Below, piece after piece: positions 1 to 64,000 of a DNA stretch of 64,000 bases. Made by a program: the position numbers and the translations under genes. The stretch lies in IMG/VR virus record IMGVR_UViG_3300035703_000061, positions 1-64,000 of that record; one strand, 5' to 3'. The stretch comes from a virus. Under the pieces are notes generated by a model that was not told the origin of the DNA, did no database searches, and saw only the letters and a program-made list of their open reading frames with translations. Every line of letters begins with the position of its first letter. Position 1 is the stretch's first letter.

Positions 1-30
1 GCTCAGACGTTGTGAGATTGGGAAAATCTG

Positions 31-306
31 TCATTCCAAGGAAGCCACTGCTTTACAACCAAATCCCGAGGGTTGATATTCGCCATACATAATGACAAAC
101 ATCTTCTCAGGATTTTCAGCCTTGTTAATAAGACTGTCGCCAGGAAGCGGCCAGTCGTTGATCACCCTCACATCAGTGGGTTCTTCAAGAAATTCAGGAT
201 CGTATTTTTCAGAAATTACGCCTTCCTCCCATAGGATCTTCACTTCCGTGTCGGGATGCTCAAGAAGAAACTCTTCGCAAGCAAGTTTAAGCCGAGAAAC
301 CTTCAT
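31..306 (-). CDS. Hypothetical protein, 91 aa
   Basis: Unrecognised soluble acidic protein, rich in Glu and Asp, with no membrane segment or known motif. The ATG start at 306 lies inside the 3' end of the RHH-like gene that precedes it (20-base overlap), so the two genes are probably co-transcribed leftward. It is the leftmost complete gene; the operon may continue beyond the window edge. Confidence 0.6.
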   Translation of the reverse strand: MKVSRLKLACEEFLLEHPDTEVKILWEEGVISEKYDPEFLEEPTDVRVINDWPLPGDSLINKAENPEKMFVIMYGEYQPSGFGCKAVASLE

Positions 307-532
307 AGTCTTCGATGGGGGCAGAGGGAACAGCTTGGTCTTCTACCAAGGAGAATGCGCCATCAGAAAGAACTGCATTGCCTTCCCAGGCGGGAGTAAC
401 GCGAATGAGGCGTTCAACAGTCTCGCTGAGGCTAAGCCTTGCATCATGGGCGATGTTTTTGAGATGAGAATAGGCAGTGTCAGTGATCGTGAAGTGGCGG
501 CTTTTCTTCGGCTCGCCGTGGTCAATGGTCAT
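287..532 (-). CDS. Ribbon-helix-helix-like small protein, 81 aa
   Basis: The N-terminal half reads as a beta strand followed by two helices (residues about 10-45, 'RHFTITDTAYSHLKNI' then 'LSLSETVERLI'), the pattern of CopG/Arc ribbon-helix-helix DNA-binding proteins; the acidic C-terminus is probably disordered. The start was set at the ATG at 532, nine codons inside a longer frame, because it overlaps a tiny upstream reading frame in an ATGACCATTGA arrangement. A regulatory or DNA-binding role is inferred from the fold guess only. Confidence 0.5.
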   Translation of the reverse strand: MTIDHGEPKKSRHFTITDTAYSHLKNIAHDARLSLSETVERLIRVTPAWEGNAVLSDGAFSLVEDQAVPSAPIEDYEGFSA

Positions 533-596
533 AAAACAGAGGGGCGAGAAGATAACCAATGCTGAAACCGATGATGGCGGCCAGCAAGAACTCCAT
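522..596 (-). CDS. Possible 24-aa membrane peptide
   Basis: A very short frame (ATG at 596, stop overlapping the start of the RHH-like gene) coding for a hydrophobic peptide with one membrane-spanning stretch ('LLAAIIGFSIGYLLAPL'). The overlap and the clean hydrophobic character favour a real phage micropeptide, but length alone gives weak support and it may be only a leader to the downstream gene. Confidence 0.3.
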   Translation of the reverse strand: MEFLLAAIIGFSIGYLLAPLFYDH

Positions 597-739
597 GGTT
601 TTGCCTTGCGAGGGACATGGCCAATATAGCCGGCATGGCCAGCGCGTCAAGGCTTGAAACTAAATCTTGTGTGAAGAATTGTGAATGCGCTGCAGGAACA
701 GGATTTTGGTGCTAGAACACCCCCATCTCACCATTGCCC

Positions 740-2797
740 ATGGCTTTTTCCATTCTCGAACACCTCGCCAAACTGGAACCGAGCGACCATGCAGGCAAAT
801 ACATCTGCCCTGCATGCGGTGGCAATGATTTGTCTGTGAACGAAAAGAATGGAGCATATAACTGCTTCAATGATGACAGCCCAAAACATCGCGCAGAAAT
901 TCGTAACATTCTTGCCCCTTTAGAACGCTGGGAACGTCCCATGCGCGAAGCAAGACGCTATTCGTTCCCCTATCAAAACCGCAATCGCGAAGACGTGATC
1001 ATCGTCACGCGAGATGATAGCTCTGGGAAGAAGAGCATTTCTCAGGACTATCCCACGGCAAATAATGCCAATGGGAAGCGTTCTGAAATTGTTAAGCAAT
1101 TGCGAAAGAATGTTCTTCCATATCGTTATTACGATGCCATTGAAGCATCAGCAGCTTCAGGCCTCCCCATCTTCATTGTTGAAGGCGAACTCACTGCCGA
1201 TAGGCTTTGGGAAATTGGCCTGCCCTCTAGTACGTTTCTTGGCGGCAGCGGACAATATCGCGCCAACGGTGATTATTCCCAACTGTTTCGTGGGCAAAAA
1301 GTAGTTCTTTGTCCTGATCGTGACGAGCCTGGCGTGGCTCTCATGAAGGAAGTTGCTGCAGACAATCCAAATGCACAATGGTGCTATGCCGAACCGAGCA
1401 GCTTTGAATGGGACAATCTGCCTCAGAAAGGAGGCTATGACTTAGCTGATTGGCTAGATGATGGTGCAGATCAAGATGCCATTCTTTCTTCCATTGTTTC
1501 AAAGGACCGTCATGAAGGCAAAGATGGGCTTCCTTCATACGAGGAAATCATTGGCACATTCGAGCGCATGGTTGGTCTCTACAACAATGATGCTCGCATT
1601 GCCTATGAAGCTCGCCAGTGGATGGACGCGCATGGCGTCAAGCTAAATTCACAAGAAATTGACAAGCTGCTTTCTGAAGCGCGTGGTCGCGTGCATGGTA
1701 AAGAGGAAATGGAAATCCTCGATGCAAAAGCCATTGCACAGTCTGAAGACTCAAGGAAGTGGACCATCGCTGGCATTCTTCCTGAAAGTAGCGTAATGCT
1801 GCTTGCTGCAGCCCCTGGTAGCGGCAAGAGCACTATTGTTTACAACTGGGCTCTGCACGTTGCCACTGGCAAAGATTGGAGCAATCGTCGTTGCAAGAAA
1901 GGGAAAGTGCTCATCATTCAATGCGACGAGCCTGTTGTTGATGCTGCAGAAAAGCTGCAAATCATTGGCTACGACGATGACGCCCTAGGAAATGGTCAAA
2001 TTGATTTCATTGATCGCTGGCGATTTAGCAACATTCCCCAGCTCCTTTCTTACGTGCAGCGCCATCAGCCACAACTCATCATGATTGATAGTCTCACTTC
2101 ATGCTTAGCCGGCATGGACGTAGACCTTATTCGCTCTGATGCTGGCAACTGTATTTATGAACTGCGCGACATTGCCAATCAATACGGTTGCTCAATTGTC
2201 ATCCTTCACCACTTGAACAAAAGTGGTGGCATTCGTGACAGCTCCAGCTTTGAAGCCAACGTTAGTGAAGTGGTCAAGCTTTATCGCACTGATAATAATC
2301 CTGACTCAACGCAGTTCATGATGGAATGGACGAAAAGCAGGAGTGGCTTGGCTGGTAAGCATTTCATGCAGCGTGATCCTGCCACTTATGGATGGTATTA
2401 CAAGGGTCCTGCAGTGGGTGGCAATGAAAGCATGGACAATCTTATTAACATGCTCAATTCCCGCAAGCACGAACGCTTTGACAGGAAAGGTGCTGCTCAC
2501 GCTGCTGGAGCATGGGACGATGTGAGCATCGGACGCCTGTTGGAAGTGGCGCGTCGTCAAGGTTTGATTGACACCAGCTTCATTGTTGGTCCCAATGGCG
2601 AGCGCACCAGGATGTATCAAAGCTGGGCCTATGAAGCTCCTGACATTGATTTTCAGGCAACGCCAACTTTCACGGAAGTTGAAAATCAGGCAGGCGATGA
2701 AAGTCTCGCCCCTATTCCAGTAGCGGCTGAGGATTTTGTACCATGTCAAGCCAATGAAAGTCTTCCTTTGCAGGAAGACAATGACGATTGGTTCTGA
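740..2797 (+). CDS. Primase-helicase (zinc ribbon + TOPRIM + RecA-like ATPase)
   Basis: Replicative enzyme that should make RNA primers and unwind DNA at the phage fork. From the ATG at 740 (a TTG lies two codons upstream) it has 685 residues. Domains in order: a zinc ribbon (C23, C26, C42, H50); a TOPRIM primase core with E148 ('VEGEL') and the D193-R-D195 pair; a linker; and a RecA/RepA-type ATPase with Walker A 'APGSGKST' (K363) and Walker B 'LIMIDSL' (D450). The order matches T7 gp4-like bifunctional proteins, but the ATPase motifs resemble the RepA/KaiC branch more than hexameric DnaB, so helicase activity is inferred. The gene stands alone, divergent from the small minus-strand genes to its left. 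It is the only replication enzyme in the window; no DNA polymerase is seen. Confidence 0.88.
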   Translation: MAFSILEHLAKLEPSDHAGKYICPACGGNDLSVNEKNGAYNCFNDDSPKHRAEIRNILAPLERWERPMREARRYSFPYQNRNREDVIIVTRDDSSGKKSISQDYPTANNANGKRSEIVKQLRKNVLPYRYYDAIEASAASGLPIFIVEGELTADRLWEIGLPSSTFLGGSGQYRANGDYSQLFRGQKVVLCPDRDEPGVALMKEVAADNPNAQWCYAEPSSFEWDNLPQKGGYDLADWLDDGADQDAILSSIVSKDRHEGKDGLPSYEEIIGTFERMVGLYNNDARIAYEARQWMDAHGVKLNSQEIDKLLSEARGRVHGKEEMEILDAKAIAQSEDSRKWTIAGILPESSVMLLAAAPGSGKSTIVYNWALHVATGKDWSNRRCKKGKVLIIQCDEPVVDAAEKLQIIGYDDDALGNGQIDFIDRWRFSNIPQLLSYVQRHQPQLIMIDSLTSCLAGMDVDLIRSDAGNCIYELRDIANQYGCSIVILHHLNKSGGIRDSSSFEANVSEVVKLYRTDNNPDSTQFMMEWTKSRSGLAGKHFMQRDPATYGWYYKGPAVGGNESMDNLINMLNSRKHERFDRKGAAHAAGAWDDVSIGRLLEVARRQGLIDTSFIVGPNGERTRMYQSWAYEAPDIDFQATPTFTEVENQAGDESLAPIPVAAEDFVPCQANESLPLQEDNDDWF

Positions 2798-2813
2798 CTG
2801 TCTCGCAATAGGA

Positions 2814-2836
2814 GGGAGGCTTTAGCGCGGCCTCCC
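2814..2836 (+). other. GC-rich hairpin after primase-helicase
   Basis: GGGAGGC and GCCTCCC separated by nine bases, 17 bases after the primase-helicase stop. There is no U-run, so it is more likely an RNA 3'-end stabiliser or an operator than a terminator. Confidence 0.4.
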
Positions 2837-2909
2837 CGCTGCCTACCGTAGCGAGCAGCTTTTTCAATCATAAAGCTTTTTCAAGGTTCTTAAAATTTGT
2901 GAAGAATGA

Positions 2910-2931
2910 AAAGGGGCCATCAGGCCCCTTT
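2910..2931. terminator. Bidirectional terminator
   Basis: Nine-base perfect stem (AAAGGGGCC / GGCCCCTTT) with an ATCA tetraloop, placed between the 3' ends of convergent genes. A/T flanks on both sides allow it to stop transcription from either strand. Confidence 0.8.
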
Positions 2932-2939
2932 GCTTTGCC

Positions 2940-3098
2940 TTATTTGCGTTTGCCTTTAAAACGCTGAGCGTCTATGAGCTTTTGAAATTCCTGTTCTTCT
3001 TTGCCTTTGCCGTAAAGCCAAGCTTTAGTGCTCTGACCAGGCTTGGGACCATTCTGTGGCAGCTTGACGATTTTGTAATCCTTGAATTCGTCGTTCAT
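2940..3098 (-). CDS. Hypothetical small protein, 52 aa
   Basis: Short lysine- and glutamate-rich protein beginning 'MNDEFKDYKIVKLPQNG' and ending in a basic tail. ATG at 3098, TAA at 2940, immediately before the bidirectional terminator. Codon use and charge pattern look like a real phage protein; no family is recognised. It overlaps the upstream minus-strand gene by 74 bases in another frame. Confidence 0.5.
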   Translation of the reverse strand: MNDEFKDYKIVKLPQNGPKPGQSTKAWLYGKGKEEQEFQKLIDAQRFKGKRK

Positions 3099-3243
3099 AG
3101 TTCAGTTGGCGACAGAGGGGGCAATGCAGTTGTGGAATGAGATGAGGATCGCTGTACTTGTGTTTGACCAGCCATTCGGTGATGGCGTCCTTGTCCATGG
3201 GGAAAAGGAGAGGCAGTGTCATCATGCCGCCGATCAACGCCAT
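3025..3243 (-). CDS. Hypothetical small protein with CxxC, 72 aa
   Basis: The reading frame from ATG 3243 gives a sensible globular sequence with 'DKDAITEWLVKH' and a single CPLC pair that could bind metal in a dimer. The frame is open back to a GTG at 3321, so the start is uncertain. Its C-terminal third overlaps the 52-aa gene downstream, and one of the two may not be translated. Function unknown. Confidence 0.4.
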   Translation of the reverse strand: MALIGGMMTLPLLFPMDKDAITEWLVKHKYSDPHLIPQLHCPLCRQLNYERRIQGLQNRQAATEWSQAWSEH

Positions 3244-3381
3244 CCCTGCTTGCCTTGTGCCAGCGCAAAAAGCTGCACAAATCTGCTTGATTTTGCAATA
3301 AACTCCCTTTACCCTCACCACTGGTCTAGCCAGTTAAACCCATCACAGCGATGGCTCCTTAACTTGCAGGCATGGCCAGCC

Positions 3382-3416
3382 AGAGCAAGCGTAGCCCCCA
3401 AGGGCGAAGCGCTTCG
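3382..3416. repeat. Dispersed repeat, copy A
   Basis: Contains AGCCCCCAAGGGCGAAGCG. Read on the minus strand this is the same core (CGCTTCGCCCTTGGGGGCT) found at three other places in the window. It lies in a gene-free stretch and resembles the small G/C-rich palindromic repeats of cyanobacterial chromosomes. Confidence 0.6.
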
Positions 3417-3480
3417 ATCATCAGGCCAAGATTCCCTAAAAAGAATAGGCCAAACGAGACCTCAAGCCTCCGCAATGCCG

Positions 3481-3523
3481 CTCAAGCCAGAGTGGAGCCC
3501 CCAAGGGCGGAACGTTCCAGACG
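3481..3523. repeat. Dispersed repeat, copy B
   Basis: Contains CTCAAGCCAGAGTGGAGCC followed by CCCAAGGGCGGAACGTTCC. On the minus strand this aligns with copies C and D at 16.4-16.6 kb, including the 'GCTTGAG' end. The stretch 3244-3587 otherwise holds only a 70-codon basic frame that I do not call, because these repeats make up much of it. Confidence 0.6.
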
Positions 3524-3587
3524 AAAGGCAAACAAGCCTTCAAACAAAAAGAACGTTACTAACATTGCAAAGGAATCTTCCTAAACA

Positions 3588-3824
3588 ATGCTTCTCCCGC
3601 CTAAGCCAGTAGATAAGCTTCCATTGCTGGAGCACAATGGGGCAGAAATTCTGCCTATTGTTCATCACGGTTTTTCTAAGCCAAGCAAAGGGCCGCAACC
3701 AGCGGCCCGTACGCTTTATGGAGCCCGTGATAGCAATGGCGAACGCCATTGGCGAGGAAGCCTGCATGAAATCCAACAATTGATTGATAGTGGTTTCGCA
3801 GTGCAGGAGCAAATCAATGCGTGA
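3588..3824 (+). CDS. Hypothetical protein, 78 aa
   Basis: Small basic protein with a proline-rich N-terminus and a C-terminal helix ('SLHEIQQLIDSGFAV'). ATG at 3588. The next gene starts eight bases before its stop, so they form a translational pair. It begins a rightward operon of small genes running to about 6.4 kb. No family recognised. Confidence 0.6.
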   Translation: MLLPPKPVDKLPLLEHNGAEILPIVHHGFSKPSKGPQPAARTLYGARDSNGERHWRGSLHEIQQLIDSGFAVQEQINA

Positions 3825-4032
3825 ATTTTGCACCAATCCAAAAGATTGCATGGCTCTTGCTTACGAGCGTGAAGCTGAGCATGAAATGGACGCTCGTGGA
3901 CTAGATGCTGCCTATGCAGAAATTGTCGATAGCTTCCACAAAGAAATGGAAGAATTCGTCCGCAAGTATTGCCCGAAAAAGCTAAATGAATTCGATGACT
4001 TACTAGAAAAAGCTTTCTGGCAGTATCATTGA
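3817..4032 (+). CDS. Hypothetical helical protein, 71 aa
   Basis: Highly charged helical protein ('YEREAEHEMDARGLDAAYAE') with four cysteines. ATG 3817 was preferred over an upstream in-frame GTG/ATT region because it overlaps the previous stop by eight bases, as is common for this phage. Function unknown. Confidence 0.6.
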   Translation: MREFCTNPKDCMALAYEREAEHEMDARGLDAAYAEIVDSFHKEMEEFVRKYCPKKLNEFDDLLEKAFWQYH

Positions 4033-4035
4033 ACC

Positions 4036-4209
4036 ATGGTTAAATCAGGCGGCGATCTTCAACGTCTTATTGACGATGCCATTCGTCGCCATGAAATCAG
4101 AGTGGCAATAACGAGCGGCGCTTTAGGCGCCGCTCTTCTGCTAGGAACGTTTCACGCAATTGCATTGCTTCGTCATGAATTACACTCCCTCGCCATTGTC
4201 GCAAGCTGA
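4036..4209 (+). CDS. Small membrane protein, 57 aa
   Basis: Follows the preceding gene by three bases. A charged N-terminus (residues 1-22) is followed by one membrane segment ('ITSGALGAALLLGTFHAIAL') and a short tail, an N-in/C-out layout. It overlaps the next gene by 35 bases. Holin, antiholin and host-membrane roles are all possible; nothing in the sequence separates them. Confidence 0.5.
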   Translation: MVKSGGDLQRLIDDAIRRHEIRVAITSGALGAALLLGTFHAIALLRHELHSLAIVAS

Positions 4210-4345
4210 ATGGGAAGAGCTTTGCATGTTGAAACGAGCCATTGATGATGCTCCGGCCACTGTCGTGGCCTCGCGCATGGAGCGCTTCACAGAATTATTT
4301 GTTCGTACTCTCCATGGAAAGGGAGATACAATGAGGGGCTCATAG
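4175..4345 (+). CDS. Hypothetical protein, 56 aa
   Basis: ATG at 4175 inside the 3' end of the membrane-protein gene; a TTG five codons earlier is the alternative. Helical, with 'SQAEWEELCMLKRAIDD'. No known family. Its stop is 42 bases before the HTH/TerS-like gene. Confidence 0.5.
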   Translation: MNYTPSPLSQAEWEELCMLKRAIDDAPATVVASRMERFTELFVRTLHGKGDTMRGS

Positions 4346-4387
4346 CCAAAAGCTTCGCTTACAATGCGAGAAGCAAAATAATAAAGA

Positions 4388-5143
4388 ATGCCTCGTCCTG
4401 AGATTGAGTTTGCTACGCCTGAAGAAGAAGAAGCTTATGCAAGAAATGCTTTAGCGAAGGCGGGAGTACCAATCACGCAATATGAAGCCATTCGAGAACA
4501 CAAATCACATGGCGGCAACCGTGGTGCCGGCATTTATACCAAAGAAATGCTTGGCGTTAGGCGATGGATGGTGCAAGAGCTTCTCGCCGCAAAAATGAGC
4601 AATCGTCAGATTGCGAATGTTCTAAAACTAAGCAAAGAAACAGTTAATGGTGATCGCCACTTCAATAGGGATCTCTATACGCAAGAAATTCTAAAGAATC
4701 AAGATACGCACAGAGCGCGTCTCTTAAAAGAACAAATGGAGCTAAAAGACTTAGCTCTTCGTAGCTTTGAAACCAGTAAGCGCAAGAAAACAGTGACCAT
4801 CATGGACGGAGGTGCCGATGGTGGGAAGGAGATGGTGAAGATCGAAGAAAGCGCTGGCGACGCATCGTTCCTTAACGTGGCCAAGAACTCCTTGGTGGAG
4901 CAAGCGAAACTGCTTGGTCTCAATGAAATTAAGCAAGTGGAGAACCAGGACACGTCCTACAGGAAGTTCCTGAAAGATTTGTCTTCCACTATTGAAAAAG
5001 AGAAGGAAGCCAAGGCTACGGAAGAGCGCAGGGGCAATTCTCTGCTTGCGTCCGCTGAGACCATTAGTTTCGATGCGGAGCCAGAAAATGAGCCACTTCC
5101 TGACGCCATGCCTTTACAAACAATTAACGAAGACGACTATTGA
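4388..5143 (+). CDS. HTH protein, candidate small terminase subunit
   Basis: 251 residues. A helix-turn-helix lies at about residues 60-95 ('MSNRQIANVLKLSKETVN'), followed by a long charged helical region and an acidic C-terminal tail. That order (N-terminal HTH, central coiled oligomerisation region, acidic tail) fits phage small terminase subunits, which bind the packaging site and recruit the large subunit. The large subunit is 17 kb away on the other strand, so the assignment is not supported by context. A transcriptional regulator is the other possibility. A perfect hairpin follows two bases after the stop. Confidence 0.5.
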   Translation: MPRPEIEFATPEEEEAYARNALAKAGVPITQYEAIREHKSHGGNRGAGIYTKEMLGVRRWMVQELLAAKMSNRQIANVLKLSKETVNGDRHFNRDLYTQEILKNQDTHRARLLKEQMELKDLALRSFETSKRKKTVTIMDGGADGGKEMVKIEESAGDASFLNVAKNSLVEQAKLLGLNEIKQVENQDTSYRKFLKDLSSTIEKEKEAKATEERRGNSLLASAETISFDAEPENEPLPDAMPLQTINEDDY

Positions 5144-5144
5144 C

Positions 5145-5166
5145 AATGGTCCCTTGCGGGACCATT
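5145..5166. other. Perfect 9-bp hairpin
   Basis: AATGGTCCC and GGGACCATT around a TTGC loop, directly after the HTH/TerS-like stop and before the TTG-started next gene. It lacks a U-run, so attenuation or mRNA stability is more likely than simple termination. Confidence 0.5.
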
Positions 5167-5191
5167 ATGAGCCCATCTCCTCTTCCTTCTA

Positions 5192-5617
5192 TTGGACGCT
5201 TTCGATTCCGTTGATCAGTTTCTCCGCCAGGCAGTAGCTGCCAAGGACGGCAAGCGGCATGCCATTGGCGCTTCACTTTCGCCTCATCTGCAAGACAATG
5301 GCACCGTAGGCGTTCCTCCCAAACTGGCTGGCACCATTGAAGCCATGCTGCAGAAGCATGGTGATGAAGCCTACCGGCAAATTGCGCTGTTCTGCCTGGG
5401 TAAATGGTTTGAACTTCACATTGGCATGTTCGAGGAGCTGATTAGCGAGGAGCCCAGCATGGCCTGTAGCTGCCTAATGGACTCCACTCGCATTGCAGAC
5501 TCCCTCCATCTCCTGTCGGAAATCAATAGCATTGGAGGCGACGGCGGATGGCGCACAATGCTTGAGGAAACGCTCAGTCAGCACATTCTTGAAGAGCTTG
5601 AGGAGGAACGTTGGTAA
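5192..5617 (+). CDS. Hypothetical protein, 141 aa
   Basis: The open frame begins only at a TTG at 5192, because an in-frame stop at 5168-5170 excludes earlier starts. Helical, acidic and soluble, with a cysteine pair ('MACSCLMDS') in the middle and a Glu-rich C-terminus. The next gene starts on the last base of its TAA. No family recognised. Confidence 0.6.
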   Translation: MDAFDSVDQFLRQAVAAKDGKRHAIGASLSPHLQDNGTVGVPPKLAGTIEAMLQKHGDEAYRQIALFCLGKWFELHIGMFEELISEEPSMACSCLMDSTRIADSLHLLSEINSIGGDGGWRTMLEETLSQHILEELEEERW

Positions 5618-5787
5618 TGGCTTCCACTTGTCGCACTTTTCTCATCACTACTTATGAAGGGAAGAAAATCGCCCTCGGGGCGATTTCCGCAAAACAAGCT
5701 GAACACTTTATGCTTGCAATGCGTCCTGACGTGAAGATTGCAATGATTGAGGAAATCCCTCCACTTCCTGAAAATCCTAGACTTTGA
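5617..5787 (+). CDS. Hypothetical small protein, 56 aa
   Basis: Begins in a TAATG overlap with the preceding gene. It reads as a small beta-beta-alpha-beta domain ('TFLITTYEGKKIALGAISA') with a proline-rich end. No known family. Its stop overlaps a possible TTG start of the next frame (TTGA). Confidence 0.5.
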   Translation: MASTCRTFLITTYEGKKIALGAISAKQAEHFMLAMRPDVKIAMIEEIPPLPENPRL

Positions 5788-5954
5788 ACTTTTCCTTTCA
5801 TTGCACTGACGCCACTGGCCACCTTCGTGTTGGAGCATTTTATTTCCAATGGAGAAACACTTTTATCCTTGGCACTATGTACGACGGCTTTGGTGAAAGC
5901 CTTTTAATTGTTGGCCCTCAACCTTTCCGTTTCGGACATTACCGTTTCGTTTAA
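5784..5954 (+). CDS. Hypothetical small aromatic protein, 56 aa
   Basis: Frame starting with TTG in a TTGA overlap with the stop of the previous gene. It is unusually rich in Phe, Tyr and Trp ('VGAFYFQWRNTFILGTMYD') and looks like a small beta-sheet protein. The non-ATG start lowers confidence, but the frame fills an otherwise empty slot between two tightly packed genes. Confidence 0.4.
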   Translation: MNFSFHCTDATGHLRVGAFYFQWRNTFILGTMYDGFGESLLIVGPQPFRFGHYRFV

Positions 5955-5956
5955 TT

Positions 5957-6379
5957 ATGGACCTTCAGCTCTCTTTTATGGAAGAGCATTCTCTTTCTCG
6001 CATGGTTCACATTTGTATTCCTCCGCAATTGCAAGAAGAAGCACGAGCCTTGGCCATGGAAAATCCTCCCATTCATCCTGCATGGCGAAAGGCTCAAGCC
6101 AGAGGAAAGCATTTCGTGATTGCCACTAATGAGCTTGACGACATCACAGAGCTTGCAGACTTTGCTCGCACCAACATTGAAGAGCCTGAAGGGCCAATGA
6201 GCAAGCCAAAGCGCCAGGCCTATCAAATTCTGTTGGACAGGGCATTCAGGCATGCAGAGCTGGAGCCTATGGGTTCCTGCCATGCCATTGCTACCAAATG
6301 GCGAGACAAGCCTTTGCCGATCACCAAGAACCTGAGCATCGCCACTCAGGCCTTGCGTAAGCCATCGCGGGCTTTATGA
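5957..6379 (+). CDS. Hypothetical protein, 140 aa
   Basis: ATG two bases after the previous stop. Soluble, mixed-charge protein with no motif that I recognise. It is the last gene of this rightward operon; a strong terminator follows. Confidence 0.6.
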   Translation: MDLQLSFMEEHSLSRMVHICIPPQLQEEARALAMENPPIHPAWRKAQARGKHFVIATNELDDITELADFARTNIEEPEGPMSKPKRQAYQILLDRAFRHAELEPMGSCHAIATKWRDKPLPITKNLSIATQALRKPSRAL

Positions 6380-6401
6380 ACAAATGTTACAGCATCAGAA
6401 C

Positions 6402-6424
6402 GCCCCCCTTGATGGGGGCCTTTT
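6402..6424 (+). terminator. Rho-independent terminator
   Basis: GCCCCC/GGGGGC stem followed by CTTTTTAATGG. It is one of several terminators here whose U-run merges into an AATG. Confidence 0.8.
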
Positions 6425-6436
6425 TAATGGCACACT

Positions 6437-6814
6437 ATGCACATGCGACGGCGAACGTCGCTAGTCCTCTGCTTTACCATCGTGACCGTTTCGTTCAACC
6501 ACACGCTTCAAGACCAGCCCATCTGTGCCTTCAAGGATGGAGAATTGGCAATGTTTTTCGGCCAGCCCATGGTAACGCGCAGTTTCTCTATGGCAGATCT
6601 GCAGGAATACATTTGCACCATTGAAAAGGCCATTGATGAAGAGCCTAATCTTGTGCAGCAGATGGCTCTTAACCGCATTCGATGCGCCTTTGTTGTGAGC
6701 CTAGAAATGCTTAAAGAGAATCACGAAGAGCTTTGCAATGAAGCCCCCACTGGCGCTGATTTTGAAGAATATCTCATGAACTACAACAATGCAATTAAAG
6801 GAGGCAAGCTGTGA
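6437..6814 (+). CDS. Hypothetical protein, 125 aa
   Basis: First gene after a terminator. A hydrophobic N-terminal stretch ('TSLVLCFTIVTVSF') could be a beta sheet or a weak signal; the rest is helical and acidic. ATG at 6437, with a second in-frame ATG two codons later. The next gene's GTG overlaps its TGA. Confidence 0.55.
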   Translation: MHMRRRTSLVLCFTIVTVSFNHTLQDQPICAFKDGELAMFFGQPMVTRSFSMADLQEYICTIEKAIDEEPNLVQQMALNRIRCAFVVSLEMLKENHEELCNEAPTGADFEEYLMNYNNAIKGGKL

Positions 6815-6990
6815 CATCTACTCCCAAAGATAGGCTCACTGACGCTATTTTTGAATACTTTGATAATGACAATGGTGACCAGCTCATTAAAGATCTCGCG
6901 GAATTATTGGCGCAAGATCGGGATCATCATCTTAGGAAATTTCGCGCTCTCGCTCATGCCTACGAACAACTCTTTGGCCAGTCATTCTGA
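6811..6990 (+). CDS. Hypothetical acidic small protein, 59 aa
   Basis: GTG start overlapping the previous stop (GTGA). Asp-rich helical sequence ('DRLTDAIFEYFDNDNGDQL'). Overlaps the following gene by 35 bases. Function unknown. Confidence 0.5.
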   Translation: MTSTPKDRLTDAIFEYFDNDNGDQLIKDLAELLAQDRDHHLRKFRALAHAYEQLFGQSF

Positions 6991-7126
6991 GCCTTTTGAT
7001 TATGACCATGATAAGCGAACAGTGATGCAGCTTGCAACGGCTAAGCTTGAGCGGAGGCTCCAGTATTGGCGCGAGAAAGAGCAGGAGGAAATCCTCAAGC
7101 GCTATCGTCTCATCACTTCTATTTAA
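6956..7126 (+). CDS. Hypothetical helical protein, 56 aa
   Basis: ATG at 6956 chosen because upstream codons of this frame lie inside the previous gene and look non-coding. The C-terminal half is a long charged helix ('TAKLERRLQYWREKEQEE'). Function unknown. Confidence 0.5.
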   Translation: MPTNNSLASHSEPFDYDHDKRTVMQLATAKLERRLQYWREKEQEEILKRYRLITSI

Positions 7127-7159
7127 CTCAGTGCCAAGTTCTACACACTTCTCTTTCTC

Positions 7160-7489
7160 ATGACTGACAACAACCATCCGATTACTCCGCCACCTGAGCT
7201 GGTGCGACAATGGTGGGATGGCACTCACGGTGCCTTCTACGAGTTTGAAGCAGTCGTCACTCAAGCCGCCCGCTGGGGCGCTGACCAGGAGTTGGATGCG
7301 TGCTGTGACCATTTGAAACGCTCATGGTCTCCAACCGTCACTATTGACAACCTCCGCGCCGCCAGGCGCCCCAAGCCGCCAAATTTGAAAGAGCTGGCGC
7401 TGGAAGCTTTGAATAAAATTGAGGACAACAAAGCAACTTACCTTGACTCTTCTATTGTCCGCCGTGCACTGGAGCAACTCAATGATTGA
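7160..7489 (+). CDS. Cyanobacterial/cyanophage 'ITPPPELV' family protein, 109 aa
   Basis: Begins 'MTDNNHPITPPPELVRQW' and carries 'AARWGADQELDACCDHL', a signature I know from many small hypothetical proteins of Synechococcus and its phages. The C-terminus resembles the 'ALRAA' helix region of its neighbours. Function is unknown for the whole family. It supports a cyanobacterial host and is the first of three related small genes in tandem. Confidence 0.65.
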   Translation: MTDNNHPITPPPELVRQWWDGTHGAFYEFEAVVTQAARWGADQELDACCDHLKRSWSPTVTIDNLRAARRPKPPNLKELALEALNKIEDNKATYLDSSIVRRALEQLND

Positions 7490-7506
7490 CAACAACCATC
7501 CGATCA

Positions 7507-7761
7507 ATGTCTGATCAACTAATGACTAAACAACTTTCACCCGCTGCTCAATCCGTCCTTGATGCTTTCTTTGCCGGCGATTGGCAAGATGAACCACTGC
7601 ACTCAAACCTCGCCGCCGCTCTTCGTGCTGCTGCGGATCAAGTGGTGCCAAGAACTCCGCCACCTAAGTTTGCTCCTCATTACGAAGAGGGTATTTGGGA
7701 CGGTAAAGATGACGCTAGGAGCCAGCTCCTAGCTATTGCCTCCGAACTGGAAGCCCAGTAG
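7507..7761 (+). CDS. Hypothetical protein, 84 aa (first copy of a tandem pair)
   Basis: ATG at 7507. Conserved core 'LSPAAQSVLDAFF', 'LAAALRAAADQVVP' and a C-terminal 'IWDGKDDARSQLLAIASELE'. The same order of motifs follows directly downstream in a broken second copy, in the same frame after the TAG. Function unknown. Confidence 0.6.
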   Translation: MSDQLMTKQLSPAAQSVLDAFFAGDWQDEPLHSNLAAALRAAADQVVPRTPPPKFAPHYEEGIWDGKDDARSQLLAIASELEAQ

Positions 7762-8035
7762 TCACACCCTCTTATATCTAAACTCCCACCCACTGCTCAA
7801 GCGGTAATCAACGCGGCCATGAAGGATGCTTACGGGCGACCTTCAACTTATTTCTATTCTCGACTGGCTACCGCCTTTCGCGCTGCTGTCGATGAAGTGG
7901 CTCCAGAAAAAAACCATTGAAGACATCGACTACGTGCATCAAAACTACGTTGATGGGTATAGGGATGCTCTTTACGAGATCCTAATTATTGCTAATGAGC
8001 TTGAACTTGTAAGCATTTCCGACACGTTGCATTGA
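7762..8035 (+). pseudogene. Broken paralogue of the preceding gene
   Basis: Directly after the TAG at 7759 the same frame continues with 'LPPTAQAVINAAMKDAYG' and 'LATAFRAAVDEVAPE', matching the previous gene's 'LSPAAQSVLDAFF' and 'LAAALRAAADQVVP'. There is no start codon before the conserved core. At a run of seven A (7907-7913) the frame stops (TGA 7918), while the next frame continues 'TIEDIDYVHQNYVDGYRDAL' to a stop at 8035, matching the previous gene's C-terminus. Removing one A would restore the match. The change is +1, not the -1 expected of a slippery site, so decay or a homopolymer error is likely. Confidence 0.6.
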
Positions 8036-8155
8036 CGTGTTAAACATTCCGGAATTTCCGGACAGTTAAGCCAAGCCTCAGCTAGCGAGCCTTCGCCTAG
8101 CATTTGTTTAATTATCAGGATTTCTAATAAACGCTATTTATTGGGATTCTTGATA

Positions 8156-8178
8156 AAGCCCTATTACGGGGCTTTTTT
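8156..8178 (+). terminator. Terminator between convergent genes
   Basis: AAGCCC/GGGCTT stem followed by TTTT on the plus strand. It overlaps the 3' end of the small minus-strand gene. Confidence 0.7.
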
Positions 8179-8322
8179 CTTTGCCCACGTAGCGTCACCA
8201 GGCAATGGTTCAAGGCCTACATTCCACGTATCAAAATCATCTTCATTACGCGGATCGTACATTTCTCCACTTGCCATCCATCGCTTAAGCCTTTCTTTTT
8301 CCTGCTCTACAGAAAGCTTCAT
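8164..8322 (-). CDS. Hypothetical small protein, 52 aa
   Basis: A real-looking minus-strand gene with a clear Shine-Dalgarno AGGAG about eight bases before the ATG at 8322, rare in this part of the genome. Acidic N-terminal helix ('MKLSVEQEKERLKRWMASGE') and a tail rich in Trp and Asp. Function unknown. It is isolated between two terminators. Confidence 0.6.
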   Translation of the reverse strand: MKLSVEQEKERLKRWMASGEMYDPRNEDDFDTWNVGLEPLPGDATWAKKKAP

Positions 8323-8355
8323 AACAATCTCCTAGCCCTTTAAGCATAGGCAAAA

Positions 8356-8384
8356 GAAAGGGGGCCTAAAGCCCCCTTTCTCTT
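8356..8384. terminator. Strong hairpin terminator
   Basis: Ten-base perfect stem (GAAAGGGGGC / GCCCCCTTTC) with a CTAAA loop and pyrimidine tail. It sits upstream of the minus-strand gene and downstream of nothing on the plus strand, so it may end a short transcript or insulate the RNA candidate at 8.43 kb. Confidence 0.7.
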
Positions 8385-8426
8385 GTGACTTCCGATGAGA
8401 CCTTTGCTCTCAAAGCTTCTAGAGAG

Positions 8427-8495
8427 GGTGATGCGCCTCGCAGGAGACCATGCAAAACTCCTTGGCTAGATCGTTCGATCTTCGCCCGCATCACC
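8427..8495 (+). ncRNA. Three-way-junction structured RNA candidate
   Basis: A closing stem GGTGATGCG (8427-8435) pairs perfectly with CGCATCACC (8487-8495). Inside are two further helices: AGGAG/CTCCT (8442-8446 with 8458-8462) and AGATCG/CGATCT with a two-base loop as drawn (8468-8481). Flanks 8400-8426 and 8496-8520 also contain short stems. The 323-8675 gap has no open frame. It lies about 180 bases before the RlpA-like gene, so a leader or riboswitch role is possible, as is a free-standing small RNA. It does not match the glutamine riboswitch or tRNA consensus. Strand is not determined by the structure. Confidence 0.4.
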
Positions 8496-8675
8496 AGCCC
8501 CGTCCACCCTTACGGCTCGCCCGGAGACGAGAGCAGCAATTAAGCCGCTAGGACCAACCACTGCAAAATCATAACACCTTGTGGCTTGCTCGGCACTAAG
8601 CGCTCATTTCATGGCACAATGGGCATTGCCTTGTCGGAGACGGCATGGCCCTCGCTAGTTCTTTCGTACTAATTG

Positions 8676-9023
8676 ATGAAACGTCTTTTTCTTTCTCTTC
8701 TGCTGCTTTGCCCCTTACAAGCGCAAGCAGCTCTTGAATGTGGCTATGCCTCGCATTATGGCGTGGGGGATTTTTACCATGGCAGGCGCACTGCCAGCGG
8801 CTCCACGTTCGATGCTTATTCCCTTACTGCTGCTCATCCCTGGCTTCCATTTGGCACGCGACTGCGTGTGAAGAACCGTAACAATGGAAAGTCAGTGACA
8901 GTGACAGTCGTTGATCGCGGCCCATACTACGGAGGCCGAATCTTGGATTTGTCCTACGGCAGCTTCTCTCGTATTGCTTCCCCTTCTCAAGGCGAAGCTT
9001 CCATCTGCATCTCAAGACTATGA
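8676..9023 (+). CDS. RlpA-like cell-wall enzyme with signal peptide
   Basis: 115 residues from ATG 8676 (a TTG lies just before). Residues 1-18 form a Sec signal peptide ('MKRLFLSLLLLCPLQAQA', cleavage after AQA). The mature part is one double-psi beta-barrel of the RlpA family: 'GYASHYG', 'GRRTASGSTFDAYSLTAAH', 'LPFGTRLRV' and 'VDRGPYYGGRILDLS', including the conserved Asp of the VDRGP motif. Family members cleave naked glycan strands of peptidoglycan in the periplasm. Here it probably helps lysis or wall remodelling. An ATGA overlap with the next gene, a one-helix membrane protein, suggests a two-gene lysis unit. No canonical endolysin is seen elsewhere in the window. Confidence 0.8.
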   Translation: MKRLFLSLLLLCPLQAQAALECGYASHYGVGDFYHGRRTASGSTFDAYSLTAAHPWLPFGTRLRVKNRNNGKSVTVTVVDRGPYYGGRILDLSYGSFSRIASPSQGEASICISRL

Positions 9024-9208
9024 AAGACGCAACTTCATTCCTGCTGGTAAGCCTTGTCATTGGACTCGGCGCATTTGCCATTGTCGCCTCTCCTAACGTG
9101 ACGGCCAACAAGGAAGGACTTGACAAGTGTCTGCAGCTCCATCCCGAACGCTACTGTCGCATTGCCAATGGCTTCCCCGTGGCAACGCTTGACAGCCAGA
9201 CCAAATAG
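9020..9208 (+). CDS. Single-helix membrane protein, holin/spanin candidate
   Basis: 62 residues with a membrane helix at about 7-24 ('FLLVSLVIGLGAFAIVA') and a periplasmic tail with a cysteine pair ('KCLQLHPERYCRIANG') that could form a disulfide. Translationally coupled to the RlpA-like gene. A pinholin or accessory lysis protein is plausible from context; the sequence itself does not prove it. Confidence 0.55.
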   Translation: MKDATSFLLVSLVIGLGAFAIVASPNVTANKEGLDKCLQLHPERYCRIANGFPVATLDSQTK

Positions 9209-9300
9209 GCCTACAGTCCCCTCGGTCGATGGGAAAGGAGCTTCGCAAGAGGCTCCTCCTTTTCTTCCGCTTCCATACCACTCCTGGCGACAGGCTCCTC

Positions 9301-9579
9301 ATGGACAAAACCTCCCGCATCAAACAGTTTATTTTCAATGCTGGCCACAGCATTGTTTCTGTGGAATTTATCAAGGCTGATGGTTCCATTCGTCGCATTC
9401 AATTCAATCCTTGGGACACTAAGGAAATCAAAGGTACGGGCACAGCAGTAAAGAAGCCCAGCATTGTGCGCTGCCGCGACTTCTCCATTGCTCGCAAGGA
9501 AGGGCAAGGTGCTTGGCGTTCGTTTGATTGTGAGCGCGTGGTGAGCATCAAAGCCAACGGTCAAACCCTCGCATTCTGA
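9301..9579 (+). CDS. Small SH3-like beta protein, 92 aa
   Basis: Start set at ATG 9301; 24 upstream codons of the open frame look unlike coding sequence. 'SVEFIKADGSIRRIQFNPW' and 'GQGAWRSFDCERVVSIKANG' give a small beta barrel of the type seen in many large-phage hypothetical proteins. Function unknown. Confidence 0.6.
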   Translation: MDKTSRIKQFIFNAGHSIVSVEFIKADGSIRRIQFNPWDTKEIKGTGTAVKKPSIVRCRDFSIARKEGQGAWRSFDCERVVSIKANGQTLAF

Positions 9580-9582
9580 ACC

Positions 9583-9789
9583 ATGGCTCTCACAAAAACG
9601 CAACAAGCCATCACAAAAATGGTTTCTGACAATGCCCGCCATAAATGGAAAGATTACAGCGCTGATGATCGTTCTTCTGCTCGCTCTTTTATTCTTTCCC
9701 GTGTTAATAAACCCTCTTACAAAAGCAAGAAAGATTTGCTAATTACGCTTGCAAATGCTCTGCAAGATGACATCTGGAAACTACTTTAA
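9583..9789 (+). CDS. Hypothetical protein, 68 aa
   Basis: Basic helical protein three bases after the previous stop; its TAA shares one base with the next ATG (TAATG). No family recognised. Confidence 0.55.
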   Translation: MALTKTQQAITKMVSDNARHKWKDYSADDRSSARSFILSRVNKPSYKSKKDLLITLANALQDDIWKLL

Positions 9790-9977
9790 TGGCACTTAAA
9801 GATAACAGAAGAGCAATAATTGCTTTAGCTGCAAAATATGGTTTTGTTCTCCATCGCGAGACAAAACATTATATTTTCAAGTATCCTTCTGGCAAGATTC
9901 TTGTTACAAGCAAAAGCAGCTTAGACAAGCGCTTGCTTAGAAATGTTGAATGCAATATAAAGCGATTACTAGCTTAA
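9789..9977 (+). CDS. HicA-like small basic protein, 62 aa
   Basis: Helix, then 'YGFVLHRETKHYIFKYPSG', then 'KILVTSKSSLDKRLLRNVE'. This resembles the double-stranded RNA-binding-like fold of HicA toxins, including an 'H-x-IFK-x-P-x-G' stretch, although the catalytic His context (GSH) is not exact. The preceding 68-aa gene could be a partner, but it does not look like HicB. RNA binding is an inference. Confidence 0.45.
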   Translation: MALKDNRRAIIALAAKYGFVLHRETKHYIFKYPSGKILVTSKSSLDKRLLRNVECNIKRLLA

Positions 9978-9995
9978 TTCATTCTCTTCAAAACA

Positions 9996-10367
9996 ATGCT
10001 TTCTTTTCTTCTCGCAACTGCCTTGCCCGAACTGCCTCCTGTGCAACAACAATCTCTTTCTAAAGAAGAAATGCTCCTTGAGCGCATCATTAAAGAAGGG
10101 CAAACTGCCTCTGAACGTAAGTTTGGCGATTGCCACTATGCATGGGGCTTCTGGAAGCTTTCGTCTGATGGTGTGAGGACCACCACTCGCCAATGCAAAG
10201 ACGAAAGCGCTCAAACGCCTGTGCCTATTGCAGTGAGCTGCCCTCTGCTTAAAGTGAACGTGCTTCAAGACAAGCAATGGCAGGGCTGGCGGAGTCCCGT
10301 GGCAAAAGGCGCTAAGCCAGGCGAAGCCAATATGGTCGCCGCCCTCTGCGCCAACGTCACAAACTGA
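9996..10367 (+). CDS. Hypothetical protein, possibly exported, 123 aa
   Basis: A short hydrophobic start ('MLSFLLATALPELPPV') could be a weak signal sequence. The body contains four cysteines in a pattern that allows two disulfides ('GDCHYAWGFWK', 'RQCKD', 'VSCPLL', 'ALCAN'). Family unknown. Followed by a strong terminator. Confidence 0.5.
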   Translation: MLSFLLATALPELPPVQQQSLSKEEMLLERIIKEGQTASERKFGDCHYAWGFWKLSSDGVRTTTRQCKDESAQTPVPIAVSCPLLKVNVLQDKQWQGWRSPVAKGAKPGEANMVAALCANVTN

Positions 10368-10387
10368 GCTTTGTAACGAAAAGCTAC

Positions 10388-10412
10388 AGGCCCCGGAAAC
10401 GGGGCCTTTTTC
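10388..10412 (+). terminator. Rho-independent terminator
   Basis: AGGCCCC/GGGGCCT stem with a GGAAAC loop and a TTTTCTT tail. Confidence 0.85.
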
Positions 10413-10461
10413 TTGTATTGTTCTTCTCACAGGCGGCGACGCCTTCCTTCGCTTTCCTTCC

Positions 10462-10842
10462 ATGGCAACCATCAACCACTCCGTCGAGCAGCTCACCGGC
10501 CCTGGCTACTGGACTAAGTTCGAGGGCCTTGAGCGCGTCAGGCTCACGATCACTGTGCCCAACTGGCACGAGCCTTTCCCTTCTCAGCAGAGAGCAGGCG
10601 CCACCAACCCTCGTGAACTGGAGCTGCACGGCCTTCTCCACGTTTGCCAAAGCTGGTACATCAATGGTCCTGTGATGGATCAATGGACCATCAGCACTAT
10701 GTGGGGGCCAATCAAGGTGCCTGCTGGCACTCGTATTGTCTCTGAGCACCTGCCTGAGAAGTGGGCAGCATGGGAGCAGGAAGCCAGCGAAGGCAAAAAA
10801 CAGTGGTGGGCCTATTCCAATGGTCGCACTAGCTTCTGTTAA
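10462..10842 (+). CDS. Hypothetical protein, 126 aa
   Basis: Tryptophan-rich soluble protein (eight Trp) with no recognised domain. Lies alone between two terminators, so it probably has its own promoter in 10410-10460. Confidence 0.6.
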   Translation: MATINHSVEQLTGPGYWTKFEGLERVRLTITVPNWHEPFPSQQRAGATNPRELELHGLLHVCQSWYINGPVMDQWTISTMWGPIKVPAGTRIVSEHLPEKWAAWEQEASEGKKQWWAYSNGRTSFC

Positions 10843-10855
10843 GCATTGTTACAGC

Positions 10856-10875
10856 GGGGCCGATTACGGCCCCTT
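10856..10875 (+). terminator. Hairpin terminator
   Basis: GGGGCCG/CGGCCCC with an ATTA loop; a short U-run follows. Confidence 0.7.
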
Positions 10876-10908
10876 CCAAATTATTGTTCTCTTGTTCGCA
10901 ACCAAACC

Positions 10909-11148
10909 ATGCACCGCCCCTACGAAGGCCACCGCGAAGATCCTTATCTCGCCAAGCTTGAGGCTGATCGTCAGGCACAACACAGTGGCTATGGCATTCA
11001 GCAATATCTGTGTGCCGATGGTTCCCGTAAGTGGGAAGCGTACGGCTGGGAGCGCATTACAGAGCTTTCCATTCGCACTACTTCCTACGGCATCTTTGAC
11101 CACAAGTGGCAGGCTGAACAGTATTTCAACTCCATCATCAACGGTTGA
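10909..11148 (+). CDS. Hypothetical protein, 79 aa
   Basis: Start at ATG 10909; the upstream part of the open frame covers the terminator and is not coding. Aromatic-rich, 'SGYGIQQYLCADGSRKWEAY' followed by 'GIFDHKWQAEQYF'. Function unknown. Confidence 0.55.
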   Translation: MHRPYEGHREDPYLAKLEADRQAQHSGYGIQQYLCADGSRKWEAYGWERITELSIRTTSYGIFDHKWQAEQYFNSIING

Positions 11149-11150
11149 TC

Positions 11151-11375
11151 ATGCCTTTCCCATTGTCATTTGTCTCTGAAGATGAATATGGCGTGTCTTA
11201 TGCAGCACGCACATTTTCTTCCATTGAAGAACTGTACGATGAAATTAGAACCTTGGAAGAGCTGCTTGATGAAAGCTCCGCCAGCAGGGGCTATATCATC
11301 CAAGCAGCTCTAGACCAGCTCAAACAACTTGCCTTTTCCGTTGAAGACGAGCCCCTTTCCACTTACGACCAATGA
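11151..11375 (+). CDS. Hypothetical acidic protein, 74 aa
   Basis: ATG 11151, two bases after the previous stop; a TTG at 11145 is the alternative. Beta hairpin then two acidic helices ('SSIEELYDEIRTLEELLDES'). The next gene starts in an ATGA overlap. The 12100-12285 gene has a similar acidic helical character. Confidence 0.5.
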   Translation: MPFPLSFVSEDEYGVSYAARTFSSIEELYDEIRTLEELLDESSASRGYIIQAALDQLKQLAFSVEDEPLSTYDQ

Positions 11376-11674
11376 TCACTACCATCCGCACCTACCAAGA
11401 CAACGGCCCGTATTTCTCCTGCACAAGAGGCAGCTACCAAGCTGCCTCGCTCCAGCAGCTCATCTTCCACGTACGACAAGCGATGGAAGACCGTGAGGAT
11501 ACTATTGGCATCTTTGGCCCCGATGGGGCCTGCAGAGGCATCTGGCAGCGTGAGCTAGAGGGGCACGTGGACAGTGCTGGTGATGCCATCGTGGACCACG
11601 AAGGCTATGAGCTGCTTCGCCCTTCTACCAAGGAACAATGGATGTGGAAGCGTCTCCAGGAGCAACTGGCCTGA
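11372..11674 (+). CDS. Hypothetical protein, 100 aa
   Basis: Coupled to the previous gene by ATGA. Soluble, mixed alpha/beta; 'FHVRQAMEDREDTIGIFGPDG'. No family recognised. Confidence 0.55.
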   Translation: MITTIRTYQDNGPYFSCTRGSYQAASLQQLIFHVRQAMEDREDTIGIFGPDGACRGIWQRELEGHVDSAGDAIVDHEGYELLRPSTKEQWMWKRLQEQLA

Positions 11675-11691
11675 GTGTTAAGGATTATTAC

Positions 11692-11715
11692 AGGCCTTGG
11701 AAACAGGGCCTTTTG
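11692..11715 (+). terminator. Weak hairpin terminator
   Basis: AGGCC/GGCCT stem with an A-rich loop and TTTT. The layout resembles the 10388 terminator but the stem is shorter. Confidence 0.55.
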
Positions 11716-11768
11716 GGCTGTATTGTTAGCAAGTCAACGAGGCGCGAGCCCCTCCTGCATTCAAAACC

Positions 11769-12050
11769 ATGACCCGCCTAATCTTCGACATGGCTTCCTT
11801 CAGCTCCACTCAGGGACAATGGTGGAAAGACCTGCGTAATGACAACACTGAGCGCCGTGTGAGTCTCGTAGCCTCCCAGATGGGCTTCTTCCTTTGGACT
11901 GCTGATTTCCGCGAAGCACGCAGCGGCAAGCACATCACGCAGAAGTTCTTTTGCACAAAGCCTGATAGTGAAGAGCCCGTAGCGCTGTTTGAGCACGTGC
12001 AGGATCGTCAAACATGGCTTGAGAAGGAATGGGCTAAGCAGGCCGTTTGA
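11769..12050 (+). CDS. Hypothetical protein, 93 aa
   Basis: Soluble protein with alternating beta strands and a C-terminal helix ('DRQTWLEKEWAKQAV'). No recognised motif. Terminators lie on both sides. Confidence 0.55.
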   Translation: MTRLIFDMASFSSTQGQWWKDLRNDNTERRVSLVASQMGFFLWTADFREARSGKHITQKFFCTKPDSEEPVALFEHVQDRQTWLEKEWAKQAV

Positions 12051-12060
12051 TTTAGCAAAA

Positions 12061-12090
12061 GGGGCGCCCCGAAGCGCCCCGCTCTTTTCT
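12061..12090 (+). terminator. Hairpin terminator
   Basis: GGGGCG/CGCCCC stem with a CCCCGAAG loop, A-rich before and CTCTTTTCTT after. Confidence 0.75.
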
Positions 12091-12099
12091 TGTCTGACA

Positions 12100-12285
12100 A
12101 TGGAATCTCTTGCTGCTTTTGCTGAAGCCATTCTTCAGCTTCAAAAAACCATCGATTCTTTCAATAAAATGCGTTCTGACACAACTGAAGATGAATGGGA
12201 ATCGCTACTGAACACTCCCATTGTTTGTCAATTTATTGATGAGATGGTTGAGCTTGAGAATATTCTTGAAGAGCATTTCTCATGA
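12100..12285 (+). CDS. Hypothetical helical protein, 61 aa
   Basis: ATG 12100 follows the terminator; upstream codons of the frame cover the hairpin. Two amphipathic helices ('FAEAILQLQKTIDSFNKM' and 'DEMVELENILEEHF'). Coupled to the next gene by ATGA. Confidence 0.5.
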   Translation: MESLAAFAEAILQLQKTIDSFNKMRSDTTEDEWESLLNTPIVCQFIDEMVELENILEEHFS

Positions 12286-12440
12286 TTCTCATTGATTTCT
12301 TTGATGCTGACTGCTGCAAAGGCACCGAATTGACAGAGGGCTGGTATTGGTATGACGATGATGATGAAAATGGCGTGGGAGGGCCTTATGAAAGCGAAGA
12401 AGCTGCCGTTAAGGCAGCTTTTGATGGGCATGGCTGGTAA
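12282..12440 (+). CDS. Hypothetical acidic protein, 52 aa
   Basis: Overlaps the previous stop (ATGA). Asp-rich, with 'WYWYDDDDENGVGGPYESEE' and a helix 'AAVKAAFDGHGW'. This strand-loop-helix layout is common in tiny phage proteins that read like 'GPYxSxExAxxAA'; function unknown. Confidence 0.55.
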   Translation: MILIDFFDADCCKGTELTEGWYWYDDDDENGVGGPYESEEAAVKAAFDGHGW

Positions 12441-12527
12441 AGCTTAAAATAATTGTTAGCATGGCGAGACGATGCGGGATGCCAGTCCCGTAACGTCTCT
12501 AACCACTGCCAAAAGGACGGTTTGGCC

Positions 12528-13145
12528 ATGGCTAAAAGCAATCATAGCGGCGTACCAGAAGGGTTCAAGGAGATCCCAGGCTACGCAGGCAAGTATTTCA
12601 TCAATGAGCAGGGGCAGGTTTGGAGCGTTGCCAAGCGTGCCTTAATGAGTCAACAATGGGATGAAAAGCATCCTTATCCTTGGTTGCTCTTGCTATGCGA
12701 AGACGGCAAACGCAGGACAATTTGTGTTCATCGTCTCATGGGCAGAACTTGGCTGCCTCTCCCTTCGGGGAAAATTGGATCTAAACGCGGAGAGTACTGC
12801 GTTAATTACAAAGATGGCAATAAGCAAAACAATCATCTAGACAACCTTGAATGGGTGACGGCGGAAGAAAACATAAAACATGCTTGGCGGACAGGGCTTA
12901 ATAAGTCCATTGGAGAAAAATCTCCCTGCGCAAAAGTAAATGCGCTCCAAGTTAGGGCAATACGAGAATTGTTTGCGCAAGGAAGGTCTCTTGATTACTT
13001 GGCTAATTCTTTCGGTCTATCCGCGCAGGGAATTCATGATATTTGCAGGTATCGGCGTTGGAAGCGTCAGGACCATGATTTATTGCATCAAATAAAGAAG
13101 CGTTCATCTTCTATATTCGTTGACGCGATGATTGAATTACTGTAA
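12528..13145 (+). CDS. HNH homing endonuclease (NUMOD4-HNH)
   Basis: 205 residues from ATG 12528. N-terminal NUMOD4 DNA-contact motif ('GFKEIPGYAGKYFINEQGQV'), a central HNH_3 fold ('VHRLMGRTWLP', 'VNYKDGNKQNNHLDNLEWV') with the catalytic His and Asn residues, and a C-terminal helix-turn-helix ('LDYLANSFGLSAQGIHDI'). Free-standing homing endonucleases nick DNA near their own locus and spread by repair. No intron boundary is seen, so it is an intergenic insertion. The repeat block begins immediately after its stop, and copy 1 of the repeat forms a 7-bp hairpin there. The cognate target cannot be read from the sequence. Confidence 0.8.
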   Translation: MAKSNHSGVPEGFKEIPGYAGKYFINEQGQVWSVAKRALMSQQWDEKHPYPWLLLLCEDGKRRTICVHRLMGRTWLPLPSGKIGSKRGEYCVNYKDGNKQNNHLDNLEWVTAEENIKHAWRTGLNKSIGEKSPCAKVNALQVRAIRELFAQGRSLDYLANSFGLSAQGIHDICRYRRWKRQDHDLLHQIKKRSSSIFVDAMIELL

Positions 13146-13156
13146 AACATCTGAAA

Positions 13157-13285
13157 AATCGGCCAGCCTTGTATCAAGCAAGGCTAGCTTTGTATCACAA
13201 GAAAATTCTGAATCGGCTGGGTTTGTATAATAAAAATTTTGAATCGGCCAGCTTTGTATCTATTGAAATCGGCTGACTTTGTATC
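13157..13285. repeat. Iteron-like repeats, family 1
   Basis: Four copies of AATCGGCYRRCTTTGTATC at 13157, 13211, 13242 and 13267, with a partial copy (GGCTAGCTTTGTATC) at 13182 and a distant fifth copy at 13892. The spacings (54, 31, 25) are uneven. The first copy also forms a hairpin AGCCTTG/CAAGGCT with the partial copy. Direct repeats of this size in a non-coding block are typical of protein-binding iterons. Confidence 0.7.
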
Positions 13286-13357
13286 TATAGTGCTATACAA
13301 TTTAGCAACATTATCACGCTGCTGTTGTATTCCTCGCTGCGCATATCCGCATATGAT

Positions 13358-13379
13358 CATACAACGATATCGTTGTATG
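13358..13379. promoter_or_regulatory. 22-bp perfect palindrome
   Basis: Half-site CATACAACGAT followed directly by its reverse complement, with no mismatch or spacer. TATACAA/TTGTAT also occurs in the adjacent repeat families, so one dimeric protein may bind several of these sites. Confidence 0.65.
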
Positions 13380-13403
13380 GCGCATCCCGCATAGCCGCAT
13401 AGT

Positions 13404-13435
13404 AGTACAGGCGTACTATAGTACAGGCGTACTAT
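13404..13435. repeat. Tandem 16-bp exact duplication
   Basis: AGTACAGGCGTACTAT occurs twice with no gap. Each copy is itself an inverted repeat (AGTAC-AGGC-GTACT). Confidence 0.75.
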
Positions 13436-13472
13436 GTGCCAATCCTCAATTGTCACATAGTACGTTTGTACC

Positions 13473-13510
13473 AATAAGCTGAGCCTATATGACAGATAAG
13501 CTGAGCTTAT
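13473..13510. repeat. 16-bp direct repeat pair
   Basis: AATAAGCTGAGCCTAT and GATAAGCTGAGCTTAT, 22 bases apart start to start, with two mismatches: two helical turns between equivalent bases. Confidence 0.6.
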
Positions 13511-13587
13511 GTTTCGTTTTGTTACAAAAGCTTGCACACGAGATCGCGATATCACGATGCCGTTATGTCGTGATGATACGTTTGCCA

Positions 13588-13699
13588 ATATCACGCTAGC
13601 GTTGTTTGCATTATCACGCTTGCGTTGTTTGCATTATCACGCTTGCGTTGTTTGTGGTTCTGCGCTTGCGTTGTTTGCATTATCACGATGGCGCTATAC
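13588..13699. repeat. Tandem 22-24-bp repeats, family 2
   Basis: Five back-to-back units of the type ATTATCACGCTTGCGTTGTT plus TGC, starting at 13588, 13610, 13633, 13655 and 13679 (the last one degenerate), with an isolated earlier copy at 13310 and related ATATCACGATGCCG at 13550. The about 22-base period keeps sites on one face of the helix. The wider 13146-13991 stretch has no credible gene; its 3' part (13700-13991) is GC-rich with short direct repeats such as GCCTGATT twice. Confidence 0.75.
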
Positions 13700-13991
13700 G
13701 ATGGCCTGATTGCCTGATTGTTGCGGAATGTTGCGATGGTTGACCTATGGGCGGCCCTGGTGATATCTGCGCGCGCGCTTGCGTGCGCGGTTCCTTTATT
13801 GGCGGTTGGCATGTTTGGCGCTTATGGGAGCCCGTACCATGCCCGACCCTGCGGCGTCAATACAACGTCCCGCCATGGTGTGCGGAAATAAAATCGGCCA
13901 CGTTTGCGCACCGTTGCGCCGATCGTGGGATTTATGCTTCTCACATCGGATGGAAGCGATTCCGCCGATCATCTCCAAACCGCTTCAAGCC

Positions 13992-14225
13992 ATGAAGACA
14001 GAACTCGCAGAGTATTTGGCGAACACTGACAGTCGCACCTTTAATCGTCAAAAGGCGCGGCAAATACCAATGCTTACTGATGAAGAATTCTGCGCAGCAT
14101 TCTTGCTGTTTAGCGAGGGTATGCGAGTGAACCCTGAATTGTCGCGCAGTCCCGCAGTTATGGGCGCGCTGAATGCTTTTAGAAATGCAAAGCAAATCAG
14201 CGTTAAGTTGCCCGGCGAACAGTAA
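13992..14225 (+). CDS. Hypothetical protein, 77 aa
   Basis: First gene after the repeat block. Start at ATG 13992; the frame upstream runs through the repeats and is not coding. Helical, basic N-terminal half ('TFNRQKARQIPMLTDEEF'). It precedes the GP88-family gene by 44 bases and may be its partner. Function unknown. Confidence 0.55.
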   Translation: MKTELAEYLANTDSRTFNRQKARQIPMLTDEEFCAAFLLFSEGMRVNPELSRSPAVMGALNAFRNAKQISVKLPGEQ

Positions 14226-14269
14226 GCAATCCGTCAAGCATTCTGCAAACATTCTCACAAACAAACATC

Positions 14270-15181
14270 ATGTCTACCCTCATCAATTCCCGCGCTAAGC
14301 TCCCCTCCAACCTCGTTGCATTGTGCAAACAATATAAAATCAGCGCCCGTGATTTGCTTAGCACTAACCCTAAAACTGAGAAGAGTAAAGTTCAAACCTA
14401 CATTCTTCACCTTGCGCCTGCAGATACTTCCGGCGTGAATGTTTGCGCCGGTGCTGGTAATTGTCGCAAGATTTGCCTACATTTTGCAGGCAATCCCGTA
14501 TACATGACAAACAAACAGGCCGCCAGAATCCGCCGTACTTTAGCCTATGCTGCCGATCCTCAGAGATTTGCACGGCTGATCGTTTGCGCAATCCTTGGCA
14601 AGCTTGCCAAACATCCCGGCGAATCCATTGCAATCCGCTTAAATGGAACGTCTGACATAGCTTGGGAGAATGTAGATTTTACGATCGACGTAGAGTTTGC
14701 AACATTCTGCCGCCGTAAGTTCGGCATTGATCTGCCAATCGGCAAGCGCAACATTCTCGAGATATTTAATTATATTGCAAACAATGGTGGCCCTAAGGTG
14801 CAATTCTATGATTACACCAAAATCAAGCGTAATTGGGCAGAATGTCAGCGCCTTGGCTACCACCTGACCTTTAGCTTCGACGGCTGGGGCAATGCCGCCA
14901 ATCTTAAAATCTGCCGAGATGCCTTGCAAGCTGGCGTTAACGTTGCCGCAGCGTTCAATCTCAAACGTGGCCAATCTTTGCCCGATTGCATCGATGGCAG
15001 CCGCTTCAATCTCCCGCAGCGTTGTCTCTTTACTGGTGAAGTGCTGGCAGTTCTGAACGGTGACCTTACGGACTTCCGCCCGTCTGACGCAAGCGGCGGC
15101 CACATTGTTGGCTTGCGCTTCAAGTTACCGCACGGCATTAACTACTCTGAAGCCGATAAGCAAGCATTCTGTATTGCCTGA
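14270..15181 (+). CDS. GP88-family protein (cysteine-cluster, unknown function)
   Basis: 303 residues. Matches what I know of the mycobacteriophage gene product 88 family: 'NPKTEKSKVQTYILHLAPAD', then the cysteine cluster C59-x5-C65-x3-C69 ('CAGAGNCRKIC'), 'MTNKQAARIRRTLAYA', 'IRLNGTSDIAWE' and a C-terminal region with 'FDGWGNA'. The cysteine cluster and barrel-like layout have led to suggestions of a radical-SAM-like or iron-sulfur enzyme; the activity is not known. It is frequent in phages of actinobacteria and other hosts. Here it follows the iteron block, suggesting an early or replication-linked role (inference). Confidence 0.75.
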   Translation: MSTLINSRAKLPSNLVALCKQYKISARDLLSTNPKTEKSKVQTYILHLAPADTSGVNVCAGAGNCRKICLHFAGNPVYMTNKQAARIRRTLAYAADPQRFARLIVCAILGKLAKHPGESIAIRLNGTSDIAWENVDFTIDVEFATFCRRKFGIDLPIGKRNILEIFNYIANNGGPKVQFYDYTKIKRNWAECQRLGYHLTFSFDGWGNAANLKICRDALQAGVNVAAAFNLKRGQSLPDCIDGSRFNLPQRCLFTGEVLAVLNGDLTDFRPSDASGGHIVGLRFKLPHGINYSEADKQAFCIA

Positions 15182-15243
15182 CAATCAGTTTCCGAGAGGC
15201 TCCCACAAGCGCCCACAAGCGCCCCACAACGAAGCCAGCCACT

Positions 15244-15265
15244 AGGGCCCATCAGGGCCCTTTTT
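15244..15265 (+). terminator. Rho-independent terminator
   Basis: AGGGCCC/GGGCCCT stem with an ATCA loop followed by TTTTAATG. Same design as the terminators at 6402, 38184 and 58848. Confidence 0.85.
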
Positions 15266-15356
15266 AATGCCTGCAGGGCTCATAGGATGGGGCACTGGCG
15301 GAGCTGCCAGGATCGGCACAGACTGAAGGATTGGAGAATGTAGGGAATATCCTGAC

Positions 15357-15408
15357 ATTTGCAGTGCAAATATCACCCTCAATTCTCAATAAGGCGCGTT
15401 ATTGAGAA
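15357..15408. promoter_or_regulatory. Two operator-like inverted repeats
   Basis: ATTTGCAGTGCAAAT (15357-15371) is a perfect palindrome with one central base. TTCTCAATAA (15383-15392) and TTATTGAGAA (15399-15408) form a perfect 10-bp inverted repeat around GGCGCG. Together they lie in the gene-free stretch 15266-15549, downstream of both the GP88-family gene and the convergent HNH gene. The rest of that stretch contains a G-rich run (15469-15487) and no open frame. Confidence 0.55.
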
Positions 15409-15549
15409 CGCTCTCACTTTGTAAAGTATTGTGAAGCGGTATCCGTTGACACAGCGCAGTAGCACGGGGGTGTGCGTGTGGGGGGCTGCGGTATATGCTT
15501 CGAAATGTGGCGCCATTTTTCACCTGCTTTTTCGTCCTAGTATTTATAC

Positions 15550-16068
15550 CTAGCACTTGCTCTTTAGCGCGTTAGCCAGCATTTTGATTTCATCTAAAGA
15601 TGCAGAATTTTTAACAGCATTGGCTCTGTGGCTAATGATCCATACATTACCCCTTACATATCCCTTGTTGTTATCAATGCGGTCCAGGGAGGGGCTATTA
15701 GGCAGAGGCTTGGCTTTCATTTCTCTACAACAGGACCATTCCAATGGTGCGCCAAACACGGGGCAATTAGATGTGACAAGAGACCGTACGTAGTCTACGT
15801 CAATGTTGAATTCCATTCCCTTACTTTTAGCTCTAGCTCTAGCTGCACATGTCATGTACATAGTTTGCATTTTTACTGGATTTTGCTTTTCCCACCGAGT
15901 ATTCTTCTCTTCGTGGCAGATTTTGCAAAAACCATCCAAGCCGTCGCGGTTGGCCTTCCGCTTGAAGAACTCAGAAAGAGGCTTGACCATTCCACACTTT
16001 GAGCATTTTTTTTTGCCTTGGCTTGCAAGAGAAAGCTGCTCCGCAAGCTGCTGATTATTCAAGCTCAT
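15550..16068 (-). CDS. HNH endonuclease with zinc-finger N-terminus
   Basis: 172 residues from ATG 16068; an upstream extension of the frame is unlikely to be translated. The N-terminus has two CxxC pairs ('CSKCGMVKPLSEFF', 'CKICHEEK') that should bind zinc, followed by a helical linker and the HNH core 'SPSLDRIDNNKGYVRGNVWI' with 'ISHRANAVKNSASLDE'. It is the same architecture as the gene at 57.8 kb ('TLDRIDSAGGYIKGNVMVIS'), so the two are paralogues. Such genes are free-standing homing endonucleases in phages. It points opposite to its neighbours, consistent with independent insertion. Confidence 0.8.
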   Translation of the reverse strand: MSLNNQQLAEQLSLASQGKKKCSKCGMVKPLSEFFKRKANRDGLDGFCKICHEEKNTRWEKQNPVKMQTMYMTCAARARAKSKGMEFNIDVDYVRSLVTSNCPVFGAPLEWSCCREMKAKPLPNSPSLDRIDNNKGYVRGNVWIISHRANAVKNSASLDEIKMLANALKSKC

Positions 16069-16141
16069 GCCAGAGTTCAATTTGAAAACACTAACAAGCC
16101 AAAACTCAGTGGCGCTATGCCGAAAGCAAGTCGAAGACGCC

Positions 16142-16169
16142 GCTTGAGGCATCTCTAGAGATCTCAAGC
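16142..16169. other. Hairpin upstream of HNH gene
   Basis: GCTTGAG/CTCAAGC stem enclosing the palindrome ATCTCTAGAGAT. 'GCTTGAG' also ends the dispersed repeat copies B and D. Confidence 0.5.
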
Positions 16170-16188
16170 AATCTTCTAAGCCAATGGA

Positions 16189-16299
16189 GACGCCCTAAAG
16201 GCGTCGGAATGATGCACCAATAAAGCAAGCGCCAACGATTCGCGCATTTCTCCTTTCCATCGTTCTTAATGCCAGAAAGCGGCCCTTAAAGGGGCCGCT
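16189..16299. terminator. Two hairpin terminators in a gene-free stretch
   Basis: GACGCC/GGCGTC with a CTAAA loop (16189-16205) and AGCGGCCC/GGGCCGCT (16278-16299). They lie in the 624-base gap between two divergent genes, so they may end short RNAs or insulate the flanks. No open frame of note is present at 16170-16692. Confidence 0.5.
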
Positions 16300-16434
16300 G
16301 CTCAGAAGATGAAGATGGAAACCAATGATTTTTCGCTTTTCCCAGCAGCAAGCACACTTTCAGCGACTCATCACATGAGACTGAGTCAGCTCTTGATCTT
16401 CTAACGCGGGCCTTTTATTTTCGCCGCTTGTCTA

Positions 16435-16469
16435 GAACGCTCCGCCCTTTGGGGGCTTCGCTGGTCTAG
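16435..16469. repeat. Dispersed repeat, copy C
   Basis: GAACGCTCCGCCCTTTGGGG followed by GCTTCGCTGG. Same core as copies A and B (there on the opposite strand). Confidence 0.6.
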
Positions 16470-16500
16470 CTCATCGCGGCTAGCTTAGCCATTGTCAGTA

Positions 16501-16557
16501 GACGCTCCGTTCCTTTGGGGAACTCCGCTCGCTTGAGGCGCTGGCTTGAGGAGCGTC
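16501..16557. repeat. Dispersed repeat, copy D, with nested inverted repeats
   Basis: Starts GACGCTCC and ends GGAGCGTC (perfect 8-bp outer stem), with an inner GTTCC/GGAAC stem around TTTGG and a GCTTGAGGCGC segment. The copy can fold into a cruciform and looks like a complete small mobile palindromic repeat (REP/MITE-like). Confidence 0.65.
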
Positions 16558-16692
16558 GTCTAGCCAGGAAGCTGCTTTTAGCCCGCATGAGGCCGCAGCT
16601 TCGCTTACGTCTATCGTAACTCACGCTGTTGGGAGCTGTTTTGTCCCTGTTGTCCCGATCCTGTTACAGTAAGGACTCTCAGCGGAGCAGGC

Positions 16693-17388
16693 ATGGTTCA
16701 GCCCAAGCAGAAAAAGCGCAAAACAGAAGGCTGGGTGTATTTCGTGCAATGGGCGAGCATGCCCTATCACGTCAAAATCGGCTTCTCCACATCGCTAGGA
16801 GACCGCTTTGCATCGTTCCTCACGTCATCGCCGGACACGCTGATCGTCGTCAAGGCCTTTGAGGCGAATCGGGACGATGAGCAGGAGCTGCACGAGCGTT
16901 TTGAAAATTCGCGCCATGCAGGCGAATGGTTCCATCTTTCCATTGCAATCAAGAAATATCTTGAAAGCGAAGCGCCTTGTCAGACGCTGGAGGCGAAGAT
17001 TAAATTTGGCAACAGGAATGAAAGTCGCATTCAATGGACGCCAATGCGACCAGGGCTGGCTCAGTCTCTTGAAGCGCTGCATCAGGAGAAGCGCTTGCCT
17101 CGTTATGTGAAGAATGCTCGCACGTTTGTGCTATGGGCCATTGGGGACATTGAAGCTTGTGATTATTTCCCCACGTCTAATGCCATCATTCATCACGAAG
17201 CAAATCGTGATGCTTATCAGGCGAAAACAATTTATAACCAACTTATTGCATTGGAAGAGGAGGAGATGATTGTGAAAAAGTCTGGTAAAACTTTTGCCTT
17301 GCTTCCGAAGGGAGAAAGTGAGCTTATTAAGACAGAAAAGGAAAATGCGCAGAAACGTAAGAGCGCAAGAAGCTTAAGGCTTGATTAA
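16693..17388 (+). CDS. GIY-YIG (T5orf172/MUG113) domain protein, 231 aa
   Basis: Residues 12-95 match the MUG113/T5orf172 GIY-YIG family: 'GWVYFVQ' and 'VKIGFST' supply the two GIY/YIG strands, then an Arg ('GDRFAS') and 'EQELHERFENSRHAGEWFHL'. The C-terminal half contains a winged-helix-like segment ('TIYNQLIALEEEEMIVKKSG'), probably DNA binding. The combination suggests a sequence-guided nuclease, either a homing enzyme or one acting on host DNA. It comes just after the dispersed repeats. Whether it is active cannot be read from sequence. Confidence 0.7.
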   Translation: MVQPKQKKRKTEGWVYFVQWASMPYHVKIGFSTSLGDRFASFLTSSPDTLIVVKAFEANRDDEQELHERFENSRHAGEWFHLSIAIKKYLESEAPCQTLEAKIKFGNRNESRIQWTPMRPGLAQSLEALHQEKRLPRYVKNARTFVLWAIGDIEACDYFPTSNAIIHHEANRDAYQAKTIYNQLIALEEEEMIVKKSGKTFALLPKGESELIKTEKENAQKRKSARSLRLD

Positions 17389-17464
17389 AAGCGAAGATTG
17401 TATTAAATGCTGCTTTTCATTTCATAGAAAAGAACTAGCGTAAGATGATCTTCGCTAAAGCATT

Positions 17465-17656
17465 ATGTGGGGCCTGCCTGATCGTCAACCATTTAATATT
17501 GGCCCGTATAAATTGTGGCCATGTTTTAGCAAACCAGAGTTTCAATGGTTTGCTGCCATTAATGGCCAGCCTCATTATTTCCGCACCACTAATGAAGCCA
17601 AATTGTTTGTGAAGGACTTATTGGCAATGGATGATCCAGAAGGGCTTTGCGATTAA
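17465..17656 (+). CDS. Hypothetical protein, 63 aa
   Basis: Small aromatic protein ('GPYKLWPCFSKPEFQWFAAI') with a C-terminal helix. Ends 58 bases before a strong terminator, separating it from nrdA. No family recognised. Confidence 0.55.
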   Translation: MWGLPDRQPFNIGPYKLWPCFSKPEFQWFAAINGQPHYFRTTNEAKLFVKDLLAMDDPEGLCD

Positions 17657-17713
17657 AGCTTTCCTTTCTCTTTCCCATGGTCTTCTTGCGCTAGCCTGCC
17701 TTGGTTGATTCTC

Positions 17714-17733
17714 GGCCCGCGATGCGGGCCTTT
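17714..17733 (+). terminator. Terminator before nrdA
   Basis: GGCCCGC/GCGGGCC with a three-base GAT loop and TTT; eight bases later the nrdA ATG begins, so it may instead act in the nrdA leader. Confidence 0.7.
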
Positions 17734-17741
17734 GTCGTCTT

Positions 17742-19172
17742 ATGAAGCTGAAGGAAAAGGCAAAATGTGAGCCGATTGCTCGTACTGGCAGGGTGCAAGA
17801 TTGGCTTGATGATCCTGAAAGCAGGCTTGCCGTTAGTTGCACTACGTTCGTAGTGGACGATTCAATGGAAGGGCCAGATGGTATTGAAGCATCGTGGCGC
17901 TTTGTGAGCCATGCTCTTCGTAATGCCGCTGGTGCCGCAGTGCATCTTTCTGAACTGCGTCCCAAAGGCGAAGATAATGGCAAGGGGCTAATTGCTAGCG
18001 GGCCAGTAAGCTTTGCAAAGATTTATAGCAAGCTCAACGAGATTCTTCGTCGCGGGGGGAAATTTCGCAATGGCGCCGTCACGCTACATCTTGACTACAC
18101 GCATCCCGATGCCATTGAATTTGTTTCCACTTCTCGTAGTGAACTTCCTTGGGCAAAGCGTTGCTTGAACGTTGACAATAATTTTCTTTCCGCGTCGTCT
18201 CCCGAGCTGATTAATGCCTGTCTTCGTGCCATCTCTTCTGGCGATCTCTGGCTCAACAAAATCCGCTACGACAACAATGGAAAGCGGCTACGTCCAAATG
18301 TTTGCCTTGAAGTATATCTTCCGCATCGTGGCACTTGCCTTCTTCAGCACGTTAATTTGGGCGCATGCACGCTGGACAATATTCAAGGAGCTTTCGCTGA
18401 AGGCATGAGGCAGCTTTGTGAGCTGCATCCTGGCACTGGCGTGGGCGACACTGGTGAATATCTTTCCCCTTCCATTGATAAGCAAGTGGGCCTCGGCATT
18501 CTTGGTCTCGCCAATTTTCTTTCCATCCATGGAATTAGCTACAAAGAATTTGGCGAGGCTCTTGATGCTTTCCTAATGGACGATCCCCACCCTTGGGCTC
18601 ATCATTGGAAAGACACCGTGGCCGGAAAAGCCGTCCACGCTTTGTACCAAGGCATTGACGCTGCTGCTGATATTGCTCGTGAGCATGGCATGGAGCGGGC
18701 ATTCTGCATTGCTCCCACTGCTTCGTGTTCCTATCGCTACCTCGACACTCGTGGCTTTACGACAGCCCCTGAAATTGCTCCTCCCATTGATCGGCTTGTG
18801 GATCGCGACAGCGAAACCATGGGCGTTGAACGCTTTGAATATGGGCCAGTAGAAATTGCAGAGGAAGTGGGCTGGGAAGCTTTCCGTAAAGTTGCTGATG
18901 GCATTTGCGAACTTTTCCACCGCACTGGTTTGTTCCATGGTTATTCAATGAATTGGTGGTCTGATCTTGTTTCTTGTGATGAAAGTTTCATTCAAGAGTG
19001 GCTTGATAGTCCGCAAACTTCTGTTTATTACGCCCTTCAAGTGCAAGCTGGCACTCAAGCTAAAGACGATGTTGGAGTAGAATTAGGGGAGAGCCTGAGC
19101 AGCTTCTTTTCCCTTGAGGAGAGCGAAAGTTGTTCATTGGATGGGGGCTTCTGCAGCTCTTGCGCTGAGTAG
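17742..19172 (+). CDS. nrdA: Class I ribonucleotide reductase, alpha subunit (compact phage form)
   Basis: Reduces ribonucleotides to deoxyribonucleotides for phage DNA synthesis. At 476 residues it is much shorter than bacterial NrdA (about 750) and has no N-terminal ATP cone, so the usual dATP inhibition should be absent. Active-site residues are visible: C33, the N186-x-C188-x-E190 motif (E. coli N437/C439/E441) and C199 as the second redox cysteine. The tyrosine dyad Y429-Y430 and C-terminal C471-x-x-C474 support a class I enzyme that uses a partner subunit for radical transfer and thioredoxin or glutaredoxin for reduction. Enzymes of this size in cyanophages were long annotated as class II (NrdJ) and later reassigned to class I. 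The beta subunit is the next gene, after a terminator-like hairpin. Confidence 0.88.
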   Translation: MKLKEKAKCEPIARTGRVQDWLDDPESRLAVSCTTFVVDDSMEGPDGIEASWRFVSHALRNAAGAAVHLSELRPKGEDNGKGLIASGPVSFAKIYSKLNEILRRGGKFRNGAVTLHLDYTHPDAIEFVSTSRSELPWAKRCLNVDNNFLSASSPELINACLRAISSGDLWLNKIRYDNNGKRLRPNVCLEVYLPHRGTCLLQHVNLGACTLDNIQGAFAEGMRQLCELHPGTGVGDTGEYLSPSIDKQVGLGILGLANFLSIHGISYKEFGEALDAFLMDDPHPWAHHWKDTVAGKAVHALYQGIDAAADIAREHGMERAFCIAPTASCSYRYLDTRGFTTAPEIAPPIDRLVDRDSETMGVERFEYGPVEIAEEVGWEAFRKVADGICELFHRTGLFHGYSMNWWSDLVSCDESFIQEWLDSPQTSVYYALQVQAGTQAKDDVGVELGESLSSFFSLEESESCSLDGGFCSSCAE

Positions 19173-19187
19173 TCCCGATTGATTAAC

Positions 19188-19211
19188 GGGCAGCAAAAGC
19201 TGCCCTTTCTT
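19188..19211 (+). terminator. Hairpin between nrdA and nrdB
   Basis: GGGCAGC/GCTGCCC with an AAAA loop and TTTCTTG. It is placed in the 69-base gap, so partial termination would lower beta relative to alpha. Confidence 0.75.
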
Positions 19212-19240
19212 GTCTCTTTTTACCATCGCTTGTAATCGAA

Positions 19241-19972
19241 ATGGCAGTTCAAGATTATTTTTCGGCAGTTGCTCGCAAGCGCCCTTGGCAGGCAGTGCCT
19301 GTTACTAAAGGGGAATTTGTCAATGGCTCGGAAGAGACCATTTTTCGTGCATTGGCCATTCGTCATCTTGAGCTTCCCGTGAAGGACATGCTGATGGAAG
19401 GACTGGAGCGCGAGCTTCCCAATACGCCTGGTCTTATTGAAAGCATTCACAGCAACATTCTGGACGAAGAGCGTCATGATCTTGCCTTGAATTATGTCAC
19501 GGCTGCTCATGGCGTTGATGAACAGGCGGAAAAGGAGGCTATGAAGATTCGCCAAGCATGGATTGATCACCCCGCCCATCCCATTGCAAAAGTGGCAGTG
19601 CTTGAGCGGAGCCTGTTCTTTACTATTCTGCCTTTCTTTCGTTTCAATGGAGATAAGGGGCTGCGTACTGTGGCAACGGACATTTCTCGCGACGAGATCT
19701 GTCACGCTTATTGCCACACCAAAATCTGCGAAGAAGCTGGAGAGAAATATGGCGAAAGCTTGAATAAACTGCGCAAGATGACGGCGCTATGGATTTATGA
19801 CAAGCTTGGCGCGTCGTCTAATAAATATCTTGATAAAGATTTTTGGCTGCGCCAGAGTGATGCGTTGTTTATTAATGGCAGGGCTCCTGAGCTGAATGAA
19901 ACCAGAGCCAGCACGGTTCCGGCGTTCTTTGAAACGAATGCGCTAAATTTGCCTGCCTATGGCAAAGCTTGA
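19241..19972 (+). CDS. nrdB: Class I ribonucleotide reductase, beta subunit (ferritin-like)
   Basis: 243 residues, shorter than typical NrdB (about 340-375). The ferritin-type metal ligands are recognisable: E76-x-x-H79 ('DEERHD'), E122 ('LERS') and E152-x-x-H155 ('DEICH'), with E44 a likely first carboxylate. In E. coli the radical Tyr lies four residues after the first His; here that position is leucine (L83), and the nearest tyrosine is Y85. The radical may therefore be metal-based or sit elsewhere, as in the unusual beta subunits known from other organisms. It follows nrdA and should complete the holoenzyme. Confidence 0.82.
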   Translation: MAVQDYFSAVARKRPWQAVPVTKGEFVNGSEETIFRALAIRHLELPVKDMLMEGLERELPNTPGLIESIHSNILDEERHDLALNYVTAAHGVDEQAEKEAMKIRQAWIDHPAHPIAKVAVLERSLFFTILPFFRFNGDKGLRTVATDISRDEICHAYCHTKICEEAGEKYGESLNKLRKMTALWIYDKLGASSNKYLDKDFWLRQSDALFINGRAPELNETRASTVPAFFETNALNLPAYGKA

Positions 19973-19979
19973 TGCTATA

Positions 19980-20008
19980 TTGACAAAGTTCCCGCTCTGC
20001 GTTAGCAT
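19980..20008 (+). promoter_or_regulatory. Sigma-70-type promoter
   Basis: TTGACA at 19980-19985, a 17-base spacer and TAGCAT at 20003-20008. It is the best consensus promoter in the window and is placed just after nrdB. Transcription would start near 20015, directly before the leader hairpin. Confidence 0.6.
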
Positions 20009-20020
20009 CGGGCAGACAGA

Positions 20021-20070
20021 GCTTAAGCCTCTGAAGCGATTAGCGCTTGTTAATCGCTTCACGCTTAAGC
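20021..20070 (+). ncRNA. Leader hairpin downstream of promoter
   Basis: GCTTAAGC, a four-base bulge, then GAAGCGATTA, an eight-base loop and TAATCGCTTC, two bases and GCTTAAGC: an 8 + 10 bp hairpin at the 5' end of the predicted transcript. It could stabilise the RNA, bind a regulator or be the start of a small RNA. The stretch 20071-20453 holds a doubtful 43-codon frame and a tRNA-like 3' end. Confidence 0.5.
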
Positions 20071-20118
20071 CATTACAGCGGTCGGCGATCACCGTCATGC
20101 GTTCTTCGGATCGCCCGA

Positions 20119-20250
20119 ATGAAAACGAGGCAAATCCCAAAGGTTCGTCCTGTCGGGGGTCGGATGGTAACCGACAAAACCTCCCTCCATTGCTTTGTCA
20201 GTGGAGAGCAGCGCACGGACTGGAAATTTCTGGTCGCCGCGTTTGCGTGA
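20119..20250 (+). CDS. Doubtful small protein, 43 aa
   Basis: ATG at 20119. Basic N-terminus ('MKTRQIPKVRPVGGRMVTDK') and a short beta-like end. Plausible composition, but there is no clear ribosome site and the length is near chance. Confidence 0.35.
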   Translation: MKTRQIPKVRPVGGRMVTDKTSLHCFVSGEQRTDWKFLVAAFA

Positions 20251-20392
20251 TTCGCCCCCAAGCTTAGCTCTCAGACGGAAACCAATTTGTTGGCGCCAGC
20301 AAAATGGTTTCTAGAGATGATGCTCAAACAGGGGGCTCTTGGCCCTGAAGTGTTGGCACACGTTAGGCACCAGCAGCTTCGCTGCGTACGAA

Positions 20393-20412
20393 TGGCCGAA
20401 TGGCCATTCTGA
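20393..20412. other. Perfect 8-bp hairpin in tRNA-like stretch
   Basis: A GAATGGCC/GGCCATTC inverted repeat with a GAAT loop lies between CGCTGC (20380-20385) and a T-arm-like GGTTCGATTCC with GCAGCG (20428-20445). The whole is 66 bases, too short and with too poor a T-stem to be a working tRNA. Confidence 0.45.
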
Positions 20413-20453
20413 GCCTAGAATTCCGTGGTTCGATTCCCGGCAGCGTCTTTTCC

Positions 20454-20654
20454 ATGGCTCGTTATCGCATCGTCAAACGCGGAGGTTTAGCGAATCCAAC
20501 CAAGGCTTATTACGACGTAGAAGAGCAAGTCTTATGCTTTTGGTTTTGGCAAAATACGTTTACGAAGCTTGAAAGTGCAGAAGCATTAGTAAAAGATCTG
20601 CAAGCGCAAGATAGGCGAATTAAAAGGCAAGTGGTTGGGGAGTATGAAGAATGA
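20454..20654 (+). CDS. Hypothetical protein, 66 aa
   Basis: Start at ATG 20454 after the tRNA-like sequence. Basic N-terminus ('MARYRIVKRGGLANPTKAYY'), aromatic middle and a charged C-terminal helix. Overlaps the phosphoesterase start by four bases (ATGA). Confidence 0.55.
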   Translation: MARYRIVKRGGLANPTKAYYDVEEQVLCFWFWQNTFTKLESAEALVKDLQAQDRRIKRQVVGEYEE

Positions 20655-21211
20655 GCGCCTTCGTCATCGCAGATACGCATTTTGGCCACGCCAAAAGCAT
20701 TTCTTTCGTGCGTCCTGATGGCGAATTGCTGCGTCCATTTTCTTCCGTAGAAGAAATGGACGAAACAATGGTGAAACGATGGAATAAGAAAGTAGGCAAG
20801 CGTGATACGATTTACCATCTTGGTGACGTAGTAATTCCTCGTGCAAGTTTGAAAATCCTTGATCGTCTTAATGGACGCAAGATTCTCATTCGCGGGAATC
20901 ATGATATTGGACCATTGAAAGATTTTTCTAAATACTTTGAAGACGTGAGGGGAGCGTTCTTTCATAATGGCGATTCAACCATGAAAGGAGGATTAATTTT
21001 CACCCATATTCCAGTGCATCCAGCATGTCTGTCAGGGCATTATCTGGGCAATGTTCATGGTCATTTGCATTGCCACCAAGTTTTTAATGAAAAAGGAGAA
21101 ATTGATAAGCGTTATTACAATGCTTGTGTGGAAAGGAATGATTTCGCTCCAGTAGCATTTGAAGAGATAAAAGCCTTCTTTAAGGGCCATGACGGAACGC
21201 AGGACTTTTAA
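20651..21211 (+). CDS. Calcineurin-like metallophosphoesterase
   Basis: 186 residues carrying all metal-site blocks of the family in order: D8-x-H10 ('ADTHFGH'), D59 ('HLGDVV'), N83-H84-D85 ('GNHD'), H119/H123 ('THIPVH') and H138-x-H140 ('GHLH'). The short form with 'ADTHFGH' is common in bacteria and phages and hydrolyses phosphodiesters or small phosphate esters; the true substrate is unknown. Possible roles are nucleotide recycling or cleavage of host signalling nucleotides, neither shown by the sequence. Coupled to the 66-aa gene before it and overlapped by 23 bases by the next gene. Confidence 0.85.
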   Translation: MSAFVIADTHFGHAKSISFVRPDGELLRPFSSVEEMDETMVKRWNKKVGKRDTIYHLGDVVIPRASLKILDRLNGRKILIRGNHDIGPLKDFSKYFEDVRGAFFHNGDSTMKGGLIFTHIPVHPACLSGHYLGNVHGHLHCHQVFNEKGEIDKRYYNACVERNDFAPVAFEEIKAFFKGHDGTQDF

Positions 21212-21413
21212 CACGCCCCTGCGTGAGCCTCTTAATCCCATTATCTACCAATCCTTGCGAGCCATTGATTGGCACAACGCTCAATATTTTCTCACCATGG
21301 ACCAGTGGCATCTTGAAAAAGCTGCCATCATTAGGCAGTACGTTAGAGAGCTAAAGGCTTGGATTTATGAGCAGGAAGAACGCATGGAGAATCTGGGCAA
21401 AGGCTCTGGGTGA
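21189..21413 (+). CDS. Hypothetical helical protein, 74 aa
   Basis: ATG inside the end of the phosphoesterase gene. A helical protein with two amphipathic helices ('DQWHLEKAAIIRQYVRELKA'). The next gene starts inside it in another frame. Function unknown. Confidence 0.55.
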   Translation: MTERRTFNTPLREPLNPIIYQSLRAIDWHNAQYFLTMDQWHLEKAAIIRQYVRELKAWIYEQEERMENLGKGSG

Positions 21414-21651
21414 GAAGGCGAGTAAGCATGATCACGAAGCAGACAAAGTGGCGCTCATCCGCACGTTCATCTTTGCATCGTATTTAATCACCAACATTGC
21501 CATCGTTGCTAACGCTTGGCGCCATTGGGAGAAGCAGCCATCTGCTTGCGAACAAGCATTAAAAAGGGGGAGCTTAAGCCCCCAATGCCCTCGGTGGGAT
21601 TTGAACCCACATGAAGAAAATTCTTCTACGGATTTTAAGTCCGTTGCATAA
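21367..21651 (+). CDS. Small membrane protein overlapping tRNA-Leu, 94 aa
   Basis: The first 56 residues are credible: a basic start ('MSRKNAWRIWAKALGEKASK') and one membrane helix ('TFIFASYLITNIAIVANAW'). The open frame then runs through a terminator and into the antisense strand of the tRNA gene, so the last 25 or so residues are read from DNA that is conserved for another reason. Either the tail is tolerated or the true gene has been cut by the tRNA's arrival. Confidence 0.45.
   Translation: MSRKNAWRIWAKALGEKASKHDHEADKVALIRTFIFASYLITNIAIVANAWRHWEKQPSACEQALKRGSLSPQCPRWDLNPHEENSSTDFKSVA
21561..21583 (-). terminator. Terminator of tRNA-Leu
   Basis: On the minus strand GGGGG, a CTTAAGCT loop, CCCCC and TTTTT, starting three bases after the tRNA 3' end. 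Confidence 0.8.
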
Positions 21652-21671
21652 ACCAGTTCTGCTACGAGGGC
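21586..21671 (-). tRNA. tRNA-Leu (anticodon UAA)
   Basis: 86 nt. Acceptor stem GCCCTCG/CGAGGGC is perfect, with discriminator A and no encoded CCA. The D-arm is present, the anticodon stem ACGGA/TCCGT holds loop CTTAAAA (anticodon TAA at 21635-21637), a long variable arm (GAAG/CTTC around AATTTT) marks a class II tRNA, and the T-arm GTGGG-TTCAAAT-CCCAC is perfect. It would supply decoding of UUA codons, which are common in the AT-richer phage genes. Confidence 0.95.
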
Positions 21672-21726
21672 TCATGAGCAAAAGGGGCGTCGAGCGGGGC
21701 TTCAATCCGCCTTGTACGACATTTCA

Positions 21727-21744
21727 AAACGGGTTGGCCCGTTT
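21727..21744. other. Perfect 7-bp hairpin
   Basis: AAACGGG/CCCGTTT with a TTGG loop in the gap between tRNA-Leu and the convergent minus-strand gene. A possible weak terminator on the minus strand. The gap 21672-21857 has no other visible feature. Confidence 0.45.
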
Positions 21745-21857
21745 CCCCCTTTCCCCTGGTACAGAACAATGGCGCCTGAAACCATTGTTCCTTATTGAAC
21801 TAACGCTGGCCAGCGTGCTTCGCGAAAGCTTCAAAAGCATAGCATGGCTTTCGCTAC

Positions 21858-22124
21858 TCAAACGTCATATTCTCTACAGGATTGGTCTTCGGGATGAGCA
21901 CGGCAGTAGTCGTCAAAATTTTCTTCACCATCGTGCATCACCTGCTCTAGCAATGTGATTTGCTTTAGGCGCTTGACGTGGGCTTGGAGCTTTGGAAGGA
22001 GAGTGGGGATGTAGAGATGTTCGGCTGCGAGGAGTTGAAGGGCGGTTTGTCTATTGGAGCTGCCACATTCAAGCAATGACACAAGAAACTGCGCCTCTTG
22101 CATAGTTAATTCGCTGTTCTTCAT
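21858..22124 (-). CDS. Hypothetical helical protein, 88 aa
   Basis: All-helical ('MQEAQFLVSLLECGSSNRQT', then 'LPKLQAHVKRLKQITLLEQ') with an acidic C-terminus. It is the last gene of the minus-strand packaging operon, 31 bases after terL. Its position and size would also fit a small terminase or packaging accessory protein, but there is no DNA-binding motif I can point to. Confidence 0.55.
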   Translation of the reverse strand: MKNSELTMQEAQFLVSLLECGSSNRQTALQLLAAEHLYIPTLLPKLQAHVKRLKQITLLEQVMHDGEENFDDYCRAHPEDQSCREYDV

Positions 22125-22155
22125 TTCATAGGAGAACTATTGTTTGAAAATCATA

Positions 22156-23523
22156 CTAGGAGATGAGGCTTTCAATCCAGCCAATATCATCATCTTTGCT
22201 GGCAGCAAGAATGGCGCCTGCCATTGCAAACGCTAAGTCGTCAATTCCTGATGCTTTGCCGCCAGTAACGCTCCATTGCCCACTTGGTTTATAGACGACT
22301 GTTAGATTCTTGAGCTGCATAATTGCCTTCTCATGACGATAGACATTGATCTGTCCTGCATTAAATAGTTCTCGCATCTTGCTAAATGCTTTCATCTTGG
22401 AACTAACGGTCCAAGTGAGTTCAGTGATGGGCAAATCACTGGCAAGGCTTTGAATGGTGCCAGCGCTATTGAACTGGTCCATCACAATGGTGTCGAAAAC
22501 GTACAGGCGATGTTGTTCCTTAATCCAATCTTCCACTGCATTGATATTCACTTCCATTCTTCCATTGATTTCAAAATCAGCCATGAACGAATGGAACTTA
22601 TCAACGACTAACGTGCCATTTTCATAGTGAACAATACAAGCAGTGTAGTCGTCACGACCAACGCCACCACGGGCGGGGTCCAGGGCAAGTACATAGGCCC
22701 CTTGGAATTCAGGGCGTGGTGGTAGAGCTGCCCTGCGATCATCAATACAGGCGTCAATAACATCGCTTGCAACGAGGGCTGAAAGATTGCTTGCGAATTG
22801 CGCCCCATACTCAACTTTAAATTTCTCCGGGTCACGTTGTCTCTCTGTGTCAAGAAACTCTTGCGAAATGCTTGGGTTCATCTCCCATGTTGGGAGATTC
22901 ACCGCTTGCATGAAAGGGAAACGGCCGGAGCTTGCTTCTTTGAAATGCTGATAGAAGATGCCGTCTGTTAGCCATGGTGAGGAGAGTTCAAGGATGCGTC
23001 CTTTCCCTCCGAACTGAGCAATAGCAGGAGAAAGTGCGTCGTAAATGCCACGACCACCACTGTTTGCATCGCCTTCAGTGGCAAAGGCAAGCTCGTCAAA
23101 TACTGCGCCTGCGCAGGCAAGGCCACGAGCGGCACGGCCTGAAGTGGGGATGGCCTTGAATACGCAGTTGTTGCTCAGTTCAATGATGTCGGCGGTTTCG
23201 CGGACAATTTCTTGAGCGAAAGGGCTATCAAGAATGAGCTGGCGAATGTTGTTGAGAGCAATGCGAGCCTGGTCCTGACTGTTTGCTACGGTCACGATGT
23301 ACCATTTTTCGCCTTTCCTTACGCGCCTGCGATATTCGTCTTCCAAGACGAAGCACATATAGACGCAGGCCACGGCTGCCATGACAGTTTTGCCTGATCG
23401 TCGTCCAAGTGCCCACACTGCATGACTCTTATCTGGTTGGAAGAAGGTGTCAAGGATTTTTGCCTGCTGTGGATAGAGATCCAGCTTGAGAGCGTGTTTA
23501 GAAAAGTCAGAACATTTCAGCAT
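22156..23523 (-). CDS. terL: Terminase large subunit
   Basis: Motor and nuclease that packages DNA into the prohead. 455 residues. ATPase: Walker A 'GRRSGKT' (K45), Walker B 'VFDELAF' (D143, E144) and a coupling-motif region around 'ILELSSPW'. The C-terminal RNase H-like nuclease shows D282 ('LALDPARGG'), D349 ('IVMDQFNS') and a last acidic pair in 'SGIDDLAFA'. It lies on the minus strand, divergent from the portal gene, which is unusual for phage packaging modules. It overlaps the upstream nuclease gene by 17 bases. The candidate small subunit is either the HTH protein at 4.4 kb or the 88-aa protein downstream. Confidence 0.92.
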   Translation of the reverse strand: MLKCSDFSKHALKLDLYPQQAKILDTFFQPDKSHAVWALGRRSGKTVMAAVACVYMCFVLEDEYRRRVRKGEKWYIVTVANSQDQARIALNNIRQLILDSPFAQEIVRETADIIELSNNCVFKAIPTSGRAARGLACAGAVFDELAFATEGDANSGGRGIYDALSPAIAQFGGKGRILELSSPWLTDGIFYQHFKEASSGRFPFMQAVNLPTWEMNPSISQEFLDTERQRDPEKFKVEYGAQFASNLSALVASDVIDACIDDRRAALPPRPEFQGAYVLALDPARGGVGRDDYTACIVHYENGTLVVDKFHSFMADFEINGRMEVNINAVEDWIKEQHRLYVFDTIVMDQFNSAGTIQSLASDLPITELTWTVSSKMKAFSKMRELFNAGQINVYRHEKAIMQLKNLTVVYKPSGQWSVTGGKASGIDDLAFAMAGAILAASKDDDIGWIESLIS

Positions 23524-24022
23524 GGCGCAAATCTATAAGAGGAAGCAATGCAGTTTGAGGAACGAAATAAGCTGGTCTTCCGCCTGCAGGATCTTTCTTC
23601 CATTGTTCCTTCATGGCATCTTCACTCTTCATCCAACCATGGAGAAGAGTGATTTTGTTTTGAATTGTAACCAGCACTAAAGTTTTTCCGGGCTTCTCGT
23701 CTAGTTGGCAGATGAGATCGTAGTCATGACGAGAGCGTGTTTTTACGTCGATGTTGGGAGGTAGATCAAAAGATCCGCGAATGGCTTCTGTTTCTTGATA
23801 GAGAAACTCCCGTAGATGGAGATAATCTGCCACTGCTAGTTCGCCAGCGGCACCAAGCTTGTGAGCGAAAAGAGCCTTCTCCCCCTCTTTCGGTCCTCCA
23901 TTGCGTCCTTTTAGGCCTTTTCTTTCGTTGAAACGCTGCCTGCGCATGGCTTCTGCCCGCACAAGCTCCTTGTCTTCCTCGCTGAAATGGAAAACAATGC
24001 CAAAGCTGGCCATAGTGTGCAT
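23507..24022 (-). CDS. PD-(D/E)XK-type nuclease, resolvase-like
   Basis: 171 residues. A basic N-terminal region is followed by 'GAAGELAVADYL' (E61) and 'GSFDLPPNIDVKTRSRHDYD' (D86, D92, K94), the order of active-site residues in PD-(D/E)XK nucleases such as Holliday-junction resolvases. Such an enzyme could trim branches in concatemeric DNA before packaging, which fits its 17-base overlap with terL. An alternative ATG lies three codons downstream. A non-specific endonuclease is the other reading. Confidence 0.6.
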   Translation of the reverse strand: MHTMASFGIVFHFSEEDKELVRAEAMRRQRFNERKGLKGRNGGPKEGEKALFAHKLGAAGELAVADYLHLREFLYQETEAIRGSFDLPPNIDVKTRSRHDYDLICQLDEKPGKTLVLVTIQNKITLLHGWMKSEDAMKEQWKKDPAGGRPAYFVPQTALLPLIDLRHAEMF

Positions 24023-24048
24023 AAGCTACGTGACAATGTAGCCGGGTT

Positions 24049-24057
24049 CTAGAATAA
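24049..24057 (+). promoter_or_regulatory. TAGAAT box upstream of portal gene
   Basis: CTAGAATAA 32 bases before the portal ATG. The same TAGAAT hexamer occurs 20-35 bases upstream of the tape measure gene (40283), the 51496 gene (51472) and the last gene (62866), each without a good -35 element. Confidence 0.35.
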
Positions 24058-24088
24058 AAGCAACACATCATGACCATAAATAAAGCTT

Positions 24089-25963
24089 ATGGAAAGCGAC
24101 GCAATTGATCTTGGTCACGTTGGTAGTGGCGGAGTGAGAGCTGATGGACTCACAAACGTGCTCATTGGTATGGGCACTGGCCGTGATAAGGCGCAATATA
24201 CTAAAACTACAGCCACAGTATTCCTAGCGCAAGAAGAACTAGAAAATCTTTATGGTGAATGGCTTCCTCGTCGCATTGTTGATATTTATGCTGACCAAGC
24301 CACTCGCAAAGGCTTCAAGGTATTGTTTGGTGGCGATGGCGTTAAAGCCGAAGAAGTGCAAGGAATTGAGCAAGTAATTGAAGACCTCTACATCCTCGAA
24401 CATCTCAACCTCGCAGCGAAGAACGCCCGCCTTTATGGGGGTGCTTGTCTACTTCTTTTTATTGACGATGGGCGTCCCGCTTACATGCCTGTCGATAAAC
24501 GGAATATCCGTCGCATCGAAGACATTGAGTGCTTGGACCGATGGCAAATTGCGCCCGTTATTAACGAAGAAAACTTATACGACTATTCAAAAGCCACTTA
24601 TTATCAGATCATCTCTGGAGATTTGATTAACCAGCCGCAGCTTACTTATATTCACAAGGATAGGATTTTGCGTTTTGATGGCGATTGGCTGCCATATCGC
24701 GTTAGGCAAAGGAACTATGGATGGGGCATGAGCAGTTTGCAAACTGTTTATGACAGCTTCAGGCATTATTGGACTGGCTTAAATTCGGCAGCAACGCTTC
24801 TCACTGAATTTGACATCTTTGTTCATAAAGTAAGGGGCCTTGCGGCAATGCTTGCTGCTGGCAAAGAAAGCTCCATTCGTGACCGCTTGCAAGTGAATGA
24901 TATGAGCAAGAGCATCTATCGCGGCTACGCGATTGATGCGGAGAAAGAAGAGCTTGAATTCATTAGCCGCAACTTTGGCGGCATTGGAGAAATCCTAGAA
25001 AAGCTGCGCGTTGATATTATTGGTGCCAGTAAGATTCCTCATACAGTGTTGTTTGGCGAAAGTCCGAGCGGGCTTGGCTCCACTGGCCGCAGTGAAGAGC
25101 GTGATTTCGCCAAAACTCTTGCTGATTATCAAAGTGTTCATTTCAAGCGGCCCATCAAGAAGCTGATGGAAATGATCATGCTTAGTAAGGAAGGCCCTAC
25201 AAAGGGGGAGCTTCCTGAATCGTGGCGCATTTCTTTCAATCCATTGTTCGAGCTTAATGAACGCGAAATGGCCGACGTACGGGCGCGTGTGGCGGCCGTA
25301 GACGGTCGTTACATCCAACTGGGTGTACTGAGTCCTAAGGAAGTGGCAGATGCCCGCTATGGCGGTTCTGAGTGGAGCATGGAACTCACCTTGGATCCGT
25401 CCGTAGTGCGGGAACTTCCTGCTCAAGCTGGGGGTGGTTCCACTCAGAAAGGGGGTGACGGAAAAATGGCGGTGCCTCCTGGCGGTCGTGATCCCATGAA
25501 CGAAGAAAATGGCACGCTTCCTATGGATGGCAGCCGTGAAGTGCAAGATGCTGCCGGGCTTTATTTGTCCCGAGATCTTGAGAAAGTGCGAGGCGAAGAA
25601 AAAGAAGATGCAGAATTTAAAGATAAAGAGCTGCACAAGCAAGCAGTGGCAGCAGCAAAGGCGAAGTTCAAAGTGTGGCCGAGTGCAGTTGCTGGGGCTT
25701 ATGTCACACAAAAGTACAAGGCTTTATACAAGCGCAAGCATGGCTCTATGCAAGGGGCTTTTAGTGGCAAAAAAGAGCAGGCGGAGTATTTCAAAAAAGA
25801 TGGAATGGAGCCAATGAAAGTGGAAGGCCTCATCCTTTCCGACCTTGACGAAGCTGCATTAATTAGTGCTGAGGATATTGACGCTGCATTGAATCAATGG
25901 AAGGAGGAAGCACCAGATCGTTTTAAGGATATTCTGGAGGCTGAAGATGCAAGGCCTGAATGA
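24089..25963 (+). CDS. Portal protein (DUF1073 type) with C-terminal extension
   Basis: Forms the dodecameric ring through which DNA enters and leaves the head. 624 residues. Residues about 35-430 follow the DUF1073/HI1409-type portal: 'RIVDIYADQATRKGF', 'LYGGACLLLF', 'VHKVRGLAAMLAAG' and 'IPHTVLFGESPSGLGSTG'. A low-complexity linker follows (Gly/Pro/Asp-rich, about 440-500), then an extra C-terminal part (about 515-575) with 'KAKFKVWPSAVAGAYVTQKY', a small domain I know from other phage structural proteins and standalone genes. Typical members of the family end before such a domain. The minor head gene starts 17 bases inside its 3' end. Confidence 0.88.
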   Translation: MESDAIDLGHVGSGGVRADGLTNVLIGMGTGRDKAQYTKTTATVFLAQEELENLYGEWLPRRIVDIYADQATRKGFKVLFGGDGVKAEEVQGIEQVIEDLYILEHLNLAAKNARLYGGACLLLFIDDGRPAYMPVDKRNIRRIEDIECLDRWQIAPVINEENLYDYSKATYYQIISGDLINQPQLTYIHKDRILRFDGDWLPYRVRQRNYGWGMSSLQTVYDSFRHYWTGLNSAATLLTEFDIFVHKVRGLAAMLAAGKESSIRDRLQVNDMSKSIYRGYAIDAEKEELEFISRNFGGIGEILEKLRVDIIGASKIPHTVLFGESPSGLGSTGRSEERDFAKTLADYQSVHFKRPIKKLMEMIMLSKEGPTKGELPESWRISFNPLFELNEREMADVRARVAAVDGRYIQLGVLSPKEVADARYGGSEWSMELTLDPSVVRELPAQAGGGSTQKGGDGKMAVPPGGRDPMNEENGTLPMDGSREVQDAAGLYLSRDLEKVRGEEKEDAEFKDKELHKQAVAAAKAKFKVWPSAVAGAYVTQKYKALYKRKHGSMQGAFSGKKEQAEYFKKDGMEPMKVEGLILSDLDEAALISAEDIDAALNQWKEEAPDRFKDILEAEDARPE

Positions 25964-26630
25964 TTTATCAACGTTCGCTGCCGCTCTTGAACAGCGTCTT
26001 GACCAATCCTCATGGCGCTACGATCCCGTTAGTAGCCGTTATCGCGGAAGCAATGGACGGTTCCTCAGTCAGTCTGCCGTGGAAGCTTTGGTTGATGGTC
26101 GAATTAACAAGCTTGGCGCTTTGCTACGTCGTCTTACAAACATGCTTAGTAGCGGCGACATTACGTTGGTTCAATGGCAAGAAAGCGTAAGAGAAGCGCT
26201 TAAGCTTGCGCATGTACAAGCAGCGATCATTGGCAATGGTGGACGAGATACGATGCAAGCTTCAGACTGGGGTCGCATCGGTCAGCGCCTTCGTGCGGAA
26301 TATCGTTATTTGGAGGGTTTTGCTCGCGATCTTTTGGCTGGGAGCATTTCTGCTCCCATGGCTCTTGCTCGCATCGGCATGTACGCTCAAGCTGTCAGAG
26401 GTTCTTACTGGGAAGGCACCACAATTCGACAGGAGAAGCAAGGGTATAGCTTGATGCGACGCATCCTGGATCCGCAGGCAAAGCATTGTGACGACTGCTT
26501 GCGCTATGCAGGGCGAGGGGCTGTTCCCATTGGAAGTCTGCCCATGCCAGGCCAGCGGTGTGCTTGTATGTCCAATTGCAAATGCAGCGTAAAATACATG
26601 CGTCAACAAGCGCCAGTCGTGGCAGTGTGA
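25947..26630 (+). CDS. Minor head protein (MuF-like)
   Basis: 227 residues. The position directly after the portal, a helical body, and a C-terminal Cys/His cluster ('KHCDDCLRYAGRG', 'PGQRCACMSNCKCSVKY') match phage Mu gpF/SPP1 gp7-like proteins, which bind the portal inside the head and may enter the host. The cysteine-rich end should bind zinc. The cassette gene that follows starts two bases after its stop. Confidence 0.75.
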   Translation: MQGLNDLSTFAAALEQRLDQSSWRYDPVSSRYRGSNGRFLSQSAVEALVDGRINKLGALLRRLTNMLSSGDITLVQWQESVREALKLAHVQAAIIGNGGRDTMQASDWGRIGQRLRAEYRYLEGFARDLLAGSISAPMALARIGMYAQAVRGSYWEGTTIRQEKQGYSLMRRILDPQAKHCDDCLRYAGRGAVPIGSLPMPGQRCACMSNCKCSVKYMRQQAPVVAV

Positions 26631-26632
26631 GC

Positions 26633-27358
26633 ATGGATGTTTTAGTTGGAAGCACTGGCCTGATTGGAAGAGTGTTGCGCGAGCATCATGACTTTGGCTA
26701 CCTTTTTAATTCCAAAAACATTCATTTAGCACCGTCGCTTAAACAGGATATTGACGGGCTTTATTTGGCTTGTTTGCCGGCGGAGAAGTGGAAGGCAAAT
26801 CAAGCACCAATGGCCGATTTCGACAATATGTATCGTGTTGTTACAAAAATAAAAGCATTAAAACCGAAGGAAGTCATCCTTTATTCCACTATTGATATTT
26901 ACAGTCAGACTTATAAATACGTGGAAAACTTCCCAGAGATTCATGCCATTAATTATGGTTCCACGCGATACATTTTTGAGCTGTTAGTCAAGGCCGCATT
27001 CCCGGGATCTGTAATTACCATCATTCGTCTCCCTGCATTGTTTCATAGGCGCATTAAGAAAAACATTCTGTTTGATCTTCTCAATGGCAACAACATTGAA
27101 AAAATTAACGCGAATTCTTGTTATCAATGGTACGATTTAAGGGATTTATGGCTTCACACTGAAGCCTGTCAAAAAGGCGGAGAGCATCAATGGTTTTCCG
27201 AACCCATTGAAACTTTAGAAATTATTGACCGATGGTTCCCATGGACGAAGACAATCGTCGATTGCGGGCCGCGCATTGAATATAGCTATGGGCCTTATTT
27301 TTCCAGCAAAGAAACCACTTTGAAAAAGATGGAGGCATTTATCAATGCTTGGAATTAG
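26633..27358 (+). CDS. NAD-dependent epimerase/dehydratase-like (SDR)
   Basis: 241 residues from ATG 26633. N-terminal Rossmann motif G6-x-x-G9-x-x-G12 ('VGSTGLIG') and a strand 'VILYSTIDIY' before a 'NYGSTR' motif. In extended SDR enzymes this is Y-x-x-x-K; here the lysine is arginine (Y108, R112), so activity is uncertain. The family converts nucleotide sugars, for example by epimerising or dehydrating them. It starts the sugar cassette and overlaps the next gene by 14 bases, so both are co-translated. Confidence 0.7.
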   Translation: MDVLVGSTGLIGRVLREHHDFGYLFNSKNIHLAPSLKQDIDGLYLACLPAEKWKANQAPMADFDNMYRVVTKIKALKPKEVILYSTIDIYSQTYKYVENFPEIHAINYGSTRYIFELLVKAAFPGSVITIIRLPALFHRRIKKNILFDLLNGNNIEKINANSCYQWYDLRDLWLHTEACQKGGEHQWFSEPIETLEIIDRWFPWTKTIVDCGPRIEYSYGPYFSSKETTLKKMEAFINAWN

Positions 27359-28085
27359 CGCGATTGGTTGGAAAGATGAAGAAGAGCATGAAATTTTAAG
27401 CGCCAATGCTGGCGCTTTTAATTTCATCGAGCTGGTGCCGTCTCGCATCTTTGCCAGAAACGAAGACTTTGGCGACATTGCAAAGCGCTATAGGGAGCAT
27501 TATGGACTTTGGACTTATTCGGCTCAGGCGCTGTTCTACGACAGCGCCGTTCAAAGCTTTGAAGACACCGCTGCCACGCAAGAGCATTTGCTGCGAGTGG
27601 TGAAGCTTGGATCGCTGATGGGCATTAAGCGCTTTGTTCTTGGAAGTCCCGCTTTACGCAGGGGAAGCCCGTCAAGCTTGATGGAGGTCTTGAGGCGTAT
27701 GGATTCAATCCTGAACGCCAATGATGCCATTCTTTGCATTGAGCCCATTGCAAAAGCATTTGGCGGGAAGTATTTCCACACGGTCGAGGAGATTATCAAT
27801 CACATTGATTTTTACAACTTGCGCAATGTAAAGACAATGCTTGATACAAATAACGCTTGGCTGCAGGGCGATAGTCCGACAAAGATTATCAAACATTACT
27901 TCCGTTTCATTGCGCACGTCCATATCAGTGACACTGACAATGGTCCCATCTTGAACCAGTATGAACACAAGCAAATCAAACGGCTTTTAGTTGCAAGCAG
28001 CTACCAAGGCGGAATCACGCGCGAGCTTGTGAATGCTTCTCAGCACCATCGAGAATATCCGCTATTTAGACGGCTTTATGACTGA
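27345..28085 (+). CDS. Sugar phosphate isomerase/epimerase-like TIM barrel
   Basis: 246 residues of the xylose isomerase-like (AP endonuclease 2) superfamily. Metal-ligand positions are visible at E133 ('LCIEPI'), D167 ('MLDTNN') and H191/H193 ('AHVHISD'). Family enzymes isomerise or epimerise sugars or related polyols. The substrate is unknown, but coupling to an SDR gene and the following glycosyltransferases indicates that it makes an unusual sugar. It converges with the next gene and overlaps it by ten bases. Confidence 0.7.
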   Translation: MLGISAIGWKDEEEHEILSANAGAFNFIELVPSRIFARNEDFGDIAKRYREHYGLWTYSAQALFYDSAVQSFEDTAATQEHLLRVVKLGSLMGIKRFVLGSPALRRGSPSSLMEVLRRMDSILNANDAILCIEPIAKAFGGKYFHTVEEIINHIDFYNLRNVKTMLDTNNAWLQGDSPTKIIKHYFRFIAHVHISDTDNGPILNQYEHKQIKRLLVASSYQGGITRELVNASQHHREYPLFRRLYD

Positions 28086-29029
28086 GCAATAATTTGCCTG
28101 GCCATGCTTTCAATGGTATAGATGCCTTGAATTTTGCCCGTAAAGAAAGAGAATAGATTTTCGTCTTGACGCATCAATGGCGTACGATTGGCGCTGCAGT
28201 CTTTCGTCTTTGCTTTAATTGAGAGAGTGGGAAATAGATAGTCAAAGCTATCAGCAAAATCTGGCCAATAGCGCTCCACGTGTTGCTCAATCAATTGCCT
28301 TGCATTGTCTGCATTATCGAGCAAGTTGTCGTTCATAATACCATGTTTCACATGACTTAATGAGAAGCATTTGTCGTTATATGGATAGATGGAAAATAGT
28401 TCTCCATCAATGTAGGTGAGGGCACCGAATGGAAGAGGTTTTTTGGAGCGGTAAATAAACATTGCCACTGCTTCAAAGAAGTGAGAGGGCAATGGCTCCA
28501 GGAGTGCATTATTGGTGCAATCAAAAACAAAATCGTAATCTTGCTTCAACGCTTTCAAATTGCATTGCTGAATTCGCTCTTTTTTGACCAGTGGTTCTAG
28601 GCACCATTGAAAATATAGGCTTGCTCCAATGGCATCAATGCGCTTTTCGGGAGTGGCCAGTAAAAGCGATGTGTGGTTAAAAGCTTGTGGATCTAACTGA
28701 GCATGCGGACCATTCCCGAAAATAATGGAAATAGTTTCAGCATCAAGAAGACTTTCATCTTCCGACACTGCGTAGTAATTATTCTCCACGTCATGGACAA
28801 GGTCACCATAGTCCTCCATGAAGCGCGCAAAAGTGGTGGCACACAAGCGGCGAGTGGCAGCATTTCTGGCATAGTGATAGCCATAGTGCAAGCGGTTTTG
28901 ATTGATAAAAGAAGTTTCTGAAATGAGCGTATGATTCTTTTCATACAGCGTCACTTCCATCTCATCGCGGAATGTCATTGCTAAATGACATCCCACCCAG
29001 CCTCCGCCAATAATTGCTACGCGCTTCAT
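28076..29029 (-). CDS. FAD-dependent oxidoreductase (UGM/DAO-like)
   Basis: 317 residues. FAD-binding Rossmann motif at the N-terminus ('IIGGGWVG', G8-x-G10-x-x-G13) with E30 at the end of the second strand to hold the ribose. 'NQNRLHYGYHYARN' resembles the region after the dinucleotide fold in sugar-acting flavoenzymes such as UDP-galactopyranose mutase, while the C-terminal half is closer to amino-acid or sugar oxidases. A role in oxidising or rearranging a sugar is inferred from context. Its TGATG overlap with the gene upstream makes a minus-strand pair. Confidence 0.7.
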   Translation of the reverse strand: MKRVAIIGGGWVGCHLAMTFRDEMEVTLYEKNHTLISETSFINQNRLHYGYHYARNAATRRLCATTFARFMEDYGDLVHDVENNYYAVSEDESLLDAETISIIFGNGPHAQLDPQAFNHTSLLLATPEKRIDAIGASLYFQWCLEPLVKKERIQQCNLKALKQDYDFVFDCTNNALLEPLPSHFFEAVAMFIYRSKKPLPFGALTYIDGELFSIYPYNDKCFSLSHVKHGIMNDNLLDNADNARQLIEQHVERYWPDFADSFDYLFPTLSIKAKTKDCSANRTPLMRQDENLFSFFTGKIQGIYTIESMARQIIAQS

Positions 29030-29724
29030 CAGATGTCAATGCAAAGGTGGGGTTGAACGCCTTGCCAGTTGCTTTTGGCTTTAGCGAGGTGCAGTTGCGG
29101 GAAGTATTCGATGCGGCGCTGCATGCCAGTGCCGTATGGATCTGCGTGCCCCTGATAGTTCCATTCATCAGGGCCGTGCTTGTTTGGATGGTAAATGTGG
29201 CAAGGCACGTCCTGAAGCTTCCAGAGCATGTAGTCTTCGTTTGGTACGCCCCACTGCTTCCATTGCTGCAATGCTTCAGGAGAGCTGTCTAGGTTCTTGA
29301 TGGCCATTAAGCGCTCCTTGTGGACCATGAGGTAGTCGTAACGATAAAGACCGATGCTCATTGACGGCGTTTGCTTCATTGCCACTTTCTCTGGAGCATC
29401 TACAGGAGGCTCATAAGCCAATGCCTTAAAGAGGGGGCCTGCGATGCACGTGTCATGGAGGAGAAACCAATACGGGCTCTCCATCGAATGCTCCACAATT
29501 TCAATAAGCGGCGTGTATTCAAAGGAATTCTGCTGCGTCAGCAGCATTGGCACCCCTTTATAGCTTGTATCAGCGCGAACAGTTTGACCGCCATTGACGA
29601 TCAAAATTTCCTCTTGCTTAATGCCAGCAGCAAGCAAGCTAGGAATGATGACGGGAATGGTATGCGGGGCAAATTTCTTGCACGTGCTGATGCAAAAGCG
29701 TATCGAGCCAAGTGGTAATGTCAT
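29029..29724 (-). CDS. Glycosyltransferase-like protein
   Basis: 231 residues. 'FCISTCKKFAPHTIPVIIPS' followed by 'YWFLLHDTCIAGPLFKAL' looks like a GT-A nucleotide-binding strand with an 'HDT' in place of the usual DxD, and 'WGVPNEDYMLWKLQDVPC' like an acceptor-side segment. Such proteins occur in cyanophage and cyanobacterial surface-polysaccharide clusters. The assignment is tentative. First gene of the minus-strand pair; its start is 61 bases from the divergent GT4 gene, so the two share a promoter region. Confidence 0.5.
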   Translation of the reverse strand: MTLPLGSIRFCISTCKKFAPHTIPVIIPSLLAAGIKQEEILIVNGGQTVRADTSYKGVPMLLTQQNSFEYTPLIEIVEHSMESPYWFLLHDTCIAGPLFKALAYEPPVDAPEKVAMKQTPSMSIGLYRYDYLMVHKERLMAIKNLDSSPEALQQWKQWGVPNEDYMLWKLQDVPCHIYHPNKHGPDEWNYQGHADPYGTGMQRRIEYFPQLHLAKAKSNWQGVQPHLCIDI

Positions 29725-29784
29725 TTGCCTCCTTTTGCCATCAGTATAAAAGCTCCTTAAGATGACGAAGATTCAGAGGAGACT

Positions 29785-31008
29785 ATGGCTCGGATTCTTT
29801 ATTGTGGCGATGCGTTTGTAGAGACAGGCTTTGGGCGAGTGGCGCAATATTTGCTTCCTGCATTGGCAGAAGAGCATGAAGTGGCAGTATTAGCAGTTAA
29901 CTACCATGGAGACCCCTGTCCGGAAGCGAAGAACTATACGGTTTATCCTGCCATGCTGCATGGCAATGATCCGTTTGGCTCCCATCGCATTACAGGCGTC
30001 ATTCAAGCCTTCAAGCCGGATCTTGTATGGGTGACTAATGACATCTGGATTGCCTTGCAACTATGGGAAAGGGCAAAACCATTGAAGGAGCAGCTTGGCT
30101 TCAAATGGTTTGTCTACACTCCCATTGATTCTTACGGCTTGTTTCCAGACCTGGCTAAGCCCATGATGGAATGGGATGGTCTTGCCACTTATACGGAATT
30201 CGCTAAGAAAGAGCTTGAGCTAATGGGCTACACAAAGCCCGTGCGCATTATTGGACATGGCACCGACTTTACGAAATTCTTTCCAATGGACAAGGAAGAA
30301 TGTCGCAAAAAGCTTGGCGTGCCAGATGATGTGTTCGTCGTGTTCAATGGCAACAGGAACCAACCGCGCAAGCGCATTGACTTAACAATTAAGGCGTTCA
30401 TCAAATTTGCCAAAGACAAGGACGACGCTCGCCTATGGCTCAATATGGGCAGTAAGGATTTGGGATGGGAATTGGTGCCGCTCTTTAAACGAGTGGCACG
30501 TGACGAAGGCTTCGATCCCACTAGCAAGCTTATTTTGACGAGCCCGCACTTCTCGGTTGATAACTGCCTTCCCGTTGAGCAGCTTAATCAAGTGTATAAC
30601 GCTGCCGATATTGGCATTAACACTTGCATTGGTGAGGGATGGGGCTTGGTCAATTCAGAGCATGGCGCCACTGGCGTGGCGCAAGTGGTTCCTGACCATA
30701 CAAGCCTGGCTGAAATCTTTGATGAGATGCCTCGCATTGAATGCAATGCCAGCGAAACTGATAGGAACTATGGCTTAGAGCGCTTGCTTCCAGATCCTGA
30801 ATGCGCCGCAAATATTCTCACTTACTACTACGAGAACCGCGACATTCTGAAGCAGCATGGACAATGGTGCTACAAACGCCTCCATGAAGAACCGTTTACA
30901 TGGCCCTACATTCAGCAGCAGCTTAAAGATGCAGTGAACGAAACGCTTGCTGCTAAGCCTGCAGAGCCTGAATTTAAGGGCTTTGGTACTCCCGCCAAGA
31001 TTGTTTGA
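29785..31008 (+). CDS. GT4-family glycosyltransferase (GT-B fold)
   Basis: 407 residues. N-terminal Rossmann half with 'GDAFVETGFGRVAQYLLPAL'; C-terminal donor-binding half with 'VVFNGNRNQPRKRIDLTIKA' and the E-x7-E motif of family GT4 (E284 and E292 in 'GEGWGLVNSEHGATG'). These retaining enzymes transfer a sugar from a nucleotide donor to a growing glycan or to protein. Ends close to the next glycosyltransferase start (ATG six bases after the stop). Confidence 0.85.
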   Translation: MARILYCGDAFVETGFGRVAQYLLPALAEEHEVAVLAVNYHGDPCPEAKNYTVYPAMLHGNDPFGSHRITGVIQAFKPDLVWVTNDIWIALQLWERAKPLKEQLGFKWFVYTPIDSYGLFPDLAKPMMEWDGLATYTEFAKKELELMGYTKPVRIIGHGTDFTKFFPMDKEECRKKLGVPDDVFVVFNGNRNQPRKRIDLTIKAFIKFAKDKDDARLWLNMGSKDLGWELVPLFKRVARDEGFDPTSKLILTSPHFSVDNCLPVEQLNQVYNAADIGINTCIGEGWGLVNSEHGATGVAQVVPDHTSLAEIFDEMPRIECNASETDRNYGLERLLPDPECAANILTYYYENRDILKQHGQWCYKRLHEEPFTWPYIQQQLKDAVNETLAAKPAEPEFKGFGTPAKIV

Positions 31009-31013
31009 TTGCC

Positions 31014-31730
31014 ATGCAGATTTCACAAATCTTTCTTTCTACTGACCCAGCAGAAAAGCTGAGTCCATTTCTCAAGCATGCCACGGGAACTATTGACGCA
31101 TGCTTCCCCGATGCTGAGCATGTCATTTACAACAGCGATACGCTTCGTTCTTTCATCGCCGAGAACTATGAAGAGGAAGTGGTGTGGGCATATGATTGCT
31201 TGGCGCCATTCTCTTACAAGGCGGATCTTGGTCGATTCTGCTTGCTGAATAAACTTGGAGGCTGGTATTTTGATATTGGCGTGAGGGCCTTTAATGCAGT
31301 GGATCTTGGTGATCGCATTGAATTTTTGGCTTTCCGTGATATTCAACGCTTTAGCTACACAAGCTGGGCCTGTGCCACAACTGTGCTCTATTCCAAGCCA
31401 GACAATGCAGCGCTGCAAACTGCCATTGACATGATTGTGGCTAATTGTATTCAGCAATACTATGGCATCACGCCATTGTGCCCCACTGGTCCTACGCTTT
31501 TAGGCAAAGCTCTTGCTGTAAATGGCAGCCAAGCTAACTTTGTCTATGGTGATTATCTTGAGTTGACGCCGACGCACGGTCAGAAGAACCGAGCGTTCGT
31601 GCTTCCTGATGGCACGATTATGGCCTGGAGCAAGCCTGCAGGAGGCGGTGATCTCACTGGGCTTGGTGCTAGGGGCGTGAACAATTACAACGAACTGTGG
31701 GCTGCGAGGAAAGTCTATGCAACCGTCTGA
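31014..31730 (+). CDS. GT32-type (capsular polysaccharide) glycosyltransferase
   Basis: 238 residues from ATG 31014. 'FSYKADLGRFCLLNKLGG' followed by 'WYFDIGV' is the GT32/DXD-family signature (D71, R74, D87). The second Asp of the DXD motif is glycine (D87-I-G89), so metal binding may differ. C-terminal part has 'CPTGPTLLGKAL', also typical. It probably adds a hexose or hexosamine. The next gene overlaps its end by 14 bases. Confidence 0.75.
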   Translation: MQISQIFLSTDPAEKLSPFLKHATGTIDACFPDAEHVIYNSDTLRSFIAENYEEEVVWAYDCLAPFSYKADLGRFCLLNKLGGWYFDIGVRAFNAVDLGDRIEFLAFRDIQRFSYTSWACATTVLYSKPDNAALQTAIDMIVANCIQQYYGITPLCPTGPTLLGKALAVNGSQANFVYGDYLELTPTHGQKNRAFVLPDGTIMAWSKPAGGGDLTGLGARGVNNYNELWAARKVYATV

Positions 31731-32433
31731 CTACACTATTTATGCCGTGTGCATTCCCGGCGAGAAAGTGAGGTATGAAGCTCGCTCTCGCATCGTTCCC
31801 ATTATGGGAGGAGCATATGCCTTGTCTAATGAGGAGCGTGAAACGCTCCGTGCGCAAGGTTATGTGTTTGACGATGAGAATGCTTCTCTTTCCACTCGCA
31901 ATAGTCGATGGGGAGAATTGTCCTGTATTTCTTGGATGATTCTCAATGCCAATGAGAAGAACATTGGCAACGCACAGTACAGGCGCAATTGGTTGGAGCC
32001 AAATGATCAATGGTACGACGAAAATACCTTGTACTTTCCAGAGCCTGCATTGTTTAATTGCACACTTGAGCAGCAGTTCTATGGTGGACATTCCGCTTTT
32101 GACGCCCCTGCGATCACCAGGGAAATTGCGGATTCAGGAAGCTGGATCTTTTCAAGACAAGAAATTGATGCCATTTGGAAGCAGAATAGCTTTATCGGCT
32201 GCAACATGGCCAGAGGAGGCAATGTTCAATACAAGCAATTTATGAGCGCACTATTCGTTGCATTGGCTCCTATTTGGCACAAGCACGAGGAGCAGTTTCT
32301 TCGCATTGGAGGCTATGACAAGCGGGCGTTAGCTTTTATTGCTGAACGCCTTATTACTGGCATGGTTTTGTATCGTGACAAACTTTTTCCAGGCATGAAT
32401 ATTGCCACTGCTCCTATAGGATTCATCCATTGA
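31717..32433 (+). CDS. DUF4422-like glycosyltransferase
   Basis: 238 residues. 'SRWGELSCISWMILNA' followed by 'IGNAQYRRNWLE' resembles the DUF4422 pattern in which the enzyme's 'E-L-x-x-x-Y' and 'G-x-x-x-Y-R-R' segments occur in order. Members sit in capsule and LPS loci. Last gene of the sugar cassette, ending two bases before the next frame's ATG. Confidence 0.65.
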   Translation: MQPSDYTIYAVCIPGEKVRYEARSRIVPIMGGAYALSNEERETLRAQGYVFDDENASLSTRNSRWGELSCISWMILNANEKNIGNAQYRRNWLEPNDQWYDENTLYFPEPALFNCTLEQQFYGGHSAFDAPAITREIADSGSWIFSRQEIDAIWKQNSFIGCNMARGGNVQYKQFMSALFVALAPIWHKHEEQFLRIGGYDKRALAFIAERLITGMVLYRDKLFPGMNIATAPIGFIH

Positions 32434-32435
32434 TT

Positions 32436-32729
32436 ATGCTTAAGAAAAGCATTTTGACCATGACTAAGAAGGAGAAGCAGGCAAAAATTGCTCGTGTTTT
32501 GCGCGAGTTTAAAGCTGGAAAGCTCAAAGGAAGCGACAAAAAGCCTATAACAAATCGTCGCCAAGCAATTGCCATCGCCCTCTCCGAAGCCGGTATGTCA
32601 ATGAAAGGCAAAAGCGATGCTTACATTGATGCCTACATTGATACCATGATGTGCATGGAAGTAGAGGAGCCCGAGGAAGAGAATGGTATGGAAGAGGAAA
32701 TGGATGGGAGCTGCGGAAAAAAGCGCTGA
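32436..32729 (+). CDS. DUF6496-like small protein; zero-frame product of a frameshift pair
   Basis: 97 residues from ATG 32436 (a second ATG at 32460 would start 'MTKKEKQAKIARVLREF'). The core 'RRQAIAIALSEAGMSMKG' is a known small phage/bacterial motif of unknown function. The acidic tail ends 'MDGSCGKKR' at TGA 32727. The last codons contain the slippery heptamer A_AAA_AAG (32717-32723) in the correct phase, so some ribosomes should shift to -1 and continue to 33076. Confidence 0.7.
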   Translation: MLKKSILTMTKKEKQAKIARVLREFKAGKLKGSDKKPITNRRQAIAIALSEAGMSMKGKSDAYIDAYIDTMMCMEVEEPEEENGMEEEMDGSCGKKR

Positions 32730-33076
32730 GGGGAGACGCTGAAAGCTTCTCCCCTCCTGCTGCTGTAAGGAGTGCCGCTCGTCGTGGTTTAGAACTACGC
32801 AAGAAGCACGGCAAAGGCGGCTTGACGACGCAGGAGGCGGGGAAGCAGGGCATTGGTAGCGGAGTGGCTAGGGCTACAAGCTTGGCAAATGGAGAGAAAG
32901 TGAGCTACGCCACCATCAAGAGAATGGCAGCGTTTTTTTCTCGCCATCGAAAGAATAAAAGTGGTGGAGAAGATGATGCAGGGCGAATCGCATGGCTGCT
33001 CTGGGGATCAGACGCAGGAGAGTCTTGGGCTCGACGCATCATTAAAATGGTGGAAAGTCGAAATAAAGACCAATGA
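32436..33076 (+). CDS. Predicted -1 frameshift fusion, 213 aa
   Basis: Reads 96 codons in frame zero to AAG 32721-32723, slips back one base, and continues 'ALRGDAESFSPPAAVRSAAR' to the stop at 33076. The second part (117 residues) is a conserved phage domain: 'LRKKHGKGGLTTQEAG', 'VSYATIKRMAAFFSRH' and 'DAGRIAWLLWGSDAGESWAR'. The in-frame open stretch before 32723 in the -1 frame looks non-coding, and no ATG sits at the domain boundary, so frameshifting is the natural way to make it. The location next to portal and protease genes suggests a structural or assembly role; the biochemical function is unknown. Confidence 0.7.
32717..32756 (+). promoter_or_regulatory. Programmed -1 ribosomal frameshift signal
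   Basis: Slippery A_AAA_AAG (32717-32723), a four-base spacer CGCT, then a perfect 9-bp stem GAGGGGAGA (32728-32736) / TCTCCCCTC (32748-32756) with an 11-base loop. The stop codon TGA of frame zero (32727-32729) lies at the foot of the stem. Purine-rich GAGG-type sequence upstream (32680-32710) could act like a stimulatory Shine-Dalgarno. The heptamer is the same as in E. coli dnaX. Confidence 0.8.
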
Positions 33077-33387
33077 GCGAATACGTGCGCGTTATCGAAC
33101 AAGAAGACGAAGGCATTGGTCTAATGCAGGCTTTGTCCATTCTTTCCGCCAACGAACATCGCAACACTTCACGCTGGGAGCTTGTTGAAAAGCAATGCTT
33201 CAAGAATGGCCGTCTCGACGAAACTCACATCTATGTGATGAGTGTTTACGACAAGCCTGATCCTCATTTTGATCCAACAAAATTCCTCACTTTTGAAATT
33301 GAGGCAATGGCGAAGTCATATATTATGGAAGGCATTGAGGATCAACTACGCGACCTTCGTGGCGATGATGATGACGAAGAGGATTAA
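33073..33387 (+). CDS. Hypothetical acidic protein, 104 aa
   Basis: Coupled to the fusion gene (ATG overlaps its TGA). Soluble alpha/beta protein with a strongly acidic C-terminus ('LRGDDDDEED'). Its stop overlaps the 3' end of the XRE gene by four bases. No family recognised. Confidence 0.6.
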   Translation: MSEYVRVIEQEDEGIGLMQALSILSANEHRNTSRWELVEKQCFKNGRLDETHIYVMSVYDKPDPHFDPTKFLTFEIEAMAKSYIMEGIEDQLRDLRGDDDDEED

Positions 33388-33668
33388 TCGCGCTTCGCAT
33401 TAAGAATGAACGATGGGTAGCCCATCAGCCACAGCACGCTAATTCCATAGAGTCCACTGAGAGTGCGAATTTGCACGCAGTCAGGAGCGAGTTCTGCACG
33501 TTCCATTCGAGAATAAGAACTCTGACTTGTATGCAAAGCTTCCGCTACATTCTTCTGTGAAAGCCCGCTGTTAAGGCGGGCTTCTTTAATGCGAGAAGCA
33601 ATGAGAAGACGAGCCTGCTGATGAGGCATTTTAAGCACATCGGCATTGCTCTTCTTAAGGAACATCAT
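33384..33668 (-). CDS. XRE-family transcriptional regulator
   Basis: 94 residues. A helix-turn-helix of the Cro/CI type ('RIKEARLNSGLSQKNVAEAL' then 'TSQSSYSRMERAEL') is followed by 'LSGLYGISVLWLMGY', the usual helix 5 region of XRE proteins. It is transcribed away from the protease/capsid operon. The 62-base divergent gap holds a 17-bp palindrome over a TATAAT box, so it most likely represses or tunes the head operon and perhaps itself. A lone repressor inside the late genes is unusual, and no integrase accompanies it here. Confidence 0.8.
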   Translation of the reverse strand: MMFLKKSNADVLKMPHQQARLLIASRIKEARLNSGLSQKNVAEALHTSQSSYSRMERAELAPDCVQIRTLSGLYGISVLWLMGYPSFILNAKRD

Positions 33669-33696
33669 TTTCTAGTCAGTTCTGAATAGTTGTTTT

Positions 33697-33716
33697 TATA
33701 ATAAACTAAGTTTATT
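33697..33716 (+). promoter_or_regulatory. TATAAT box with overlapping 17-bp operator palindrome
   Basis: TATAAT at 33697-33702; AATAAACTAAGTTTATT at 33700-33716 is palindromic about one central base. It lies 15 bases before the protease ATG. No clear -35 hexamer is present at the usual spacing, so activation or an extended contact may be needed. Confidence 0.6.
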
Positions 33717-33730
33717 AGTAAAGTGAGTAT

Positions 33731-34924
33731 ATGAGCACCGCATCTTGTCGCTACGATTTCTCGCCCATTGAGAAATATGAGGTGACGCCCGAAGGTTACC
33801 TTCGGGCTTGGGCCTCGATTGCTCGCACTGGCATTCAGCTCTACACAGATGCTGATGGCTCAGTGCGTCGTGAATACAGGCCTGAAGAAGAAGTGGCCTC
33901 TCCCGCGAGCCTAGCCTCTTTTGCTGGCAAGGCCGTAACCGCCGAACATCCGCCCGTTCTTCTAGATGCTGACAATACTAAAGACTACCAAGTAGGATTT
34001 AGCGGCACTGAAGTGGTGTATGACAATGGTTTTGTCAAGGCTGTGATGACAATCACGGACCAAGATGCCATTGATCGTATTATGCGCGGCGATGCTCGTG
34101 AAGTTAGCGCTGGCTACAGGGTTAATTATGATCCAACGCCAGGCGTTACCGATAGCGGTGAGCATTACGACGGCATCCAAAAGGAAATCGTTGGAAATCA
34201 CATCGCCGTTGTTCGACGGGGCCGTGCTGGCCCACAGGTGAAGCTCCATCTTGATCGTCAAGATGCCGCCGATCCATCTTTAATTCAAAACACCGAGGAA
34301 CGTCTTATGACTGCAAAAGTCGTATTCGACGGCGCCGAGTTTGAGGTGAGCGAGAGCGTTGCTCTTGCGATCACCAAAGAACGGGAAGATGGCCGTATGT
34401 CCTATGAGGACATGAAGAAGAAGTACGATGGTATGGTGGCCGAAGCTTCCAAAATGAAGGAAGAAATGGACGCCATGGAAAAGGAAATGAAGGGCAAGTG
34501 CGATTCCGCTGAGGGTCGTGCTGATGCTCTGGCAGAACAAGTTGAAGAACTGACTGCTGAACTGGCTGCCGCCAAGGAGATCAACCTTGATTCCATGGTG
34601 GAAGAGCGTGTGGCTCTCATCGAGAAGGCTAAGCCTGTTCTTGATGCTGCTTATGCTTTCGCTGGCAAAACTGCCCGTGAAGTGATGGTTGATTCCATCA
34701 AAGCAGTGCGTGGCGATGAGCTTGATCTTTCTGAGAAGAGCGACGACTACGTACAGGCAATGTTTGACACCCTTTCTGAGGGTCGCAAAGATTCTGCCAC
34801 CACTGACGAGCTGCGCAAAGCCGTAGCTTCCATTGCTTCTCCGAAGTCTGCACCTTCGTCCTATATGGACATGCTGCAGAATGCTTGGAAGAAGCCCCTT
34901 TCCATCTCCAAGGAGGCTAAGTAA
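33731..34924 (+). CDS. Prohead protease/scaffold fusion (DUF2213 type)
   Basis: 397 residues. The N-terminal ~190 residues form the protease part, with 'VTAEHPP', 'DAREVSAGYRVNYD' and 'GNHIAVVRRGRAG' (candidate catalytic His in the first, Ser in the second). The C-terminal part (about 220-300) is a long coiled coil rich in Glu, Lys and Met, as expected of an internal scaffold, followed by a helical tail. The protease cleaves the scaffold during head maturation. The operator-like palindrome and XRE gene lie directly upstream; the decoration gene follows after a strong AAGGAGG ribosome site. Confidence 0.85.
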   Translation: MSTASCRYDFSPIEKYEVTPEGYLRAWASIARTGIQLYTDADGSVRREYRPEEEVASPASLASFAGKAVTAEHPPVLLDADNTKDYQVGFSGTEVVYDNGFVKAVMTITDQDAIDRIMRGDAREVSAGYRVNYDPTPGVTDSGEHYDGIQKEIVGNHIAVVRRGRAGPQVKLHLDRQDAADPSLIQNTEERLMTAKVVFDGAEFEVSESVALAITKEREDGRMSYEDMKKKYDGMVAEASKMKEEMDAMEKEMKGKCDSAEGRADALAEQVEELTAELAAAKEINLDSMVEERVALIEKAKPVLDAAYAFAGKTAREVMVDSIKAVRGDELDLSEKSDDYVQAMFDTLSEGRKDSATTDELRKAVASIASPKSAPSSYMDMLQNAWKKPLSISKEAK

Positions 34925-34926
34925 TT

Positions 34927-35487
34927 ATGGCCGTAACTTTCTCTGCTTCGGGCACTGCCTCCGCTGGCGGCGTGCAACAGGCTTATAGCCTGCAGCACAA
35001 TGCACTGCTGGAAGGTCAACTGTCTGACATCCGCGACAACACTATCACCACTCGGCTTAACGAGACCGGCGCTGTTATTCCTTTCGGCAATCTTGTCGTT
35101 TACAACACTGCTGGTACCGTTGCTAATTCTGCTACTACCATCTCTGGCGCTTCTGACACTGTGCTGGGCGTTAACGTCCTCACCTATGTTGATGAAACCG
35201 CTCTGGATGCAAATAGCCGGCCTGGCGTGAAGAACCAGCAAGCCATGAACGTGGCCAATGAAGGTGCAGTTGCTGTTTATGTGACTGGCGCTGTTACTCC
35301 CGCATCTCCCGTGCGCGTGCTGTATTCCGCTAGCGGCACTGGCAAGGTTGGTCAGTTCTCCCATGCTTTTGCATCGGGCAAAACTGTTCGCCTCGCTAAC
35401 GCTCGTTTCCTTACCTCCACGACTGGCAGCGGTCTCGCTGTTCTGGAGCTGAACGGTCCGAGCTTCACCCTCTCTGCTGATTCTTGA
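34927..35487 (+). CDS. Head decoration/cement protein
   Basis: 186 residues, low in charge and rich in Ala, Gly, Ser, Thr and Val, with alternating beta strands ('NLVVYNTAGTVANSATTISG', 'GAVAVYVTGAVTP'). Position between protease and major capsid gene, and composition, match DUF2190-like cement proteins that stabilise the head. Its ribosome site AAGGAGG (34910-34916) is ten bases before the ATG and among the strongest in the window, in line with high copy number. Confidence 0.75.
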   Translation: MAVTFSASGTASAGGVQQAYSLQHNALLEGQLSDIRDNTITTRLNETGAVIPFGNLVVYNTAGTVANSATTISGASDTVLGVNVLTYVDETALDANSRPGVKNQQAMNVANEGAVAVYVTGAVTPASPVRVLYSASGTGKVGQFSHAFASGKTVRLANARFLTSTTGSGLAVLELNGPSFTLSADS

Positions 35488-35503
35488 TAGGAGGCTCTTA
35501 AAA

Positions 35504-36412
35504 ATGTCTGAATTCCGTATGGATGATGCGGGCCTGTTCCTTGAGCGTCAGCTTGAGTACATTCGCCCCCAAGTCTTTGAAGTGCAGTATGCGGATATTA
35601 AATATCCCACTGTGCTGCCCGTTACTGCTGAAGCTGGTCCTGGCGCCCAGACCTTCACCTATCGCATCATGGACTCCACTGGTGAGTTCAAGCTGATTGC
35701 GGACGCTGCTGATGATCTGCCCCGTGCCGACATCAGCCAAGTGGAGAAGAGCATCAACATCCGTTCATTCGGTGGCAGCTTTGGCTACACCGTGCAAGAA
35801 CTGCGTGCTGCTCAAATGGCCAACATCGCTCTGGAGCAGCGTCGTGCTGCTGCCGTGCGTCGTGCCTATGAAGAGAAAGTGGAGAGCCTGGCTTTCTTCG
35901 GCGAAAGCTCTGTGGGTCTCGCTGGTTTCTTCAACAACTCCACTGTGGACGTTGTTGCTGCTGACAAGTGGTTCACCACTGCCGGCACCACTGCCCAGGA
36001 AATGCTGGAGCTGCTGAACTATGGCGTGACTGCCATCATCAACGGCTCGAAGATGAAGGAGCAGCCCGACACCATTCTGCTGTCCTACGCGGATTACAAC
36101 AAGATCAGCACCACTCGTAACTCCGATTCTTCGGACGTGACCGTGCTTGAGTACTTCCTGCGTACCAACCCCTACATCCGCAACGTTGAGCCCATCAACC
36201 AGTTGGAAGCTGACAACAGCCCGCTGAACACTGACCGTATGGTTGTGTACAAGCGTGATCCTGAGAAGGTGCAACTGCACATTCCTCAGCCTCTTGAGCT
36301 GTTCCCGCCCCAACAGCGTGGCCTGGAATTCATCGTTCCTGCTCACGCCCGCGTGGGTGGCGTTGCTCTTTACTATCCCAAGAGCATGATCTACGTGCAG
36401 GCATCTGCCTGA
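35504..36412 (+). CDS. Major capsid protein (DUF2184 type)
   Basis: 302 residues. 'YADIKYPTVLPV', 'FTYRIMDSTGEFKLIAD', 'FGGSFGYTVQELRAAQMANI' and 'RAAAVRRAYEEKVESLAFFG' are typical of DUF2184 HK97-fold major capsid proteins; the C-terminus carries 'LQ-LEL-PPQQRGLEF' and 'ARVGGVALYYPKSM'. Strong AGGAGG ribosome site nine bases before ATG. Codon use is visibly biased towards GC-ending codons compared with its neighbours, as expected of the most highly expressed gene. Confidence 0.92.
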   Translation: MSEFRMDDAGLFLERQLEYIRPQVFEVQYADIKYPTVLPVTAEAGPGAQTFTYRIMDSTGEFKLIADAADDLPRADISQVEKSINIRSFGGSFGYTVQELRAAQMANIALEQRRAAAVRRAYEEKVESLAFFGESSVGLAGFFNNSTVDVVAADKWFTTAGTTAQEMLELLNYGVTAIINGSKMKEQPDTILLSYADYNKISTTRNSDSSDVTVLEYFLRTNPYIRNVEPINQLEADNSPLNTDRMVVYKRDPEKVQLHIPQPLELFPPQQRGLEFIVPAHARVGGVALYYPKSMIYVQASA

Positions 36413-36468
36413 GGATAGTTAATCAAGAAGAGGGGCGTTAAGCTATTAGCAATTGTTTTTCTTGAACA

Positions 36469-36855
36469 ATGCTGATTGCTTATCGTCCCGAACTTGAAAA
36501 TCCCCCTCGTGATGCAGGGTTTGGCATTATCACCAAGAGCGGGCTCATTCAACTGACGCCTGGTCTTAATCAGGAAATTCCTGACGAAAAGTGGAAGGAA
36601 GCGAAGGAGAACGGCACTGTTAAAAAGCTTCTTGCTATTGGTGCCATTGAAGAAATGAAAGAACAAGTGATGGTAGAAGACCTGCCTGAGAATGTTCAAA
36701 GCCTTAGCGAACTTCCCCTTACGCAAGCCATTCGCGCCATTGAACTCATCCATGATCCAGATCGTCTGGCAGACTGGAAGAAGATTGAAGGGCGCATTCG
36801 CGTAAGGAATGCCATTGCAAAGCGCGTTGAAGCAATTCGTATTGGGAAAGCCTGA
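36469..36855 (+). CDS. Hypothetical head/connector protein, 128 aa
   Basis: Follows the capsid gene and precedes the DUF4054-like adaptor. N-terminal beta part ('GFGIITKSGLIQLTPG') and a helical C-terminus ('LTQAIRAIELIHDPDRLADW'). A head-closure or T4 gp13-like accessory role is possible; no certain family match. Confidence 0.55.
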   Translation: MLIAYRPELENPPRDAGFGIITKSGLIQLTPGLNQEIPDEKWKEAKENGTVKKLLAIGAIEEMKEQVMVEDLPENVQSLSELPLTQAIRAIELIHDPDRLADWKKIEGRIRVRNAIAKRVEAIRIGKA

Positions 36856-36857
36856 TT

Positions 36858-37169
36858 ATGGCAGTTACCTACGCAAGCTTTCTTGAGCGCTTCCCTGAAT
36901 TTAGCCCACATCCTTCTGGCATTGTTAATGGTGCCATTGCAGAAGCTTCTTACGATGCTTCTAGTGATGTGTTTGGGGATCAAACTGATAGGGCAGTCAA
37001 ATTCCTTGCTGCCCATATCATTGCCATTCAACTTGCTCAAATGGGCATTCAAATTGGTGCCACTGATGGCAAGGTATATGGTGAGGGGCTTGATGCCACT
37101 CAATACGGTCAGGAGTTTAAACGAATGACCAATAATCTTCCTCTTTCTTCTGTTGGGTTTGTGGTGTGA
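36858..37169 (+). CDS. Head-tail adaptor (DUF4054-like)
   Basis: 103 residues. 'FLERFPEF' at the N-terminus, a helix pair and 'AVKFLAAHIIAIQLAQMG' match the DUF4054/gp6-like adaptor family, which forms a ring beneath the portal. The next gene starts with GTG in a GTGA overlap with its stop. Confidence 0.7.
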   Translation: MAVTYASFLERFPEFSPHPSGIVNGAIAEASYDASSDVFGDQTDRAVKFLAAHIIAIQLAQMGIQIGATDGKVYGEGLDATQYGQEFKRMTNNLPLSSVGFVV

Positions 37170-37555
37170 GCAATTTTCTGGAGCCACTTGCAAATGCCAC
37201 TTTGGTGTTTAATGTGGCTTCGGGCTACGCTCTCGATAGTGAAACTGGCAACTATGTGCCAGTTTCTTCTGGCGTGACGTTTTACGCCACACTCAAGCAA
37301 AAGCAAAATCCACGGTACGACCAACTATTGGGGGCTGATCTGACTGCCGTCTACATGGAAGGCAGGATGACCAGTCCTCTTACTTTGTCTGGCATAACCG
37401 TTGGCGATAGTGCTAGGGCTACCATCAATGGAAGGGAAGGAAGGTTTGAGCTATTGCCGAATGAACAAATTGCTATTCACTATTGGCAGTTCTTAGGCAC
37501 ACCAATCAGGGGAATTTTTAGACTGATTGGCAAAGGAAGCGTGGACAACGCTTAA
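37166..37555 (+). CDS. Head closure-like protein, 129 aa
   Basis: GTG start. A beta-rich protein ('VTFYATLKQKQNPRYDQLLG', 'LTLSGITVGDSARATINGRE') resembling stopper or head-completion beta-barrels that seal the connector. Assigned from position between the adaptor and tail tube genes and from its predicted fold type. Confidence 0.55.
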   Translation: MSNFLEPLANATLVFNVASGYALDSETGNYVPVSSGVTFYATLKQKQNPRYDQLLGADLTAVYMEGRMTSPLTLSGITVGDSARATINGREGRFELLPNEQIAIHYWQFLGTPIRGIFRLIGKGSVDNA

Positions 37556-37582
37556 CCCTCTTCTTTCATTGAGGAATTTCTC

Positions 37583-38161
37583 ATGCTCTACCATCCCACC
37601 GAGCTAGTGAAGAGCCAGGACGTGATTGTCCGCGTGGGCTCTATTGGCGGCACTTCTCGTCCTGTCATCACTCAATCTGGCGCTACTTTCACTGTTAGCG
37701 GCGCTCCCACTCTCTACACGCTGCAGGCAGCCACTACTGCTTCTGTTGCCTTTAACGATGGCAACCAAGAATTCTACCTGCTGGGTGGCGGTGGCTTCGC
37801 TGATAGCGTGATCGTTACCAGCCAAGCCACTGCTTCCATCACTTCCTACTTCCAGAAGGATGTTGACGGCACCGTGTTCCTGCCGAACAGCTTTGATGAA
37901 GCTTTCCAAGTGGTAAGCGCTAGCCGTTACGACAAGAACCACGAAGTGTATGTGGAAATCAACAAGCAGCTTGGCGCTTCGGGCAACACTTACTATTACG
38001 ACCGCGTGGCATTTGTTGCTTGCGTGATGAACTACAACGAGAGCTATCCTGCTGATAACCTCGTGGAAGTGACATTTGATCTGACCAGCCGTGGCCGCAT
38101 TGGTATTCACCAGAATGCTTCCGAAACTGGCAGCATCATCCCCACCGCTCCTAATTCCTGA
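37583..38161 (+). CDS. Tail tube-like or neck structural protein, 192 aa
   Basis: Beta-rich, low-charge protein ('QDVIVRVGSIGGTSRPVITQ', 'SVAFNDGNQEFYLLGGGGF') ending in 'VEVTFDLTSRGRIGIHQNA'. It has the size and composition of a tail tube protein and is followed by a very strong terminator, so it may be expressed at a high level. The tail tube-fold proteins at 51.0 and 51.5 kb leave open which one forms the tube. Confidence 0.5.
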   Translation: MLYHPTELVKSQDVIVRVGSIGGTSRPVITQSGATFTVSGAPTLYTLQAATTASVAFNDGNQEFYLLGGGGFADSVIVTSQATASITSYFQKDVDGTVFLPNSFDEAFQVVSASRYDKNHEVYVEINKQLGASGNTYYYDRVAFVACVMNYNESYPADNLVEVTFDLTSRGRIGIHQNASETGSIIPTAPNS

Positions 38162-38183
38162 TTCTTTTATTGAATCTTCGCTA

Positions 38184-38210
38184 GCCTGTTCCTACGGGAA
38201 CAGGCTTTTT
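38184..38210 (+). terminator. Strong terminator
   Basis: GCCTGTTCC/GGAACAGGC with a TACG tetraloop and TTTTT, immediately followed by the ATG of the next gene (38212). Confidence 0.9.
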
Positions 38211-38211
38211 A

Positions 38212-38622
38212 ATGAACATTTCACAACTGCGCGAGACAGTTACTGAGCTGCTTTCTGCATCGCCTAATCTTATTGGCACTTATACATTGCCAAATAATTC
38301 AACGCTTCCTGCTGTGTATGTAGTGGGCAGGCAAAGCGTGCCAAAGGAATGGAAAGTGAAAGGGCTAGAAGTGACCATGCGGGAATTTCCCAATCGACTG
38401 CCTCGCGCCATGGTAGGAATGGTGCAAGTTAATCAATTGTGGGAAGTGAGGCTTGCTCAATTCACGCCGAGCAGCGCCACGTTAAATGAAGCGATGGAAA
38501 GAATGGTCAGGAGATTTCCTGATTGCACTCCGTCATATTTCCCTGGCGATGATATTGCCTACGAGCAATGCAAATTTATCATTCCCGATCGCATTGTTAA
38601 ACAATTGTATCCAGCAGGCTAA
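38212..38622 (+). CDS. Tail terminator/neck protein candidate, 136 aa
   Basis: ATG one base after a terminator U-run, so translation from read-through RNA is likely. Alpha/beta ('LPAVYVVGRQSVPKEWKVKG', 'NEAMERMVRRFPD'). Position before the HK97 gp10-like gene matches a tail terminator or tail-completion protein. The next gene begins in a TAATG overlap. Confidence 0.5.
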   Translation: MNISQLRETVTELLSASPNLIGTYTLPNNSTLPAVYVVGRQSVPKEWKVKGLEVTMREFPNRLPRAMVGMVQVNQLWEVRLAQFTPSSATLNEAMERMVRRFPDCTPSYFPGDDIAYEQCKFIIPDRIVKQLYPAG

Positions 38623-39083
38623 TGTCGGCAATTATCACTGGCGGTAGTTTTGTTAATCCTGAACACCTCGTCAATAAGCTTGCAAAAGCTTTTGAAACTT
38701 GGACGCGCTTTGATGTGAATGATCATTTTCGCGATCAATTCTTTGAGGAAAAATGGGATTACGGCAGAGATACGAAGAGGAAGAATGGAGACTTTGTCAA
38801 TGCAGGCGTTCGTGATATTTATGATCTTGGCGATCTTTACAAGAGTGGAAGAGACAGCTTTGACGTGTCTTTGTCTTCATCTGGCGCTGAGGCCACTTGG
38901 AATTGGGACGCCACCAATAGCAGTGGTCAGCCTTATGCTCGATACGTACACGACGCATTGAGAGGAACGAACGTGCCATTTGCTAGACCATGGACTCAAG
39001 ATGTTGCCATTCCAAGCCGGTTTGAGCAAAGCGCCATTAAGCAGCAGCTTTTACAACGCATTCGTTCTGCGATGGGACGATGA
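38622..39083 (+). CDS. HK97 gp10-like tail completion protein
   Basis: 153 residues. Helical N-terminal ('NPEHLVNKLAKAFETWTRF') and a C-terminal region with 'GQPYARYVHDAL' that resembles the end of HK97 gp10 family proteins, which join tail and head. ATGA overlap with the next gene. Confidence 0.6.
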   Translation: MSAIITGGSFVNPEHLVNKLAKAFETWTRFDVNDHFRDQFFEEKWDYGRDTKRKNGDFVNAGVRDIYDLGDLYKSGRDSFDVSLSSSGAEATWNWDATNSSGQPYARYVHDALRGTNVPFARPWTQDVAIPSRFEQSAIKQQLLQRIRSAMGR

Positions 39084-39343
39084 AAATCGACTATTTATGG
39101 AGCGCTGACAATACAGTGCATGCCATTAATTGCTTAATTGATGGCGCTGCTTTAGAAGTGGGCATCCTTTGTCTTGTTTCTTGCAGGGAAACGACCATTA
39201 GAATAAGCAACGAAAATCATTCAATGCTGATTGAAGTGCCACCAGAATTCCGCTCTTCTCATGAGCGAGTGAAGGTGTACAACGCATTGTTAAACATTCT
39301 CGATCATGAGCAAATACAGCTTCCTAGTTCAAACCAAGACTGA
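39080..39343 (+). CDS. Hypothetical protein, 87 aa
   Basis: Overlaps the preceding gene by four bases and the tail chaperone gene by 38 bases. Beta-rich small protein ('ETTIRISNENHSMLIEVPPE'). No family recognised. Confidence 0.5.
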   Translation: MKIDYLWSADNTVHAINCLIDGAALEVGILCLVSCRETTIRISNENHSMLIEVPPEFRSSHERVKVYNALLNILDHEQIQLPSSNQD

Positions 39344-39839
39344 AGGCTATTTCGAGCTGCTGCCCGAAATCCGTCTGAAGAAATATGGCAGTTGGCTTGT
39401 TGCTGAATCCATTGAACAGGAGGAGATCAGCAAACTGCAAAGCCAAGCTACCATTCGTGCCGTTCAGCTTGCAAAGCGCATTGCTGCCTCGCGTGAGATT
39501 CCTCTAGATGAGGCCTTTGCGCTGTTGCAGGGCGGTGGCTCTATTTCAGAGGCCGAGCTGCTTTCTGAGTTCACAGAGGAGACGCTGAGCATGATCACCA
39601 GTGGATCGTCAGTGGAAGCCACTAATGCTCGCATGGTCACTGCTTTCATTCGTTCTCGTGGACAGGGCCTTATTGATGGCGAGTGGCAGGATCTTGGCGA
39701 CTGGGAGATTGAAGACACCAAAAATCTTCCTCGTAAAGCCATTGCAAAAGTGGTTGAATTTATTGCTGAAGAGCAAAACGCTGAGACGCAGGAGGCTGTA
39801 GAAGCAAAAAAAGCAGTGAAGAGGAATTCTCCTCAGTAG
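39306..39839 (+). CDS. Tail assembly chaperone, short form (G-like)
   Basis: 177 residues in the zero frame. Helical, acidic protein directly before the tape measure gene, with a C-terminal run of Lys, Glu and Ala ('AETQEAVEAKKAVKRNSPQ'). Position and frameshift match lambda gpG-type chaperones that coat the tape measure protein. A slippery A_AAA_AAA lies at 39806-39812 and gives the longer product. Confidence 0.8.
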   Translation: MSKYSFLVQTKTEGYFELLPEIRLKKYGSWLVAESIEQEEISKLQSQATIRAVQLAKRIAASREIPLDEAFALLQGGGSISEAELLSEFTEETLSMITSGSSVEATNARMVTAFIRSRGQGLIDGEWQDLGDWEIEDTKNLPRKAIAKVVEFIAEEQNAETQEAVEAKKAVKRNSPQ

Positions 39840-40279
39840 CAGAAAGGCTTGAAGCACAAGCAAGGAAGCAGCTTAAGAGCCTGACAGATTGGAACGAAAT
39901 CTATTTCAGGCTCTCAGCTTCTGATTTCAAAGACGAGCGATGGAGCGCCAAAAATTTTGGCCTCCAGAAGCTTGATGACGTTAAGCGTGCACTGAAATAT
40001 CTTGACCGTCATGACATTGCAAAATACAATGTCGCAAGTGTTGCCGTGGCCAAGCTTGGCACTATGGCAGCAGGGATGATGGCGGGAAGAAAGAGCAAAG
40101 TAAAGCCTGAGGATTTCTTGCCGTTTGATACTAAGCAGCTTAAGAAAGAAGATGGCGTGACAGATGCAAGCTTGATTGTTCTACAGCGTCTGATGAAGAC
40201 AAGAAGAATGGACGGGCGCGTTATTGCATTGCTTGCTGATGAAATGAAGGCTTTTGCTGGGCGCAATCAAGAGCAATGA
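39306..40279 (+). CDS. Tail assembly chaperone, frameshifted long form (GT-like)
   Basis: Zero frame for 169 codons to AAA 39810-39812, then -1 frame ('SSEEEFSSVAERLEAQ') to the stop at 40279, total about 324 residues. The -1 frame is open for the whole distance and encodes a helical, charged domain ('RLEAQARKQLKSLTDW', 'YNVASVAVAKLGTMAAGMMA'). The ratio of short to long form sets tail assembly in all well-studied siphophages. Confidence 0.8.
39806..39834 (+). promoter_or_regulatory. Programmed -1 frameshift site, tail chaperone
   Basis: A_AAA_AAA (39806-39812) in phase, an SD-like AGGAGG at 39790-39795 about ten bases upstream, and a small hairpin GAGGA/TCCTC (39821-39834) eight bases downstream. 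All three are known stimulators of -1 frameshifting in bacteria. Confidence 0.8.
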
Positions 40280-40313
40280 TTATAGAATGAAGGGAAAGTA
40301 AGCGAAAATTAAA

Positions 40314-43300
40314 ATGGCAGCTCAAGACGCCGAACTAAAGCTGAAGGTAAGTCTTGATCTGGCGTTTCTTAGGCAGCAATTAAGCACGATTGGCACGCAG
40401 CTCGCTGGACAAGGCATTGATATCAGCGCCGAAATTGACAAAGATGACGTAGTAAAACAATACAATTTACTTGCCAAAACTTTAGAAAGTAAGACTATTC
40501 GGCTAAAAGTTGAAAGTACCACGCTTGACTCTCTTGTTATTAAGGCCGCAAACCTTAAGAAAAACCTTGAAGAATTTGGCAAGCAAGATATTTCCTTAGA
40601 TATTAAAATTGCCAGCAATATTGCCGATCTGCGTAAAAGCATCAAGGATAAACTTCCTTCTGTTGCTATTGATACTCATCTTAATGAACCCGTAAATGTT
40701 TACGACTTTATTCGCGATGTAGCGAAAAAAGTCGACGATCAAGTGAAGAAAAGCTATGTAGCAGGCGGAATTCCTATTGTTACAAAGCTTGCATTGCCCG
40801 GACTCGCGGATCCGCTGAAAGCTCTGCAGAAAAATTTAAATCAAAGAGATCCGCTGCGAGCAAAAGTTGGCACAACCCCATCAATTCAAAAGTCAGATGT
40901 GACAGCATTCAAGACTGCTGTCAGTGAAAAATTCAAGGACATCACTGTAAAAGTTAAAGCTGAGCTTGAAACTGCCACCGCTGCTGCGCAAGGCGCTACT
41001 ACTGGGCCTTCTCGCACTTTCTTGCAAGAGCTAAAAGACTTAGACAAGAGCGTCCTTCAGAGCATTTACAAAGCCGCTGGCGAAGATGCGTTACTGGCAT
41101 TTGATGAAGGAATTATTAACAACAAAACAAAAATGGCGCAAGCCTTAAATAAGGCTGCGGAAGATGCAAGCGCTGGCTTTATTGCCGCCCTTGAAAACAA
41201 GAAGAGCGCGTTATTCAAGGCAGCAGGCGAATATGGAGGCGCATTGCTTAGCGGCCTCAGAAAAACTCTCAAGATTCAATCCCCTTCAAGGGAGATGTTT
41301 GATATTGGCGATGATGCGGGTAAAGGTTTTGAGCTTGGCTTATTAAAGGCCTTAGAGCTGGCAGAAAAGTCTGCTACTAATCAAATGCGACGGATGTTAG
41401 ACCGTCTCGCTCGCATGGCGCTCATGATGGGAGGCATGAGTGCTGCAGCAATTAACAGGCAAGTTGCACAGTCAAGAGCATTGCCTAGCGTTAATTTCCC
41501 CGCGACTGTACCGCCTCGTCAAAGCATCCCCATTGGACCTTCTGGAACAGGCAGGGCGTTGCCTCCTGGCGCTATTCCTCAAGCTCTGCCTGGCACTGCT
41601 TTTGGCGCTCAAAAATATCTTCCTACCAATCTTGGCATTGAATTACAGCAAATTCTGCAAAAAGCTGCATATGCTTTTGTTGATGCAGTTCGACGAGAAG
41701 TGAGAACTGTAAAAATTGGCATTGGCGCTTCAATGCAAGCAGCTCTTCCTGCTGCTCGCATTGCTGGCTTGCTTCCTTCTGCTGTTGGCCGCGCTCCTAG
41801 TACTTATTCCACAGGAGCAATTGGCGGTGAATCACGCGAGCAAATGATGGCGCGGCGTACAGCAGAAGCTTATGCACGTTCTGCGTTGCGTGGGATGGAT
41901 GTAATGGGAGGAGGGGCTGGTCGCCCTCCGTCTCCTTATAGCTATGCGTATAGGAGTGCAAGGCCAACCAGCGCAATTATTCCCTATGCACAGCCCGGTG
42001 CAATTGTGCCGTCACCCGTTGCTGGCGAGGGAGGAGCAGTGCCTCCTGTGGGCGGCGGTGGAGGCATGCGAGGGATGGGAGGAATGGGCGGCTTTGGTCG
42101 TGCATTGGGAGGCGTTAATCTTCCTGGCGCAGGAGCCATTCGTGAACTTGGTCAAGAATTTGCTTTTGCTACGCAGCAAGTATTGCTCTTTGGTCAAGCA
42201 TATAAAATGCTTGCCTTTATTCAGAATTTTCCGACACAAGTTGGAGCGGCGGTAAGTCAGCTTCAAAACTTCCGCAATACTCTTGGTGCCATTTCTCCAA
42301 CCGCAGAAGAAGCGGCATCTTCTAATCGTTTAATTCTTGATTTGGTTGAGAAATATAATGTGCCGCTGCAGTCGGCACGAGATGGCTTTACGAAGCTTTA
42401 TGCTTCTATGGCTCCTGCTGGCTTTAGCGGAGATGAAATCAGGAATTTATTCACTGGCATTACGCAAGCTGCTGCCACATTTGGCATGAGCGCAGACAAA
42501 GTGGATCGCGTAAATTATGCCTTTGCTCAAATGGCAAGCAAAGGACAAGTGATGAGCGAAGAGCTGAAAGGACAGTTAGGCGATGTACTACCTGGCGCTA
42601 TGGCAATTTTTGCAAAGGCCGCTGGATTTGAAGGGTCAAAAGCTATTCAAGACTTTTCTGCGGAGTTAGAAGCTGGCAGATACAAAGGCGAGGCGATGGT
42701 CGCATTGCTTAAAAATGTTGGCATTGTAATGAGGCAGGAATTCGGCTCTGGAGCCGAAGGCGCAGCTTTGACTTTTCAAGGCATTATTAATCGCATGCAA
42801 AATTCAATGATCCTCTTATATGAGAGCTTTGAGCCTGTTGCCGTGGGATTTTTGAATACTGTCGTTGTGCCATTAACTGATGGAATTAGGCAAATTTCCG
42901 ATGGATTTAATGCTTTCTTTACTGGAGCAGCAACAAAAACGAGCGGCGGCTTTGGAATAGCCCAAGAACTTGAACGTCTTAAGCCGACATTTGAAGGCCT
43001 TGGCCAAAACGTAAAAGCTTTGATTGAGCAATTTGGTCAATTTGCTCGGGCCGGGCTAGAAGTGGGCAAGGTGTTATTGCAAATTGCGGGCAATCCATTC
43101 GTTGGTTACCTCGCGCGTGTATATGCTGCTGTGCTCCCGTTGACGCTGGCAATTCAGGTTCTAAATTTAAGAGCCCTTGTTCCCTTGATTGCTAGTTTTG
43201 TGCGCGCCATTCCAGTGTTTGTTACTTATACAGCGGCAACTGCTCAAGGTGTTACCGCCAACAAGGCATTGCAGTTAGCGATGGTAACTACAGGGAAAAC

Positions 43301-46001
43301 TGCTGGCGTTACGGCAACTCAAATTAGAACAGTTGGAACTGCAATGAAGGCAGCTTTTGCCGGCACCGTTATCGGCTCTGTTTTGCTTGGCATTGGCATG
43401 TTGATAGAGAAAATTATTTCTTTAAATGCGTCAATGGCCGACACGAAAGCAAAGGCCATGGGAGCCGCGCAAGCTATTCGCTCGATGTCGCAAACAGAAG
43501 CCCAGCAGGCCACTAGACAATACGAGGCGGGAGCGCAAAGTTTAAAAGGATTAAATGAAGAGATAGAGCAAGGGAAGCTTAAGGGAAAGGCTTGGATTGA
43601 AGTGACATCTCAGCAAGCGAAGGCATTGCAAGATGCTGGAGTGATTGTTTCAAATGTCAGAGGCTCTTTACAGGTGCAGCCAACGCGAGTGACGGGAGCA
43701 TTTCAGAAATTACAAGGACTAGCAGCGGAGGGAAAATATAGACAAGAGCTACTTTCCTATGAAGAAAAACAAGCGCAGCAGACAGTATCGCTTCCTCCTA
43801 TTCCCGCCGGAGGAGGTGAAGAGAAAGGGAATGAAAAAGCGCTAGCAAAAGCCGCAGAAGAAGCCCGTAGACTTGCTGATGATAAGCGTAAGTACGAAGC
43901 TGATTTAATGAATATTAGCTTTGATCAAGCAATTAACTTGAGCGATATGGAATTTGAGCATTGGAAAAACTTGCAGCAGGCGAAATACGATTTTCTTGAG
44001 GCAGGACAAAACGAATGGATGAGCAGAGAATTGAAATTCCAACGCGATCTTCAGGCTATTGAAATTCGCAGAATTGAGACAATTCGCAAAGCGCAAGTTG
44101 ATACCGCTAAAGCTGAAATGAAGGCAGCTACGAGCGCTTATGTGGCGGAAGATTCCGGCGCTGGCGGGGGTGCTGCCATGTTCGGCGCTACCGGGAGAGT
44201 GTTCAACGCTCCTGGCTGGGTTCATGGTCATTTTCAAAACATGAACCGAGAGGCATTAGTTCAAGACACTGTTGAAGTGGTAATGAAGCTTCTGCAGCAA
44301 GGTGTTAAGCCTGAGTTGGGTAGCGGGCAAAAATTCACTGCTGGAATGCAGCAAGCTCAAGTGGAGCAGTTAGTGCGTCGTGGCATTGCTTCGCATAAAT
44401 CGTACGCGAGTGGAGTTGGGGCTATTGATGTGTTTGTTCCGCAAGGGACGCGAGTGCCAGTTGGCTTGTCAGGAGTGAGCAATCTCGGTGGCGCCGCTGG
44501 TGTTTCCGGGAATCTGCCTCGTGGCACGCAATTAATGCACCTCGATCCCAGCTCGCGCTCTGGAGCGGCTGGTGCAGCGCCTGCTGGAGTGCCTGCTTCA
44601 AGAATAAGAGCAGAAGCGAAGAAGGATTATGCTTCGGCGCTTGCAAGTCAAGAAGCAATTAATGCGAAAGAAAAAGAAAATCTTGCCACTAAATATGCAA
44701 ATATTCAGGCGCAACAAGAGCTTAATGTTCTCATTCGAGAATACACTGCCTCCATTGTTCCAGTGGAACAGCAAAAGCTTGAAAATACTCTCTTACAAAA
44801 TCGCATTAGTTTAATCTCGTCCGGGGCGTTTGGAGATGCTCTTGAGACTGAACAGAAGATTAGCGAAGCCAGAGAAAAAGCTGCTCTTGGCGTGCAAATG
44901 GCCAATGCTCAAATTGAGCAAAATAACAAACTAGTAAAAGATGGAATTATCAAGCAAGAAGAAGCAGATAAGCTAAATGCTTCTCAAGTGGAAAAAATTA
45001 AGCAGCTCACTCAGGGGCTTGAAGCTTACATCCCACTGCTAAGAGAAAGACTGAAGCTTGAGCAATCAAGTGCAGAAGCTACTTTGCGTGGTGAAATCAC
45101 TCGCGCCACTCCTCTGGGAGGCATGGGACTTTCTGCTGGTTTTATTGGTCCTGCTAGCGATAGGTTTGAGGAGGCGATTGGTCGTGGGGCCACACAAGAT
45201 GAGGCGTCGCGTTTCGCCGAATTACAGAATCAACTCACTCTTCTTGAGAGCAGAAATGAGGCTATCAAGCAGTCCATCTATGGCATTGGCAATGCTTTTG
45301 GCGAAGCTTTAACTACTGGCGTAGCAAGCCTCGTTTCCGGCACTGCCACTGCTAAAGAAGTATTTGCAAGCTTCTTGCAAAGCGTGGGTCAAGCTTTGTC
45401 TCAAGCGGCTTCGCAGATGATTGCCACTTACATTGCCATTGGTATTGCAAAAATGTTTGCGGGCCTTGGCGGAGGCGGTGGAAATCCAGCAGGTAGCGGA
45501 GGAGGGATCTCTGACATTCTCCCTGGGGCAAGTAAATACATGGAAGGAGGAGGCGCTGCACTTGGCGCTAGCGCTGGTACATTCGGTGCCGTAACAACAG
45601 GCTACGCTAATGGCGGCATTGTGCCCGGCGGCTTCCGGGCGTTTGCCAACGGTGGCGTCGTCAGTGGTCCTACGCTTGGCCTTGTAGGCGAAGGCAAGTA
45701 CAACGAAGCCATTGTCCCCCTCCCAGATGGTCGTTCCATTCCCGTGCAGCTTGGTGGACGTTCTGCCCGTGACCTCATGGGCAATGGCGCCCCAGGTATG
45801 CCTCAAGCGCCTTCTCTGAGCATGAAGTTTGAAACGACTAAGATTAATGGCGTAGAATACGTTAGCAGAGAACAATTAGAGCAGGCAATGGCAGAAACTC
45901 GTCGCGCTTCCATTGCAGGCGGTGCTCAACGAGGCATGTCAATGACGCTCGATAAGATTAAGCAAAGCCCCTCCACTCGCTCTAGTATTGGTATCCGCTA
46001 A
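40314..46001 (+). CDS. Tape measure protein
   Basis: 1895 residues, the longest gene. It sets tail length and is ejected ahead of the DNA. Residues 1-400 are helical; a Gly/Pro-rich linker follows (about 400-600). The TP901-type core is at about 610-790 ('FRNTLGAISPTAEEAASSNR', 'YAFAQMASKGQVMSEELKGQ'). Hydrophobic segments at about 930-1040 probably cross a membrane. An embedded domain at about 1280-1420 has H1304, H1306, H1361, D1372 ('AIDVFVPQGT') and H1409 ('LMHLDPS'), resembling metal-dependent peptidoglycan peptidases. The C-terminus ends in the usual 'GGVVSGPTLGLVGEGKYNEA' motif. At about 0.15 nm per residue, the tail would be near 280 nm (established ruler rule, my arithmetic). Confidence 0.9.
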   Translation: MAAQDAELKLKVSLDLAFLRQQLSTIGTQLAGQGIDISAEIDKDDVVKQYNLLAKTLESKTIRLKVESTTLDSLVIKAANLKKNLEEFGKQDISLDIKIASNIADLRKSIKDKLPSVAIDTHLNEPVNVYDFIRDVAKKVDDQVKKSYVAGGIPIVTKLALPGLADPLKALQKNLNQRDPLRAKVGTTPSIQKSDVTAFKTAVSEKFKDITVKVKAELETATAAAQGATTGPSRTFLQELKDLDKSVLQSIYKAAGEDALLAFDEGIINNKTKMAQALNKAAEDASAGFIAALENKKSALFKAAGEYGGALLSGLRKTLKIQSPSREMFDIGDDAGKGFELGLLKALELAEKSATNQMRRMLDRLARMALMMGGMSAAAINRQVAQSRALPSVNFPATVPPRQSIPIGPSGTGRALPPGAIPQALPGTAFGAQKYLPTNLGIELQQILQKAAYAFVDAVRREVRTVKIGIGASMQAALPAARIAGLLPSAVGRAPSTYSTGAIGGESREQMMARRTAEAYARSALRGMDVMGGGAGRPPSPYSYAYRSARPTSAIIPYAQPGAIVPSPVAGEGGAVPPVGGGGGMRGMGGMGGFGRALGGVNLPGAGAIRELGQEFAFATQQVLLFGQAYKMLAFIQNFPTQVGAAVSQLQNFRNTLGAISPTAEEAASSNRLILDLVEKYNVPLQSARDGFTKLYASMAPAGFSGDEIRNLFTGITQAAATFGMSADKVDRVNYAFAQMASKGQVMSEELKGQLGDVLPGAMAIFAKAAGFEGSKAIQDFSAELEAGRYKGEAMVALLKNVGIVMRQEFGSGAEGAALTFQGIINRMQNSMILLYESFEPVAVGFLNTVVVPLTDGIRQISDGFNAFFTGAATKTSGGFGIAQELERLKPTFEGLGQNVKALIEQFGQFARAGLEVGKVLLQIAGNPFVGYLARVYAAVLPLTLAIQVLNLRALVPLIASFVRAIPVFVTYTAATAQGVTANKALQLAMVTTGKTAGVTATQIRTVGTAMKAAFAGTVIGSVLLGIGMLIEKIISLNASMADTKAKAMGAAQAIRSMSQTEAQQATRQYEAGAQSLKGLNEEIEQGKLKGKAWIEVTSQQAKALQDAGVIVSNVRGSLQVQPTRVTGAFQKLQGLAAEGKYRQELLSYEEKQAQQTVSLPPIPAGGGEEKGNEKALAKAAEEARRLADDKRKYEADLMNISFDQAINLSDMEFEHWKNLQQAKYDFLEAGQNEWMSRELKFQRDLQAIEIRRIETIRKAQVDTAKAEMKAATSAYVAEDSGAGGGAAMFGATGRVFNAPGWVHGHFQNMNREALVQDTVEVVMKLLQQGVKPELGSGQKFTAGMQQAQVEQLVRRGIASHKSYASGVGAIDVFVPQGTRVPVGLSGVSNLGGAAGVSGNLPRGTQLMHLDPSSRSGAAGAAPAGVPASRIRAEAKKDYASALASQEAINAKEKENLATKYANIQAQQELNVLIREYTASIVPVEQQKLENTLLQNRISLISSGAFGDALETEQKISEAREKAALGVQMANAQIEQNNKLVKDGIIKQEEADKLNASQVEKIKQLTQGLEAYIPLLRERLKLEQSSAEATLRGEITRATPLGGMGLSAGFIGPASDRFEEAIGRGATQDEASRFAELQNQLTLLESRNEAIKQSIYGIGNAFGEALTTGVASLVSGTATAKEVFASFLQSVGQALSQAASQMIATYIAIGIAKMFAGLGGGGGNPAGSGGGISDILPGASKYMEGGGAALGASAGTFGAVTTGYANGGIVPGGFRAFANGGVVSGPTLGLVGEGKYNEAIVPLPDGRSIPVQLGGRSARDLMGNGAPGMPQAPSLSMKFETTKINGVEYVSREQLEQAMAETRRASIAGGAQRGMSMTLDKIKQSPSTRSSIGIR

Positions 46002-46396
46002 TGGCAATATTTCCTTCCATTAGACCAACTGGACGATCGTATTCTCCAGGGCAATTTCCCACGAAAGTTTATCGCGGGCTTTCGGGAGCCACTGTTAAAA
46101 GAGTGTTTGGCAATCGGTCATTTGGTCATGCCATTGATCTTCAGTTTGAAAATATTTCCGACGCCAATACAAAAGCCATCCTCGATCATTACTATGGCCA
46201 ATTTGGCAGCTACGTCCGTTTCGCTCTTCCTGACGCAGTATTTTCTGGCATGAGCTCAACGCTAAAAGGCGTTGTGCAGACTCCCGCAAATATTCTCTGG
46301 GAATATGCTGAACCTCCTCAAGTGGAAAGCGTGTTCAATGGACGAAGCACTGTTACAGTGAGGCTGATTGGCGAGCTTGACTATTCTGGCGCTTGA
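46001..46396 (+). CDS. Minor tail protein, 131 aa
   Basis: TAATG overlap with the tape measure gene. Beta-rich; 'PTGRSYSPGQFPTKVYRGLS' and 'VRFALPDAVFSG' resemble distal-tail-type or gpM-like proteins placed just after the tape measure. Likely part of the tail tip ring. Confidence 0.6.
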   Translation: MAIFPSIRPTGRSYSPGQFPTKVYRGLSGATVKRVFGNRSFGHAIDLQFENISDANTKAILDHYYGQFGSYVRFALPDAVFSGMSSTLKGVVQTPANILWEYAEPPQVESVFNGRSTVTVRLIGELDYSGA

Positions 46397-46398
46397 TA

Positions 46399-46908
46399 AT
46401 GGAAACTTCTATTCACATTGCTCATTTCCTTTTCATCGAAACCGCTAACAAACAGTCGCACTACTATCAAAACTACTTCTTCAATACTGGCACTTCTGCA
46501 GTGGCCATTCCAGGCAGTGCATCTCCAGCGTATAGGCATGCTCCATTCCGCGTAGAAGGAGCATTGTCCTCCTTGAATGGAGAAAATAGTTTGTTGCGCG
46601 TACTGTTTCCGCATAGCGCTTTTACCATTGCGCTCGTTGAAAACGGAGAAGGCAATCGTCTTAGCAAGCTCTCCTTAAAAACAGTGTGGATGGCAACAAC
46701 TGGTTCCATCGCCGACTACAACAGCTACACGAAGACTGCTGAGTACGAAGAATTTTATGTGGGCGTTGGCGCTTCCTTTGACGATACCACTGTAGAACTG
46801 CGCTTTAGGAGCGCAATGGACAGCGTGGGTGCATCGTTTCCAAGGCAAACATTTTCGTCTAAGAATGTTGGCTTCTTGCCATTGAATGCAGAAATTAGCC
46901 TGCGATGA
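46399..46908 (+). CDS. Minor tail protein, DUF1833-like, 169 aa
   Basis: ATG 46399, two bases after the previous stop. Beta-rich with 'YAGxALP'-type and 'LVENGEGNRLSKLSLKTVWM' segments. Position corresponds to lambda gpL. Overlaps the NlpC/P60-like gene by four bases. Confidence 0.55.
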   Translation: METSIHIAHFLFIETANKQSHYYQNYFFNTGTSAVAIPGSASPAYRHAPFRVEGALSSLNGENSLLRVLFPHSAFTIALVENGEGNRLSKLSLKTVWMATTGSIADYNSYTKTAEYEEFYVGVGASFDDTTVELRFRSAMDSVGASFPRQTFSSKNVGFLPLNAEISLR

Positions 46909-47297
46909 TTAATGATTTAATTGGCCTTGCGTACGAACGAAGGGCTCGTTTTTCTGAAGGCGAAGGAAAAACTGATTGCTTTATGCTTGTTTGCGAAGCA
47001 AGGCGTCGCCTTGGTCTTCATGATTATGAAGAGGATTTTCGATGGGCATATGACCAATATGATTCCGGCAATTTACCAATGAAGAGAATTGTCCGATGGC
47101 TATTTAACAATGGCAAAAGGACAAAAGAAAGAGAAGATGGTAATGTGGCCATTATTCTGCCAAAGCCGGGAGGCGAGATGGCAGTTGGCGTGGCTTATGA
47201 TGGGGGAATACTTACAGTTTCCCGGGGAGGGCGATCATTCTGGTCGTCATCTTTTCCATCGCTGAAGCTGTTCAAAATGCTGCCTGATATTAAATAA
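46905..47297 (+). CDS. NlpC/P60-like tail tip protein lacking its catalytic His
   Basis: 130 residues in the position of lambda gpK. 'GEGKTDCFMLVCEARRRLG' matches the catalytic-Cys helix (C25) of NlpC/P60 peptidases. The second motif, normally with His, reads 'GEMAVGVAYDGGILTVSRGG', and the whole protein's only His (H39) is in the wrong place. It is therefore probably a structural, inactive version. TAATG overlap with the next gene. Confidence 0.65.
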   Translation: MINDLIGLAYERRARFSEGEGKTDCFMLVCEARRRLGLHDYEEDFRWAYDQYDSGNLPMKRIVRWLFNNGKRTKEREDGNVAIILPKPGGEMAVGVAYDGGILTVSRGGRSFWSSSFPSLKLFKMLPDIK

Positions 47298-50200
47298 TGA
47301 GACGCCTCCTTCCTTACGAACGCGCTCTAATTGATGCTCTTCAGATTTCCGAAGAAGAATACTGGCAGTTCTATCTGGCACGGTTAAATTACCGTGACAA
47401 TAAGGAAGGAACTATTCTTGACGTAAGAAATGGCATAGACCCTGGAACTGTTGCGCTTATTCTTACCATCGTTGGAACATTGGCGCAAGTTGGTGCAGCG
47501 TTGCTTGCTCCCAAGCCAGAGGCCCCTAGTGCAACGATGGGGCGACGCAGCCGCAATCTTTTCTTTGCGCCTCGCTATGGCTTCAATTCTTTTCAAGAAG
47601 TGGCGCGTTATGGAGACCCAGTTAATCTTGTCTATACAAACAATTCCGAAAATCCTGCTGGCGGCGTAAGGGTTAATACTTCGCTGGTATGGTCTGCCGT
47701 GCATAGTCTTGGCTCTCGCCAGTTCATGCAAATGCTTGCAGTGGTAGGCGCTGGTCCCATTGAAGAATTTGGCTATGGTCGCACGGCTTTTGGTCAAACG
47801 CCATTAAGGGACATTCCCGCTCAACGCTTCTGGCTTTATGCGCAGCCAGATGGCGGACGTCTCGCGTTCATTCACAATAGGTATCCAGAGCCTCTTAATG
47901 CAGACGATCCATCGCGTGAAGGCATCACTCCTACTGATGCAGTGTATAAAACCAACACATCTGGACTGCAAAGGCCAGAAGGCTTTAGCCAAGCATTCTC
48001 TCCTACCACTGCCACTTCATTGGGCGTATATGACGTTGTACCAATCAGAGTGCAAGTGGAGGATCGAAATGACAATGGTGAAGAAGAGCGCGACCAACTT
48101 GGCGTAAATTTAACTGGCAGAGGAAGCTTTTGGCCAGACACATGGCCTGCAGTAGGCGTTCGCCCTGCCCTGCCTGCTAACAGCGAGCTTACCATCATCT
48201 TTAGAGAAGACGATGGAAAGAGCGTTGGCGAAGACGTAGAAAGAGCTGCAGTTGATTTACGCAGTTCATACATTACTGTTTTTGATTCCTCTAGCCTGTA
48301 TAAGCTTGGCGCAGCCAAGCTGAAGATGATTTCTAGCAATATCAACAACGGAAGCGACGTAGAGGGGCGATTCACTTTTAAATGCGTAGAACCTGGCGTG
48401 CTATGCGAAGAAGATTACGGCACGCTTAATTATCAACAAAATGGCGAAGAACTTCGAGCGCGCAAGAAAGAATTAGAGGCGCTTATTGCGCAATTAAATT
48501 CAGAGTATGGCGTGGCGTTTGGAAATAAAATTAGTGGTGCTGCTGCCGCTCAAATTGATCAATACAGTACAAGGCTGGAGCAATTAGATGAAAACATCTT
48601 AAGAGCTTCTGCTATTAGAAAAGGCGACATATCTTCCAAGGATTTCAGGGATCTTTTGGATGAAACTGGAGCTTTTCAAGAAGCAAATAGAGACATAAAT
48701 ACATTAGAAGAAGAATTCAAAACATTAAGTGAGCACAAGGAAAATTTACAAGACATTATTAATAATATTCTTGAAATTCGACCTGCCGATAGAACTGACG
48801 CGCAGAAAGATAGATTGCGAACCGCAAAGGCCGAAAAAAGACAGGCAATTATTGATAGAAACGAAAAGCGCAAGCAAATTAATAATCTTGTTCGCAGGCT
48901 TATGCCTAAAGCAATCCTAGAGGGATTGTTTGTTGATGCACCGAACACAAATTTAAGAGACGAGCTTCGCGCCATGCGCAAGGAGCGTCGTCAAATTAGG
49001 CGCGCCATTGACGAACTTGTAAGAAATCAACGTGATACTGTAGCTGAAGGTGCCGCTCAACAAGATTGGCAGCGTCGATATGACGAAGCTGCTAGAGAAT
49101 TGCGAGAAACAGAAGCTGAATTAAAGAATCCAGATAACTGGAACGACTATTTCAACACTAAATGTATTGCCAAGATTGACGAGATCAGCTACGAGGCTAC
49201 TACTAAGTGTGATATTGTCAATTTTTGCTTTAAGAGCAAAATCTTTCAACGCATTCAAGGACGGCAAAGCGTATATGCCGAGACTGATATGCAGGGGCAT
49301 AAAGACAGTGATAATGGCGTGCGTAATCGTACGTCCATGTTTTGGATGCTTTACAAAAAGCCAACTGACACACGATACACAAGAGCAAAATTTGTATTAG
49401 CCATTCGTAATGGCAAGGAAGTGGACATCTACACTCACCTTCGCTTTATTGCTGCATCAAAAGAAAAATGGCAGTTTAAATTTGAGCCCATTGTTGATCT
49501 CCCTGCAGAGCTGCGCACTCATAATGATGCGCAGCAAATTAATATGCTTTATCTCCGCACGTTTGGCTATGGATTGAACGATGAACAAAATAGCGTGAGT
49601 CTTGATGGCGGGCATCAACTGGTTTTTCGCGGCAAAATTCGTCAAACGGTTCGCCTGCGACCTCGATTAAATCGCACGCCAAAATTTGTTGATGAATGGG
49701 GGCTATTCTCGTTGCGTTCTGACACGCAAATTTCTTTCTCCTTTGATAGTGGCCCTGAGAATTCTTTGGTGGCAGTCACTGAGCAGCAGCTCGAAAGCTT
49801 CTCGCCAAATCTTTACCAAGATCTTGTTTTGCTTGGTCTGAATATCTACAGCGGACAAGGCGTGCAGGATTTGCGCTCTCTTAGCGCATGGGTGACAAAA
49901 GGCAAAAAGGTTCGGAAGCTTTCGGATGGTGGAAGCTATTCATCTAGTCTTGTTTCATCAACAAGCTATGCTCCTGAGATTTTTCTCGATACCATTCTTG
50001 ACGAGAAAAATGGAATTGGCGCCTATGCCAATGTCAATGGCATAGACACTGCTCGTCTTGGACTGGCGCAGAAATTCTGTCGAGCAAATGGCTACTACAT
50101 GGACGGCGTAATTGCTGAGCCACAATCATGGCGAGAATTCTGGAGCACTGTTGCACCATTTTCTCTTCTTGAATTTGCGCGAATTGGCGGAAAAGAAACG

Positions 50201-50983
50201 CTAGTGCCAGCCGTGCCTTATGACACTTTTGGCAATGTCACAAGAAACATCTCCATTTCCGCATTGTTTAATCAAGGAAACATTCTTGAGGATAGTTACA
50301 AAGAAGAGTTCCTTGATTATGGCGACAATACGCAAGATTTGATTGCGACCATTGTCTATCGCAATACAGAAAACGATAATGTGTTCCCAGGTAATACAAG
50401 CTTGACCATAATGCTGGCTGATGCCTCAGAAAGTAATAGCGTTCGCCAGACGTTTAACTTGTCGGATTTTGTAACGAGAAGAGTGCAGGCATTGCATTAT
50501 GGAATGCTACTTTGTCAGCAGCGTAGACTTTCGAGACGAGCCGTGGAATTCAAAACATTTCCCACTGAAAGCCCTATTGAACCTGGTAGCTACGTCTATG
50601 TTCAAACTGATCAGAACCAATGGGACGATTTTCGCAGTGGCATTGTCGAAGCAAATGGCAAGCTCAACACTCCATTAGCAGAAGATCCAATTAACGGCTC
50701 TTACACAGCGCTTTTATACAGCGGCAGTCCCAATGAAGGAATTGTCAAACTTTCAGTGTCAGTGACAGATAGCCAATCAGCATCGCTTGCCCCTTACGAG
50801 GGATGGCTATTTGTTTTAGGCAATGCAGTGACAACAAAGCGTGTTTTCCGCGTGACAGAAGTGACAATGGAAGAAGAGGGTGAGATTACAGTGAGAGCCA
50901 TTGAGCATCCATGTGAAGAACAAGGAGGGCAAACGAAATCAAAAATTGTGCGTTTTGACCCGTCGCTTTATCGCATTGATTAG
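47297..50983 (+). CDS. Tail tip/host-specificity protein (J-like), 1228 aa
   Basis: Large tail protein in the position of lambda gpJ. A hydrophobic segment at about 50-75 ('GTVALILTIVGTLAQVGAAL') is typical of the tail-tip attachment protein I-J region. 'VNTSLVWSAVHSLGSRQFMQ' follows. A predicted coiled-coil insertion (about 370-610, Glu/Arg-rich) is followed by J-type beta domains ('YLRTFGYG', 'CEEQGGQTKSK' at the end). It should form the trimeric hub below the tail. The coiled coil inside a hub protein is unusual. Confidence 0.75.
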   Translation: MRRLLPYERALIDALQISEEEYWQFYLARLNYRDNKEGTILDVRNGIDPGTVALILTIVGTLAQVGAALLAPKPEAPSATMGRRSRNLFFAPRYGFNSFQEVARYGDPVNLVYTNNSENPAGGVRVNTSLVWSAVHSLGSRQFMQMLAVVGAGPIEEFGYGRTAFGQTPLRDIPAQRFWLYAQPDGGRLAFIHNRYPEPLNADDPSREGITPTDAVYKTNTSGLQRPEGFSQAFSPTTATSLGVYDVVPIRVQVEDRNDNGEEERDQLGVNLTGRGSFWPDTWPAVGVRPALPANSELTIIFREDDGKSVGEDVERAAVDLRSSYITVFDSSSLYKLGAAKLKMISSNINNGSDVEGRFTFKCVEPGVLCEEDYGTLNYQQNGEELRARKKELEALIAQLNSEYGVAFGNKISGAAAAQIDQYSTRLEQLDENILRASAIRKGDISSKDFRDLLDETGAFQEANRDINTLEEEFKTLSEHKENLQDIINNILEIRPADRTDAQKDRLRTAKAEKRQAIIDRNEKRKQINNLVRRLMPKAILEGLFVDAPNTNLRDELRAMRKERRQIRRAIDELVRNQRDTVAEGAAQQDWQRRYDEAARELRETEAELKNPDNWNDYFNTKCIAKIDEISYEATTKCDIVNFCFKSKIFQRIQGRQSVYAETDMQGHKDSDNGVRNRTSMFWMLYKKPTDTRYTRAKFVLAIRNGKEVDIYTHLRFIAASKEKWQFKFEPIVDLPAELRTHNDAQQINMLYLRTFGYGLNDEQNSVSLDGGHQLVFRGKIRQTVRLRPRLNRTPKFVDEWGLFSLRSDTQISFSFDSGPENSLVAVTEQQLESFSPNLYQDLVLLGLNIYSGQGVQDLRSLSAWVTKGKKVRKLSDGGSYSSSLVSSTSYAPEIFLDTILDEKNGIGAYANVNGIDTARLGLAQKFCRANGYYMDGVIAEPQSWREFWSTVAPFSLLEFARIGGKETLVPAVPYDTFGNVTRNISISALFNQGNILEDSYKEEFLDYGDNTQDLIATIVYRNTENDNVFPGNTSLTIMLADASESNSVRQTFNLSDFVTRRVQALHYGMLLCQQRRLSRRAVEFKTFPTESPIEPGSYVYVQTDQNQWDDFRSGIVEANGKLNTPLAEDPINGSYTALLYSGSPNEGIVKLSVSVTDSQSASLAPYEGWLFVLGNAVTTKRVFRVTEVTMEEEGEITVRAIEHPCEEQGGQTKSKIVRFDPSLYRID

Positions 50984-51026
50984 TCACTTCCAAAAGTGCT
51001 AAGATTAAAACAAAAGCTTTAAGACA

Positions 51027-51446
51027 ATGCCTTTCTACACTGGCCGTACTGGCAAGCTGCGTCTTGGTGGCAGCGAAGTATCAAAGGTGCGTAACTGGAC
51101 ATTGGATACTTCTGTGAACATGCTGGATACCACAGCATTGGGAGATACTGCCAATACATTCACTCCTGGTTTATTTAGCGCCACTGGTAGCGCCACTTTG
51201 TCTTATTACAACGGCGACACAACTGACGTGACCAATCTTCTTGAGAAGATTGCAAAAACTGGTGCAATCACTGATAGTGATGAAGTGACTCTCACATTTG
51301 AAGTGGGGACAAACCAGCTCTTTACGGCCGATGCTTTTATCAATAGTGCAAGCATCACATCGTCCACTGATGAATTGACCAATGTTTCCTTCAACTTTAC
51401 CATCAACGGTCCTTTGACTACTGTCACTCTCACTGGCGCCACTTGA
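51027..51446 (+). CDS. Tail tube-fold protein, 139 aa
   Basis: 'FYTGRTGKLRLGGSEVSKVR', 'TTALGDTANTFTPG' and 'VSFNFTINGPLTTVTLTGA' match the tail-tube/Hcp-like fold of many siphophages. It is placed after the J-like gene rather than before the chaperones. It could be the true major tail protein or an extra tube-fold tip protein. Confidence 0.65.
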   Translation: MPFYTGRTGKLRLGGSEVSKVRNWTLDTSVNMLDTTALGDTANTFTPGLFSATGSATLSYYNGDTTDVTNLLEKIAKTGAITDSDEVTLTFEVGTNQLFTADAFINSASITSSTDELTNVSFNFTINGPLTTVTLTGAT

Positions 51447-51471
51447 TAGGACGCAATTATTGTTCGTACAA

Positions 51472-51477
51472 TAGAAT
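51472..51477 (+). promoter_or_regulatory. TAGAAT box
   Basis: Another TAGAAT, 19 bases before the 51496 ATG; part of the recurrent motif listed at 24049. Confidence 0.3.
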
Positions 51478-51495
51478 AATCAATGCTGAGGCGAA

Positions 51496-52506
51496 ATGAC
51501 ATTCTTTGTTGGCCATACAGGCGCGATTAAGCTTCAGCGTGGCGGAGAAAATACTTTCACTGCCGTTATTTCGCCGGATGATATTAACACTACGTTAAAT
51601 CGCTTCAGTTTTGATGATAGTGATAGGAACATAATTACTGGGGACTTCCTTGAGATTAGCACGGAGGACCCCAGGGGGCTTTTGTTTATTCCAGCTCTTT
51701 TCTGGAGCACTCCAGCTCCAGGCGTTGATGGCTACAGCGAAGCGGTGTGGACCAATAATGCTTCCGCTGGTCTTGCCGGATGGCAAGATGATGAAATGAG
51801 CGTTTCCGCTTCATTGCCACCTGAAGGGTATGACGAATATCGAATGAGCCCTTATCAAGTGCAGGACAATGCACGGGCATATGCTCATATTAACCAATTA
51901 GGCGGCATTCGCCTTTTTGGCAGTTTTGACGACGCCATTAATAATGAAAGGGCAAACGAATATGCGTTAGCTGAATTTTACGGCGAACCACTTGTTGTTA
52001 CCATTAATATTCGCGACACAAAATATAACACGCTTGGCTCTGTCACATCGTTTGAAGTGAATACTGATAGAGCTGCGATGGAGACAACAAGCTTGTCTGA
52101 CGCATTTAAGCAGCAGTATTCAGCAGGCTTGCTCAGTGGCAATGGAAGCATCGAATGCCTATTTAATTACGACACCGTCCCTGGACAGGATACGCCATTG
52201 TTCCTGTTGCAAGTTATTAATAGGATAAATATTGGCAGTGCATTTAAGGCATTACTTTCACTGTCATCAGTGGAGCGATCACCTGCGTTCCGCGAAGAAG
52301 TGTTTTATGAAATAGAAGCAGTTGTCACAAGAGCCGGCGTTACTGTAACGTCCGATGCCTTAGTGGCTTGCTCCATTGATTTTGTTACCACTGGAGAGTT
52401 TAAGCTTCGCATTGGAGTGCCAACAGAGTACATTTTGAAGGAAGATGATGATGCCATCTATCTTGAGCAAAGTCTTGATTACCTACTGCAGGAAGTGACT
52501 GATTGA
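51496..52506 (+). CDS. Tube-fold tail protein, long form, 336 aa
   Basis: Starts 'MTFFVGHTGAIKLQRGGEN', very similar to the beginning of the previous protein ('MPFYTGRTGKLRLGGSE'), and contains 'TSFEVNTDRAAMETTSLSD' like its 'WTLDTSVNMLDTTALGD'. The two are therefore paralogues; this one has an extra ~190 residues inserted after the first strand region. Probably a tail decoration or tip ring. Confidence 0.6.
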   Translation: MTFFVGHTGAIKLQRGGENTFTAVISPDDINTTLNRFSFDDSDRNIITGDFLEISTEDPRGLLFIPALFWSTPAPGVDGYSEAVWTNNASAGLAGWQDDEMSVSASLPPEGYDEYRMSPYQVQDNARAYAHINQLGGIRLFGSFDDAINNERANEYALAEFYGEPLVVTINIRDTKYNTLGSVTSFEVNTDRAAMETTSLSDAFKQQYSAGLLSGNGSIECLFNYDTVPGQDTPLFLLQVINRINIGSAFKALLSLSSVERSPAFREEVFYEIEAVVTRAGVTVTSDALVACSIDFVTTGEFKLRIGVPTEYILKEDDDAIYLEQSLDYLLQEVTD

Positions 52507-52582
52507 TCAAAGGGATGGGAGCGGTTCATAATAGCTATTATCGTTTAAGACTAGACTGTATTTAGCATTGCCTTTTTGAGAG

Positions 52583-55500
52583 ATGGCCGATCAAAGAATT
52601 ACGGAACTCGTCGAACTTCCTCAGGGAGGCGTAGCTTCTAACGACGCACTGCCTATTTCAGACGTTAGCGCCAGTCAAACTAAAAAGGTGCAAGTAAAGA
52701 GCCTGATTCAAGCAGGCTTTAACATTGCAGATGCTTCGACGCTTGATATTTCAAAGATTAACCAAGCCAGCGTTGCAAAACTCACTGGCGCATCTATTGC
52801 TACAAATACGCTCACTTATGACAAGATTCAACAAGTAGGGGCTAATAAGCTTCTTGGTCGAAGCGCGTCTACTGGCAATGTAGAAGAAATTGATTGCACT
52901 GTCTATATTCGCACGCTTCTTGATGACGCCAATGCCGCTGCTGCTCGTTCCACATTGGAACTTGGCATAGTTGCCACTGGTAATACTATTAATACCAGTC
53001 TTCTTGAAGACTTAAGCGTTACCACTGGCAAAATCAACAACTTAGCCGTTACGGCGGCAAAACTTGCCAGCGATGCAGTAGAGACTACAAAAATTCTTGA
53101 TGGAGCTGTCACTTCCGCAAAAATTCAAACCAGCGGAATCACGGGCAGTAATGTAAGCGCTGGCGCCATTGACACGGTTCATCTGGCTACTAGCGGCGTC
53201 ACGCTTATCAAGATGGCTGCCAATTCAGTTGGCACCATTCAATTAGTCGACAGCGGAATCACCCAGGCAAAGCTTGCTGCTGATGCAGTGGCAACTATTA
53301 ATCTTGTTGCCAGTGGTATTACGCAGCCCAAGCTTGCTGCGAATGCAGTTGCAACGATTAATCTTGTAGACAGCGGAGTTACCACTGCAAAGCTTGCATC
53401 TGGCGCTGTCACTATTTCAAAGCTTGGCCTTGCTTCTGGAGAGCTTTCCGGAACTGTCATCACTGCTAGTTCCATTCCTTCTGGAAGTTATGCAAGTGGT
53501 TCTGTCCTTACTGCATCTGTTGCAGACAATGCCGTCACTTTTTCCAAGATTCAGCAAGTGGCAAGTGGCGTGCTCCTTGGTCGTGCCTCTGCTGGTAGCG
53601 GCAATGTAGAAAGCATTACGCTCACAGAGGCAGGCAGGGCGCTTCTCGATGATGCCGACGCCACGGCACAGCGTGCCACGCTTGGTTTGGGCACCATGGC
53701 AGTGCAGGCAGCTTCTGGCGTGGCAATCACTGGCGGCACGGCGGTGCTCAGTAGTGGCACCATCACTTACGCCACGATCAATGGTGGCGTCATTAGTGGC
53801 ATCACTGATCTTGCCATTGCAGACGGTGGTACGGGAGCTTCCACTGCATCTGGAGCACGCACCAATCTTGGCTTGGCGATTGGCACTGATGTGCAGGCTT
53901 ATGATCCTGCTCTTGCTTCCATTGCAGGGCTGACCACTGCATCTGGTCAGTTCATTTATACCACTGCTTCTGACACGTACGCCATTGCCACGATCACTGC
54001 TGCTGGTCGCGCCATTCTTGATGATGCAGATGCGAGTGCGCAGCGTACCACGCTTGGCCTTGGCTCATTGGCCGTACAAAATACAGTGGCGAGCGGCAAT
54101 TACGATACCGGATCTATTGCCACAGCAGACATTGCGAACGGCGCAGTTACTACGGCAAAGCTTGCTGATAGTGGCGTTACCACCATCAAAATTGTCGATG
54201 CCAATATCACGGCAGACAAACTTGCTAGTAATGCCGTAACCACTGCAAAAATTATTGACAGTGGAGTTACTACTGCGAAGATTGCTGATGCAGCAGTTTC
54301 TTATAGCAAAATTCAAGCTACAAGCGTTAGTGATGTCATTCTTGGTCGCTCGTCTGCTAGCGGAGGTACTGTAGAAGAAATTGCTTGCACGTCTGCTGCT
54401 CGTTCCATTCTTGATGATGCCACTATTTCAGACATTCGTGCAACACTTGGCCTTGGCACATTAGCTATACAGAATGGTAGTTTTTCTGGCACGTCCACTG
54501 GAACAAATACTGGCGACCAGACCATCACGCTTTCTGGCGATGTCACCGGCACTGGCACTGGCGGCTTTGCCGTGACCATTGCCAATTCTGCTGTTACCAC
54601 TGCAAAAATTAACGACTCTGCTATCACTTCTGCAAAAATTGTAGACAGTGGTGTTACGTCTGCAAAGCTTGCTGATAATTCTGCTGCCATTGTTGCCGGT
54701 TCGACGCCGACAGGGGATGGCGATTTTATTGGCCAGCAATGGCTCAATACAAATACAGGCGTTGAATACACTTGGACTGGAAGCACTTGGCAGCGTCAAA
54801 GTGGACTTGCTACTACCGTTATTTCTGGCGACACTGTTTATACTTTCACCACTTCATATCCCGATCCATTTAGCGCATCCATTGTTCCTGCCTTAAACAC
54901 GCAAGTTGCTACGCGCTTCTTTGCTGGTCCAGCAAGTGGTAATGCAGATGCTGCTCCTACATTTCGCGCTATCACTGCCAGTGATCTTCCCAAGGCAACC
55001 ACTGCCGCCCTGGGCGTTGCTCAAGCTGGTACGGGCCTTGTCACTGTTAGTGGCATTTTCAATCACGCCAATAGCGTTGCATCTGGCACTTATTACAAAG
55101 TGACAGTCGATGCGGAGGGACACGTAAGCGCAGGAGAAGTAAGCCTTGTTGCGGACGATATTCCTGCTCTTCCTGCATCGAAAATTACCACTGGTACGTT
55201 CGGAAGTGGCTTCATTGCAGATGATTCGATTCTTGCTTCTAAGCTCGCAAACTATTCCGTAAGTCAATTTGGCGAAGCTCCACCAGTTGCTGATTTCATT
55301 GGACAATTCTTCTTCAATCCATTGGAGAAAGACCTCTATCTGTGGGATGGTAACGTTTGGAACCCTGTTGGCATTTCGGTGGGGGAGATTATTTTTGGCG
55401 GCACATACAATGCAAGCGGGAATGTTATTGCTAGCACTAGCAGTGATGGCGCAGCGGTTGGCTTAACCGTTGGTCAACCACTTCCTGCTCCTTCGTCTAC

Positions 55501-56503
55501 GTTCAATCGTTATTACGTGGTTGTAGCCAGTGGAGGCACTGGCACATCGCCGGCTCCCACCACTGTTCTACAGCCCCCTGATATTCTGCTTTGCAATGGC
55601 ACTGCCTGGACAGAGGTGGATGTTAGCTCCACTTATCTTTCTCAAAGTGCCGCACAGGTTTCATTTTCACCTGCAGCTAGCGTTTCCGCTGGCAATGTAC
55701 AAGCTGCCATTGAAGAGGTAAGCAATGAATGCAGAAATGTTAATAATGTAGCCAGCGGTATTCTTGCTATTGGTTATGGCGGTACCGGCTTTAATTCATA
55801 CACAAAGGGTGATCTTCTCGTTGGTAGTGGCACCACTCTTATTAAGCAAGCAGTGGGTACTAATGGTCAAGTATTGACGGCTAATTCTGCATTTGGTGGC
55901 GGTATTCACTGGACGACACCTGCAAGTGGCACAGTCCTTTCAGTGAGTGTTAATGCTCCACTCACTGTTGTTAGCGGATCGACTACGCCGGTTATTTCCA
56001 TTCCTGATGCCACGACAAGCGTGCGTGGCACTGTTCAGCTCACTGATTCCACCAGTACTACTAGCTCTACGCTTGCTGCCACTGCCACTGCAGTAAAAAG
56101 CGCTTACGACTTAGCCAATGCTGCATTGCCACGAGCTGGCGGCACAATCACTGGTGAAGTGGTAATTGGCAGCGTTGGCACATTGCTATTTGAAGGTTCC
56201 ACTGATAATGCTTTTGAAATTCAGCTTACTGCCGCTGATGCCACTTCAGACAAAATTGTTACTTTACCAGACACCACTGGCACAATTATCACTACTGGCG
56301 ACACTGGCACTGTTACCAATACGATGCTTGCTGGTAGTATCGCTGACACCAAGCTTTCTACAATTTCCACTGCCGGCAAGGTTAGCAATAGCGCCACCAC
56401 TGCTACTAGCGCCAACACCGCTAGTGCAATTGTCGCTCGCGACGCAAGTGGTAATTTCTCCGCCGGCTCTATTGATGCCACCATTGATGAAGGCACTTTC
56501 TAA
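52583..56503 (+). CDS. Tail fibre with repetitive beta-helix stem, 1306 aa
   Basis: Starts with an attachment domain ('MADQRITELVELPQGGVASN', 'LPISDVSASQTKKVQVKSL'). The stem is built of short repeats of the form 'SGITxxKLAxxAVATINLV' (clearest at 53249-53428) and four 'LDDADATAQRATLGLG' blocks. A region with 'TPTGDGDFIGQQWLNTNTGV' is a collar-like motif. The C-terminus is Ser/Thr/Val/Ala-rich beta. Fibres of this kind recognise host surface polysaccharide, and the repeats are typical of cyanophages. Its 3' end is followed by a long hairpin. Confidence 0.85.
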   Translation: MADQRITELVELPQGGVASNDALPISDVSASQTKKVQVKSLIQAGFNIADASTLDISKINQASVAKLTGASIATNTLTYDKIQQVGANKLLGRSASTGNVEEIDCTVYIRTLLDDANAAAARSTLELGIVATGNTINTSLLEDLSVTTGKINNLAVTAAKLASDAVETTKILDGAVTSAKIQTSGITGSNVSAGAIDTVHLATSGVTLIKMAANSVGTIQLVDSGITQAKLAADAVATINLVASGITQPKLAANAVATINLVDSGVTTAKLASGAVTISKLGLASGELSGTVITASSIPSGSYASGSVLTASVADNAVTFSKIQQVASGVLLGRASAGSGNVESITLTEAGRALLDDADATAQRATLGLGTMAVQAASGVAITGGTAVLSSGTITYATINGGVISGITDLAIADGGTGASTASGARTNLGLAIGTDVQAYDPALASIAGLTTASGQFIYTTASDTYAIATITAAGRAILDDADASAQRTTLGLGSLAVQNTVASGNYDTGSIATADIANGAVTTAKLADSGVTTIKIVDANITADKLASNAVTTAKIIDSGVTTAKIADAAVSYSKIQATSVSDVILGRSSASGGTVEEIACTSAARSILDDATISDIRATLGLGTLAIQNGSFSGTSTGTNTGDQTITLSGDVTGTGTGGFAVTIANSAVTTAKINDSAITSAKIVDSGVTSAKLADNSAAIVAGSTPTGDGDFIGQQWLNTNTGVEYTWTGSTWQRQSGLATTVISGDTVYTFTTSYPDPFSASIVPALNTQVATRFFAGPASGNADAAPTFRAITASDLPKATTAALGVAQAGTGLVTVSGIFNHANSVASGTYYKVTVDAEGHVSAGEVSLVADDIPALPASKITTGTFGSGFIADDSILASKLANYSVSQFGEAPPVADFIGQFFFNPLEKDLYLWDGNVWNPVGISVGEIIFGGTYNASGNVIASTSSDGAAVGLTVGQPLPAPSSTFNRYYVVVASGGTGTSPAPTTVLQPPDILLCNGTAWTEVDVSSTYLSQSAAQVSFSPAASVSAGNVQAAIEEVSNECRNVNNVASGILAIGYGGTGFNSYTKGDLLVGSGTTLIKQAVGTNGQVLTANSAFGGGIHWTTPASGTVLSVSVNAPLTVVSGSTTPVISIPDATTSVRGTVQLTDSTSTTSSTLAATATAVKSAYDLANAALPRAGGTITGEVVIGSVGTLLFEGSTDNAFEIQLTAADATSDKIVTLPDTTGTIITTGDTGTVTNTMLAGSIADTKLSTISTAGKVSNSATTATSANTASAIVARDASGNFSAGSIDATIDEGTF
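53249..53428 (+). repeat. Three tandem 60-bp repeats in fibre stem
   Basis: Three units of 20 codons, 53249-53308, 53309-53368 and 53369-53428, reading (D/A)SG(I/V)TxxKLAxxAV followed by ATINLV in the first two. DNA identity between the first two is high, so the region is prone to slippage that changes stem length. Confidence 0.7.
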
Positions 56504-56515
56504 TCATTAAAAAGA

Positions 56516-56571
56516 AAAGCCTTTTAGAATTGCGAAAGACTAATTAGTCTTCTGCAATTCCGAAAGGCTTT
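56516..56571 (+). promoter_or_regulatory. 56-base stacked hairpin before a fibre gene
   Basis: Three stacked stems: AAAGCCTTT/AAAGGCTTT, GAATTGC/GCAATTC and the palindrome AAGACTAATTAGTCTT, with only 2-base interruptions. It ends four bases before the ATG at 56576 and so covers the ribosome site. There is no U-run. A translation switch, processing site or stalled-polymerase site are all possible. Confidence 0.65.
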
Positions 56572-56575
56572 AATT

Positions 56576-57796
56576 ATGGCTGGTGTTCTTCAGCATCTGC
56601 GTTCATCAACGCTTAACAAGCGTCCTAATCCTGCTTCTATGGTTGATGGTCAATTGGCCATTAATTATGCAAGTGGAAGCCCTGGAGCTTTCTTCAAAGA
56701 TAGCAACGGTAATTTAGTAAAAGTGGGGCCTGTGCATGTTGGTGCAACGGCTCCGAATGTTAGTCCTGCAAGTGGCGGTACTGCTGGCAATAGCCTTGGC
56801 GAGCAATGGCTTGATACTAGTGGCGGCACTTATGTGTTTAAGATTTGGGACGGGGCTGCGTGGCGCAGTGAGGCTGGTGAATTTGTAAACACGACTGGCG
56901 ACACGATGACTGGAGCGCTGGGCATTATCGCGGGCTCAGCTTCCACGCCAGGATTATTTTTCAGTGGGGACGCAAATTCTGGACTGTATTCCCCCGGCGC
57001 AGACCAAGTAGCCATCAGCACTGGTGGCACGGGCCGAATCACTATCGATGGCAGCGGCAATGTCAACATCGACAGCAATACGCTTTACGTTGATGCCACC
57101 AATAACCGAGTAGGGATTGGCACCACTAGCCCTGCGCGGACACTTCATGTGGCAGGCTCTGCCGTTTTTGTGGACACAGTAGATACGACAGTTTGGGCTC
57201 AATTGTCTACTGGCGTGGGAGGAATAGGAACAAATAACAACTATCCGTTTGCTTTTGCGATAAATGGCACCGAACGCGCCCGCATCGACAGCTCCGGCAG
57301 GCTCCTAGTGGGCACGTCTACTGCGCGTCTATACACATCTCTCGGCTATGCACGCTTCCAGGTTGAAGGAACGGCATTCGCAGATTCTTCTATCGGCTTA
57401 ACAAATAATCAAGCAACAGTTGATGGTTCTTATCTTGTTTTTAACAAAACCAGAGGGACTTCTGTAGGCAGTGTTACGAGTGTTCAGTCTGGAGATTTAC
57501 TCGGTTCAATCTGGTTCCAGGGTTCTGATGGCACTAGCCAAGTACGTGGCGCAGTTATCGAGGCCGCTGTAGATGCGACGCCTGGCGCTAGTGACATGCC
57601 AGGCCGCCTAGTGTTCTCCGTTACTGCGGATGGCGCGTCATCACCAACTGAAGCGATGCGGATCAAAAACTCTCGCATCCTCAACTTTGCCAACACGCCC
57701 ACCTATGCTGACAACACAGCAGCCAAAGCCGGTGGATTGGTAGACGGTGACGTTTATCGCAAATCGGATGGCACTTTAATGATCGTCTACACCTGA
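56576..57796 (+). CDS. Tail fibre/spike protein, 406 aa
   Basis: N-terminal 'MAGVLQHLRSSTLNKRPNPA' and 'MVDGQLAINYASGSPGAFFK' is the cyanophage fibre attachment type. Next comes 'GTAGNSLGEQWLDTSGGTYV', then several 'RIDSSGRLLVGTST' and 'NRVGIGTTSPARTLHVAG' beta blocks that often precede a chaperone or knob. No C-terminal peptidase S74 chaperone is seen. The stop overlaps the start of the HNH gene (TGATG). Confidence 0.8.
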   Translation: MAGVLQHLRSSTLNKRPNPASMVDGQLAINYASGSPGAFFKDSNGNLVKVGPVHVGATAPNVSPASGGTAGNSLGEQWLDTSGGTYVFKIWDGAAWRSEAGEFVNTTGDTMTGALGIIAGSASTPGLFFSGDANSGLYSPGADQVAISTGGTGRITIDGSGNVNIDSNTLYVDATNNRVGIGTTSPARTLHVAGSAVFVDTVDTTVWAQLSTGVGGIGTNNNYPFAFAINGTERARIDSSGRLLVGTSTARLYTSLGYARFQVEGTAFADSSIGLTNNQATVDGSYLVFNKTRGTSVGSVTSVQSGDLLGSIWFQGSDGTSQVRGAVIEAAVDATPGASDMPGRLVFSVTADGASSPTEAMRIKNSRILNFANTPTYADNTAAKAGGLVDGDVYRKSDGTLMIVYT

Positions 57797-58299
57797 TGCC
57801 ATCACCTGTAAAATCACCTGATCCAAGCAAACTTTGGTGCAGCGGCTGTCAGCAGTTTTTACCGTTTGACAGCTTCTGGCCAGACAAGCACGCAGGCGCA
57901 TACCGCGTGGGTCCAGATGGTGTTCGCCGTAGCGCACGTTGTAAGGAATGCCGCAACAAGGAATACATCAAGATTGACCCACGCAAAAAGCTGTTGTACA
58001 ACGCGAACAACAGAGCAAAGGATCGAGGGCTTGACTGCGACTTGACGGTTGACGACATCGTGATTCCTGAGCTTTGTCCTGTGCTTGGCATTCCGCTTCA
58101 AGCGACGGTAGGCAAAGGCAGGGTTTCGATGAAGGACAACTGGAACGCACCAACGCTGGACCGCATTGATTCAGCAGGTGGGTACATCAAAGGAAACGTC
58201 ATGGTCATTTCGGCTAGGGCGAACTTCCTAAGAAATGACGCCACACTAGAAGAAATGCGTGCGATTCTTAGCTACATGGAGAGTCACCAGCCAAGGTGA
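57796..58299 (+). CDS. HNH endonuclease, paralogue of the 15.6-kb gene
   Basis: 167 residues. Zinc pairs 'CSGCQQFLPFDSF' and 'CKECRNKEY', a helical linker with 'NNRAKDRGLDCDLTVDD', then the HNH core 'APTLDRIDSAGGYIKGNVMV' and 'ISARANFLRNDATLEEMRAI'. Same architecture as the gene at 15550-16068. It starts on the last base of the fibre stop codon, so translation is coupled to a tail gene. Its base composition is richer in GC than the neighbouring genes, suggesting recent arrival. Confidence 0.82.
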   Translation: MPSPVKSPDPSKLWCSGCQQFLPFDSFWPDKHAGAYRVGPDGVRRSARCKECRNKEYIKIDPRKKLLYNANNRAKDRGLDCDLTVDDIVIPELCPVLGIPLQATVGKGRVSMKDNWNAPTLDRIDSAGGYIKGNVMVISARANFLRNDATLEEMRAILSYMESHQPR

Positions 58300-58326
58300 C
58301 GAGCCCCCTTCACTTCTCGTCCTAGG

Positions 58327-58352
58327 CGGTTTCCCGAAGAAACCGTCTTTCT
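58327..58352 (+). terminator. Terminator after HNH gene
   Basis: CGGTTTC/GAAACCG stem with a CCGAA loop and TCTTTCTTTT. Confidence 0.75.
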
Positions 58353-58390
58353 TTTCACTGTTAAACTAACAAAGACCATTCTTCTTGATC

Positions 58391-58702
58391 ATGGCAATTA
58401 CTTATACATGGGCGGTGGCCAATATGGACCGCACGCTTTCAAATGGCTATGTGGGCACTGTTCATTATACCATTTCTGCTGATGATGGCACTTATGCGAG
58501 TTCGGCCTATGGCAGTCTCGGTCTTGAAGCGCCTGACGAGGATGATGCCATTCCCTATTCCATGCTCACTCCTGAAATCGTCGTTGGCTGGGTGAAAGAA
58601 AAGTTTGGTGATGAGAAAGTGGCAGAAATTGAAGCTGCTCTCGCCGCTCAAATTGAACAACAACGCACTCCTACCACTGGCACTGGCCTTCCTTGGGCTT
58701 GA
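58391..58702 (+). CDS. Hypothetical structural protein, 103 aa
   Basis: ATG 58391; a TTG six bases earlier is possible. 'MAITYTWAVANMDRTLSNGY' and 'GTVHYTISADDGTYASSAYG' then an acidic helical tail with 'IEAALAAQIEQQRTPTTG'. This type of protein, starting 'TWxVxxMDR', is common after cyanophage fibre genes. Probably a virion component; function unknown. Confidence 0.6.
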   Translation: MAITYTWAVANMDRTLSNGYVGTVHYTISADDGTYASSAYGSLGLEAPDEDDAIPYSMLTPEIVVGWVKEKFGDEKVAEIEAALAAQIEQQRTPTTGTGLPWA

Positions 58703-58705
58703 TAA

Positions 58706-58843
58706 ATGGCAGCAAAATCAAAGATTGGCATTAGCGGCCAAAAATTGCACGAAGCTGGAAAGCCAAAACTAACTAGGCAAGGCCAGGGAAAACATAGCAA
58801 AGCCTCTCACGGCCGCAAACTTTCTCGCGGCCAAGGCAAATAA
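58706..58843 (+). CDS. Very basic small protein, 45 aa
   Basis: ATG 58706, three bases after the previous stop; Lys/Gly/Gln-rich ('KLTRQGQGKHSKASHGRKL'). Its charge suggests nucleic-acid binding. It fits exactly between the previous gene and a terminator. No family known. Confidence 0.55.
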   Translation: MAAKSKIGISGQKLHEAGKPKLTRQGQGKHSKASHGRKLSRGQGK

Positions 58844-58847
58844 TCTT

Positions 58848-58870
58848 AAGGAGCATTAGCTCCTTTTTTA
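58848..58870 (+). terminator. Terminator
   Basis: AAGGAGC/GCTCCTT with an ATTA loop followed by TTTTAATG. Confidence 0.85.
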
Positions 58871-58914
58871 ATGGCGAGAACAAAGCTATAATGAAGCTAA
58901 TTAGCCAGTGAGCA

Positions 58915-59487
58915 ATGATTTATCCAGCCACTTATGACATAGTGGTATTGCAAAATGCCACTTGGAAAAATCAGTTTAGAGCCACTGAAAATCAGAAGCA
59001 GACAACAATTGATATTTCTGGAAGCACGTTTACTACTAGCTGCCATGGTTTTAGCGATGGTCAGAAGGTGGTATTTGCTGGAGGCGCATTGCCTTGCGGA
59101 ATGACTGATAATACTGTCTACTATGTCATTGCAAGCGGCCTAACCAATGATTCTTTCAAAGTGGCAGTTTCTTCTGGAGGAGCAAGTTTGGCTCTTCATG
59201 GCACTGCTAGTGGCACGCATTACGTGAGCACTCCCATTAATTTAAGCGGATACACTGTCGATTCTGATATTCGTGGGCTTTCTGAAAATCAATATGTTGG
59301 CACTTTCTCTCCATCGTTAATTGATGCAGCAAATGGACTATTTCAGCTTGAACTGTCTCCTGCCACCACTTCTGGCTTTGAAACCGGCCAGTTTGGTTAC
59401 GACGTGAGTCTCACTTCATCTGGAGGCGAGCGATATTATTGGCTTACTGGCAAGATGACTGTTCAAGCCACTTATTCTCGCACTTAA
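58915..59487 (+). CDS. BppU-like baseplate/tail protein, 190 aa
   Basis: Beta-rich protein with 'MIYPATYDIVVLQNATWKNQ' and 'GYDVSLTSSGGERYYWLTGK', features of phage proteins that carry a small jelly-roll or Ig-like domain in the tail tip. It begins a closely spaced series of six surface-protein genes to the window end. The next gene starts two bases after its stop. Confidence 0.6.
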   Translation: MIYPATYDIVVLQNATWKNQFRATENQKQTTIDISGSTFTTSCHGFSDGQKVVFAGGALPCGMTDNTVYYVIASGLTNDSFKVAVSSGGASLALHGTASGTHYVSTPINLSGYTVDSDIRGLSENQYVGTFSPSLIDAANGLFQLELSPATTSGFETGQFGYDVSLTSSGGERYYWLTGKMTVQATYSRT

Positions 59488-59488
59488 T

Positions 59489-59680
59489 ATGGAAACCATT
59501 TCTTTAATTACAACTAGCGAACAGTCTGCTGTTTTAATTAGTGAGAGTGCCACTAGCAGTGCTATTATTATGGGAGCAAACGATTCGCCGTCTCCTTCAT
59601 TGCTAATTTCATCTGTAGGAGCACAAGGGCCTCAAGGCGACAACGACAATGCTATTGCTTATTCCATCGCTTTAGGATGA
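59489..59680 (+). CDS. Small protein with collagen-like tip, 63 aa
   Basis: Mostly Ser/Ile-rich beta sequence and one 'GAQGPQGD' stretch with the Gly-x-y pattern of collagen-like trimer stems. Adjacent genes are tail surface proteins, so it may trimerise with one of them. The next ATG follows directly after its stop. Confidence 0.5.
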   Translation: METISLITTSEQSAVLISESATSSAIIMGANDSPSPSLLISSVGAQGPQGDNDNAIAYSIALG

Positions 59681-60661
59681 ATGGCTAAATATCTTGTTTC
59701 TGGTTATACATTCTCGCCTGGCATTCCTGGCTCTGGCAGCATCACGATTAGCGGCGTTTTTCCGCTTGAGCAATTTTTGCTTGCTACAAATGTCACTGAC
59801 AATGTAGTCATTTATCAATTTAATTCGCCTGCGAAAGGCGGCAGCGTTAGTAGCGCCTCAGGCAACACAACGCTATTCCTCAATGCTGACACTAGCGGCA
59901 TGAATGCTGCAGATAAAGTGCAGCTTTTTGTTGATGATGGTGCAGATATTCAAGTGGAGATTGCCAATGCAAGTGTAGAAATTAGCAATGATAGTGGCAA
60001 TCCAGTGCCTGCGAGCATTGCAAGCTTGCCGCTTCCTTCTGGAGCCGCTACTGCTGCTAATCAGGCTAGTGGTAATTCTTCGCTTAGTAGTATTGACACA
60101 AAAACGCCATCCCTGCAATCTGGTGCTGTTCCCATTGGAGACAATGGAAGTAGTTTAACGGTAGATGGTCGAGCCTATAGCAGTTCGGTAAACTTTAATC
60201 GTCCCGGCAATGCGTCTGGATATACAGCCGGCGATGTTATTGGCGTGACAAGTGGAGGAGCAGCAGGAAGCGCCATTCATACTTTCGCTTCTATTGGTCC
60301 TAGCAATGGCTATGTGATGCTTCAATCTGTTGAAATGTTTATTGATGCAAGCGCTGTGCCAACTGGCATGGGAGCATTTCGCTTGCATTTATACAATGCC
60401 TCACCAACTGCCATTCTTGATAATGCTGCTTTTGATTTGCAAACTGCTGATAGGACAAAATATATTGGCTATGCCGATTTAAGCACTCCTTTGGATTTTG
60501 GTTCTGTTTTGTATTCGCAGTCCGATTATTCGGGAAGACTATTGCAACTCGCCTCGGGATCTACATCACTGTTTGGTATTCTGCAAACAGTTAATGCTTA
60601 CACTCCAGCAAGTGGCACCACTCACGAGGTTAGAATAAAAACAATTGAGGCAGGCCTGTAA
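59681..60661 (+). CDS. Tail surface protein with duplicated beta domain, 326 aa
   Basis: The N-terminal ~130 residues are beta-rich ('GSGSITISGVFPLEQFLLAT'). The C-terminal ~180 residues contain 'NRPGNASGYTAGDVIG', 'MGAFRLHLYNASPTAILDNA' and 'ASGSTSLFGILQTVNAYTPA'. That second part is repeated as the main body of the next gene. TAATG overlap with it. Confidence 0.65.
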   Translation: MAKYLVSGYTFSPGIPGSGSITISGVFPLEQFLLATNVTDNVVIYQFNSPAKGGSVSSASGNTTLFLNADTSGMNAADKVQLFVDDGADIQVEIANASVEISNDSGNPVPASIASLPLPSGAATAANQASGNSSLSSIDTKTPSLQSGAVPIGDNGSSLTVDGRAYSSSVNFNRPGNASGYTAGDVIGVTSGGAAGSAIHTFASIGPSNGYVMLQSVEMFIDASAVPTGMGAFRLHLYNASPTAILDNAAFDLQTADRTKYIGYADLSTPLDFGSVLYSQSDYSGRLLQLASGSTSLFGILQTVNAYTPASGTTHEVRIKTIEAGL

Positions 60662-61257
60662 TGGCACAACGCATTGTTGACAACGAGCAATACGAAGAGT
60701 TTCTTGTAAAAGCCACGGGCGATGGCCTAGAAATCAAGAACGATAATGGAGCGCCAGTATTTGTTTCGGCTGGTGCTTATGGTCCCAGTGAAGCCAATCA
60801 AACACGGCCTGCTGATACTAATGCTTATGCTGCTGGAGACGTTGTTAGCGATAGCACTAGCGCTCCGTCTCCGTTAGTTTTTGCTTCAATTGGTCCGAAT
60901 GGTGGCAGGATTGTTTTGCAATCCGCAGAGTTTAGGACTGATGTGAATAGTGTTGCAAGTGGCATGGGGGCATTCCGCTTGCATTTGTACAATGCTGCTC
61001 CTTCGGGCATTGCAGATAACGCTGCATACAATTTACCGAGTGTAGACAGAAGTAAATATGCTGGTTATATTGATTTCCCTGCTCCCATTGATTTAGGAGA
61101 TACCATTTGGAGCCAAACTGAATATATTGGACGTCAAATTAAGCTGGCATCTGGCAGTACAGCCTTGTATGGCATTCTTGAAACGAGAAATGCTTTCACT
61201 CCCACAAGCGCTAGCGCTCGTACCATTGCAATTAGTACTTTAGAGGCAGGACGCTAA
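60661..61257 (+). CDS. Tail surface protein, paralogue of preceding C-terminal domain, 198 aa
   Basis: 'TRPADTNAYAAGDVVSDSTS', 'MGAFRLHLYNAAPSGIADNA' and 'ASGSTALYGILETRNAFTPT' align with the previous protein's C-terminal half, with about half of the residues identical by eye. A short N-terminal attachment strand is added. TAATG overlap with the next gene. Confidence 0.65.
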   Translation: MAQRIVDNEQYEEFLVKATGDGLEIKNDNGAPVFVSAGAYGPSEANQTRPADTNAYAAGDVVSDSTSAPSPLVFASIGPNGGRIVLQSAEFRTDVNSVASGMGAFRLHLYNAAPSGIADNAAYNLPSVDRSKYAGYIDFPAPIDLGDTIWSQTEYIGRQIKLASGSTALYGILETRNAFTPTSASARTIAISTLEAGR

Positions 61258-62567
61258 TGTTATTTCCAGCTTCTCGCAGGCTTGCATTAAGCCCTAAGTG
61301 GACCCGCGATATTTTATGGCGGCGTGCGCGTGCAGTGCCATCGCTTGACTTGCGTTTTGCTGATAATAAGAGTCTTGTTGACGCCACCACCGGCCAGAAC
61401 CTCGTCACATTCACCCGCGCCAGTAGCGGCACCTACGTCGATAGCCAGGGTGTAATCAGAACGGCGACAGCAAACGAAGCACGGTTTGATCATGCTCCCA
61501 CCACGGGCGAGAGCTTGGGGCTGCTGGTGGAGGAGAGTAGGACAAACAACGTGTTGCAATCAGAAGACTTTGCAACAACGTGGACTACATCAAACCTTAC
61601 TGTTACCACTAACTCAGTCATTGCCCCAGACGGAACTACAACAGCAGACACGATTGCACCACCAATAGACGGCCTTACTGCTCAGCGTTTTCTACGCCAG
61701 AATCCTGCACTAACAACACAACAGGCTTATACGTTTTCTGTTTTTGTAAAAGTTGGCACCGCAACAACTAATGGAATTGCATTGTATGTTGCTGATAGCA
61801 CAGCGACCAATAACTTTAGAAGCAACTTTAATCTTTTTAACTTAACAACAAGTCCAGCGGCGTCTGGATGGGCTACTCCGACAGCAACTATCGTTCCTTA
61901 TCCAAACGGTTGGTATCGCTGTATTCTTTCTGGTGTAACTAGCACGGCACATACAGCTTTGCGTGCAGTCATCTATCTAAACTTTTTTGGTAATAGTGCT
62001 GATAGTTACGGCTCAATACACATTTGGGGCGCCCAACTAGAAGCCGGCTCCTTCCCCACCAGCTACATCCCCACCACCACAGCCGCCGCCACCCGCAGTG
62101 CAGACGTGGCCAGCATTACGGGGTCGAACTTCAGCTCCTGGTATCGGCAGGATGAGGGGACGGTGTTTGCGGAATTTACACCAAGAACATTTGCCCAAGC
62201 ATGTGGTCTTTTATCAATAGACGATGGAACAGCTTCTGAAAGATTACAGACGCGGTTAAGCACTAATGGTAACGGTGCTTTTGTTGTTGCCGATGGCGGA
62301 AGTGTTCAGGCTAACTTTACTACAGCGGCTTCCACTTCTCTTAACACAAAAGGGAAACTTGCAACATCTTTTGCTGTTAATTCATTCAAGGCGTCTCTCA
62401 ATGGCGGTTCAGTTGCATCTGATGCTTCTGGCACGCTGCCAACAGTTACACAAGCCGTCATAGGCAACGCTGTCGGTGCGTTTGTTTTCAATGGACCGCT
62501 TTCTAGGATTACATTCTGGCCAAAAGAGCTTTCTGAATCCACCCTCCAGGGTATAACCCAGCAATAA
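61257..62567 (+). CDS. Tail protein with carbohydrate-binding-like domains, 436 aa
   Basis: 'LVTFTRASSGTYVDSQGVIR', 'ARFDHAPTTGESLGLLVEES' and 'IWGAQLEAGSFPTSYIPTTT' are typical of phage spike and head-fibre proteins with a concanavalin/CBM-like jelly roll; the C-terminal third repeats a laminin-G-like layout with 'ITFWPKELSESTLQGIT' as an end motif. It should bind a host sugar. Two stretches (61370-61560 and 62030-62170) are markedly richer in G and C than the rest, which suggests recombination between blocks. Confidence 0.7.
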   Translation: MLFPASRRLALSPKWTRDILWRRARAVPSLDLRFADNKSLVDATTGQNLVTFTRASSGTYVDSQGVIRTATANEARFDHAPTTGESLGLLVEESRTNNVLQSEDFATTWTTSNLTVTTNSVIAPDGTTTADTIAPPIDGLTAQRFLRQNPALTTQQAYTFSVFVKVGTATTNGIALYVADSTATNNFRSNFNLFNLTTSPAASGWATPTATIVPYPNGWYRCILSGVTSTAHTALRAVIYLNFFGNSADSYGSIHIWGAQLEAGSFPTSYIPTTTAAATRSADVASITGSNFSSWYRQDEGTVFAEFTPRTFAQACGLLSIDDGTASERLQTRLSTNGNGAFVVADGGSVQANFTTAASTSLNTKGKLATSFAVNSFKASLNGGSVASDASGTLPTVTQAVIGNAVGAFVFNGPLSRITFWPKELSESTLQGITQQ

Positions 62568-62586
62568 CCCCTCCAAGGAATAACCA

Positions 62587-62868
62587 ATGACACACTTCAT
62601 ACGCTTCCCGGACGCTGAAACCGGCATGAAAGCCTTGGATGATGCAGGGCTACTAGATGGTGATCTGCAGTTCATTACCGCTTCCCACAACCACGCCCTG
62701 GATGTCATCGGCGAGATCCAACGTGGCGGTGAATGGGACGACGAGGGCAATGTCATCACAGCCCCCACCGTGCTTGACGGCTGGCACGTCAACTACAGCG
62801 GCGAGCTGCCGGATGGGTGGGAAGAGTTTGTGGTGGAGCCTGAAAATCCCGTAAGGGTTTGGGCGTAG
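62587..62868 (+). CDS. Hypothetical protein, 93 aa
   Basis: Acidic protein ('MTHFIRFPDAETGMKALDDA') of a kind often found behind phage fibre genes, with a 'DGWHVNYSGELPDGWEEFVV' end resembling a short beta domain. Possibly a fibre chaperone or virion protein; no proof. Confidence 0.6.
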   Translation: MTHFIRFPDAETGMKALDDAGLLDGDLQFITASHNHALDVIGEIQRGGEWDDEGNVITAPTVLDGWHVNYSGELPDGWEEFVVEPENPVRVWA

Positions 62869-62890
62869 AATAAAGCAAAAGCTTTATTTT
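62866..62890 (+). promoter_or_regulatory. TAGAAT box and A/T hairpin
   Basis: The stop codon of the preceding gene is part of a TAGAAT (62866-62871). AATAAAGC/GCTTTATT (62869-62888) forms an 8-bp hairpin with an AAAA loop right before the ATG at 62892. Confidence 0.4.
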
Positions 62891-62891
62891 C

Positions 62892-64000
62892 ATGGGACAA
62901 GTAGTTAGAGGCGGCGAACAGTTTGAAACTGCAATTGCTGCCGATTATCGTGGTCAAATTATTCGTCGTGGTATTGACAGCGGGGAAGTAGATGCTTTTG
63001 CACGTAAGCGCGTAAGCCAGCCATATACGCTATTTGATTCCGTACTTCGTTACGACAAACGTAGTGATGTGTGGAACGAAACCATTACTGGCTCCGCATC
63101 GTCTGTTCATGATGCGAATCAAAGCTCTATCAATATGACTGTCACCACCGCTTCTGGTGACGGCGTAATGAGGCGCACTCGGCGAAGGTTTCCTTATCAG
63201 CCAGGAAAGTCTTTGCTTTCCATTCAAAGCTTTGCTGGGTCAGTGCCGGCGAGTGGTGTCATTCAGGAAGTGGGGCTATTTGATGATAACAATGGCATCA
63301 TTCTTCGCGCTAGTGGCACAACTATTCAGTTTGTTGTAAGAGGAAAATATTCTGGCGTTGTCACTGAAAACGTTGTCAATCAAGATCAATGGAATATTGA
63401 CACTGCTTCATGGCTTGATTTTTCAAAGGCCAACATTTTTACCACTGATCTTGAATGGTTAGGGGCAGGACGGGCACGTTGTGGTTTTATTCTCGATGGA
63501 GAGTACTATTATTGCCACGAATTTCTCCACGCAAATAATATCAGTAGCGTCTATATGACAGCAGCAGTATTGCCACAAACCTATCGCATTGCAAAATATG
63601 CAACAAGCGTTAGTGGCGCAACAATGAAACAAATTTGCTCTACTGTTGCAAGCGAAGGTGGTTATCAACCCTATGGTGAAGTGCATACAATCTCTCCTGC
63701 TCTTGGCGCAATCCCTAATGCTGCTGGAGAGCGCATTGTTGCCGGAATTCGCATGGCAAGTGGTCGCACTGATAATGTGATCATTCCAGTGAAAGTTGAC
63801 TTGGTAACGGAGGATAATACTACGATTGAATGGAAACTTCGTCGCAATCCAACCACTTCTGGCGTCACCTGGGCTGCTAGTGCCAATGGCAGAGGAAATG
63901 TTGAAACTACTTCCGCTGGTAGCATTGTTTCTGGCGGCACCACTGTCAACGCTGGTCTTTATTACAGTGCTGGCTCAGTAGAAATTGACGTGCAAGATGG
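62892..64000 (+). CDS. Tail structural protein, partial at window end
   Basis: ATG at 62892, open to the last base, so at least 369 residues with no stop. 'MGQVVRGGEQFETAIAADYR', 'SLLSIQSFAGSVPASGVIQE', 'VGLFDDNNGIILRASGTTIQ' and 'EWLGAGRARCGFILDGEYYY' form a beta-rich repeat of a virion surface protein resembling other phage fibre or coat-associated proteins. The C-terminus lies outside the window. Confidence 0.6.
   Translation, partial: MGQVVRGGEQFETAIAADYRGQIIRRGIDSGEVDAFARKRVSQPYTLFDSVLRYDKRSDVWNETITGSASSVHDANQSSINMTVTTASGDGVMRRTRRRFPYQPGKSLLSIQSFAGSVPASGVIQEVGLFDDNNGIILRASGTTIQFVVRGKYSGVVTENVVNQDQWNIDTASWLDFSKANIFTTDLEWLGAGRARCGFILDGEYYYCHEFLHANNISSVYMTAAVLPQTYRIAKYATSVSGATMKQICSTVASEGGYQPYGEVHTISPALGAIPNAAGERIVAGIRMASGRTDNVIIPVKVDLVTEDNTTIEWKLRRNPTTSGVTWAASANGRGNVETTSAGSIVSGGTTVNAGLYYSAGSVEIDVQD

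What the first reader, a model, noticed from the sequence alone, without database searches (positions are those of the whole stretch)
32436..33076. A second programmed -1 frameshift, outside the tail chaperone, fuses two small phage domains
Seen directly: A_AAA_AAG in the zero phase (32717-32723), a 4-base spacer, a perfect 9-bp stem with an 11-base loop, and the frame-zero stop at the foot of the stem. The -1 frame continues for 117 residues of a recognisable domain with no start codon at the domain edge. Known: this heptamer plus a stem is the E. coli dnaX signal, and -1 shifting in siphophages is expected at the tail chaperone, which this phage also has. A frameshifted pair at the head-gene/cassette border is not something I know of. 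Inference: the ratio of short to fused protein may control an assembly step.
Basis: partly seen in the sequence, partly recalled or inferred. Interest (0 to 1): 0.78.

Follow-up and report, generated by a model that had tools for sequence, protein, structure and literature searches.

The report
Conserved ribosomal frameshift in phage head genes
A family of phages related to a known Synechococcus cyanophage seems to make two versions of a small protein encoded among its head-building genes, because some ribosomes slip back one base at a strictly conserved spot and add a second domain; this is a well-supported new case of a known trick, outside the tail gene where phage frameshifts are usually found.

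Summary
Frame zero (DUF6496 domain, "D1", 32460-32729) carries A_AAA_AAG in phase (32717-32723), a stop one codon later and a 9-bp hairpin. The -1 frame encodes a 117-residue domain ("D2", phrog_2859-like). In 105 distinct related loci, including the isolate Synechococcus phage S-CBS4, D1 and D2 keep the -1 relation, and every one has X_XXA_AAG in phase (77 A_AAA_AAG, 20 G_GGA_AAG, 8 C_CCA_AAG). The heptamer type changed about 12 times on the D2 tree without losing slipperiness; synonymous drift predicts about 11 of 100. A variable stem position covaries (76/82 paired versus 41 expected). About 18 relatives carry D1-D2 as one continuous frame without the heptamer, showing that the fusion is a natural product. 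Internal starts are not conserved; G- and C-type heptamers rule out homopolymer error and transcriptional slippage. D2 is a mobile all-helical domain that in other phages sits on prohead proteases, portal or MuF proteins, so a head-assembly role is likely but inferred. I found no published report of this pair. Mechanism known, gene family new. No protein-level evidence exists; ratio and function are untested.

The parts
32460..32729 (+). D1: zero-frame ORF, DUF6496 domain plus acidic tail; the ORF is open from 32430, with an alternative start at ATG 32436
   Evidence: Pfam PF20106 E 8e-6, 26.6 bits against cutoff 24; start by comparison with relatives
32717..32723 (+). slippery heptamer A_AAA_AAG in zero phase
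   Evidence: sequence; X_XXA_AAG in phase in 105 of 105 loci
32727..32729 (+). zero-frame stop TGA, one codon after the heptamer
32728..32756 (+). 9-bp hairpin: arms 32728-32736 and 32748-32756, 11-base loop; frameshift stimulator
   Evidence: fold z -3.6; pair counts and covariation
32717..33076 (+). D2: -1-frame extension, 117 residues after the shift, phrog_2859-like helical domain
   Evidence: phrog_2859 E 1.3e-16; dN/dS median 0.064 among relatives; AlphaFold2 model of a natural fusion
33073..33387 (+). next gene, 104 aa, unknown; its ATG overlaps the D2 stop (ATGA)
   Evidence: ATGA in 68 and GTGA in 25 of 100 distinct loci
33731..34924 (+). head maturation protease (DUF2213), context
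   Evidence: PF09979 E 1.5e-44; phrog_530 E 2e-101
35504..36412 (+). major head protein, context
   Evidence: phrog_264 E 1e-90

Best explanation
The locus makes two proteins from one start by programmed -1 ribosomal frameshifting. Most ribosomes read D1 (DUF6496) and stop at TGA 32727. A fraction pause at the hairpin, and the two tRNAs on X_XXA_AAG slip back one base together; those ribosomes read on through D2 and make a D1-D2 fusion. Shown computationally: the signal, its phase, its conservation, the covariation and natural in-frame fusions. Inferred: that slippage happens in the cell, and how often. Function (inferred, about 0.4 likely): D1 is a small accessory protein of head assembly, and D2 is a helical module that brings a limited number of D1 copies into contact with the prohead (protease, portal or shell), so the frameshift fixes the ratio of short to fused forms. 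Because the D2 stop overlaps the next gene's start, frameshifted ribosomes may also feed translation of that gene.
For: All 105 distinct two-frame loci carry X_XXA_AAG in exact phase, with the zero-frame stop immediately or one codon after it in 104. A, G and C types interchange about 12 times on the D2 tree and never leave the slippery form. About 11 of 100 would be expected under synonymous randomisation; Lys, Gly and Pro codons elsewhere in D1 vary freely. The signal is kept behind two unrelated D1 tails, Glu-rich and Lys/Arg-rich. Stem position 17-33 is paired in 76 of 82, shuffle mean 41, 0 of 2000 shuffles as high; independent contrasts on the tree go the same way and never the other. 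L104 has a G-C to A-U compensatory change that alters two residues. D2 is under purifying selection although the zero frame over it is closed by a median of 4 stops. About 18 loci encode D1-D2 in one frame without the heptamer, mostly with a broken stem. The isolate S-CBS4 has the same arrangement, annotated as gp018 and gp019.
Against: No protein, reporter or ribosome-profiling data. The stem is weak or absent in some loci that keep the heptamer (L187, L017, L271, L226). L043 keeps the heptamer but has lost the adjacent stop. Four loci are single-base variants, either errors or real (L115, L134, L138, L167). The head-assembly role rests on gene position and on where D2 is found in other phages.
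Confidence: 0.88

Rival explanations
1. D2 is a separate gene translated from its own internal start, or by re-initiation after the D1 stop; the heptamer is incidental. S-CBS4's annotators chose this reading.
For: GTG or TTG codons occur inside D2 in many loci; S-CBS4 gp019 is annotated from an internal start.
Against: 68 of 100 distinct loci have no ATG, GTG or TTG from the -1-frame stop to about codon 12 of D2, and none has an ATG there. The recurrent internal candidates lie inside the conserved domain and are not shared by all. It does not explain 100% retention of the heptamer, nor the in-frame fusions.
Confidence: 0.07
2. Sequencing or assembly indel, or a decayed pseudogene.
For: A-runs are error-prone, and a few loci do differ by one base (L115 against L121; L134; L138; L167).
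Against: The arrangement is kept in 105 distinct loci from many samples and in a cultured isolate. 28 of them have GGGAAAG or CCCAAAG, which are not long homopolymers. D2 is under purifying selection.
Confidence: 0.01
3. Transcriptional slippage on the A-run yields mixed mRNAs.
For: Poly-A runs can cause it, but the described bacterial cases use runs of about eight or nine (PMC5009743; PMC3711429).
Against: The run here is six, and in 28 of 105 loci it is only three while the codon phase of X_XXA_AAG is kept. The conserved hairpin and adjacent stop fit ribosomal slippage.
Confidence: 0.01
4. The frameshift is real but the fusion has no head role: D1-D2 is a DNA-associated or host-directed accessory protein that merely lies in the head operon.
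For: D2 also occurs as a standalone chromosomal protein of about 105 aa, and with a histone-like Lys/Ala tail in Xanthomonas. A glycosyltransferase cassette lies directly upstream.
Against: In phages D2 is repeatedly fused to prohead proteases, protease-capsid polyproteins, portal and MuF proteins.
Confidence: 0.3

Closest known systems
E. coli dnaX frameshift cassette
   Same: A_AAA_AAG, short spacer, strong hairpin, and in most Glu-rich loci an SD-like stretch upstream.
   Different: In E. coli dnaX the shifted product is the short one; here it is the long one. The protein is unrelated. Lys/Arg-tail loci mostly lack the SD-like element.
Lambda G/GT and other tail assembly chaperone frameshifts
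   Same: -1 slippage near the end of a short phage ORF adds a C-terminal domain; G_GGA_AAG, the type reported for tail-chaperone genes (PMC7911831) and, from my own knowledge, for lambda itself, occurs here too.
   Different: Position is between the portal and the head protease, not before the tape measure; this phage has a separate chaperone-type site at 39806. No chaperone family matches D1 or D2.
Frameshift-appended domains on phage head proteins (T3 gene 10, Lactobacillus phage A2, Listeria A118/PSA; PMC5009743)
   Same: A mobile domain is added to a fraction of a head-region protein by frameshifting, and relatives may carry it in frame.
   Different: There the protein extended is the major capsid protein and the added domain is often Ig-like. 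Here D1 is a small DUF6496 protein and D2 is all-helical.

Membership tests
Programmed -1 ribosomal frameshift (X_XXY_YYZ class) | slippery heptamer in zero phase inside the overlap of the two frames | tested here: met
   105 of 105 loci
Programmed -1 ribosomal frameshift (X_XXY_YYZ class) | heptamer kept while the surrounding codons vary | tested here: met
   about 12 type changes on the tree; about 11 of 100 expected by synonymous randomisation
Programmed -1 ribosomal frameshift (X_XXY_YYZ class) | downstream stimulator structure | tested here: met
   93% of stem cells paired, covariation at one position; weak or absent in a few loci
Programmed -1 ribosomal frameshift (X_XXY_YYZ class) | fusion product made in cells at a defined ratio | not testable with these tools
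   needs a reporter or proteomics
Tail assembly chaperone (G/GT) frameshift | pair lies directly upstream of the tape measure gene | tested here: not met
   head region, about 7 kb upstream of the tape-measure-like ORF 40314-46001; the chaperone-type site is elsewhere
T3/T7/A2-type capsid extension | the zero-frame protein is the major capsid protein | tested here: not met
   the major head protein is 35504-36412; D1 is DUF6496
T3/T7/A2-type capsid extension | appended Ig-like domain (where present) | tested here: not met
   the D2 model is all-helical
DUF6496 (D1) | score above the Pfam gathering cutoff | tested here: met
   26.6 bits against 24
Head protease N-terminal domain, phrog_2859-like (D2) | homology to the domain found on XkdF, S78 and DUF2213 proteases | tested here: met

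The most novel reading that the evidence does not exclude
One slippage event gates two outputs: it sets the ratio of D1 to D1-D2 in the prohead, and through the ATGA/GTGA overlap it also meters translation of the next head-region gene, making this site a stoichiometry switch for a small assembly module not described in other phages.
Probability: 0.25. Interest if true: 0.75.

Novelty: new member of a known kind. Interest (0 to 1): 0.62.

Why it matters
It adds a deeply conserved frameshift family outside the tail chaperone, in a phage group with a cultured member, so it can be tested directly. It flags genes that annotation splits and mis-starts (S-CBS4 gp018/gp019). Natural in-frame versions give a ready comparison of what the short, unfused product adds. 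It also draws attention to D2, an unnamed mobile domain found on prohead proteases, portal and MuF proteins.

Tried and rejected
Indel, internal initiation and transcriptional slippage were considered and set aside (see rivals). D1's weak match to the C-terminal part of a protease profile (phrog_530, E 0.003) was not relied on. PDB sequence and fold searches gave nothing significant. No Rfam family matches the region, and there is no plasmid match. Literature searches for DUF6496, S-CBS4 frameshifting and cyanophage frameshifting found no report of this pair. An upstream SD-like stimulator, as in dnaX, was tested as a general feature and rejected: present in 55 of 70 Glu-rich loci but 2 of 30 Lys/Arg-rich loci.

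Full report
What is there. The window is part of a 74,485-base virus record. At 32460-32729 a zero-frame ORF encodes a DUF6496 domain (D1) and ends GGA AAA AAG CGC TGA. The heptamer A_AAA_AAG (32717-32723) is in the phase that tandem -1 slippage needs. It is followed by a 4-base spacer and a perfect 9-bp hairpin (z -3.6). The -1 frame then runs 117 codons to 33076 and encodes D2, matched by phrog_2859 (E 1.3e-16).

Is it more than chance. One such site is not: about 10% of synonymous recodings would contain one. So relatives were fetched from IMG/VR by four scans and from named phages. A script classified distinct loci: 105 have D1 and D2 in the -1 relation, about 18 have them in one continuous frame, and four carry single-base variants. 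All 105 have X_XXA_AAG exactly in phase (77 A, 20 G, 8 C type), and 104 have the zero-frame stop immediately or one codon after. The encoded residues change (Lys-Lys, Gly-Lys, Pro-Lys) but the slippery form does not; synonymous randomisation predicts about 11 of 100. Lys, Gly and Pro codons elsewhere in D1 vary freely. On a D2 tree that leaves out the signal itself, the heptamer type needs about 12 changes and the fused or shifted state about 5; the tree rests on 309 columns, many branches are weak, and recombination was not tested. Two unrelated D1 tails, Glu-rich and Lys/Arg-rich, meet the same signal.

The hairpin. Across 82 distinct 45-mers, 93% of the nine-pair cells are standard pairs, against 57-72% with the partners slid. 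The only frequently varying pair inside the core stem links the third base of a Gly codon with the first base of a Ser or Ala codon; it is paired in 76 of 82 against a shuffle mean of 41, and independent contrasts on the tree never go the wrong way (median sign-test p 0.03). L104 shows a compensatory change that alters two residues. In the in-frame fusions the stem is usually broken, although L024 still folds. The hairpin is not essential everywhere: L187 keeps the heptamer without it, and L017, L226 and L271 fold weakly.

Alternatives. Start codons are absent from the D2 edge in 68 of 100 loci, and ATG in all of them. Homopolymer error and transcriptional slippage cannot explain the G- and C-type heptamers. 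D2 is under purifying selection, median dN/dS 0.064. A frameshift-derived fusion is therefore the best explanation, though no product has been seen.

What the domains are. AlphaFold2 of a natural fusion (L010) gives two helical domains with a disordered linker (mean pLDDT 82.5, pTM 0.58), and no solved structure resembles it. In other phages D2 is the N-terminal part of XkdF-type and S78 head proteases, of a probable DUF2213 protease (E 0.003, below Pfam's cutoff) and of protease-capsid polyproteins. It is also found at the C-terminus of a portal-like and a MuF-like protein (identified by eye) and in predicted structures named prohead protease, portal and XkdF. It occurs as a standalone chromosomal protein of about 105 aa in alphaproteobacteria, and with a Lys/Ala-rich tail in Xanthomonas. 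In the window the pair lies upstream of the DUF2213 head protease and the major head protein. A head-assembly role is the natural inference, but it is not shown.

Compared with the known. The signal is of the dnaX / lambda G-T class. Frameshift-appended domains in phage head proteins are described for T3, A2 and Listeria phages, with domain mobility suggested as the reason some are in frame and some are not (PMC5009743). The present pair differs in both proteins and is not the tail chaperone, which this phage appears to have separately. I found no report of it in the held literature; most subscription papers were not searchable.

Verdict. New member of a known kind, interest 0.62.

Noticed in passing
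window 39806-39812: Tail-chaperone-type -1 site A_AAA_AAA near the end of ORF 39306-39839, with the -1 frame open to 40279, just upstream of the long tape-measure-like ORF 40314-46001.
   Followed up: partly
window 33073-33076: The D2 stop overlaps the next gene's start (ATGA in 68, GTGA in 25 of 100 distinct loci), suggesting translational coupling to the 104-aa gene 33073-33387.
   Followed up: partly
L319, L292, L324, L327: D2 turns up at the C-terminus of a portal-like protein, of a MuF-like protein, alone as a ~106-aa chromosomal protein in Sphingomonas, and with a histone-like Lys/Ala tail in Xanthomonas.
   Followed up: partly
L115/L121, L134, L138, L167: Single-base differences in or near the slippery run (A5 against A6, A7 in frame, one base lost) and in D1; could be assembly errors or real variants that lock the frame.
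   Followed up: no
window 33384-33668: A repressor-like helix-turn-helix gene on the minus strand sits inside the head operon; S-CBS4 has an annotated transcriptional repressor at the same place.
   Followed up: no
L063, L226, L271: In some relatives the D1 frame is open far upstream and joined to a Cys-containing domain, in L271 with further sequence before it.
   Followed up: no
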